From: Elusimicrobiota bacterium
GTDB lineage: Bacteria; Elusimicrobiota; Elusimicrobia; Elusimicrobiales; UBA9959
Direction: 5' to 3'
NCBI GenBank assembly: GCA_030651035.1
Contig: JAUSCK010000290.1
Location: 1 to 34,999, forward strand
DNA: 34,999 nt
In this document: positions 1 to 34,999 of the stretch, in pieces
How positions within the stretch are numbered: position 1 is the stretch's first letter
How the letters are laid out: each line of letters opens with the position of its first letter
The notes under the pieces: model-generated
The model's input: the letters and a program-made list of their open reading frames with translations, nothing else
The model's database searches: none
What the model was told of the DNA's origin: nothing
Position numbers and translations under genes: made by a program

Positions 1-2
1 CG

Positions 3-1091
3 CCCGGGAAAGCCGTCTTCGACAACGCCAGCATCACCGCTTTCGCCGTAGGGAAACCTTCCGAGGCCTTCGGCGAAAAATACAAGGTCTTCGATTCCGG
101 GCGCGTAATAGCCAGGCTTCCCGGGGCGCCGTATAAATTCCTGGACCGCATAGTTAAGATAGAGAATTGCCGCCAGTGGGAACTTAGCGCGGGCGGCAGC
201 ATAGAGGCCGAATACGACGTCCCGGCGGAAGAATGGTATTTCAAAGCCGGCGGCCAGAGATCAATGCCTTTCGCCGTGCTGCTGGAAGTTGCGCTGCAAC
301 CCTGCGGGTGGCTGGCGGCCTACCTGGGCAGCGCGCTGACCAGCCCCGTTGACCTGTCTTTCAGGAACCTGGGCGGCACGGCGACCCAGTACGCCGAAGT
401 CTTCCCCGGCGCGGGCATCCTGACAACTAAAGTAAAGCTAACCAAGGTGTCGCAGTCCGGCGGCATGATAATACAGGATTACGACCTTGAAGTATTATGC
501 AAAGGGCGCACAGTTTATAAAGGGATAACCCAGTTCGGCTTTTTCTCAAAAAAATCCCTTTCCGAGCAGCTCGGGATCCGGGCCGCCGCCAGGCACAGCC
601 CGTCGTCCGATGAGAACGCCGGCCGCGAAGAGCTCCCGCTTGCCGCCGCGCCGGGGCTCCCGGACGAAAAGCTCATAATGCTGGACGCCGTTGAAACCTA
701 TATTCCCGCGGGCGGCCCGAAAAAAGAGGGCTTCGTACGCGGCATAAAAAAGGTGGACCCTGACGAGTGGTTCTTCAAGGCGCATTTCTACCAGGACCCC
801 GTCTGCCCCGGCTCGCTGGGCCTGGAATCCTTTATAAATTTGATGAAAGTGGCCGCGGCGCGGCGGTGGAAAGACCTGCCGCCAGGCTCCCGCTTCGAGT
901 CTATGGCGCTGAACGAGAAACACCAGTGGATATACCGCGGCCAGATAGTGCAGAAAAATAAACTGGTAACCGTGGAAGCCCAGATAACCGGCGCTGACGA
1001 CGAGCGCAAAGTGCTGCGCGCGGATGGCTTCCTGATAGTGGACGGCCTGGTCATCTACCAGATGAAAGATTTCGCGATAAGAGTTGTATAG
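3..1091 (+). CDS. PfaC-type double-hotdog dehydratase, 3' end only (5' end outside window)
   Basis: The reading frame is open to the left edge, so this is the last 362 residues of a longer protein; the ATG at 264 is internal. Two FabA-like hotdog halves are visible. The first has PYKFLDRI (nt 138-161) and then an MPFAVLLEVALQPCGW stretch (nt 264-311), with Gly where FabA has its catalytic His. The second has WFFKAHFYQDPVCPGSLGLE (nt 768-827) with the catalytic His near nt 783 and the acidic partner in GLE. This asymmetric pair is what I know from the DH domains of PfaC-like polyunsaturated fatty acid (secondary lipid) synthases, which dehydrate 3-hydroxyacyl-ACP. The oleABCD genes follow after a 150-nt repeat-bearing gap, so the acyl chains probably feed OleA. 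Whether the full protein also has ketosynthase domains cannot be seen. Confidence 0.82.
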   Translation, partial: PGKAVFDNASITAFAVGKPSEAFGEKYKVFDSGRVIARLPGAPYKFLDRIVKIENCRQWELSAGGSIEAEYDVPAEEWYFKAGGQRSMPFAVLLEVALQPCGWLAAYLGSALTSPVDLSFRNLGGTATQYAEVFPGAGILTTKVKLTKVSQSGGMIIQDYDLEVLCKGRTVYKGITQFGFFSKKSLSEQLGIRAAARHSPSSDENAGREELPLAAAPGLPDEKLIMLDAVETYIPAGGPKKEGFVRGIKKVDPDEWFFKAHFYQDPVCPGSLGLESFINLMKVAAARRWKDLPPGSRFESMALNEKHQWIYRGQIVQKNKLVTVEAQITGADDERKVLRADGFLIVDGLVIYQMKDFAIRVV

Positions 1092-1113
1092 GCAGGAAGA
1101 GCCGGGAACTGCG

Positions 1114-1221
1114 TTTCACCGCTGAGGCGCGGAGAGCGCAGAGTAGCGGACGCAGAGAAGAATTTACTTTTTCGTTTTACTCTCTTCTTATCTCCGCGAC
1201 CTCTGCGCCTCAGCGGTGAAA
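1114..1221. repeat. Palindromic intergenic repeat, family A (copy 1)
   Basis: A left arm beginning TTTCACCGCTGAGGCGC (1114) is answered by a right arm CTCTGCGCCTCAGCGGTGAA (1201-1220), with CGCAGAG-type sub-repeats in between. A second copy is at 21212-21332. It fills the gap between the dehydratase gene and oleA, ending 20 nt before the oleA ATG, so it could fold in the transcript. Similar elements are widespread intergenic repeats in many genomes; no coding capacity. Confidence 0.8.
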
Positions 1222-1241
1222 ATCATCGGTAAAAAATAAGC

Positions 1242-2258
1242 ATGAAATATACGAAAGTTTTTATTGACACCATCGGCTACGAGCTCGGCCCCAATGTTGT
1301 AACTTCGTCGGAGCTGGAGAAGCGCATACTCCCGATGCTGGACGCCCTGCATATCCCCCCCGGCCAGCTGGAAGCCCTGACCGGCATACGCGAGCGCCGC
1401 TGGTGGAACCCCGGCTTCGCCCTGTCCGAAGGCGCGGCGCGCGCCGCCCGCAAAGCCCTTGAGCAGGCCGGCCTTTCCGCGGCCGACCTGGGCGCGCTGA
1501 TCTACGCCGGGGTATGCCGCGAGCACAGCGAGCCGGCCACGGCCGCAGCGGTAGGCGCGGCGCTGGGCGTTAAGCCCGGCACCGCCGTTTTTGATCTCTC
1601 GAACGCCTGCCTGGGCGTCCTCAACGGCATGCTTGACATCGCCAACCGCATCGAGCTCGGCCAGCTAAAGGCCGGCATGGTGGTGTCCTGCGAGTCCTCC
1701 CGCGAGATAAACGACAGCATGATAGAACATATGCTGGCCGACAGGTCTTTCGATAACTTCCGGCTTTCGCTCGCCACGCTCACCGGCGGCTCAGGGGCGG
1801 TAGCGGTGATCCTTACGGACGGCTCCTTCGGCGGCCACAGAAACCACAAACTGCTGGGCGGGGTATACCGCTCGGCCTGCGAACATCACAACCTCTGCAT
1901 CTGGCACGGCGACAGGATGTCCACCGACGCGACGGCGGTGCTGAAGCACGGCGTCGCCCTCGGGCGCCAGACCTGGGCGGACCTGCTTGCGGAATTAAAC
2001 ATGCGGGCGGAAGAGTTCGGGAAAGTCATCTGCCACCAGGTAGGCGGCGCGCACAGAAAGAACGTCCTGGACGCGCTGGGCATCCCTGAAACCAAAGATT
2101 TTTCCACCTACGAATACCTCGGGAACATGGGCACCGCGGCCCTGCCGACGGCCGCCGCCATAGCCGACGAGCGGGAATTTCTTAACCCCGGCGACAACGC
2201 GGCTTTCCTGGGAATAGGCAGCGGCCTCAACACTATAATGATGGGGGTAAAGTGGTGA
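1242..2258 (+). CDS. oleA: OleA, thiolase-fold acyl-CoA condensing enzyme of olefin biosynthesis
   Basis: 338 aa, the usual OleA/FabH length. OleA joins two long fatty acyl thioesters head to head into a beta-keto acid. The thiolase-fold catalytic set is present: Cys123 in SNACLGVLNGM, His265 in CHQVGGAH and Asn295 in YLGNMGTAALPT. The stretch CREHSEPAT (92-100) carries the glutamate (E97) that in Xanthomonas OleA acts as the base reaching into the active site, which separates OleA from FabH. The ATG at 1242 has only a weak purine stretch upstream and sits just beyond a palindromic repeat. The stop overlaps the start of oleB. Family assignment is firm because oleB, oleC and oleD follow in order. 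Confidence 0.93.
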   Translation: MKYTKVFIDTIGYELGPNVVTSSELEKRILPMLDALHIPPGQLEALTGIRERRWWNPGFALSEGAARAARKALEQAGLSAADLGALIYAGVCREHSEPATAAAVGAALGVKPGTAVFDLSNACLGVLNGMLDIANRIELGQLKAGMVVSCESSREINDSMIEHMLADRSFDNFRLSLATLTGGSGAVAVILTDGSFGGHRNHKLLGGVYRSACEHHNLCIWHGDRMSTDATAVLKHGVALGRQTWADLLAELNMRAEEFGKVICHQVGGAHRKNVLDALGIPETKDFSTYEYLGNMGTAALPTAAAIADEREFLNPGDNAAFLGIGSGLNTIMMGVKW

Positions 2259-3160
2259 CTACCCACCCTTACCTTCCTGGCGGAGTTTCATGGGAGCTGT
2301 ACCCCTTTACCGGGAAATATCTCGCGCTGAAGAGCGGCGCGAAAATGCATTACCTCGACGAAGGCAAAGGCAAGCCGGTGGTGATGCTGCACGGCAACCC
2401 TTCCTGGTCATTCTATTACCGCAACCTGGCGCTGGCCCTGCGGGGCGGCAGCCGGGTCATAGCGCCCGACCACATAGGCTGCGGACTCTCCGACAAGCCC
2501 GGCGACGGCAGTTACGACTACACCCTTAAAAGCCGCGTTGACGACCTTGAGTTCCTGCTGGACAGCCTGGACATAAAGAGCAATATTACGCTGGTAGTCC
2601 ATGACTGGGGCGGGATGATAGGCATGGCCTACGCCGTGCGGCACCCGGAACGTATAGAAAAGCTGGTGATACTTAATACCGGCGCCTTTTTACTGCCGGG
2701 CGGAAAAACTTTCCCCCCGGCCCTGCGCCTTTGCCGCACGCAGCTGGGCGCCCTGCTGATACGCGGGCTTAACGCCTTCGCGCGCGGGGCGGCCTGGGTA
2801 GGCTGCAAGCGGCGCAGGATGAGCCGCGAACTCCGCCGCGCCTACGCCGCCCCCTACAACAGCTGGGCGAACCGCATAGCCACTTTGCGCTTTGTTGAGG
2901 ATATCCCGCTGGCCCCCGGCGACAAGGCCTACCCCGTAGTAGCGGAAACCCAGCAAAAACTGGGCGCCCTGGCCGCCCTGCCGATGCTGATCTGCTGGGG
3001 AATGAAGGACTTCGTTTTCGACCGCCATTTCCTGGAAGAATGGAAGCGCAGGTTCCCCGGCGCGGAAATACACACCTTCCCGGACTGCGGGCATTATATT
3101 CTTGAGGACGCGCAGGAAGAGGTTATCCCGCTGGTAAAACTCTTCATTGAAAATGCCTAA
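2255..3160 (+). CDS. oleB: OleB, alpha/beta-hydrolase beta-lactone decarboxylase
   Basis: 301 aa, haloalkane-dehalogenase-like fold. HGNPSW (46-51), the nucleophile Asp117 in VVHDWGGMIG and the late His in CGHYILED form the expected set; Asp rather than Ser as nucleophile fits OleB, which removes CO2 from the beta-lactone to give the cis-olefin. Two GTG codons (2252 and 2255) could start it. I prefer 2255 because the GGGGGT at 2243-2248 is then 6 nt away rather than 3. It overlaps the oleA stop by 4 nt, and its own stop overlaps the oleC start, so the three are translationally linked. Confidence 0.9.
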   Translation: MTTHPYLPGGVSWELYPFTGKYLALKSGAKMHYLDEGKGKPVVMLHGNPSWSFYYRNLALALRGGSRVIAPDHIGCGLSDKPGDGSYDYTLKSRVDDLEFLLDSLDIKSNITLVVHDWGGMIGMAYAVRHPERIEKLVILNTGAFLLPGGKTFPPALRLCRTQLGALLIRGLNAFARGAAWVGCKRRRMSRELRRAYAAPYNSWANRIATLRFVEDIPLAPGDKAYPVVAETQQKLGALAALPMLICWGMKDFVFDRHFLEEWKRRFPGAEIHTFPDCGHYILEDAQEEVIPLVKLFIENA

Positions 3161-4778
3161 GAACATCTCCCTGCTGATCTCGGAACTGGCGGCCGCCATG
3201 CCGGACCGGCCCGCGGTCATAGACGGCCCCCGTACAATTTCATTCAGAGACCTGGATTCCGAAATATCGCTGCTGGCGGCCGGCCTCTCCGGCGCCGGGA
3301 TCAGGCCCGGCCTGCGGGCGGCCCTGATGGTTCCGCCTTCTATAGAATTCGTCGCCCTCACCTTCGCCCTCTTCCGCGCCGGGGCCGTGATAGTGCTTAT
3401 TGACCCCGGCATCGGGCCCGCGAATATGCGCGCCTGCCTCGAAGAGTCGCGGCCGGAAGCTTTCATCGGCGCGCCGAAAGCTCACGCGGCCAGGATATTG
3501 CTGCGCTGGGCCGAAAAATCCCTGCGGATATTTATTACCGCAGGGAAAAAGTGGCTCTGGGGCGGGCTTGATCTTGAAGATATAAGGCGGCTCGGCGCCG
3601 CCGCCCCGGCGTACGCCCCGGAAAGCGGCCCTGAAACAGCGGCGATTCTTTTCACCTCCGGCAGCACCGGCGCCCCCAAGGGCGCGGTTTATACCCATTC
3701 GATGTTCGCCGCCCAGGCTGAAATGCTGAAGGAATATTTCAGGATAGAGCCTGGCTTCCATTCAGTGCCCACCTTCCCGCTCTTCGCCCTTTTTGACGTC
3801 GCGCTGGGTCTTACCATAGTGATACCTGAAATGGATTTTACAAGGCCCGCTGCGGCGGACCCCGCTATGCTTTCTGACCTGATAAATAAATATAAAGCCG
3901 TGCAGCTGTTCGGTTCCCCAGCCCTGCTGGACACGCTCGGCCGCTACGGCGAAAAGCGCGGAACGCTCCTGCCGACGCTTCAGCGCGTCATCTCCTGCGG
4001 GGCGCCGGTTTCCGCCGCAATAATAGCGAGCGCGAAAAAGATGCTGGCTCCCGGGACCCAGGTCTTCACGCCTTACGGCGCTACCGAGGCCCTGCCGGTA
4101 TCCTGCATTTCAGACGCGGAACTGGCCGGGCTGAAACCCGGCCTCCCCGGGATCTGCGTCGGCAGGACCTGGGAAGGGATGGAATCATTTATCATCAAGA
4201 TATCCGACGGACCCATACCTTCCTGGTCCGGTGATCTGCTTGCCAAAGACGGTGAGATAGGCGAGATCACGGTGAAAGGCCCGGTAGTTTCGGGCGAATA
4301 TTTCGGCAGGGAAGAAAGCACCGCGCTGACCAAGATACACGGCGCCGGCGGGGAGATCTACCACCGCATGGGCGACACCGGGTGGAAAGACGCGGACGGC
4401 CGGCTGTGGTTCTGCGGACGGAAAAGCCACCGGGTAACTACCCCGGAAGGCACGCTTTTCTCCATCCCCTGCGAAGCCGTTTTCAACGCCCACCCGGACG
4501 TGCGGCGCACCGCGCTGGCGGGCAACGGCCCATCGGGTGGACAGACGCCGGTGCTCTGCGTAGAACTTAATAAGGGGGCTGTGCGGCGCGAGTCCCTGAC
4601 CGCCGAGCTGCTGGCGCTGGGCGCGGCGCATGAGCACACGAAGACTATAAAGACCATCCTTTACCATCCCGGCTTCCCGGTGGATATACGCCACAACGCC
4701 AAGATCTCGCGTGAGAAACTCGCCGCCTGGGCGGAGAAAACACTGACTGCAAATTTAACCGCAAAAAACACAAAATAA
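3153..4778 (+). CDS. oleC: OleC, ATP-dependent beta-lactone synthetase (ANL family)
   Basis: 541 aa. OleC adenylates the beta-hydroxy acid and closes it to a beta-lactone. The acyl-adenylating signature LFTSGSTGAPKG lies at about 166-177, the YGATE motif follows at about nt 4074-4088, and the MGDTGWKD hinge region and CGRKSHRV follow at about nt 4368-4431. I chose the ATG at 3153, inside the end of oleB, over a TTG at 3147. The last residues are encoded by an intergenic-type repeat (family C) into which the gene runs, so the extreme C-terminus is probably not functional. Confidence 0.92.
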   Translation: MPKNISLLISELAAAMPDRPAVIDGPRTISFRDLDSEISLLAAGLSGAGIRPGLRAALMVPPSIEFVALTFALFRAGAVIVLIDPGIGPANMRACLEESRPEAFIGAPKAHAARILLRWAEKSLRIFITAGKKWLWGGLDLEDIRRLGAAAPAYAPESGPETAAILFTSGSTGAPKGAVYTHSMFAAQAEMLKEYFRIEPGFHSVPTFPLFALFDVALGLTIVIPEMDFTRPAAADPAMLSDLINKYKAVQLFGSPALLDTLGRYGEKRGTLLPTLQRVISCGAPVSAAIIASAKKMLAPGTQVFTPYGATEALPVSCISDAELAGLKPGLPGICVGRTWEGMESFIIKISDGPIPSWSGDLLAKDGEIGEITVKGPVVSGEYFGREESTALTKIHGAGGEIYHRMGDTGWKDADGRLWFCGRKSHRVTTPEGTLFSIPCEAVFNAHPDVRRTALAGNGPSGGQTPVLCVELNKGAVRRESLTAELLALGAAHEHTKTIKTILYHPGFPVDIRHNAKISREKLAAWAEKTLTANLTAKNTK

Positions 4779-4813
4779 ATGTTTTTTATGTGCCTTATGT
4801 GCTTTTTGTGGCC
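4757..4813. repeat. Palindromic repeat, family C (runs into the oleC 3' end)
   Basis: The left part CCGCAAAAAACACAAAATAA is imperfectly inverted in the right part, TTATGTGCCTTATGTGCTTTTTGTGG. Only copy of this family in the window. Its left half supplies the last codons and the stop of oleC; its right half fills the space before oleD. Confidence 0.65.
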
Positions 4814-4831
4814 GATCTGAATAGAAAATAT

Positions 4832-5821
4832 ATGAAAGCTTTAGTCACCGGCGGCGGAGGATTCCTGGGCGGTGCCATTGTAGAGCTCTTGCTCTCCAAA
4901 GGAGTTTCCGTGCGCAGCTTTTCGCGCGCTGAATATCCCCGTCTTGCGAAGCTGGGCGTTGAATGTCTGCGCGGAGATATAGCCGACAGGGATACAGCAC
5001 TAAAGGCCTGCCAGGGCTGCGACACTGTTTTCCATGTCGCGGCGAAGGTGGGCATGTGGGGCCGCTACGAGGATTTCCACGAAACGAACGTGAACGGCAC
5101 CGCCAGCCTGCTGGCTGCGGCAAAAGCCGCCGGTGCTGCGCGCTTTATTTTCACCAGTTCCCCCAGCGTGGTTTTTACCGGAGGCGACGTGGAAGGCTGG
5201 GATGAAACCGCGCCTTATACGGCCAGCTTCGATTCGTATTATGCAAAAACGAAATCTCTCGCCGAACTCCTGGCGCTGGCGGCCGATTCCCCGGAATTCT
5301 CCACCGTGGCTTTAAGGCCGCATCTTGTCTGGGGGCCCGGGCACGACCACATGATATCCAGGATAGTTTCGCAGGGCAAGGCGGGCAAACTGCGGCGGAT
5401 AGGGAACTTCAACAAGCCGATAGATACCACCTACATCGACGACGCCGCGATGGCCCACTGGCTGGCCGCGGAAAAACTTCACCCCGGCGCGGCCTGCGCC
5501 GGCAGGGCGTATTTCATTTCGCAGGGAGATCCCCGCCCCAACTGGGACATAATAAACATGATCCTGGCGGCGTCGGGAGCGGGGCCGGTGGCAAAAACGA
5601 TCCCGTACGGGCTGGCTTACGCCGCCGCGGCCGCGATGGAAACCGCCTGGAGGCTGGCGCGCAGCAGCAACGAGCCGCCCCTCACCCGTTTTATCCTGCA
5701 GCAGCTCACCACCGCCCACTGGTTCAATATCTCCGCCGCCCGCCGCGACCTCGGTTATGTTCCCGGAGTAACGATAGAGCAGGGTATGGAGCGGCTGGGG
5801 AAGTGGTTCAAAAGCGTTTGA
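4832..5821 (+). CDS. oleD: OleD, NAD(P)H-dependent beta-keto acid reductase (SDR/3-beta-HSD type)
   Basis: 329 aa. OleD reduces the OleA product to the beta-hydroxy acid used by OleC. The Rossmann signature GGGGFLGG starts at residue 7 and the catalytic Tyr137-x-x-x-Lys141 lies in YYAKTK. A GTG at 4790 would add 14 residues, but these derive from the repeat between oleC and oleD, so I take the ATG at 4832, which places the first beta strand at the N-terminus as is usual. No strong ribosome binding site is visible. Last gene of the + strand cluster, followed by a terminator. Confidence 0.92.
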   Translation: MKALVTGGGGFLGGAIVELLLSKGVSVRSFSRAEYPRLAKLGVECLRGDIADRDTALKACQGCDTVFHVAAKVGMWGRYEDFHETNVNGTASLLAAAKAAGAARFIFTSSPSVVFTGGDVEGWDETAPYTASFDSYYAKTKSLAELLALAADSPEFSTVALRPHLVWGPGHDHMISRIVSQGKAGKLRRIGNFNKPIDTTYIDDAAMAHWLAAEKLHPGAACAGRAYFISQGDPRPNWDIINMILAASGAGPVAKTIPYGLAYAAAAAMETAWRLARSSNEPPLTRFILQQLTTAHWFNISAARRDLGYVPGVTIEQGMERLGKWFKSV

Positions 5822-5832
5822 TAAACCGCAAA

Positions 5833-5865
5833 AAAAAGCCCCGCTTTTCAGAGCGGGGCTTTTTA
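5833..5865. terminator. Bidirectional rho-independent terminator
   Basis: AGCCCCGCT and AGCGGGGCT pair around a 6-nt loop, with an A-run on the left and a T-run on the right. It lies between convergent oleD (+) and the secreted-protein gene on the - strand and can serve both. Confidence 0.9.
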
Positions 5866-5880
5866 ATTGGGTGTTAATTT

Positions 5881-6618
5881 CTATTCAGCGGTCTGTATCT
5901 TCAGGGATATCCCGGTATCGCTGAGGCTGAAGCCGGTCAGGTGCAGTTCGCCCACCAGGCCCGCGGGGATGAACTGGCTGATTATTTTTGAAGATATCGC
6001 CGCGTGCAGGGTCCAGGCGGTCTTGTCGTAATTCAGCTTCACCACGTCCTGGGCCTTCAGCGGGAGATTCTTGGCCTTCAGCTTCGCGTCTAGCGCGGAG
6101 TAGATACCCTTTATCATAACGTCCATCACCTGCACCATCAGCTGCTCGTCGGAAATGGCGGCGGCGGGCGCGGCTTTCACGGAGGGCTCCATGGAGGCGT
6201 GCAGCTGTACGCGCTGTATGCGTATGGCCAGCTTGTCGCGGCCTTCAAGGTAGGGCTTAAGGGTAAGGGTGGGGATCACTATTATGCCGTTGGCGTCAAC
6301 GCGGATATTGCTGATCTTCAGGAACTCGCCGGATCTGAAGACCACCGGGGCGGTCATGTCTATAATGGTAAGGCGCTTCTCGGTAGCGGTCATCTGCGCC
6401 ACGGAGTTCTTGATCATCTTGAAAGGCACGCGGATGTTCATGTCCATGCCCATAAGCTCGTCGGCTTCCAGCCGCGGGGCGGGGGCCCGGAAATCAGCCT
6501 GGCCGGCGCGCATGTCGGCGACGTTCAGCAACTGGAGGTTAAATTCCGAGGCTGCCGCCTTGCCGCCGCAGGAGAGCACCGCGGCGAGGGCTAATATTTT
6601 AAGGGTTATTTTTTTCAT
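5881..6618 (-). CDS. Secreted protein of unknown function, short paralogue of the next gene
   Basis: 245 aa with a clear signal peptide (MKKITLKILALAAVLSCGGK, then AAAS). I do not recognise a family. The mature part begins with FNLQLLNVADMRAGQADF and continues with beta-rich segments such as LKISNIRVDANGIIVIPTL. It aligns by eye with the N-terminal half of the upstream gene at 6641-7912: the leader region, the MDMNIRVPFK segment (there LDMTIKLPFK), the DVVKLNYDKTAWTLHAA segment (there DVLTFTYDRKSWTLRAA) and LTGFSLSDTGISLKIQ (there LSNFTFDETGFALSVQ). The two genes are 22 nt apart and probably co-transcribed. A periplasmic or surface role is inference from the signal peptide. Confidence 0.72.
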   Translation of the reverse strand: MKKITLKILALAAVLSCGGKAAASEFNLQLLNVADMRAGQADFRAPAPRLEADELMGMDMNIRVPFKMIKNSVAQMTATEKRLTIIDMTAPVVFRSGEFLKISNIRVDANGIIVIPTLTLKPYLEGRDKLAIRIQRVQLHASMEPSVKAAPAAAISDEQLMVQVMDVMIKGIYSALDAKLKAKNLPLKAQDVVKLNYDKTAWTLHAAISSKIISQFIPAGLVGELHLTGFSLSDTGISLKIQTAE

Positions 6619-6640
6619 AAATTTTCTCCGTAATCCCGGC

Positions 6641-7912
6641 TTACAGCTCGAACCCCAGGTACAGCAGGCCGTTGCCCACTTTCAGGTTATTGATGACGGC
6701 GCCCTTGGCGAAGGAGGGCAGGAAAGCGCTGTTCTTGAGGACTATCTTCACGGTCTTGTCGTCCAGTTTGGTGGCGGTCATGACCTTGGTCATCGCGGGG
6801 TTGGTGGTTAAGGTAGTGATTATGGAAGTTATTACCTTGCCCTGTATCCAGTTGTTGAGGAAACCGGGGATGCCGATGCCGTAGGCTTTGTCCACCTCCA
6901 CGCGCTCCACGACCACTTTCAGGGTGTTGGGGCCGATGAGCTGGGGGAAAATGGTCGCCTTGAAGTAGACGTTGGGTTTGCCGAACGCGTCGCGGGCGTA
7001 GATCTTGCCGGCCAGCTCAAGGCGGCCGTCGGCGCGGAACTTCAGACCGCCTTCCTTGCCCTGGGGGTGCAGCTCGAAATCGGTGCCCTTGGTGAACTGG
7101 AGAATGAAGTTGTCCAGCAGGCCGTCGGACAGTGCCAGGTTATAGCCGGGCAGCTTGGCGATGGAGGCCGCGGAGCCGGACTGCACGCTGAGGGCGAAGC
7201 CGGTCTCGTCAAAGGTGAAGTTGGAAAGGGTCACGTTGCTGATGAGGCCGGGCAGCAGCGGCGCCACGAAGCCGGGGCTGACGGCGGCGCGCAGGGTCCA
7301 GCTTTTGCGGTCATAAGTAAAGGTCAGCACGTCTTTGGCCTTAAGCCCCGTTTTATTGCCGGCAAAGGCCTTGTCCATGGCTTCCAGCATGCCGGTGGTG
7401 ATATTGGTCATCACCATTTCCATCAGGCCATCCTTGTCCAGCTCGGCCCCGAAAGCGGCTTTAGGCCCGAAAGCTATATTGGCTTCCACCTTCATCACCT
7501 TTATGGACAGCTTATTGGCGCCCTCGAAAGCGGGCCTGATCAGTATGGTGGGCTCTACTTCAATGCCGTTGTAGTTAACGGCCACGTTGCTGAAAGCTAT
7601 GTGGTCGCCCTGGCGGAACAGGATGGGGGCGCCGGAGTTGATGGGCTGCATCTTGATGCCGGGCAGCTCCGAAAAACGGGAGCTGAGGGATTTGAAAGGC
7701 AGCTTTATGGTCATGTCCAGGGCCGGGGAGGGTAGATTGGGGGCCTTGTCCATACCGAGCAGCTCGGGCTGCGCGGGCGCGGGTACGGCCAGAATGGTTT
7801 CCTGCGAAGCCTTCAGGTCCGAGACGCTGAGAGAATTGAGGTCGAAGTCTCCGGCGAAAACCGCAGTGGAGAGACTCGCCGCCGCTATTGCCGCAAGGAT
7901 TATTTTTTTCAT
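6641..7912 (-). CDS. Secreted protein of unknown function, long paralogue
   Basis: 423 aa with a signal peptide (MKKIILAAIAAASLSTAVFA). The ATG at 7912 has GAGG about 7 nt upstream; an ATG five codons earlier (7927) has none. The first ~250 residues match the neighbouring 245-aa protein. The remaining ~170 residues repeat the theme: FKATIFPQLIGPNTLKVVVE and LKNSAFLPSF resemble the lipid-binding-like amphipathic beta segments of the first half. No catalytic motif is visible. A duplicated beta-rich secreted domain is the most that can be said. Confidence 0.72.
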   Translation of the reverse strand: MKKIILAAIAAASLSTAVFAGDFDLNSLSVSDLKASQETILAVPAPAQPELLGMDKAPNLPSPALDMTIKLPFKSLSSRFSELPGIKMQPINSGAPILFRQGDHIAFSNVAVNYNGIEVEPTILIRPAFEGANKLSIKVMKVEANIAFGPKAAFGAELDKDGLMEMVMTNITTGMLEAMDKAFAGNKTGLKAKDVLTFTYDRKSWTLRAAVSPGFVAPLLPGLISNVTLSNFTFDETGFALSVQSGSAASIAKLPGYNLALSDGLLDNFILQFTKGTDFELHPQGKEGGLKFRADGRLELAGKIYARDAFGKPNVYFKATIFPQLIGPNTLKVVVERVEVDKAYGIGIPGFLNNWIQGKVITSIITTLTTNPAMTKVMTATKLDDKTVKIVLKNSAFLPSFAKGAVINNLKVGNGLLYLGFEL

Positions 7913-7997
7913 ATTTGCCTCTTTCATGCTTATAGTCTAACAGCCAGGCGCCCGAACAGTAAGTGTCTTAGGGCCTAGGCCCCGGGCCCAAAGGTCC

Positions 7998-8115
7998 CCC
8001 TCAAAAAGGAGGCTGGCTCCTTTTTGAGGTTTTAAGGCCTAAAAAAGGCCAAAAGGCGCCAAAAGGTGCCTGCCTCCTTTTTGCGCGTAAGAAACCCCGG
8101 GCCTCCCCGGGGTTA
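7998..8115. other. Intergenic stretch with several hairpins, terminator-like for tex
   Basis: A 13-bp perfect stem, CCTCAAAAAGGAG / CTCCTTTTTGAGG (7999-8029, loop GCTGG), is followed by GGCCT/AGGCC and GGCGCC/GGTGCC pairs, and by AACCCCGGG / CCCGGGGTT at 8092-8115 just beyond the tex stop. The 13-bp stem can fold on either strand. The last hairpin is the likely tex 3' end structure, though it lacks a strong T-run. No gene is visible between 7913 and 8143. Confidence 0.6.
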
Positions 8116-8143
8116 ATTGTTTATCCAGGTTAACCTCGTTAAC

Positions 8144-10444
8144 TTAATTGCGGCGCTTGTCCATGAAGGCTTTGAGGGCTTCGCCCATGGAGCCCGCCGG
8201 GCCCTCATCGCGGCGCTGGCGCGGGTCGGGGCGGGCTTGCCTGTTAAAGGCCGGCCTCGCCGGGGCAGGGCCGGCGGGCTCCGGCCTGGGGCCGCGGGCT
8301 TCGCGGGGGCCTACCACCGGGTTGGGCTTCATTGAAAGGGCGATGCGGTTGCGCGGCAGGTCTATGTCCGTCACTGTCACATTCACGCGCTGGCCTACCT
8401 TGACCACCGCGGCGGCGTCCCGGACAAAAGTATCGGCCAGTTCGCTTATATGCACCAGCCCGTCCTGGTGGACCCCGATGTCCACGAAAGCGCCGAAGGC
8501 CGCGACGTTGGTGACGATGCCCGGCAGCTTCTGGCCGGGTTTCAGGTCGCCTATCTTCTGCGCTTCGCCGAAGACGAAAGCCTCGAACTGCTTGCGCGGA
8601 TCGCGGCCGGGCTTGGCGAGCTCGGCTATGATATCCTTCAGCGTGGGCTCCCCCACCCCTTCGGAAACATATTTAGAGATCTCTATTTTCGCCCGCAGGG
8701 CCGCGTCGTTAATCAGGTCCTGCACCGAGCAGCCCAGGTCGGCGGCCATCTTCCCCACTATCTCGTAGCGCTCAGGGTGCACAGCGCTCTCGTCCAGCGG
8801 GTTCTTCGCCCCGCGCAGGCGCAGGAAGCCGGCCGCCTGCTCAAAAGCCTTGGGCCCGAGGCGCGGAACTTTTTTAAGCGCGGCGCGCGAGGGGAAAGCG
8901 CCGTTGGAGTTGCGGTACTCGACGATATTTTTAGCGAGCGTCGCGCCGAGGCCGGAAACATAGGAGAGCAGTTCGCGGCTGGCGGTGTTCAGCTCCACCC
9001 CCACGCTGTTGACGCAGCTCATTACGGTAGTGTCCAGGCTCTTCTTCAGATCTCCCTGGTCAACGTCATGCTGGTACTGGCCCACGCCTATGGACTTGGG
9101 ATCTATTTTCACAAGCTCCGCCAGCGGGTCCATCAGCCTGCGGCCTATGGAGACGGAGCCGCGCACGGTCACGTCCTTGTCGGGGAATTCCTCACGCGCG
9201 ACCGCGGAGGCGGAATAGACGGAGGCGCCGCTCTCGTTGACCATTACGATTATGACGCCTTCCAGCTTCAAAGCGCGGGCGAATTCCTCGGTCTCGCGGC
9301 CGGCGGTGCCGTTGCCTATGGCTATGACCTCGGTCTTGAATTCAGCGGTCAGCTTCTTCACCTTGGCCGCGGCGGAGGCGGAGGCGCCGTCGCCGCTGTG
9401 CGGGTAGATCACGTCATCGTGCAGGAGCTTGCCGTTGGAGTCCAGGCAGACCAGCTTGCAGCCGGTGCGGAAGCCGGGGTCCAGCGCCAGGATATTCTTG
9501 TGGCCGAGCGGGGAGGACATCAGTATCTCGCGCAGATTGCGGGCGAAAACGGCTATGGCCTCGGCGTCGGCGCGCCTCTTGGTTTCAAGGCGGGCCTCGC
9601 CTTCCATTGAAAGGGCGAGCAGGCGGTTGTAGGAATCCGTAACAGCCTCTTTCACCTGTTTGCCGCAGGCGCTGCCGTTCTGCACGAACAGCGGCTCCAG
9701 CAGGGCTATGGCTTCGTCGGCCTCTACCTCTATGCGCATGGTCAGAATACCTTCGGATTCGCCGCGGCGCATGGCGAGTATCCGGTGGGAAGGGGCTTTG
9801 GCAGCCGGCTCTTTCCAGTCGAAATAATCCTTGAACTTCGCCCCCTCCTCCTGCTTGCCCTCCAGCACCTTGGAATGGAAAATGCCTTTGGCAGAGAAAA
9901 GCTGGCGCAGGCGGGCTCGGGCGGGCGCGTCTTCGCTGACGCGTTCCGCTATTATGTCGCGGGCCCCGGCCAGGGCTTCCTCGGCGGTTTTAACGCCTTT
10001 CTCGTCGCTGATGAAAGGGACTGCAAGGGCGGAGGGGGCTTCACTGCCCTGTATGTAAACCAGGTCGGCCAGCGGCTCCAGGCCTTTTTCTTTGGCTATA
10101 GTGGCGCGGGTGCGGCGCTTGGGGCGGAAGGGCAGGTATATATCTTCAAGTTTCGACAGGACTTCGGCGCCTTCCACTTTGAGTTTAAGTTCCGGGGTGA
10201 GCAGGTTTCTTTCGGTAAGCGATTTTATAATGGCTTCGCGGCGCAGGTCCAGTTCTTTGAGCTGGGCGAGGCGATCCTGTATTTTGCCGAGGGCTACTTC
10301 ATCCAGATTGCCGGTGGCCTCTTTGCGGTAGCGGGAGATGAAAGGGATGGTGGCGTCTTCTTTAAAAAGATTCATCGCGGCGGCCACGCCCGCGGGGTTC
10401 AGCCCAAGTTCAGCCGCAATTTTAGACACATAAGGGTCGCTCAT
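8144..10444 (-). CDS. tex: Tex, RNA-binding transcription accessory protein
   Basis: 766 aa, the family length. Recognised by the N-terminal helical region (MSDPYVSKIAAELGL), the YqgF/RNase H-like core (ILALDPGFRTGCKLVCLD), the SIGVGQYQHDV segment, the helix-hairpin-helix region (LKKVPRLGPKAFEQAAGFLR) and a C-terminal S1 domain (LPGIVTNVAAFGAFVDIGVH) with an Arg/Pro-rich tail. Tex binds nucleic acid and acts in transcription and RNA-related stress responses. I take the ATG at 10444 because CGGAGG is 5-6 nt upstream; an ATG 11 codons earlier lacks this. Housekeeping gene with no link to its neighbours. Confidence 0.95.
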   Translation of the reverse strand: MSDPYVSKIAAELGLNPAGVAAAMNLFKEDATIPFISRYRKEATGNLDEVALGKIQDRLAQLKELDLRREAIIKSLTERNLLTPELKLKVEGAEVLSKLEDIYLPFRPKRRTRATIAKEKGLEPLADLVYIQGSEAPSALAVPFISDEKGVKTAEEALAGARDIIAERVSEDAPARARLRQLFSAKGIFHSKVLEGKQEEGAKFKDYFDWKEPAAKAPSHRILAMRRGESEGILTMRIEVEADEAIALLEPLFVQNGSACGKQVKEAVTDSYNRLLALSMEGEARLETKRRADAEAIAVFARNLREILMSSPLGHKNILALDPGFRTGCKLVCLDSNGKLLHDDVIYPHSGDGASASAAAKVKKLTAEFKTEVIAIGNGTAGRETEEFARALKLEGVIIVMVNESGASVYSASAVAREEFPDKDVTVRGSVSIGRRLMDPLAELVKIDPKSIGVGQYQHDVDQGDLKKSLDTTVMSCVNSVGVELNTASRELLSYVSGLGATLAKNIVEYRNSNGAFPSRAALKKVPRLGPKAFEQAAGFLRLRGAKNPLDESAVHPERYEIVGKMAADLGCSVQDLINDAALRAKIEISKYVSEGVGEPTLKDIIAELAKPGRDPRKQFEAFVFGEAQKIGDLKPGQKLPGIVTNVAAFGAFVDIGVHQDGLVHISELADTFVRDAAAVVKVGQRVNVTVTDIDLPRNRIALSMKPNPVVGPREARGPRPEPAGPAPARPAFNRQARPDPRQRRDEGPAGSMGEALKAFMDKRRN

Positions 10445-10489
10445 TAAATCCTCCGGAAAATTACCGCGGTAAAGCAATGCGTATAGGAT

Positions 10490-10535
10490 ATAAAAAAGGC
10501 AGGCTCCCGGGCTAACGCTCCGTGGGAAGCCTCTA
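10490..10535 (-). terminator. Probable rho-independent terminator of radC
   Basis: Read on the - strand, AGGCTTCCC pairs with GGGAGCCT (one bulge) across a 14-nt loop and is followed closely by a T6 run. It lies between the radC stop and tex. Confidence 0.6.
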
Positions 10536-10566
10536 AAATGTAAAGAAGCCGGGCGGAGACCGTGCT

Positions 10567-11241
10567 TTACATAAGCCCTTTCTGTTTGAAGCTCATGAAG
10601 CCCTCCCTTGTGACTATCACGTGGTCCAGCACCTCTATGCCCAGCAGCTTGCCGGCCTGGGCCAGGCGCTTGGTGAGGGACAGATCTTCATCCGAGGGCT
10701 CCAGGCAGCCCGACGGGTGGTTATGCGCCACTATCACGCTGGCGGCCAGGTTCCTCACCGCCGGCTCGAACACCTCGCGCGGGTGCACCAGGTTATAGTT
10801 AAGCGTGCCTATCGAGACTATGTCGCGCTTTATCTCCTGGTTACGGGTGTCCAGGTAGAACACGATGAAGTGCTCCTTCTTCTGATCGCGCACGTCGCGC
10901 AGCTCCTCCCAAATGTCGCGCGGCTTCAGGTAGATGCCGCTTTTCTTGCCGTTCAGGAAGCGCCGGCCAAGCTCGAAGGCAGCGAGTATCTCGCAGGACC
11001 TGGCGGGCCCGAGGCCCGGCGCGGCGCGCAGCTCCGCGAAGCCGGCCTTGGCGATGTCGCCCTGGCCGAAGCGCTTCAGCAGCTCCCCGGCCATGTCCAG
11101 CACGTTCTTCCCCCTCATGCCGGTGCGCAGTATTATGGCCAGCAGCTCCTCGTCGGCCAGCTTCTCCGGGCCGTAGCGCATCATCTTCTCGCGCGGCCGC
11201 TCCACCCGCGGCATGTCCTGTATGGTTCCCGCTCCTTTCAT
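10567..11241 (-). CDS. radC: RadC family JAB/MPN-domain protein
   Basis: 224 aa, the typical RadC length. An N-terminal helix-hairpin-helix part (LADEELLAIILRTG, then LRAAPGLGPARSCEILAAFE) precedes the JAB metalloprotease-like domain with AHNHPSG (about 170-176) and the downstream SDED, together the usual zinc ligands. Its role is unproven: it was named for DNA repair, but that link is doubtful in E. coli. Ribosome binding site GGGGG lies just before the ATG at 11241. Confidence 0.94.
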   Translation of the reverse strand: MKGAGTIQDMPRVERPREKMMRYGPEKLADEELLAIILRTGMRGKNVLDMAGELLKRFGQGDIAKAGFAELRAAPGLGPARSCEILAAFELGRRFLNGKKSGIYLKPRDIWEELRDVRDQKKEHFIVFYLDTRNQEIKRDIVSIGTLNYNLVHPREVFEPAVRNLAASVIVAHNHPSGCLEPSDEDLSLTKRLAQAGKLLGIEVLDHVIVTREGFMSFKQKGLM

Positions 11242-11309
11242 AGATCTACCCCCTTTACAGCTGACGTTTCAAATAGCATAGCAGACGACCCCGACAAGGG
11301 CGTGTCGGG

Positions 11310-11338
11310 TTGACGAAAGTGGTTTTGGGACATAAAAA
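11310..11338 (+). promoter_or_regulatory. Candidate sigma70-type promoter for the 11369 gene
   Basis: TTGACG at 11310-11315, a 17-nt spacer and TAAAAA at 11333-11338, placed 30 nt before the ATG. The -10 is only a fair match. Confidence 0.4.
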
Positions 11339-11368
11339 CATTTAGTATTATTTAGCAGGGGTAAAACC

Positions 11369-12043
11369 ATGGAAACAAACACTTTCGAGATTTACGCGCC
11401 GGTGCGCAATACCATAAACAAAGCGCTGGGCGTTGTTGTAAAAGTAGCGGGCGACAATGTAACCGTGCAGCCGCCGGCCGGCGACCGCCTGACTTTCCGC
11501 GCGCAGTACCTGGCCCCGGCCAACGAGGCTGAAACCGCCGCCCTGCAGGACCTTATAACCCGCCTTAAGATCGACGACGAGAACCGCAGCAAGGCCAAGA
11601 CGATAAAGACCGACCCGGCGCTTATCCGCGCGGAGTTCGAGAAGTTCGTGCACCACATAGAGGTGCGCTACCCCAAATCGGCCGGGGCTTTCAGGGAATT
11701 CTGGTCCGAGCTTATGGCCGCCGCCGGCGACCTGCCGGGCCAGACCTGGGAGATGAAGCCCAACACCGCGAAAACCCCCGGCCCCGTCCTGAAAATTTTC
11801 AACCAGGCCACCCAGAAATGGGTTTACGGCCTGACCCTGCTGGCCGGCTGGGGGCTGCGCATGGAAATAAAGAAAGAATACCTGCCCCCGGGCAGCGAGA
11901 ACCTTTTTCCCATAGACCACGCGATGTTCGGCGCGGGCCGGGCGGTGGAACTGATCTATAAAGATTTCACTCCGGAAAAGCGCAAGCCCTACGCCGACTG
12001 CGTCAGGGCTATGTACGCCCCGCCGCCTCCCCCCGCCGCCTGA
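11369..12043 (+). CDS. Conserved-looking cytosolic protein of unknown function
   Basis: 224 aa, no signal peptide or membrane segment. I do not recognise it. The N-terminal ~55 residues (a short beta-rich part with DNVTVQPPAGDRLTFRAQYL) could form a small barrel. The middle is helical and charged, with FEKFVHHIEVRYPKSAGAFREFW. The end carries a proline run (PPPPP). It starts 11 nt after a CAGGGG sequence, has its own promoter candidate and its own terminator, and stands alone between radC and the ClpP-like gene, so context gives no clue. Confidence 0.7.
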   Translation: METNTFEIYAPVRNTINKALGVVVKVAGDNVTVQPPAGDRLTFRAQYLAPANEAETAALQDLITRLKIDDENRSKAKTIKTDPALIRAEFEKFVHHIEVRYPKSAGAFREFWSELMAAAGDLPGQTWEMKPNTAKTPGPVLKIFNQATQKWVYGLTLLAGWGLRMEIKKEYLPPGSENLFPIDHAMFGAGRAVELIYKDFTPEKRKPYADCVRAMYAPPPPPAA

Positions 12044-12050
12044 CGCCAGA

Positions 12051-12085
12051 AAAAGCCGGAGCGCCTGTCAGCTCCGGCCCTTTCC
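12051..12085 (+). terminator. Rho-independent terminator after the 11369 gene
   Basis: GCCGGAGC (12055-12062) pairs with GCTCCGGC (12071-12078) around an 8-nt loop, preceded by A-runs and followed by a short, C-interrupted T stretch. Convergent with the ClpP-like gene. Confidence 0.65.
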
Positions 12086-12128
12086 CCCGCACCAAGGTCT
12101 AAAGCTGCGCCCTTGATACGGCAACTGC

Positions 12129-13517
12129 TCAGCGGTAATACTTGTCGGGGTTGTAGATAAAGTAGAAGTCGAACGGCTGCAGGCGCGGCAGCGAAACGTA
12201 GCGCTGGCCTTTCTCGTCCTCCTTCTCCTCCAGCATCCGCTTGGGCATGGACGCCCCTTCAGCGTCCGGGTTCTTCACAAGGCCGGTTTCGTCTATGCGC
12301 TCCACCACGCTGGTGGCCCATTTATAATCCACGGCCTTGTCGCCGAACTCCTCCCAGTCGCCGTCCGAATTTTTCTCGTACATCTTTTTCCTGAACGTTT
12401 CCATGTCGATGCCTATCTTTTTGGCCACCGGTATCACCAGGCGGCGCTCCCACTCCTTGGCAAGATCAAGCTGCTCTTTAAGCTGCGTCATATTACCCCA
12501 GTTCATGGTGGACATCTGGTGGTGCAGTATGATGGCGTTGGGATAGACGTAGGACTTCTCCGCCAGCGTGGTTATCACCGCGGCCATACTGGCCGCGAAA
12601 GACTTTACCGCCACGTAGACCGGCGCCTTACTGCCCTGCATGGCCTTCAGTATGCGGTAGCCGGCCATGACGGAGCCGCCGGGCGAGGAATCTATAATTA
12701 TGAACACCGGGGCGCTGCTGATATTGTTGAAGTAGTGTATGCGGTCGGTGACGAAATCCGCGGAACCGTTGAAGATAGGCCCGTTCAGCGCTATGCGGCG
12801 GTCGCTTATCACAAGCTGCCCTTCCTTGTAAGGCTCCGCCATGTAAACCGGCTCCGTATTGGTCTCGCGCTTCCACTCTTCCTTGCGCGAGCGCATCGCC
12901 AGGTCGCTGTTCAGCTTATCGGCCCGGCTGTCCATGGCCAGCTTATCTATCTTGAACTGGCGCTCTTTCAGGTCCAGGCGCTTCATCTCCAGGTCTATGG
13001 CGCTTTTTTCCGCCGCGTCGGCAATTGCAACGTCGCGCTGTTTCTCAGCCTTAAGGTCGTTCTCAAGCTTCAGCCTGGAGATCTGCCTGTCCAGGTCGGA
13101 CACCATCTTCCTGTTCAGCTCGGCCGCCAGCTTATTTTCAAGGCTTATCTTAAGGAATTCGGTATTCAGCGCGCCCAGCAGGATCTTCAGCTGCTCTTCG
13201 GCCAGCTTGTTTTCGGTGGCGGCTTTTTCGAGGTCGGCCTTAAGCTGCTTAAGGTCCGTCTGCTGTTTCTCGGAGGAAAACTTATTTTCCATGGTGATAC
13301 GGTTGTACTCCGCCTCAAGCTGCGCCGCCTTGGTCCGCTGCGCCTGGATTATCAGGTCGTATTGGGCCTTCAGCTCATCTTTCTCATCGTTGAGCTGCTG
13401 GAATTTTGTTTTCGGCTTCGCTTTCTGGGCGTCGGCTTCGGCCGGTTTATCCTGCACCTGGGCCTGGACGACCGGGACAGCCGCGGACATGACTAGGGAA
13501 AGAAGAAGATACTTCAT
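12129..13517 (-). CDS. Secreted coiled-coil protein with a ClpP-like serine protease domain
   Basis: 462 aa. A signal peptide (MKYLLLSLVMSAAVPVVQAQ) is followed by a long charged coiled coil (about 40-215) with recurring ENK(L/F)xxE-type blocks, then a ClpP/crotonase-fold domain (about 230-405). The ClpP elements are IIIDSSPGGSV, the nucleophile Ser in KSFAASMAAVI (compare ASMG in ClpP), the His in ILHHQM, and an acidic SDGDWEEFGDKAVDY stretch where ClpP has its catalytic Asp. ClpP is cytosolic and coupled to AAA+ unfoldases; a signal peptide and coiled coil suggest an export-side protease working without ATP. Substrate unknown. It could also be a scaffold, but the triad looks complete. Confidence 0.82.
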   Translation of the reverse strand: MKYLLLSLVMSAAVPVVQAQVQDKPAEADAQKAKPKTKFQQLNDEKDELKAQYDLIIQAQRTKAAQLEAEYNRITMENKFSSEKQQTDLKQLKADLEKAATENKLAEEQLKILLGALNTEFLKISLENKLAAELNRKMVSDLDRQISRLKLENDLKAEKQRDVAIADAAEKSAIDLEMKRLDLKERQFKIDKLAMDSRADKLNSDLAMRSRKEEWKRETNTEPVYMAEPYKEGQLVISDRRIALNGPIFNGSADFVTDRIHYFNNISSAPVFIIIDSSPGGSVMAGYRILKAMQGSKAPVYVAVKSFAASMAAVITTLAEKSYVYPNAIILHHQMSTMNWGNMTQLKEQLDLAKEWERRLVIPVAKKIGIDMETFRKKMYEKNSDGDWEEFGDKAVDYKWATSVVERIDETGLVKNPDAEGASMPKRMLEEKEDEKGQRYVSLPRLQPFDFYFIYNPDKYYR

Positions 13518-13613
13518 TAAGGGAACCTCCGTTACGGGGCGGCAGCCGCCCGGTTGTTATTCAATAACACCTTAATGATAAATAAGTCCCCTGCCTCCTG
13601 TCAATTTGTACCC

Positions 13614-13641
13614 TTGACAAGTCAAAGAGATGTTGTAAACT
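13614..13641 (+). promoter_or_regulatory. Candidate sigma70-type promoter for the caspase-like gene
   Basis: A perfect TTGACA (13614-13619), a 16-nt spacer and TAAACT (13636-13641), 25 nt before the ATG at 13666. The -35 is part of the inverted pair TTGAC-AA-GTCAA, which may be chance or an operator. Confidence 0.5.
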
Positions 13642-13665
13642 ATATATTCAGCCGCTTACAATATT

Positions 13666-15084
13666 ATGAAGACACTGCGCCCCCTTTTTATCTTCCTTTC
13701 GCTGGCCCTGGCCGGGAGCTACGCCTTCGCGCTGGAGCCGGTGCCCTGGAACAACAAGGATCACGCGGCTGAATTTAAATATTTCCAGGAAAGCGCCGCC
13801 TTCACCGCCGAAGGCTGGGCGGCGCTGATACCTGAAGGGCAGGAGAGGGCGCTGCAGGCGGCTAAACAGCCCGCCCTTGAAAGGCAGGAGGCAATAAAAG
13901 CCTACTACTCCGCCGCGATGGCGAAGTGGAGCAGCACCGCCCTCCGCGATTACACGGCCAAAACCAAAGAGGCCGATATAAAAGCCGTGCACCTCTGGCT
14001 GGGCAAAGAGAAAGCCGCGGACTTCTCCCGCAAACTCGCGCTTACGCACTCCGCGCTGAAAAAAGCGCGCGCCGAAAGGCTTAGCGACAAGGACGCCCTG
14101 GCGCTGGAGCCCTACCTGCTGCCTGAAGCGATAGCTGACCTGCGCGCCTTAAAAGCCGCGTCCGAAGCCCTTAATAACCGGTCTTCCGGTGAAGCGCCGA
14201 AGGGGCCGGGCAGCCGGTCGACCGCGGCGCTGGACAAATTCGCCGGGCCGGACCCCTCAAAGCTGGGGGCTGACAGCTTCGCCAAGCTTTACGACAACAT
14301 GAGCGCCTCGGGAGCCGACCCCGTGGTAGCGGGACGCGGGCAGTACGCTGCCGGAGCCGCCAGGCCGGGCGCTGCCGCGCAGCTTACGGCCCCCGCGACA
14401 AGGACCCCGGCCTTCGCCATGCCCGGGGTAAAGTCCGCCCCGGCCGCCGCTACCGTGCCGACAGGGACAGCTAAATCCGGCGGCCTCACCTCCGACGCCT
14501 ATGGCATTACCATTTACACAAGCGGCGCCCAGCAGCCGCAGACCTTCCGCAAAGGCGAGGACGCGGTAGCCGCCATACGCAGGATGCCGGACGGCTCGAT
14601 AACCAGGATCGTTTTCTACGGCCACGGCGGCCCCGGCCTGCAGGCCGTCGGTCCCTTTGACGTTGACGCGGAAAGCGCGGGCATTATGCTTAAAGGCAAG
14701 ATGGCGCGCGGCGGCGTGGTGCAGTTCGCCGGCTGCAATACTTCTTCGGTCGGTGGCCCCACTCTTAACCCGGCCGTGGGGCTTTCAATATTGGCCCGGC
14801 GGCTGCTCTATTTCAGCCTGCCCTATTTCCAGGACAGGTTCGGCGGTACCCCTTCGGACGAGGCCAGGCAGCAGTGGAGCAGGACCTGGAACGCTGACCT
14901 GGCGCGGGACACCAGCCTTAACCTGCGCGGGTCGGTGGTCTGCGGCTACCGCACCTTCGGCCTGGTGCCGGGCCGCCTGCCGGGGGTAACGGCTATAATA
15001 GGCAACCAGGAAGCCACCACGCCTGGCTATGTCGCGGGCAAGAAGGCCTGCTACCAGGACGGCAGAGAGGTTCCGGCGCAATGA
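13666..15084 (+). CDS. Secreted protein with a caspase-like (clan CD type) His/Cys domain
   Basis: 472 aa. A signal peptide (MKTLRPLFIFLSLALAGSYAFA) is followed by ~200 helical, Ala/Lys-rich residues, a low-complexity Ala/Pro/Gly linker (about 220-275) and a C-terminal domain (about 278-460). There, a hydrophobic strand ends in RIVFYGHGG (His320) and the next strand ends in VVQFAGCNTS (Cys357). A His-Gly after one strand and a Gly-Cys after another is the clan CD pattern of caspases, gingipains, CHAT and DUF4347 domains. Exact family unknown. Only a weak ribosome binding site is visible. The stop overlaps the next gene by ATGA. A secreted cysteine protease is the likely role, unproven. Confidence 0.75.
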   Translation: MKTLRPLFIFLSLALAGSYAFALEPVPWNNKDHAAEFKYFQESAAFTAEGWAALIPEGQERALQAAKQPALERQEAIKAYYSAAMAKWSSTALRDYTAKTKEADIKAVHLWLGKEKAADFSRKLALTHSALKKARAERLSDKDALALEPYLLPEAIADLRALKAASEALNNRSSGEAPKGPGSRSTAALDKFAGPDPSKLGADSFAKLYDNMSASGADPVVAGRGQYAAGAARPGAAAQLTAPATRTPAFAMPGVKSAPAAATVPTGTAKSGGLTSDAYGITIYTSGAQQPQTFRKGEDAVAAIRRMPDGSITRIVFYGHGGPGLQAVGPFDVDAESAGIMLKGKMARGGVVQFAGCNTSSVGGPTLNPAVGLSILARRLLYFSLPYFQDRFGGTPSDEARQQWSRTWNADLARDTSLNLRGSVVCGYRTFGLVPGRLPGVTAIIGNQEATTPGYVAGKKACYQDGREVPAQ

Positions 15085-15326
15085 TAGACCTGGAAGTCGC
15101 AATTGAAGCTCTTTTGCTGCTGGGCGTCTCTTTTGCGCCCCTGGCGGCAGGCATTATACTGCGGCGCAAATTCCGGCCGGCGGACGCGGCGGGAAGCGCG
15201 GCGGCGGCACCCGTGACCGGGGCGCAAAAAATGGGCCGCCTGGCCGGGAATATACTATTCTGGGGCGGCATACTGGGAATACTGTTTATGATAGTGCTGT
15301 TCCTGCACTTCAAAGGCAAGATCTAA
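15081..15326 (+). CDS. Small two-helix membrane protein
   Basis: 81 aa. Two hydrophobic helices (about 7-25 and 52-74) are separated by a basic and Ala-rich loop (RRKFRPADAAGSAAAAP). The start codon overlaps the stop of the caspase-like gene (ATGA), so the two are translationally coupled and probably functionally linked, for example as membrane anchor or immunity-like partner. No family recognised; function is inference from position only. Confidence 0.68.
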   Translation: MIDLEVAIEALLLLGVSFAPLAAGIILRRKFRPADAAGSAAAAPVTGAQKMGRLAGNILFWGGILGILFMIVLFLHFKGKI

Positions 15327-15343
15327 AAGCGGGCGCGGGCGGC

Positions 15344-16588
15344 TCAGCCCAGCGTCGGGGTCTTACGGCGCTTCCAGTTCTTCGGCATTTCCTTGAAAGT
15401 GATGAGCCCGCTGACAGGGCACACGAAGCTGCAGACCATGCAGCTCAGGCATTTGTCCTCGGTCAGGACGGGGCGGCGTTTTTTGCCGTCCCATTTCAGC
15501 GCCGAGCCGCCGGCGTCGCGGCACACTATGTAGCACTGGCCGCAGCCCACGCAGCGGTCCAGGTCGTAGCGCGCTATTCCCTGGCGCCGCACGTCGAATT
15601 CCGATGTTTCATGGACGTTCTTCACGGCCTTTCCGACGAGGTCGGCTACCCGGGTAATGCGCCGCTGCGCCATGTAGTCGGAGAGGCCTTCGATCATATC
15701 CTCGACGATGCGGTAGCCGTAATGGATGACGCCGGTGGTAACCTGCACCGTGCTCGCGCCCAGCAGGATATATTCCAGCGCGTCCACCCACGTCTCAATG
15801 CCGCCTATGCCCGAGAGCGGGAGGCCCAGCTCCCTGTTCTTCGCCAGCTGCGCGATGAACCTGAGCCCGATGGGCTTTATCGCCGGGCCGGAGTAGCCGC
15901 TGATGGCGCCTTTGCCGAAAACGTCCGGCTTGGGGATGAAATTATCCAGGTCCACCTCGGAGAGCCCGGCCACGGTGTTAATGGCGGATATCCCGTCGGC
16001 CCCGCCGGCCCTGGCCGCCAGGGCGGGCTCGTTCATGTCCGCCACGTTCGGGGTCAGCTTCGCCACCAGGGGGAGCTTGGTCACGCGCCTGGCGGTTTCG
16101 GTGAACTTGCGCACCAGGTCGTTCGCCTGCCCGACCTTGGCGCCCGAGCCTTCCACCGCCATGTGGGGACAGGAGAAATTCAGCTCCAGCATGTCGGAGC
16201 CGGCGTCGGTGGCGGCTTTCGCCAGGTCCGCCCATTCCTGGTTGGAGAAGCCCATGATGCTCGTCATCACCACGTGTTTGGGATAATGTTTCTTCAGATA
16301 AGCGATGTCGCGCAGGTTCGGCTTCAGCCCCCGGTCGGTGGTCTGCTCCACGTTCTGAAGGCCGACGAGCCGCTTCCCTTCGTAGCTGCAGCCGTGCATC
16401 CGGGGCGAGGGATGTATGATGGGTATCCTGTCAGTGACGAGCGTCTTGTAGGCCACGCCGCCCCAGCCGGCGTCGAACGCCCGCGCGATCATCTCGGCGC
16501 AGTTGGAAACCGGCGACGAGGACAGCATGAACGGGTTCGAAAAAACAACGCCGCAGAATTCTATCGAAAGATCGACTTTTTTCAGCAT
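15344..16588 (-). CDS. preA: PreA, catalytic subunit of dihydropyrimidine dehydrogenase
   Basis: 414 aa. Flavin barrel related to dihydroorotate dehydrogenase, with the active-site Cys140 in NFSCPH, followed by a C-terminal ferredoxin domain holding two [4Fe-4S] motifs: CVGCGQCYIVC and CLSCMVCSFVCP. With PreT it interconverts uracil/thymine and their 5,6-dihydro forms. The same fold also covers other dihydroorotate-dehydrogenase-like enzymes, but PreT, dihydropyrimidinase and beta-ureidopropionase in the same - strand series make the pyrimidine role convincing. It is the last gene of the series, separated from preT by a family B palindrome. Confidence 0.93.
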   Translation of the reverse strand: MLKKVDLSIEFCGVVFSNPFMLSSSPVSNCAEMIARAFDAGWGGVAYKTLVTDRIPIIHPSPRMHGCSYEGKRLVGLQNVEQTTDRGLKPNLRDIAYLKKHYPKHVVMTSIMGFSNQEWADLAKAATDAGSDMLELNFSCPHMAVEGSGAKVGQANDLVRKFTETARRVTKLPLVAKLTPNVADMNEPALAARAGGADGISAINTVAGLSEVDLDNFIPKPDVFGKGAISGYSGPAIKPIGLRFIAQLAKNRELGLPLSGIGGIETWVDALEYILLGASTVQVTTGVIHYGYRIVEDMIEGLSDYMAQRRITRVADLVGKAVKNVHETSEFDVRRQGIARYDLDRCVGCGQCYIVCRDAGGSALKWDGKKRRPVLTEDKCLSCMVCSFVCPVSGLITFKEMPKNWKRRKTPTLG

Positions 16589-16625
16589 AAGAACTCCTTA
16601 TTTTAACCCGCAAGAAAGAACATTC

Positions 16626-16705
16626 ACATGGATGAACAGGATAGACAGGATAGAAAAAGGAAACATGGAATCCCGCTCATCCTGTTCATCCTGTATATCC
16701 ATGTT
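16626..16705. repeat. Palindromic intergenic repeat, family B (copy 1)
   Basis: ACATGGATGAACAGGAT-type left arm (16626 on) and ATCCTGTATATCCATGT-type right arm ending at 16704, each with a doubled ACAGGAT/ATCCTGT unit. It fills the preT-preA gap. Second copy at 22739-22810. Confidence 0.8.
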
Positions 16706-16730
16706 TAATCGCTCCCTCTTCATAAACCGT

Positions 16731-18020
16731 TTATTTTGCCAGCTGCTTCATGATGGCCCGCGCCGCCGCCTTGCCGTCGGCCACCGCCTGGACCACCGTG
16801 GCGGGGCCCCGCACGATGTCGCCGCCGGCGAAGATGCCGGCTTTGGACGTCCTGCCCGTCCCGGGGTCGGCGCTGATGAGCCTGCCCAGCGAAAGCGATC
16901 TTTCTTCCGGCTTATTGCCGATAGCCTCGATGCAGGCGCCGGCGTCCAGGACCCAGTCGCTGCCTTTAACGTCGCTGGGCTTGCGCCTGCCGGAGCTATC
17001 CTTTCCGGAAAGCCTGGTCCTGACCAGCTTTACGCCCGTCAGGTTCCCGCGCGCATCCCGCGCGTAGCCTGTCGGCTGGTTCAGCGGGAGGAAATGTATG
17101 CCCTCGTTCAAAGCCTCTATCCTCTCAAGCTCTTCGGCCGGCATCTGGGCGAACGATCTCCGGTAAACCAGGTAGACGTCCTCCGCTCCCAGCCGGAGCG
17201 CCGTCCTGGCGCAATCCACGGCCACCGAGCCGCCGCCGATCACCGCCACCGGCTTCCCCCCGCACAGCTTGCGCAGCTGCGCGGGCTTGCCGCGGTACAG
17301 TTCAAGGAACCGCACCGACGCTATGACGTTCGCGCCTTCTTTGCCGCCAAAAGGCGGGCGGACCGGCGCCCACAAGCCGATGCCGATAAAGACCGCCTGG
17401 AAACCTTTCTTAAGCAATTTCTCCGCCCCGTCCGGGCCCTTAATGCCCTGCGAACACCTGAAGGTCACGCCCAGGGCTTTAATATCCTCCAGTTCCTTCT
17501 TCAGGAACTCGGCGGACAGCCTGAACCCGGGAACGCCGTAGCGCAGCACGCCGCCGGGTTCCGCACGCTCTTCAAAAACCGTGACCTGGCAGCCGTTCTT
17601 CGCCAGCTCCGCCGCGCAGGCGAGCCCTGCCGGCCCGGCGCCGATGACGGCCACTTTGCCCTTCACGGGCCGCGGGAGCTCAAAACGCCCGCCGGCGAAC
17701 GGCTTAAATCCGATCTTCCAGGAATGCTCTACCAGGAACCTCTGGATCTTGCCGATGCGGATGGGGCGGTCGATGCCGGTTGCGGCGCACTCCTTCTCGC
17801 AGAGCCGGGCGGTCGGGCACAGCGCGCCGCAGGCCCCGCCGAGTATATTGTTCTCTTTTACGGTCCTGATGGCGCCCGCGACGTTGCGCAGGCGCAGCTT
17901 CCTGATAAACTCGCCCGGGTTGGTGAGCGCCGGGCAGCCTTTGGAGCAGGGCGCGTCATGGCACAGCAGGCATCTTTCCGCCTCGGCCATGGCCTGGCCG
18001 CAGTCAAAATTCTTTTCCAT
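16731..18020 (-). CDS. preT: PreT, NAD(P)H-linked flavin/iron-sulfur subunit of dihydropyrimidine dehydrogenase
   Basis: 429 aa, GltD-like. The N-terminal iron-sulfur part has CLLCHDAPCSKGC (17-29) and a second cluster CGALCPTARLCEKEC (about 64-78). It is followed by an FAD Rossmann motif (VAVIGAGPAGLACAAEL), the NAD(P) motif (VAVIGGGSVAVDCARTA) and the closing IFAGGDIVRGPATVVQAV. It moves electrons between NAD(P)H and PreA. GGGAG before the ATG at 18020 supports the start. 39 nt separate it from the upstream B12 subunit gene. Confidence 0.92.
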   Translation of the reverse strand: MEKNFDCGQAMAEAERCLLCHDAPCSKGCPALTNPGEFIRKLRLRNVAGAIRTVKENNILGGACGALCPTARLCEKECAATGIDRPIRIGKIQRFLVEHSWKIGFKPFAGGRFELPRPVKGKVAVIGAGPAGLACAAELAKNGCQVTVFEERAEPGGVLRYGVPGFRLSAEFLKKELEDIKALGVTFRCSQGIKGPDGAEKLLKKGFQAVFIGIGLWAPVRPPFGGKEGANVIASVRFLELYRGKPAQLRKLCGGKPVAVIGGGSVAVDCARTALRLGAEDVYLVYRRSFAQMPAEELERIEALNEGIHFLPLNQPTGYARDARGNLTGVKLVRTRLSGKDSSGRRKPSDVKGSDWVLDAGACIEAIGNKPEERSLSLGRLISADPGTGRTSKAGIFAGGDIVRGPATVVQAVADGKAAARAIMKQLAK

Positions 18021-18059
18021 ATTTTCAGTCTCCCTGGCTAACGTTGAACTGCCCGCCTT

Positions 18060-18467
18060 CTATAATTCTTTCGCCGTTTGGAGCACCCATTGCGCTATGT
18101 CCCTCGTGGAGGTTCCAGGCGGGAAGATCTCCCTGACGCCGGCCTTCTTAAGCTTCGGGATATCCGGGGCCGGTATGATGCCCCCCGCGAAAACGATTAT
18201 ATCCCCGGCTCCTTTTTTGCGCAGAAGCCGCACCACCCGCGTAAAGAGGTTATTGTGCGCTCCCGACAGGCAGGAGAGCCCGACGAAATCCACCCCTTCC
18301 TGCACGGCGGCGCTGGCGATAGCCTCGGGGGTCTGACGGATGCCGGTATAGATCACCTCCATGCCGGCGTCGCGCAGCGCCCGCACCACCACTTTGGCCC
18401 CGCGGTCATGGCCGTCCAGGCCCGGCTTGGCTATCAGCACCCGGATCTTTCGTTTTTTTTCGTTCAT
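18060..18467 (-). CDS. Methylmalonyl-CoA mutase, small B12-binding subunit
   Basis: 135 aa, one cobalamin-binding domain. The base-off/His-on motif Asp18-x-His20-x-x-Gly23 ([12 protein letters not shown]) is intact, as are GLSCLSGAH and FAGGIIP. It carries adenosylcobalamin for the large subunit encoded just before it; the start overlaps the large-subunit stop (ATGA). Separate large and small subunits are the archaeal/anaerobe arrangement, unlike the fused human enzyme. Confidence 0.94.
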
Positions 18468-20203
18468 ATTTCCCTGTGTTCGCCGAAGACTTTCCGCAGC
18501 GCGTCGGAGATCTCGCCCAGTGTCGCCCCGGCTTTGACCGCCTCCAGGATGGGAGGGACCAGGTTGCCCGTGCCCCCCGCCGTGTTTATTATATTTTCAA
18601 GCGCCGTCATCGTCCGGCGCTGGTTCCGCTTCTTGCGGAAAGCCGCCAGCTTCCGGCGCTGCAGGCGCTCCACCCCGGGGCTGACGCTGAGGACCGGCCG
18701 CGCCGGGTGCTCCGGTATCTCAAAGCTGTTGACGCCGACCACTACGCGGGCGCCGCTCTCCACCTCCCGCTGGTGGCGGTAGGCGCTGTCCGCGATCTCG
18801 GACTGCATATAGCCCGCCTCGATAGCTTTGACAGAGCCCCCCAGGGCTGCTATCTTCCTGAGGTAGTCCAGTGCCCCGGCCTCTATCTGGTCGGTGAGCG
18901 CCTCCACGGCGTAAGACCCGCCCAGGGGGTCTATGGTGTCGGCTATCCCGCTCTCCAGGGCTATGACCTGCTGCGTGCGCAGGGCGAGGTGCACAGAATC
19001 CTCGGTGGGCAGGGCCAGGGCTTCGTCCCGGGAGTTGGTGTGCAGGGACTGGGCTCCGCCCAGCACCGCCGCCATGGCCTGGACGGCGACCCTGACCACG
19101 TTATTGTCGGGCTGCTGCGCGGTCAGCGTCGAGCCCGCGGTCTGCGCGTGGAAGCGCATTATGCAGGACTTCGGGTCCCGCGCCTTAAAACGGTCGCGCA
19201 TGATCCCGGCCCAGAGCCTGCGCGCGGCCCTGAACTTGGCCACCTCTTCAAGAAAGTTGTTATGCGCGTTAAAAAAGAAGGAAAGCCGCGAGGCGAAACT
19301 GTCCACGTCCATGCCGCTGGCCAGAGCCGCCTCGACATAGGCGATGCCGTTGGCTATGGTGAAGGCCGCCTCCTGCACCGCCGAGGACCCCGCCTCGCGG
19401 ATGTGGTAGCCGCTGATGCTGATGGGATTGAATTTCGGCAGGCGCTTGCGGCAGAAGGCGAAGATATCGGTGATCACGCGCATGGACTGGCGGGGCGGGT
19501 AGATGTAAGTGCCGCGCGCCGCGTATTCCTTGAGGATGTCGTTCTGGATGGTGCCCTGGAGCGACTCCGTCCTGACGCCCTGCTTTTCGGCCACGGCTAT
19601 ATACATGGCCAGCAGGACCGCGGCCGTGGAATTTATGGTCATCGAGGTGGAGACCTTGTCCAGCGGAATGCCCCTGAACAGTTCCTCGGCGTCCTGCAAA
19701 GTGGAGACCGCGACCCCCACCTTGCCGACCTCGCCCTCGGCGAGCGGGTGGTCGGAGTCGTAGCCGATCTGGGTGGGGAGGTCGAAGGCGACGCTGAGGC
19801 CGGTCTGGCCGTTTTTGAGAAGGTAGCGGTAGCGCTGGTTGGTCTCCCGGGCCGTACCGAAGCCCGCGTACTGGCGCATTGTCCACAGGCGGCTCCTGTA
19901 CATAGTAGGCTGGACTCCGCGCGTAAAGGGCGGCTCGCCGGGAAAACCCAGGTCGCGCAGGTAATCGTTCTTTCCCAGGTCCAGCGGCGTATAGAGGCGC
20001 TTTATCTCCAGGCCGGAGTCGCTCACGAAGCGCGCGCGGCGCTCCGGCAGCCTGGCCAGGGATCTTTTGAGCGTGTCCGCTTCCCAGCGCCGGGCTCTGA
20101 GCCGCAGTTTCGCGCCGGGATTCGTTTTGGCGGGCTGCCGTTTACCCCGCACTTTTTCCGTTGAGGGTGCGGCCAAAGTGCGGGGCTTGCGGGCGGATTT
20201 CAT
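18464..20203 (-). CDS. Methylmalonyl-CoA mutase, large catalytic subunit
   Basis: 579 aa. Interconverts (R)-methylmalonyl-CoA and succinyl-CoA. The acyl-CoA mutase barrel is clear: [70 protein letters not shown]. Tyr102 and Arg230 correspond, from memory, to the Tyr/Arg pair that selects methylmalonyl-CoA; isobutyryl-CoA mutases have Phe and Gln there. The ATG at 20203 overlaps the meaB stop (ATGA) with AAAGG well spaced; an ATG two codons earlier is possible, and the longer open frame upstream lies inside meaB. An odd basic N-terminal tail of ~40 residues precedes the domain. Confidence 0.94.
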
Positions 20204-21159
20204 TTGCATGCCTTTATATTCAGCAGCTTTCGCAGGGCGCTGCGGGCCGCGGAATGCGGGTCCGCGCGGCGGCTGGCCAGGTCGCTGAAGGTCCGGCGCC
20301 AGCGTTTTTCTCGCGCTAATTCCCCGCTTATGAATTCCCTGGCCCCGGTCTCCAGCAGCTCCATGAACGCGGTCCTGGCCATGTTCATAGACCGCCGCTC
20401 CCACGCCCGGCCGCTGACAAGGGCGCTGCGGTGAGCGCCGATAACGTCCAGGAGTTCCCGGGTTCCCTTGCCCGAGACGGCCTCCGTTTTAATAATGGGC
20501 GTCGTCCAGCCGTCCCGGGGCGCCGTCCCCTCCAGCGCCAGCAGCAGCGAGCGCGCCAGCTGTTCGCTGTACCTGTGATCGCATTTATTCACTACGTAAA
20601 TATCGCCGATCTCCAGAACCCCCGCCTTGATGGCCTGGATATCGTCGCCCTGGCCCGGAGACAGGACCACCAGCACGGTGTGGGCCGCCCCCGCGACCTT
20701 GATGCCGTCCTGCCCCACCCCGGCGGTTTCCAGGATTATAAGGTCCTTTCCCATGGCATCCAGGACCGTCACGGTGTCGAAGACCGAGCGCGAGAGGCCG
20801 CCTACGCTTCCGCGCGCGGCCAGCGAGCGGATAAAGACCTTTTCGTCCGCGGCGTGGCGCTGCATGCGGATGCGGTCCCCCAGCACCGCGCCCCCGGAGA
20901 TTGGGCTGGTCGGGTCCACCGCCACCACGCCGACCGTCTGGCCCTTGCGGCGCGCGGCCTCCACCAGCTTGTCGGCGAGCGTGGACTTCCCGGCGCCCGG
21001 CGACCCCGTAATTCCGACCACGTGGGCGCGTCCCGCGCGCGCGTAGAGCCCGCGCAGCGCGGCCCTGGCCGCAGGGATCTCGTCGTCAAGGTCGCGCATC
21101 AGGCGGGCCGCGGCCCCGACGTCCCCCCCCAGTATCCGCCGCACGATCAGTGAGTTCAT
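20200..21159 (-). CDS. meaB: MeaB/ArgK-type G-protein chaperone of methylmalonyl-CoA mutase
   Basis: 319 aa. Walker [10 protein letters not shown] (52-60), a switch region [33 protein letters not shown] and the NKCD base-recognition motif are all present. MeaB gates B12 loading and protects and reactivates the mutase at the cost of GTP. It directly precedes and overlaps the mutase large subunit. No clear ribosome binding site; a family A palindrome lies between it and the CoA-transferase genes. Confidence 0.95.
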
Positions 21160-21211
21160 AATGAATTAATCAACGGAATAAATTAACGGCCTTCAAGCGG
21201 ACTTTTTCAGA

Positions 21212-21332
21212 TTCACCGCAGAGGCGCAGAGGTCGCAGAGTTTTTATAATTGAGAACAATGCATTTATAAAAAAGCGCTTGCTCTTTCTCTCCCATACTC
21301 CTCTCTGCGTACTCTGCGCCTCTGCGGTGAAA
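21212..21332. repeat. Palindromic intergenic repeat, family A (copy 2)
   Basis: TTCACCGCAGAGGCGCAGAG (21213-21232) has its exact reverse complement at 21312-21331. The centre carries further AGAG/CTCT pairs. It occupies most of the 206-nt gap between the CoA-transferase B and meaB genes. Confidence 0.85.
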
Positions 21333-21365
21333 TAAGTAAATAAAAGAATTCCTGCCAGTAGTAAT

Positions 21366-22028
21366 TTATATTGAAATTTCTTTGAGCGCGGGCGAGACTA
21401 TCAGTTCCGCACCGGTGACTTTCTGTATCTCCGCGGCGGTGAAGCCCGGCGCGGTTTCCTCAAGGACCAGGCCTTTGTCAGTGACACGGATAACGGCAAG
21501 GTCTGTTACGATCAGACTGACGCATTTGCGGCCCGTCAGCGGGAAGGTGCATTCCTTTAATATTTTGGGCGCGCCGTCCTTGTCCGTGTGCGTCATCGTG
21601 ACCACGATGCATTTCGTCCCGGCGGCCAGGTCCATCGCCCCGCCCATGCCGGGGATGGTATCCTCGCCCGGGACCTTCCAGTTGGCGAGGTCGCCTTTTT
21701 CGGAGACCTGGAACGCGCCGAGGAAGGTCATATCCAGATGTCCGCCGCGTATCACCATGAACGAATCGGACTGGGAGACGATCGACCCGCCCGGGACTAT
21801 GGTTACGGGCTGTTTGGTGGCGTTGATCACGTCGGGGTCCTCAGCGCCCTTTTTCGCCCTGGGCCCCATGCCGATGATCCCGTTCTCGGTGTGAAGGAAA
21901 ATATCCTTTCCCGCCAGGTATTCGGGCACCAGGCTCGGTATGCCGAACCCGACGTTGACGTACATCCCGTCGCGCACCTCTCGCGCCGCCCGCGCCGCTA
22001 AGAGTTCCTTGCTAAGTCCTTCTTTCAT
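21366..22028 (-). CDS. 3-oxoacid-type CoA-transferase, subunit B
   Basis: 220 aa. Class I CoA-transferase beta chain with the catalytic glutamate Glu48 in HTENGIIGMGP and the segments NVGFGIPSLVPEYL and GGHLDMTFLGAFQV. Family members move CoA between succinyl-CoA and acetoacetate or similar acids. In this gene series the fitting acceptor is methylmalonate (or malonate), with succinyl-CoA as donor; that substrate is inference. Overlaps subunit A by 17 nt. Confidence 0.9.
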   Translation of the reverse strand: MKEGLSKELLAARAAREVRDGMYVNVGFGIPSLVPEYLAGKDIFLHTENGIIGMGPRAKKGAEDPDVINATKQPVTIVPGGSIVSQSDSFMVIRGGHLDMTFLGAFQVSEKGDLANWKVPGEDTIPGMGGAMDLAAGTKCIVVTMTHTDKDGAPKILKECTFPLTGRKCVSLIVTDLAVIRVTDKGLVLEETAPGFTAAEIQKVTGAELIVSPALKEISI

Positions 22029-22710
22029 ACTTCTCGCCTTTCACGATCCTCGTGACGAATATGCCCGGCGTATGGACGCTGTCGGGGTCGAAGGAGCCGG
22101 TTTCGCACAGCTCCTCCACCTCGGCTATCGTGACTCCGGCGGCGGGCGCCATGACGGGGTTATAGTTCCGCGCCGAATAGCGGTAGACCAGGTTTCCCGC
22201 GCGGTCGCCTTTCTGAGCTTTGACGAGCGCGAAGTCCGCGCGCAGCGGAAGCTCCAGGAGATATTCGCGGCCGTCCAGCACGCGCTTCTCCTTGCCTTCC
22301 TCGATGGGCGTGCCGACGCCGGTGGGGGTGTAAACGCCGCCCAGCCCCGCGGCGGCGCACCTTATCCTTTCGTTCAAAGTGCCCTGCGGGATTATCTCCA
22401 GCTCGATCTTCTTCGACCTGTACAGCTCCCTGAACCAGGGGAGCTTCGCTATAGGCCCGGGGAAAGAGCCGATGAATTTTTTTATCTGGCCGTTCCGGGC
22501 GAGCAGGCCGATGCCGTACAGCTGGCCGTCGGCAGAATCCGTGGAGCCGAGGTTGTTCCCGATCAGCGTGAGGTCTTTAACGCCCTTGCGGACGAGCGCG
22601 CGGATGAGGTTCTCGGGGATGCCGCAGAGGCCGAAGCCCGCCGACATGACGACCGCCCCGTCGCCGATGTCGCGCACCGCCTCGTCCGCGCTTTTTACCG
22701 TTTTATCCAT
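22012..22710 (-). CDS. 3-oxoacid-type CoA-transferase, subunit A
   Basis: 232 aa. Alpha chain of the same heterodimer, with VVMSAGFGLCGIPENLI near the N-terminus, GNNLGSTDSADGQL, and the closing GVTIAEVEELCETGSFDPD. AAAGGG before the ATG at 22710 supports the start. The family cannot be read to substrate by eye; acetoacetate:succinyl-CoA transferase is the textbook member. The position between aldehyde oxidoreductase and mutase genes suggests activation of the acid made by the former for use by the latter. Confidence 0.9.
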   Translation of the reverse strand: MDKTVKSADEAVRDIGDGAVVMSAGFGLCGIPENLIRALVRKGVKDLTLIGNNLGSTDSADGQLYGIGLLARNGQIKKFIGSFPGPIAKLPWFRELYRSKKIELEIIPQGTLNERIRCAAAGLGGVYTPTGVGTPIEEGKEKRVLDGREYLLELPLRADFALVKAQKGDRAGNLVYRYSARNYNPVMAPAAGVTIAEVEELCETGSFDPDSVHTPGIFVTRIVKGEKYERRT

Positions 22711-22738
22711 AAACGCCCTTTAGCAGCAACAAATTATT

Positions 22739-22810
22739 CACATTGATGAACAGGATTTACAGGATCAGAATCAGGAAAACAAAAATCCTGTCTATCCTGT
22801 TTATCCATGT
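22739..22810. repeat. Palindromic intergenic repeat, family B (copy 2)
   Basis: CATTGATGAACAGGATTTACAGGAT (22741-22765) is matched by ATCCTGTCTATCCTGTTTATCCATG (22785-22809). Lies between the MoaD-like and CoA-transferase A genes. Confidence 0.8.
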
Positions 22811-22839
22811 TCAATCTTTCATGCGGCGAACTGGTCCAG

Positions 22840-23097
22840 TCAGCCGCCGGAGAGGACCGGCAGGATCTCTACGGCGCAGCTTTTTTCTATTACGCGGTCG
22901 AGATCTACGGCTTTACCCTCTACAGTGACCGCCATCACTTCCCCCTCCGGGATCTTCAGCTTCCTGAGCAGCGCCCGGCCGGTCAGGGGCCGCTTCGTTT
23001 CTACGGAGGCGGTCTCATTGGCGCCGGGAAGATAGTGCCTTAAATTGGCGCACGCCAATATCCGGTATTGGATCGTCCCGGCGGGTGTTTTAGTCAT
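22840..23097 (-). CDS. MoaD/ThiS-like beta-grasp protein
   Basis: 85 aa. Ends in the diglycine tail LSGG typical of MoaD/ThiS/Urm1 sulfur carriers and has the MAVTVEGKAVDLDRVIEKSCAVEILP beta-grasp pattern. MoaD thiocarboxylate gives the dithiolene sulfurs of molybdopterin/tungstopterin. It is joined to the aldehyde oxidoreductase gene by a TAATG overlap, so it most likely serves that enzyme's pterin cofactor. MoaE and other pterin genes are not in the window. Confidence 0.82.
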   Translation of the reverse strand: MTKTPAGTIQYRILACANLRHYLPGANETASVETKRPLTGRALLRKLKIPEGEVMAVTVEGKAVDLDRVIEKSCAVEILPVLSGG

Positions 23098-24944
23098 TAT
23101 TCGATGCCCAGCTCGGCGAGTTTTACCTTCCCCGGGATGCCGTCCGTGGTCCAGTTCCTGAGCTGGTAATAGCTGTAGAGCATGTTCCCCATGTCCGGGA
23201 GCACGCCTTTTGCCGAGCCGTCCGGCTTGGCCTCAGCGTAAAGCCTCGGCGGCAGCACGTCGTCCTTCCGGCTTATGCCGAGACCCACGTTATACATCCT
23301 CTTCAGGTTAAAAATGCGCTCGCCCGTGAGGAGCACTTCGTCCATCGTGGCGTCCCAGCCGCATACGAGCTGCAGCCACCTGGCCACCTTCTTCGGCCCC
23401 ACCCTGCCGATGAACAGGAACTTGCACATGCCTAGCGGGTTGAAGACGGACATATAGTTCTGCATGTTGACAACGATGGGCGGCTTATCCGACGAGAGGT
23501 GCGGGTCCCCCGGCTTCGTGTAGCCGAAGTCGGCCGCCGGGATGCCCCGGTCGAGAAAATAGGTGAGGCCCTCAAGATGGCAGGCGCCGCGGCAGGCGGT
23601 CGCGTAATTCAGCGCCATGCTCACGTGGCCACGCGGATCGTGGGCCGGGTACTCGAGCCCTTTCGTATGGACCGCGAACTCGGAGGCGTTATGGCCGAGC
23701 TTTTCGGCCGCTTTCTTCACGCCGAGGCCGAGCGTTCTGCCGATGTCTTCCTGCCGCCCTATCTTGTGGGTGAGCGCGACGACGCTCGCGCCGTTCCAGC
23801 CGAGCGCTAAGCCACCGGTGTCCTTCTGCGTGATGATGCCCCGCTCGTAGGCCTCGATCGCGAACGCGAAGATCGCGCCTGCGGAAATGGTATCCATGCC
23901 GTAGCGGTTGCACCATTCGTTGCTCTCGGCGATCGCTTCCGGGTCGTCGTTGAGGCAGTTGGCGCCCAGCATGCCTATCGTCTCGTACTCGGGGCCGTGG
24001 CCGTACAGCCCGAGCTTGTCGTGCTTGTAGATCTTGCCGCACCGGATAGGGCAGGCATAGCAGGAATAATGTTTATCCAGCATCGCCGGCTGCATCGCCT
24101 GGCCGCAGACTTTTTTCGCGCCCTCGGGCCAGCTCCCCAGCTGCCAGTTCTTGATCGGCAGGTCGCCGTATTTCTCCACGGCCTCTACCCCGCCGGAAGT
24201 GCCGAAATTAGTGAGCCCGACGGTGTTCCTGCGGATCTCGTCGACGTCCGCCTTGAGCTCGGCCCTGAGCTCCTCGGGCCGGGCGATAGGCAGCTGGATG
24301 GCCGGATCGCCCTCCACGACTATCGCCTTGAGCTTCTTTGAGCCCATGACCGCGCCGATGCCGGCGCGCGCGGCAACCCGCGAGATGGGCGGGTCGAACA
24401 TGATGGAGGAGATCAGGACGCAATTCTCGCCGGCCTGGCCGATCACGGCGGCTTTCGCCCGCGCGGAGAATTTGTCCTTGAGCAGCGCGCCGGTCTCGTA
24501 CGCGTCCTTGCCGGCCAGCCCGGCGGCGGAGTGAAACTCGGCCCCGCTCTTAGTCACATGCAGAAGCGTCAGTTCCGGGCAGCTCCCGGTCAGGATCAGG
24601 CCGTCAAAGCCGGTCTTACGGAACTCCGCCGGCCAGTGTCCCCCGACCGTGGCCTCGTTCCAGATCCCGGTCTGGGGCGATTTCGCGCAGACGCTGAGCT
24701 TCGACGTGCCGGGAAGATTGCCGCCGGTGAAGAGCCCGGAGATGAACAGGAGCGGAGCCGCCTCGTCGAGCGGGTCCATGTCGTTCCGGAAGTCGCAATA
24801 CAGGAGCTTCGCCGCCAGGCCCGATCCGAGGAAATACTTGCGCGCGTCCGGCTCGCCGAATTCGACGACCCGCGAGGCCTTTGTCGAGAGGTTGATGTCC
24901 AGAAGCCTGCCGAAGAAGCCGCCCGCGGGTTTTTTATCGCTCAT
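23097..24944 (-). CDS. Tungsten-type aldehyde:ferredoxin oxidoreductase
   Basis: 615 aa, the usual AOR length. Oxidises aldehydes to carboxylic acids with ferredoxin as acceptor. Recognised by the N-terminal GRLLDINLSTK and YFLGSGLAAKLL, SVCAKSPQTGIWNEATVGG, the cysteine motif CYACPIRC (about residue 295), EYETIGMLGANCLNDD, and a later Cys in LGMCKFLF as fourth cluster ligand. Domain 1 binds a bis-pterin metal; the series also has a MoaD-like gene. The upstream overlapping aminotransferase suggests that malonate semialdehyde or methylmalonate semialdehyde is the substrate. Other AOR specificities (formaldehyde, glyceraldehyde-3-phosphate) are less likely here. Confidence 0.93.
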   Translation of the reverse strand: MSDKKPAGGFFGRLLDINLSTKASRVVEFGEPDARKYFLGSGLAAKLLYCDFRNDMDPLDEAAPLLFISGLFTGGNLPGTSKLSVCAKSPQTGIWNEATVGGHWPAEFRKTGFDGLILTGSCPELTLLHVTKSGAEFHSAAGLAGKDAYETGALLKDKFSARAKAAVIGQAGENCVLISSIMFDPPISRVAARAGIGAVMGSKKLKAIVVEGDPAIQLPIARPEELRAELKADVDEIRRNTVGLTNFGTSGGVEAVEKYGDLPIKNWQLGSWPEGAKKVCGQAMQPAMLDKHYSCYACPIRCGKIYKHDKLGLYGHGPEYETIGMLGANCLNDDPEAIAESNEWCNRYGMDTISAGAIFAFAIEAYERGIITQKDTGGLALGWNGASVVALTHKIGRQEDIGRTLGLGVKKAAEKLGHNASEFAVHTKGLEYPAHDPRGHVSMALNYATACRGACHLEGLTYFLDRGIPAADFGYTKPGDPHLSSDKPPIVVNMQNYMSVFNPLGMCKFLFIGRVGPKKVARWLQLVCGWDATMDEVLLTGERIFNLKRMYNVGLGISRKDDVLPPRLYAEAKPDGSAKGVLPDMGNMLYSYYQLRNWTTDGIPGKVKLAELGIE

Positions 24945-26245
24945 CAGATCCTCTCGAACGCGCTCTTTAAGATCTTGAACGCCGCGTCCACCTGCTCTTT
25001 GGTCACCGTCATGGGCGGGCTGATCCTCAGCACGTTCCCGTACAGGCCGCCTTTGCCGATAAGCAGGCCCTGCTTCCTGGTTTCCTCGAAGAGCTTTATA
25101 ACGGACTGCGGGTCCGGCGTTTTGGATTTCCTGTCGGTTACCAGTTCCACTCCGAGCATCAGCCCCATGCCGCGCACGTCGCCGATCTTCGGCTGGCTTT
25201 GCTGGAGCTCCGTCAGGAGCCCGCGGAAATAGTCGCCCATCTTGCGGACATGGGCCAGCAGGTTCTCCTTTTCGATGAACTCTATGGTCGCCTGGGCCGC
25301 CGCGCAGGAGACCGGGTTGCCGCCGAAAGTGGAGATGGTCAGGCCTTTGAGGCTGTCCGCTATTTCGGGCGTGGCGATGGTCCAGCCGATGGGAACGCCG
25401 TTGGCCATGCCCTTGGCCGAGGTCATGATGTCGGGCACCACCCCGAAATGCTCGATGCCGAACCAGTGGTCGCCGGTCCGTCCCCAGCCGGTCTGGACCT
25501 CGTCGGCTATGAACACCCCGCCGGCTTTCCGGACGATCTCCACCGCGACCTGGAAATACTCCTTAGGGGGAACGATGAAGCCGCCGACGCCCAGTATCGG
25601 CTCGGCGATGAAGGCCGCGATCTTGCCGCAGGTCTCGGTCTTGATGAGCTCCTCGAGGTCGCGCGCGCACGCCAGGTCGCAGGCCGGGTAAGTCAGGTGG
25701 AACGGGCAGCGGTAGCAGTAGGGCGCGGGCGCGTGGTGTATGCCGGGCACAAGGATCTTGGAGGTTCTCCAGGGAGAATGCGCGGTCATGTTCATGGCCA
25801 GGGCCGAGCGGCCGCTATAGCAATGCCGGAGCGCGATGATCTCAACCTGCCCCGTATAATGCTGCGCGAGCATGACCGCCGTCTCGTCGGCCTCGGTGCC
25901 GCTGCTGGTGAAGAAGCTCTTTTTCAGGTTTCCCGGGGCGAGCCCGGCAAGTTTTTCCGCCAGCTCGCCGATCGGCAGCGTGGGGTAAAGCGTAGAGACA
26001 TGCTGGAGCTTCCGCGCCTGGTCCGTGAAGCGGGCGGTGACGAACTCGTTGCAGTGGCCGACGGAGACCGTCAGTATGCCGCCGAAGAAATCCAGGTATT
26101 CCCGCCCTTCGGCGTCGTAGACGCAGCAGCCTTTGCCGGAGACGAGCGGCAGCGGTTCGCCGTAATAGGTGATGACGCCCGGGATAAGGAAATCCTTGTA
26201 CTTCTTCGTTATTTCCGCGTTCGTTGTCTTAGCGTTTTCTGTCAT
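24944..26245 (-). CDS. Class III PLP aminotransferase, AGXT2-like
   Basis: 433 aa. FFTSSGTEADETAVMLA, FIADEVQTGWGRTG and the PLP lysine in TSAKGMANGVP (about 277) define the family. AGXT2-like enzymes transaminate beta-alanine and 3-aminoisobutyrate, the products of reductive pyrimidine breakdown, which fits dihydropyrimidinase and beta-ureidopropionase encoded upstream. A CYRCPFHLTYPACDLAC cysteine-rich stretch in the middle is known in some members. The ATG follows GGAGAT. The stop overlaps the oxidoreductase start (TGATG), suggesting direct hand-over of a semialdehyde product. Confidence 0.9.
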   Translation of the reverse strand: MTENAKTTNAEITKKYKDFLIPGVITYYGEPLPLVSGKGCCVYDAEGREYLDFFGGILTVSVGHCNEFVTARFTDQARKLQHVSTLYPTLPIGELAEKLAGLAPGNLKKSFFTSSGTEADETAVMLAQHYTGQVEIIALRHCYSGRSALAMNMTAHSPWRTSKILVPGIHHAPAPYCYRCPFHLTYPACDLACARDLEELIKTETCGKIAAFIAEPILGVGGFIVPPKEYFQVAVEIVRKAGGVFIADEVQTGWGRTGDHWFGIEHFGVVPDIMTSAKGMANGVPIGWTIATPEIADSLKGLTISTFGGNPVSCAAAQATIEFIEKENLLAHVRKMGDYFRGLLTELQQSQPKIGDVRGMGLMLGVELVTDRKSKTPDPQSVIKLFEETRKQGLLIGKGGLYGNVLRISPPMTVTKEQVDAAFKILKSAFERI

Positions 26246-26330
26246 ATTTTTATCTCCATTTTAACCCACCTAAAGTCCGCCGCTGTTTTGACCCGAAATC
26301 TTCAGTTGAAAGATCTATAACTACCCAGAT

Positions 26331-26393
26331 TGTCATTGCGAGCGGAGCGAAGCAATCTGATGAGATTGCTTCGGGCTTCGTCTCGCAATGACA
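26331..26393. repeat. Palindromic repeat, family D, solo copy
   Basis: TGTCATTGCGAGCGGAGCGA (26331-26350) plus AGCAATCT, then a 4-nt turn, then the inverted AGATTGCTTCGGGCTTCGTC plus TCGCAATGACA to 26393. The same arms flank the GIY-YIG gene at 28448-28738. No coding content. Confidence 0.85.
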
Positions 26394-26478
26394 GAGAAAA
26401 CTGAGCAGTTACAAAGATTTTTAGATTGATAATTTTACCCTGTCACCATGAATCCGGTTCAAATAGAACCGTCTCCTT

Positions 26479-27636
26479 TTAACTTTTAACAGATTTCGGG
26501 GATCTGCTTACAACTTGTGCAACGACACCCGAGAATTCTTTCCTGGTATAATCGAGGAGGATCTCTATATCAGGATCTAATTTTATGCTCCTGTAGTGTA
26601 TACCCCAGCCATTTTCTCCATCGTATCCAAAATGGATGTATATATTGTTGAATACCCACTGATACGAAAACGACTTACTACCTCTCATAAGATAGCTCGG
26701 ATTGCCGTAAGAGCGTTTTAGCGCACTTAAAATCTCTTCAGACCCAGACCATATCTCAGACCGTGTTAGTTTTCTTCCATCCAGATTGGTAAAATGAAAC
26801 GAAGCATCAGTTTCATATAGGCCTTGTTTGCTGAACTTAAAGCCAAGTAAAGCTCCATGTTTATATAGAGTTCCGAATAGAGCCTGACTAAAACAGGTAA
26901 GATGGGGTGGGCCTTTGAATTCGGTGATTTTCTCTTCTGGAATGTCCATTAAAATAGAGTCGCCGTATGCTGCTGATACCTGTTGCTGTCTCATCCCCCA
27001 CGAAATTCCCTTAAATTGGGGCTCATGGAACTTTGTTGGTTTTTTGTATTCAATCCCTTTCTGGAGGTTTCCTGATTCCGAAAGATGTGAACATCCATAT
27101 GCTTTAACGATTTTCATTATGATTGGTTTGCCTTTCTTTTCAGCAACCTCGTCGTAGACTGATAGACGCGCCATATACTTAATATTCAGCAGCGTCTGCA
27201 CATTGTTGAGGATGAAAAACCAGATAAGCCAGCAACCTATACCAGCAATTGCAAGTAACCAGGAATAGATGAAAGACATAATAACAAGAACAAGGCCACC
27301 CCACCATAGGCCCTGGTTAAGCCAGATGACAGAGTTGAATATCCATTTTGTCTCGAGAGCGCCACTGATGAATTCCGTTCTGAACTGGGCGGATGGGTCA
27401 GAGAGTATATGTAGCATGTGCGCGTAGTCAGGCTGGTTAACCGTCCCCAGGAAGAATTTTGGTGTCCAGGGGGAGTCTTGAAGAACTTGCCTTTCAATGA
27501 TCCTTTGCTTCTTTTCGATTTTTTCCCAGGGGACATTAGTGTCGAGACATTCCTTCAATAGGCGCGGTATTTGCGCCGCAAACTCCCCCTGACTTTGAGA
27601 AAGTCTACTGCGGATCTCTTTCGCGGATTCACACAT
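26479..27636 (-). CDS. Membrane protein of unknown function on the AT-richer insert
   Basis: 385 aa. The N-terminal ~100 residues are charged and cytosolic-looking. Two hydrophobic helices lie at about 110-150 (WGGLVLVIMSFIYSWLLAIA, then CWLIWFFILNNVQ), followed by a ~200-residue soluble part with GISWGMRQQQVSAAYG, a motif style seen in small secreted or lipoprotein domains, and FHFTNLDGRKL. No family recognised. The base composition is clearly lower in GC than the catabolic genes on both sides. The ATG at 27636 lies 10 nt beyond an attC-like site whose GTTAGGGG core also supplies a ribosome binding site, as in integron cassettes. Confidence 0.7.
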   Translation of the reverse strand: MCESAKEIRSRLSQSQGEFAAQIPRLLKECLDTNVPWEKIEKKQRIIERQVLQDSPWTPKFFLGTVNQPDYAHMLHILSDPSAQFRTEFISGALETKWIFNSVIWLNQGLWWGGLVLVIMSFIYSWLLAIAGIGCWLIWFFILNNVQTLLNIKYMARLSVYDEVAEKKGKPIIMKIVKAYGCSHLSESGNLQKGIEYKKPTKFHEPQFKGISWGMRQQQVSAAYGDSILMDIPEEKITEFKGPPHLTCFSQALFGTLYKHGALLGFKFSKQGLYETDASFHFTNLDGRKLTRSEIWSGSEEILSALKRSYGNPSYLMRGSKSFSYQWVFNNIYIHFGYDGENGWGIHYRSIKLDPDIEILLDYTRKEFSGVVAQVVSRSPKSVKS

Positions 27637-27646
27637 ATGGAATGGC

Positions 27647-27711
27647 CCCTAACGCTGGAACTCAGCCTGCCCCGTGGCCGTTAACGGGTCGGCTGGAGCG
27701 ACTGGTTTGGA
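27647..27711 (-). other. Integron attC-like recombination site
   Basis: On the - strand: an R''-like CCAAACC at one end and CAGC|GTTAGGG at the other, with inner boxes CAGTCGCTCCAGCCGACC and GGCAGGCTGAGTTCCAGC between. AGCCGA sits 10 nt after the AAC of R'', the same spacing as in aadA-type attC sites, and the centre can pair CCCGT/ACGGG. The R'' box is degenerate. The next gene starts 10 nt beyond the R' end, the usual cassette geometry. No integrase or second attC site is in the window. Confidence 0.55.
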
Positions 27712-27816
27712 TTTCAATCTTTGCTTTGTGCATAAAAGGCTAAATAATGTGTTCTATTGGGTTTTGCTGGGGTTACCACAGCGCCCACCAGGGCAAAATC
27801 CTCAATTTTGCGCAAT

Positions 27817-28302
27817 TCAACCATAACAACTCCCCTGTTTTAACGATAATTTATAATCCTGCAATTTTTCTTTTACCTCATTCAAACATTTACGTCCAAA
27901 ACCCTTTATCTGCATCAAATCGCCTTCAGATTTATTCCTCAAATCTTCTATGGTACAAATACCCGCAATGCTCAGACAACTATTTAATCTGACCGAAAAA
28001 TCCAAATTTTCCACAGAGAAATTGTTCATAGAGGAGTTTTTAATGCCAATTATGTGTTCCGGTCTCGTAAATAATTGTTTTATCTGAAGACTTTTTAACT
28101 TATATCGTTGCTGCACCGCGCCCACTGACAATCCAACTTCAGTGCCGATTTCTTTAAACGACAGCGGCTTTTCACGCCCTATCCCGAATCTTAGCGCAAG
28201 GATTTGGATATCAATGGGTTTTGACAGGTTAGCCAGCTTACATATTTTTTTTCGCATTTCCTTGAAGAATAATTCGTCTATCGCAAATAATTCCTTTTTC
28301 AT
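27817..28302 (-). CDS. Small fusion of a sigma-region-4-like HTH and an RNA polymerase alpha-CTD-like domain
   Basis: 161 aa. Residues ~30-75 (RFGIGREKPLSFKEIGTEVG, then LSVGAVQQRYKLKSLQ) read like sigma70 region 4, the -35-binding helix-turn-helix. Residues ~95-150 (LDFSVRLNSCLSIAGICTIE, then DLMQIKGFGRKCLNEVKEKL) read like the helix-hairpin-helix of the RNA polymerase alpha C-terminal domain. No sigma region 2 or alpha N-terminal domain is present, so it cannot replace either protein; a DNA-binding regulator or anti-/co-sigma-like factor is inference. AT-rich; lies on the insert beside the attC-like site. Weak ribosome binding site. Confidence 0.75.
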   Translation of the reverse strand: MKKELFAIDELFFKEMRKKICKLANLSKPIDIQILALRFGIGREKPLSFKEIGTEVGLSVGAVQQRYKLKSLQIKQLFTRPEHIIGIKNSSMNNFSVENLDFSVRLNSCLSIAGICTIEDLRNKSEGDLMQIKGFGRKCLNEVKEKLQDYKLSLKQGSCYG

Positions 28303-28383
28303 TTTTTATTTCCGTTGGTTTTGCAGTAAAGTAATTTCACAGCAAGACCGCCACGCTGCGCTCGCGGTGACACAGGGAAGCAT

Positions 28384-28448
28384 CATTACGAGCCCGTTTT
28401 TGGGCGGAGCAATCCGACGAAGCCGTTGCGAGCTTAGTGAAGCAATCT
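28384..28448. repeat. Family D repeat, arm downstream of the GIY-YIG gene
   Basis: CATTACGAGC (28384) and, closer to the gene, GTTGCGAGCTTAGTGAAGCAATCT (28425-28448). The innermost T is part of the GIY-YIG stop codon (28448-28450). Inverted relative to the arm at 28746-28779. Confidence 0.8.
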
Positions 28449-28738
28449 TACAATTCATCTGACAAATCCCTCCAATCGGGGTTCATGCTGTTTATCAAAT
28501 CTGCCTTTTTTTGCCTTGAGCCGCCTTTTATTTGTTTTTCTCGTCCTATTGCACTATTAACATCCGGTGTCGTCTCATAATAAACAAGTTTGGTGATGTT
28601 ATATTTTGATGTAAATCCCTGTACGAGTTTTTGCTTGTGCTCATAAACCCTTCGTACGAGATTATTCGTAACACCTGTGTAAAGAACTGTGTCGCTCCAA
28701 TTTGTCATAATGTAAATGTAATATTGTCTGGAATACAT
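28448..28738 (-). CDS. Single-domain GIY-YIG nuclease (UPF0213/YhbQ-like) inside a repeat pair
   Basis: 96 aa. The GIY-YIG motif is present as YYIYIMTN...VLYTGVTNNLVRRVYEHK, with the conserved Arg in NNLVRR and Glu in GREKQIKG. Such stand-alone domains are DNA nucleases of mostly unknown role. The gene has no ribosome binding site and is framed tightly by inverted family D arms: 7 nt upstream of the ATG and overlapping the stop codon. That placement suggests that gene and repeat move or persist together. Confidence 0.85.
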   Translation of the reverse strand: MYSRQYYIYIMTNWSDTVLYTGVTNNLVRRVYEHKQKLVQGFTSKYNITKLVYYETTPDVNSAIGREKQIKGGSRQKKADLINSMNPDWRDLSDEL

Positions 28739-28745
28739 GTTTTAT

Positions 28746-28779
28746 AGATTGCTTCGTCACTACGTTCCTCGCAACGACA
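28746..28779. repeat. Family D repeat, arm upstream of the GIY-YIG gene
   Basis: AGATTGCTTCGTCACTACGT then TCCTCGCAACGACA (28746-28779), the inverted counterpart of the arm at 28425-28448. Confidence 0.8.
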
Positions 28780-28802
28780 TACCACAAACGCCATATCATT
28801 CG

Positions 28803-30206
28803 TCAAAACCCCCACTCGCGGACGTCGAATTTCTTCCGCTTCAGATACCGGCCATGGCCTTTTTTACCCGTGAATTTTCCGTATTCGGCGACCACCTGCC
28901 CGCGCGAGATCACGAAGGCGGGAAGCCCGTCGAGCTTGAAGCCCTCGAACGCTGAATAATCCACGTTGTGGCGCGAGTTTTTAACCGAGACCTCTCCGGC
29001 GCGGGCCGGGTTGAATATGACCAGGTCGGCGTCCGAGCCAACAGCCACCGTTCCTTTCCCGGGATACATGCCGAATATTTTTGCCGCGTTCGTGGCTATG
29101 GCGGCCGCGAACTGGTTGCGGCTCAGCCTCCCGCTGCGCACCCCGTAGGTGTAAAGGAGGTTCACCCGGTCGCCCACGCCGGGAATGCCGTTGGGTATCC
29201 TCAGGAAGTCGCCCTTCCCCATTTCCTTCTGGCCCTTGAAATTGAAGGAGCAGTGGTCCGTGGCCACGCTTTGGAGGAAGCCGTCGCGCAGGCCGTTCCA
29301 GAGCTTGTCCTGGTTCAAGACATGGCGCAGCGGCGGGGACATTACCCACTTGGCGGCCTCGAAGCCGTTCTTCTTGTACAGCTCGTCGGAGAGCAGCAGG
29401 TATTGCGGGCAGGTTTCCGCGAGCACCAGCTGGCCGCGCACCCTGGCGGCCTGGACTTCGCGCAGCGCTTCGTCGCAGCTCAGGTGGACTATGTGCAGCG
29501 GGGCCCCGGCGAACCCGGCCAGGACGATGGCGCGGTGCGCGGCTTCGCCCTCGGCCTCGGCGGGATGCGCGAGCGCATGGTACTCCGGTCCGGTCTTGCC
29601 CTCGCCGGCGAACCGCTTCATCAAATGGGTGAGCATATCGCCGTTCTCGGCGTGGACGGAAACAAGGGCCGAATTCTCCTTGGCCGCGCCCAGGACCTGC
29701 AGGAGCTGGTCGTCGTCTATCATCAGCGCGCCTTTATAGGCCATGAAGCACTTGAAGCTGGAGATACCCTCCGCAACTACTCCCGGGATGTCCGCGAGCA
29801 CTTCCGCGTTGACCTCGGGGAGCGCCATATGGAAGCCGTAATCCACCGCGGCCTTCCCCATGGCCTTCTCATGCCAGGCCGCTACGGCCGCGGCGAGCTT
29901 CTGCCCCTTGCCCGGGATGACGAAATCCACGATGGCGGTGGTGCCACCGCACGCGGCCGCGACCGTGCCGGTCTCGAAATCGTCGGGGGATACTGCCCCC
30001 ATGAAAGGGAGGGCGAAATGCGTGTGCGCGTCTATCCCGCCCGGGTAGATCTCCAGGCCGGCCGCGTCTATCACAGTGTCGCCGGCGGAAGGCTCGATGC
30101 CCGGGCCGAGCCGGCAGATCTTCCCGTCCTCCGCCAGGATATCGGCGGAGAAAGTATCGGAAGCCGTGAAGATGGTCCCGTTCTTTATCAACATTCTTTT
30201 TGTCAT
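28803..30206 (-). CDS. hydA: Dihydropyrimidinase (D-hydantoinase family)
   Basis: 467 aa. Opens dihydrouracil or dihydrothymine to N-carbamoyl-beta-alanine or N-carbamoyl-3-aminoisobutyrate. The amidohydrolase metal set is complete: H61xH63 in GGIDAHTHF, the carboxylated Lys152 in SSFKCFMAYKG, His in SVHAENGD, His in HIVHLSCDEA and Asp in VATDHCSF. AAAGGA before the ATG at 30206 supports the start. It is split from the downstream aminotransferase by the AT-richer insert and from the upstream beta-ureidopropionase by a family E palindrome. Confidence 0.94.
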   Translation of the reverse strand: MTKRMLIKNGTIFTASDTFSADILAEDGKICRLGPGIEPSAGDTVIDAAGLEIYPGGIDAHTHFALPFMGAVSPDDFETGTVAAACGGTTAIVDFVIPGKGQKLAAAVAAWHEKAMGKAAVDYGFHMALPEVNAEVLADIPGVVAEGISSFKCFMAYKGALMIDDDQLLQVLGAAKENSALVSVHAENGDMLTHLMKRFAGEGKTGPEYHALAHPAEAEGEAAHRAIVLAGFAGAPLHIVHLSCDEALREVQAARVRGQLVLAETCPQYLLLSDELYKKNGFEAAKWVMSPPLRHVLNQDKLWNGLRDGFLQSVATDHCSFNFKGQKEMGKGDFLRIPNGIPGVGDRVNLLYTYGVRSGRLSRNQFAAAIATNAAKIFGMYPGKGTVAVGSDADLVIFNPARAGEVSVKNSRHNVDYSAFEGFKLDGLPAFVISRGQVVAEYGKFTGKKGHGRYLKRKKFDVREWGF

Positions 30207-30220
30207 ATTATCCTTTGGTT

Positions 30221-30310
30221 GCGAATAAGACGAATAGCTGCGAATTACACGAATAACTGCCTGATTATAATTCTCTGCTGTTATTCGTCCTATTCGTTGT
30301 CATTCGTGAC
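30221..30310. repeat. Palindromic intergenic repeat, family E
   Basis: GCGAATAAGACGAATAGCTG...ACGAATAAC on the left is answered by GTTATTCGTCCTATTCGTTG and CATTCGTGAC on the right. Lies between the dihydropyrimidinase and beta-ureidopropionase genes; only copy in the window. Confidence 0.75.
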
Positions 30311-30317
30311 ATTTCTT

Positions 30318-31190
30318 TCACGGCAGAAGCTTGATCATGTCGCCGTAAGTCTCGGGGCGGCGGTCGCGGTAGAACTGCCAGGTATTGCGCACCTCGTCGA
30401 TCTTGTCCAGGTCGATGTCGGCGGTCACCAGCTCGTCGCTGTCCTCGCTGCCTTCCGCGAGTATTTCCCCGCGCGGGTTCACGAAATAGCTGTGGCCGTA
30501 GAACTTCCCTATCTTCCAGGGCAGCTCCGTCCCCACGCGGTTGATGCAGCCCATGAAATAGCCGTTGGCCACGGCGTGGGCCGGCTGCTCGATCTTCCAG
30601 AGATGCTGCGACAGGCCGGCTACCGTGGCGGAGGGGTTGAACACTATCTCCGCCCCGGCGAGACCCAGCAGGCGGGCGCCCTCGGGGAAGTGCCGGTCGT
30701 AGCAGATGTACACGCCGACCACCCCGTATTTGGTCTTAAAGACCGGGTAATCCATGTTCCCGGGCTTGAAGAAGAACTTCTCCCAGAACCCCGCGACCTG
30801 CGGGATATGGATCTTGCGGTATTTTCCGAGGTATTTCCCGTCCGCGTCAATGACCGCGGCGGTGTTATAATAAACGCCGGCCGTGGCCCGCTCATAGATA
30901 GGGACGACGATGGCCATATCGTATTTCTTCGCGTATTTGGACAGCAGCTCCGTGGTCGGCCCCGGCACCGCTTCGGCGGTCGCGTACCATTTGGCGTCCT
31001 GTGAAGGGCAGAAATAGGGGGTTGAGAAGATCTCCTGGAGACAAAGTATTTTGACGCCTTTTTTGCCGGCCTTGTCCACCCAGGCAAGGTGCTTCTTTAT
31101 CATCGCCGCCTTGATCGCCTGAACGCTCCCTTCCCCTTCCTGCATCGGAAGGCCGCACTGGATCACGCCGCATTTCACCGTTCTTGGCAT
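30318..31190 (-). CDS. Beta-ureidopropionase (nitrilase superfamily amidohydrolase)
   Basis: 290 aa. Cleaves N-carbamoyl-beta-amino acids to beta-alanine or 3-aminoisobutyrate, ammonia and CO2. The nitrilase triad is Glu53 (LQEIF), Lys126 (YRKIHIP) and Cys163 (YICYDRHFPE). RNTWQFYRDRRPETY near the C-terminus is usual for this subfamily. AGGAG lies 7 nt before the ATG at 31190. First gene of the catabolic series, behind the only strong - strand promoter seen. N-carbamoylputrescine amidase is a close relative, but the dihydropyrimidinase neighbour decides. Confidence 0.92.
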   Translation of the reverse strand: MPRTVKCGVIQCGLPMQEGEGSVQAIKAAMIKKHLAWVDKAGKKGVKILCLQEIFSTPYFCPSQDAKWYATAEAVPGPTTELLSKYAKKYDMAIVVPIYERATAGVYYNTAAVIDADGKYLGKYRKIHIPQVAGFWEKFFFKPGNMDYPVFKTKYGVVGVYICYDRHFPEGARLLGLAGAEIVFNPSATVAGLSQHLWKIEQPAHAVANGYFMGCINRVGTELPWKIGKFYGHSYFVNPRGEILAEGSEDSDELVTADIDLDKIDEVRNTWQFYRDRRPETYGDMIKLLP

Positions 31191-31292
31191 ATTGGCTCCT
31201 TTAATTTGTCCCGGCTTCGAAAGTTCCAGGCGGGCTTGCCTGCGAATGTTCCCATGCCGCCCCCCGCGGGAACGGACCCGCTATTAAGATAA

Positions 31293-31321
31293 ATATAATA
31301 CAAAGATAACTATAGTGTCAA
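31293..31321 (-). promoter_or_regulatory. Strong sigma70-type promoter of the pyrimidine catabolic series
   Basis: On the - strand: perfect TTGACA (31321-31316), exactly 17 nt, then TTATAT (31298-31293). Transcription would start near 31286, leaving a ~95-nt leader with GCGGG/CCCGC and GTTCCC/GGGAAC pairs before the beta-ureidopropionase ATG. Confidence 0.7.
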
Positions 31322-31380
31322 ACACGCCTTTCCGGTATTTTATCGAAATGCGAACTTGCAAAGAAATATTCCATGAAATA

Positions 31381-31548
31381 ATGCGTGAAAACCCGTAAAA
31401 CCGTCAATCCTATTTGTCATCCCTGCGATCCGTTGGCAGGGATCCAGGCAGCTATTTATGGATTCCCGCCTACAGACTGCGGGAATGACACATGGGTTTA
31501 CTGAATATTTACTACAAATTATGCGCGGAAAACCCGTAAAACCGTCAA
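31381..31548. repeat. Direct repeats bracketing a palindromic element (family F)
   Basis: ATGCGTGAAAACCCGTAAAA plus CCGTCAA (31381-31407) recurs as ATGCGCGGAAAACCCGTAAA plus ACCGTCAA (31521-31548). Between them lies a palindrome (31415-31490) with outer arms TGTCATCCCTGCG and CTGCGGGAATGACA and an inner GGATCC/GGATTC pair. The rest of the 538-nt gap 31191-31728 holds the promoter above and the gene remnant below. Confidence 0.75.
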
Positions 31549-31600
31549 AATGCCGCGCTTTTTGTTAATGTAGAGGATTAATGAACAAGTTTGTAACGGC

Positions 31601-31699
31601 GCGAGCGAACGCTTCATCCGGCTGGCGTTCTGCAATTTAAGCGAAGAGGACCTGGCGCAGGCCATGGTCCAGCTAAAAGCGTGGGATTCTGAAGCGTGA
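31601..31699 (+). pseudogene. Decayed 3' end of a PLP aminotransferase gene
   Basis: The frame reads ASERFIRLAFCNLSEEDLAQ, then AMVQLKAWDSEA and a stop. ERFIRLAF-x-N-x-x-x-EDL is how many class I/II aminotransferases end. Nothing upstream in frame resembles the rest of such an enzyme, so only the tail remains. Short, so chance similarity cannot be excluded. Confidence 0.5.
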
Positions 31700-31728
31700 G
31701 CCGGGCGATAACGGCCGAGAGCTGAACG

Positions 31729-33309
31729 TTAAGCCGGCGTCTCTTCTCCGCGCACTGTCTTCATCTCCAGGATGCGGTCCACCCTGAACATGCGCTTCTC
31801 GCCCCGCTTGAGGCAATGCGCCTCCAGGCCCTTGAAGGTAACGGTGTTGTATTTGCAGTCGCCCACCGACAGCGGCCTCACGGTGCGGCGGCTTTTTTCG
31901 TCGCGCGCTTTAAGGTAGGTCATCTCAAGGCAGTTGCCGTCCTTAATGGCCTGCTCTATCATTCTAATTTTTTCTTCGAGCGGCATAAGCTGCTCGCTGG
32001 TCCCGTACTGGTGGCCGGTTACATAGCGCACAATGCGCCAGTCCGTCATCACGTCCGCTGGCCGCACGGCCCGCGCCAGCGATAAGCCCTCCAGCGCCGT
32101 GCAGCGGCTGAGCGCCACATAGGTCTGCCCGGCGGCGAAAGCCCGGCGGCCCAGGTCTATTATCGCCCGCTCGAAGGTCTTGCCCTGGCTTTTGTGGATG
32201 GTAATGCCCCAGGCCAGCTTCAGCGGGTACTGGGTGAAGGTACCGGCAGTTTCCGTCTTTATTTTTTTAGCCTCTTCGTCGAAGGTGAAATGGAAAAGCT
32301 CCCAGGCGTGCGGCTCCACCGGCTCAACGGAGCCGTCCGCTAAACGCACGTGTATCACGTCCGGCTCGCCCGCCGGGCCTCTCATAATATCCTGCACCGC
32401 GGCCATGCTGCCGTTCACCCAGCGCCCGTCGGGGTCGTTGTTCAGCATCATCACCTGCGCCCCGGCCTTCAGGTGCAGCTCGTCGTCGGCAGGGTAGGAA
32501 TCGCGGGTAAACTCGCCGGAGGTTTCCGCCCTGTAGACATGGGAGCGCCCGTCTATGCCGCGCAGGCGCTCGTTGTTTATTTCGGCCGCGTCGGCGTTGG
32601 TGGTGAGCAGGCGCACTATAAGGCCGCGGCCGTCCGTCTCCACGTCCGCGCCCACGCGGCTGTTAAGCCGCGCCAGCTGGGCGGGGCTCACGCGGTTGTT
32701 CCTTATCGCGTTCAGGATCTCTATAAAGCCCTGGTCCTTCTGGCGGTAGATCTTCTCCAGCTCCAGGTACTCGATACCGGCCTCGCCGAAAATTTTGGAG
32801 TTGAAGAAGTAGGGCCCCTTGTAATAAGTAGAAAACAGCTCGCGCTCGGCCCCGGTGACCACCGGCGGCAGCTGGTAAAGGTCGCCGAAAAGTATAAGCT
32901 GCGTCCCGCCGAAAGGCTTCCCCGGCTCCCGCCCGTTCATGCGCATGAAGGCGTCCACGCAATCCATCAGGTCGGCCCTCACCATGGAGGCCTCGTCTAT
33001 AACTATGGCGGCCAGCTCCCTGTAAATTTCGGCGTCTTTCTTGCGCGCCCTTCTTACCTTGTCGGGCGTGGTCCCAGGCCTGAAGCGGAAGAAAGAATGT
33101 ATGGTTTCCCCGGCCACGTTCAGGGCGGCCACGCCGGTGGGGGCCAGCACCACTATTTTTTTCGAGGTATGGGCGCGGAAATAGCGCAGCAGTGTGCTTT
33201 TGCCGGTGCCTGCCTTGCCGGTCACGAATACGTTATGGCTGCCGTGCTGCAGCAGATGCAGGGCCTTTGTGAACTGCTCGTTAAATTCTATTTCTGTCTC
33301 TTCAGTCAT
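31729..33309 (-). CDS. Pif1-like superfamily 1B helicase with C-terminal WYL-like domain
   Basis: 526 aa. Walker A GKAGTGKST (31-39), APTGVAALNVAGETIHSFF, Walker B VIDEASM, LFGDLYQLPPV and the late KLAWGITIHKSQGKTFERAI and TYVALSRCTALEGL place it with Pif1/RecD2-type 5'-3' DNA helicases. Residues ~440-520 (IEQAIKDGNCLEMTYLKARD, then VRPLSVGD, LEAHCLKRGEKRMFRVDRI) match the WYL domain, which binds ligands or nucleic acid in regulators. GAGG before the ATG at 33309 supports this start over one 7 codons earlier. It probably acts on G-quadruplex or replication intermediates; the WYL part may regulate it. Confidence 0.88.
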   Translation of the reverse strand: MTEETEIEFNEQFTKALHLLQHGSHNVFVTGKAGTGKSTLLRYFRAHTSKKIVVLAPTGVAALNVAGETIHSFFRFRPGTTPDKVRRARKKDAEIYRELAAIVIDEASMVRADLMDCVDAFMRMNGREPGKPFGGTQLILFGDLYQLPPVVTGAERELFSTYYKGPYFFNSKIFGEAGIEYLELEKIYRQKDQGFIEILNAIRNNRVSPAQLARLNSRVGADVETDGRGLIVRLLTTNADAAEINNERLRGIDGRSHVYRAETSGEFTRDSYPADDELHLKAGAQVMMLNNDPDGRWVNGSMAAVQDIMRGPAGEPDVIHVRLADGSVEPVEPHAWELFHFTFDEEAKKIKTETAGTFTQYPLKLAWGITIHKSQGKTFERAIIDLGRRAFAAGQTYVALSRCTALEGLSLARAVRPADVMTDWRIVRYVTGHQYGTSEQLMPLEEKIRMIEQAIKDGNCLEMTYLKARDEKSRRTVRPLSVGDCKYNTVTFKGLEAHCLKRGEKRMFRVDRILEMKTVRGEETPA

Positions 33310-33412
33310 ATTGCGCCTCAATTTTACCATTTACAGAAAGCCCGCTTGCCCTTAAGTCCTATTTTTCACTAGGCCTTTTTTCCGCAAATTTCAGGGACCT
33401 TAGCCCCTCAAT

Positions 33413-33441
33413 AGAAACGCGTAAAAAGTGATATCGTTTCT
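33413..33441 (+). promoter_or_regulatory. Inverted repeat upstream of the repeat-protein gene
   Basis: AGAAACG (33413-33419) and CGTTTCT (33435-33441) are 15 nt apart, about 30 nt before the ATG at 33471. Could be an operator or a leader hairpin; no clear -35/-10 pair is visible. Confidence 0.3.
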
Positions 33442-33470
33442 CTAGGAAGTAAAATTTTAGGAGGGTAAGC

Positions 33471-34355
33471 ATGAATAATTCCGGCAAAAGCGCTTTCATC
33501 GCAATGGCGGCGCTCATATGTTACGCGGGCTTCGCTACAGCCCAGGTAGTCTCTTTCGATAGCCCCGGCGACCTCGGCGCTCTTGTTAGCGAACTGAAGG
33601 CCGGTCCCGGCGGCCACGGCGGCCACGGCGGCGGCCAGTTCAACAACATTCCGAAACCGCCTGCCCCTACACACCAGAACGGGAACTTCGGCAACCAGGG
33701 CCACGGCAATAACGGCGGGAACCATAACGGCCCCGGCAACCACAATGGTCCCGGCGGCAATAACGGCTGGAACAACAACAATCCCGGGAACCACAACTAC
33801 CCCGGGAACCACAACTACCCTGGGAACCACAATAACCCGGGAAACCACCCCGGCTCCCAGCCCGGTCCTTGGCATCCCCAGCCCGGTCCTTGGTATCCTC
33901 AGCCTGGCCCTCAGCCCGGTCCTTGGCATCCTGGCCCTCAGCCCGGTCCGTGGCACCCGCAGCCCGGTCCCGGACAGTGGCATCCGCATCACAACGGCCA
34001 GCCCAATTGGGACAACAACAATTGGGGCAACAACCATTGGAACAATCACGGCCCCGAGTACAGCTACTGGTGGAACAACTACAACGGCTGGTGGACAAAC
34101 ACCGTACATCCCTACTCCATCTACCGCACCGTCTGCAATGTAACCCCCGGGGTTTCAGCGAAGGGCTTCATAGTTGAGCAGTCCATGCCGTTCTATGGCA
34201 GGGCGACGTTCTACTACTACAACGCCTTCAACTCCCTCATAGGCACCAGCAACCCTATGAACGGCGTTTACAGCGGCGGCAACGGCACACCGGTATTCGA
34301 CTTCTACCGCGTGCCCTTACAGGCCGATCGCTGCTTCCTGGCTATAACCCAGTAA
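33471..34355 (+). CDS. Secreted Asn/Gly/Pro/His-rich repeat protein
   Basis: 294 aa. A signal peptide (MNNSGKSAFIAMAALICYAG, then FATAQ) is followed by three parts: a Gly/His/Asn-rich region, PGNHNY hexapeptide repeats and QPGPWHP-type repeats (about 85-180), and a Trp/Tyr/Asn-rich stretch leading to a non-repetitive C-terminal ~90 residues (VHPYSIYRTVCNVTPG...FDFYRVPLQADRCFLAITQ) with two cysteines. GGAGGG lies 6 nt before the ATG. The His/Asn-rich repeats could bind metal or form a flexible surface layer or adhesive; I do not recognise a family. Own terminator follows. Confidence 0.82.
   Translation: MNNSGKSAFIAMAALICYAGFATAQVVSFDSPGDLGALVSELKAGPGGHGGHGGGQFNNIPKPPAPTHQNGNFGNQGHGNNGGNHNGPGNHNGPGGNNGWNNNNPGNHNYPGNHNYPGNHNNPGNHPGSQPGPWHPQPGPWYPQPGPQPGPWHPGPQPGPWHPQPGPGQWHPHHNGQPNWDNNNWGNNHWNNHGPEYSYWWNNYNGWWTNTVHPYSIYRTVCNVTPGVSAKGFIVEQSMPFYGRATFYYYNAFNSLIGTSNPMNGVYSGGNGTPVFDFYRVPLQADRCFLAITQ
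33783..33966 (+). repeat. In-frame tandem repeats in the 33471 gene
   Basis: 18-bp units of CCCGGGAACCACAACTAC type at 33783, 33801, 33819 and (degenerate) 33837, then ~21-bp CAGCCCGGTCCTTGGCATCC units to 33966. All lengths are multiples of three, so copy number can change without a frameshift. Confidence 0.85.
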
Positions 34356-34374
34356 ACTGACCGTCATCCGAGCA

Positions 34375-34412
34375 ACAGGCGCCCCGCCAAAAACGGGGCG
34401 CTTGTTTTTTTG
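34375..34412 (+). terminator. Rho-independent terminator of the repeat-protein gene
   Basis: GCGCCCCG (34379-34386) pairs with CGGGGCGC (34394-34401) and is followed by TTGTTTTTTT. Confidence 0.9.
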
Positions 34413-34503
34413 CCCGCCGTAAAACCTTACGCGCGCTAAAATATAAACCGAAGCAGAATACGCAAACTGCTGCCCGGGGAAAATCCCGTGGCGCTTATTG
34501 ATA

Positions 34504-34678
34504 TAGGTCTTAAGACCTAGATGCGTCTAGGCCTTTTGACCCTTGAGCGAAGTCAATGCTGGCTGTAAAGTATACTCAGCTACTGTGTAATCCCTGGAAT
34601 TGGCCAGGGAGCATCCACCTCCGGACCTTAATCCGGATTCACCACGGTAAGCGGCAGACGCTGTTTCGGGAGGTGGAT
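34504..34678 (+). promoter_or_regulatory. Structured leader upstream of the MBL-fold gene
   Basis: A perfect 16-bp palindrome TAGGTCTTAAGACCTA (34504-34519) is followed by a CCCTGG/CCAGGG hairpin, then by a closing stem ATCCACCTCC / GGAGGTGGAT (34612-34621 / 34669-34678) that encloses a CCGGA/TCCGG hairpin and an AGCG/CGCT hairpin. The right strand of the closing stem is the ribosome binding site (GGAGGT) just before the ATG at 34679. This is an architecture able to switch translation. I cannot match it to a known riboswitch class. The rest of 34356-34678 holds only the terminator above. Confidence 0.45.
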
Positions 34679-34999
34679 ATGCTTCGCGTGACCAAGAACT
34701 CTCCAGCACCCGTAGTCCTCAGAACCGTGTTTTCAGCGGCCCTCTTTCTTTTATCCATATTCAATTTTGCCCCCTGCCCTCTTAGCGCGCAGGCTTTCGA
34801 CCAGCTCAGCTTCGACGCCCCCGCCGTAGAAATACCACTCATCCCCACCCCGCAGAACGCCACCCTCTACACCGTAGCCCCGGGCCTTAATGTATATTTC
34901 CTTAATGTAGGCCAGGGCGATTCCATCTACATAGAACTGCCCGGCGGCAAGAACGCCCTTATAGACGGCGGCCCCTCCAAATCCGCCACCGGGCGCCTG
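34679..34999 (+). CDS. Secreted ComEC-type metallo-beta-lactamase-fold protein, 5' part only
   Basis: 107 residues before the window ends. The signal peptide (hydrophobic core VFSAALFLLSIFNFAPCPLS, ending SAQA) has a long N-region. The mature part contains VYFLNVGQGDSIYIELPGGK, then ALIDGG, the opening strands of the metallo-beta-lactamase fold as found in ComEC/Rec2 and stand-alone relatives. The HxHxDH metal site would lie beyond the edge. GGAGGT is 5 nt before the ATG and locked in a hairpin. A secreted hydrolase (nuclease or phosphodiesterase) is plausible, not shown. Confidence 0.8.
   Translation, partial: MLRVTKNSPAPVVLRTVFSAALFLLSIFNFAPCPLSAQAFDQLSFDAPAVEIPLIPTPQNATLYTVAPGLNVYFLNVGQGDSIYIELPGGKNALIDGGPSKSATGRL

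Follow-up and report, generated by a model that had tools for sequence, protein, structure and literature searches.

A sigma region 4–alpha-CTD fusion protein in an Elusimicrobiota insertion and its counterparts in viral contigs

Two parts of RNA polymerase recognise the upstream face of a promoter and are contacted by activators: region 4 of the sigma factor (sigma-4) and the C-terminal domain of the alpha subunit (alpha-CTD). On promoter DNA they are neighbours, occupying the -35 and the proximal UP position; sigma-4 itself bears a surface that docks on the beta flap. According to the title of PDB entry 3n97, the two domains have been crystallised together on UP/-35 DNA. Among phage proteins, group 2 jumbo phages have minimal sigma factors consisting of a single helix-turn-helix (HTH; PMC7824862), and Ltr of phage Phi13 is a regulator of the late promoter upstream of the terminase genes (PMC13123087); elsewhere, BrxL contains a SIGMA-HTH-like domain and PglW an alpha-CTD-like one (PMC12839542). 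The first-pass annotation of the DNA studied here knew of no characterised protein in which sigma-4 and alpha-CTD are joined, and our literature searches, which covered open-access papers, likewise found no description of one.

The protein described here has 161 residues and is encoded in a window of 34,999 nucleotides, by which we mean the whole stretch of Elusimicrobiota DNA that was analysed; the coordinates of its features are given in Table 1. Sigma-4 is followed by alpha-CTD in one short protein: in Pfam, Sigma70_r4 matches residues 33-68 with 26.2 bits, above its gathering score of 24.1, and RNA_pol_A_CTD matches residues 91-149 with 66.2 bits (E 2e-18). The first-pass annotation had proposed just this pair of domains, and AlphaFold2 and Foldseek agree with both profiles. 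It had also held that the protein lacks the core-binding parts of either parent, which is correct for sigma region 2 (core binding and -10 melting; absent by Pfam and AlphaFold2) and for the alpha N-terminal dimerisation and assembly domain (absent by Pfam), and incorrect for sigma region 4, whose beta-flap surface is established knowledge. By membership the fusion belongs neither with the sigma factors nor with the alpha subunits, and since it has neither sigma region 2 nor the alpha N-terminal domain it cannot form a holoenzyme alone. Single-sequence search gives only weak matches for the sigma half (best phmmer match in the PDB at E 0.32), which also scores just 8.5 bits against a sigma-4 profile built mostly from phage copies, so that the identity of this half rests on Pfam together with structure.

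Table 1. Positions in the window of the fusion gene, its domains and the insertion that carries it.
Feature	Position	Strand	Evidence
AT-rich insertion, ~2.55 kb, between hydantoinase and aminotransferase genes	26258..28811	.	empty site in sister genome G006, GC step
385-aa orphan ORF, hydrophobic stretches by eye, 43% GC, begins just past attC-like site	26479..27636	minus	ORF
Integron attC-like site, R'-like TCCAAAC ... R''-like GTTAGGG, between 36-aa and 385-aa ORFs	27647..27711	minus	alignment to aadA-type attC
36-aa ORF, overlaps fusion stop codon, AGGGGAG ahead of start	27714..27824	minus	ORF
Sigma region 4/alpha-CTD fusion gene, 161 aa	27817..28302	minus	ATG start, ORF call, Pfam, AlphaFold2, Foldseek
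alpha-CTD, ~residues 93-157	27832..28026	minus	Pfam, Foldseek, residue alignment
Linker, low confidence, ~residues 80-92	28027..28065	minus	pLDDT ~50 in residues 81-90
Sigma region 4 domain, ~residues 12-79	28066..28269	minus	Pfam Sigma70_r4, AlphaFold2, Foldseek to sigmaA domain 4, alignment
GIY-YIG nuclease ORF, 37% GC	28448..28738	minus	PF01541, 55.4 bits

The full fusion was modelled with AlphaFold2 from an alignment of the viral fusions described below. The pLDDT is 92-98 in the sigma half (residues 31-70) and 88-97 in the alpha half (residues 91-150), and ~50 in the linker block (residues 81-90); the predicted sigma-4 helices span residues 29-39, 49-56 and 60-79, and the alpha-CTD is confident at ~93-157. 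The low-confidence linker, along with a pTM of 0.48 for the full-length model, indicates that the two domains are not locked in one arrangement. When searched against the PDB with Foldseek, the C-terminal half matches the alpha-CTD 1z3e_B (TM 0.95 by target length, rmsd 0.9 Å). For the N-terminal half modelled alone, the top 50 PDB matches are all sigma factors, either in initiation complexes or as isolated region 4, with an rmsd of 1.8 Å to domain 4 of S. aureus sigmaA (4g8x_A) and a best E value of only 0.003; the folding alignments include other sigma-4 sequences, which could push the model towards a sigma-4 fold. The profile and structure checks that the first-pass annotation had proposed thus returned two confident domains, sigma-4 and alpha-CTD. 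A single unrelated fold is ruled out, as the halves match sigmaA domain 4 and alpha-CTD separately, and so is a generic helix-hairpin-helix C-terminus, given 66 bits for alpha-CTD versus 24 bits for HHH_5, which is under its own cut-off, in addition to the Foldseek match.

The gene lies in a foreign insertion. Only 8 bases separate the hydantoinase gene from the aminotransferase gene in sister genome G006, so that the DNA between them in the window is an insertion in a row of catabolic genes. The GC content is 36.6% for the fusion gene, 36.8% for the GIY-YIG ORF and 43% for the 385-aa ORF, compared to ~60-64% in the surroundings, where the aminotransferase, ferredoxin oxidoreductase and hydantoinase genes flank the insertion at ~62-64%. 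There is no recognisable phage gene in the insertion, whose content is the GIY-YIG ORF and orphan ORFs: the 385-aa ORF has no match in Pfam, PADLOC, PHROG or NCBIfam, and no homologue of the 36-aa ORF was found, while the AGGGGAG before it is a good ribosome-binding-like sequence. Membership in a defence system was considered and rejected, as the PADLOC matches to PglW, MzaA and Csa3 reach only E 0.004-0.02. A short repeat of the TTGCGAGCGGAGCGAAGCAATCT type is present within the insertion in two copies that are 87% alike (26336-26358 and 28426-28448), and the left copy also makes an inverted pair within 26331-26393. Elsewhere in the window there are a 2dG-II purine riboswitch aptamer (34580-34650, plus strand, 78 bits) and a PIF1-like helicase with a C-terminal WYL domain (31729-33330, minus strand), a pairing that is, to our knowledge, unusual.

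The attC-like site gives the best alignment to aadA-type attC in the 35-kb window (score 39, compared to 32 for the next independent place), and its score was reached by 0 of 5000 shuffles; its folding z-score is only -1.66. The window holds no second site of comparable score, and no integron integrase above the family cut-off was found in the genome. The best integrase candidate, a XerD-like recombinase below this cut-off and located beside an IS91-type transposase-like ORF (by eye), was rejected. Neither the attC-like site nor the 36-aa ORF was detected on plasmids by direct search. Because the fold z-score is weak and no integrase passes the cut-off, we regard a gene-cassette origin of the insertion genes as no more than suggestive; the site is possibly a lone remnant of a cassette.

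Searches that started from the window protein gave no relative that covers both of its halves, whether in 61 relatives, in 295 genomes of the host phylum, in 344 genomes from the phylum to which a Solobacterium locus belongs, in the wider genome-contig search, in viral contigs (with the window protein alone as query), or by tblastn of phages and plasmids. The matches inspected outside its own locus are RpoA, other alpha-CTD proteins or sigma factors: weak two-domain matches in genomes of the same order proved to be RpoD-type sigma factors, and 'plasmid' matches from Azospirillum and Fusobacterium proved to be RpoA or unannotated RpoA-like sequence. When 341 phylum genomes were searched with an alignment of fusions, the window itself was the sole match at a strict cut-off of E <= 1e-29. 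A recent duplication of the host rpoA was also rejected, as the alpha-CTD of the window protein falls outside the RpoA clade of the host phylum (support 97/87) and shares 48% with its own rpoA; a separate rpoA-like ORF is found on contig C113 of genome G000. The architecture is rare in the chromosomes sampled. One bacterial genome (G640) encodes a 191-aa fusion, with 161 bits compared to ~110 for RpoA, that adjoins a tyrosine integrase and a terminase-like ORF (by eye) in a prophage-like locus, and a Bacillota protein (L116) has two alpha-CTDs and then Sigma70_r4.

Small proteins with an alpha-CTD outside RpoA were also observed in these searches. A genome of the host phylum (G065) encodes a stand-alone alpha-CTD protein of ~124 aa (L115, 1333-1704); its N-terminal part is helical, it has no sigma-4, and its partner on the tree is a viral alpha-CTD (98/86). 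In the G305 phylum, two genomes each have a small alpha-CTD ORF in a 128-residue frame, separate from rpoA (L104 and L113); this is apparently a divergent partial copy, and L104 pairs with the rpoA of L103 on the tree (100/99).

Searching for homologues and their neighbourhoods, as the first-pass annotation had advised, did uncover the same architecture in viral contigs, in some cases near phage genes. The search by alpha-CTD alignment returned 80 viral-contig loci, many of them alpha-CTD proteins and a subset of them fusions. Among 40 proteins scanned with Pfam, one of which is the window protein, RNA_pol_A_CTD was found in all 40 and Sigma70_r4 in 14, with individual scores of up to 62 bits. 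Combining Pfam scans with a local profile count gives at least 22 distinct viral contigs with sigma-4 followed by alpha-CTD, a number that includes two near-duplicate pairs and one protein (L146) with a marginal sigma-4. Several of these fusions also have an N-terminal Cro/C1-type HTH. ORFs near the viral fusions match PHROG families for the terminase large subunit, DNA helicase, DNA methyltransferase, ParB-like protein, HNH endonuclease, exonuclease and single-strand binding protein. In one pair (L135 and L149) the fusion has a ParB/methyltransferase gene on one side and the terminase gene on the other, and it is at this type of position that Gram-positive phages often place a late regulator. 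The fusion architecture is therefore not unique to the window: it recurs in viral contigs and in the prophage-like locus of G640, and the larger L116 combines two alpha-CTDs with sigma-4. Among the other viral-contig proteins, one (L200/L201, 1266-2285) carries a GNAT acetyltransferase-like region along with an alpha-CTD.

To compare the DNA-contacting residues we use E. coli numbering for sigma and alpha, in which we take the -35 contacts of sigma to be R584/E585/R588/Q589, and the roles of the residues are likewise those we presume from E. coli. In the alignments, the recognition helix of the window sigma-4 (LSVGAVQQRYK) has V/G/Q in place of R584/E585/R588, and Q589 is kept. The window alpha-CTD retains the equivalents of R265, C269, G296, K298 and E302 and carries N268S, N294G and S299C; N294 and S299 are invariant in the 66 other alpha-CTDs examined. 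In the viral fusions, R265, N294, G296, K298, S299 and E302 of the alpha DNA-binding determinant are kept in 22 of 22 copies, N268 in 18 and C269 in 19, and most retain a sigma recognition helix of the RERxRQ or xERxRQ type. With determinants of both alpha and sigma retained in the viral copies, the phage class looks, as judged from these residues, as though it is built for promoter-type DNA binding. For the window copy, the replacement of contact residues in both halves means that its DNA specificity has probably been shifted or weakened, and it is doubtful that it would bind canonical -35/UP DNA.

The descent of the fusions was addressed with a tree of the alpha-CTD, in which the fusion group was defined by architecture. 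A single clade uniting the window protein with all the fusions was rejected (p-AU 0.012, over 71 columns), and at least 6 changes of state were counted on this tree. The rejection of a single clade suggests that sigma-4 and alpha-CTD have been fused repeatedly, although the small number of columns makes this no more than an indication; a pairing of the window copy with one viral copy is compatible with the same 71-column tree, at ~21-30% identity to the viral copies. The window sigma-4 has a loop of the cellular-sigma type (GIGREKP), which is missing in most aligned viral copies, L190 excepted, and this fits a separate origin.

We thus suggest, and consider about evenly balanced, that the gene was horizontally acquired and that its product is a two-module transcription regulator of the phage or mobile-element type; we infer DNA binding, contact with RNA polymerase and a regulatory role for the fusion. 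The fusion appears to be one member of a class of phage or mobile-element transcription regulators that has not been described so far. The short flexible linker would tether sigma-4 to alpha-CTD, so that one protein could cover the UP/-35 junction. The fusion might then bind the upstream DNA of a group of promoters and contact RNA polymerase, either at the beta flap via the sigma-4 surface or via sigma contacts, and thereby favour or disfavour those particular promoters. For the class as a whole we speculate, more tentatively and with clearly less than even confidence, that sigma-4–alpha-CTD proteins are recurrent factors of phages and mobile elements, formed more than once, that would span the UP/-35 region and steer the host RNA polymerase while being neither sigma nor alpha.

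A plainer regulator is conceivable, in which the sigma-type HTH and the helix-hairpin-helix of the alpha-CTD are generic modules for sequence-specific DNA binding and do not contact RNA polymerase. Its best argument is that both modules serve as accessory DNA-binding domains in BREX proteins outside RNA polymerase (PMC12839542), and the drift of the window copy from the canonical promoter-contact residues is in line with it. However, such a view hardly explains why the viral fusions retain both promoter determinants in the same order and with apparently repeated origins, and we consider it rather unlikely. The same drift, with the -35 contact residues lost and the sigma-4 fold kept, would also suit a decoy or inhibitor of RNA polymerase, in which host transcription is lowered because the beta flap is contested by a sigma-4 mimic, or UP DNA and activators by an alpha-CTD mimic; the absence of sigma region 2 and of the alpha N-terminal domain agrees with this as well. 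Yet a decoy has no need of the DNA contacts that the phage copies conserve, and the gene has been retained in a bacterial chromosome; we consider this explanation improbable.

It is similarly improbable that a small mobile insertion carries the gene as a passenger that is decaying or has no function. The window fusion was found in one genome only, its neighbours are orphan ORFs, and it has changes at positions that are otherwise invariant in alpha-CTDs, all of which a passenger might show; but its 161-codon frame is intact, both domains are predicted to fold well, and the overlapping downstream ORF has a ribosome-binding-like sequence of its own. If, as we prefer to think, the fusion is a two-module regulator, and should it steer RNA polymerase, it would represent a new route by which phages and mobile elements control host transcription. 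A natural protein in which the two domains are tethered would test how much of promoter recognition these two parts carry alone, and many phage ORFs annotated by domain name only become members of a testable class.

When set beside known systems, the fusion resembles the group 2 jumbo phage sigma factors in having a sigma-4-like HTH without the rest of sigma, although no alpha-CTD is described for those (PMC7824862). With Ltr of Phi13 the likeness is a functional analogy only: the viral L135 and L149 fusions likewise adjoin a terminase gene, and no alpha-CTD is mentioned for Ltr (PMC13123087). The 210-aa 'RNA polymerase subunit alpha' of Bacillus phage Goe8 and the stand-alone L115 share with the fusion an alpha-CTD outside RpoA, and differ from it in having no sigma-4 domain by Pfam. 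Bacillota L116 likewise unites both Pfam domains in a single protein, though in an 889-residue frame in which the two alpha-CTDs come first and sigma-4 lies downstream at residue ~291; NCBI records give the name 'sigma factor-like helix-turn-helix DNA-binding protein' to related plasmid proteins, whose matches cover mainly sigma-4 and the C-terminal part. The fusions of viral contigs (L129, L130, L136, L158, L190 and others) share with the window copy the order of sigma-4 then alpha-CTD, and Pfam shows neither sigma region 2 nor an alpha N-terminal domain in them. They differ in their phage gene neighbourhood and in sequence (~21-30% identity to the window copy), and most have longer linkers, many with an extra N-terminal HTH, and do not have the cellular-type sigma-4 loop of the window copy; in L130 (197 aa) and L190 (241 aa), nonetheless, the layout is close to that of the window fusion.
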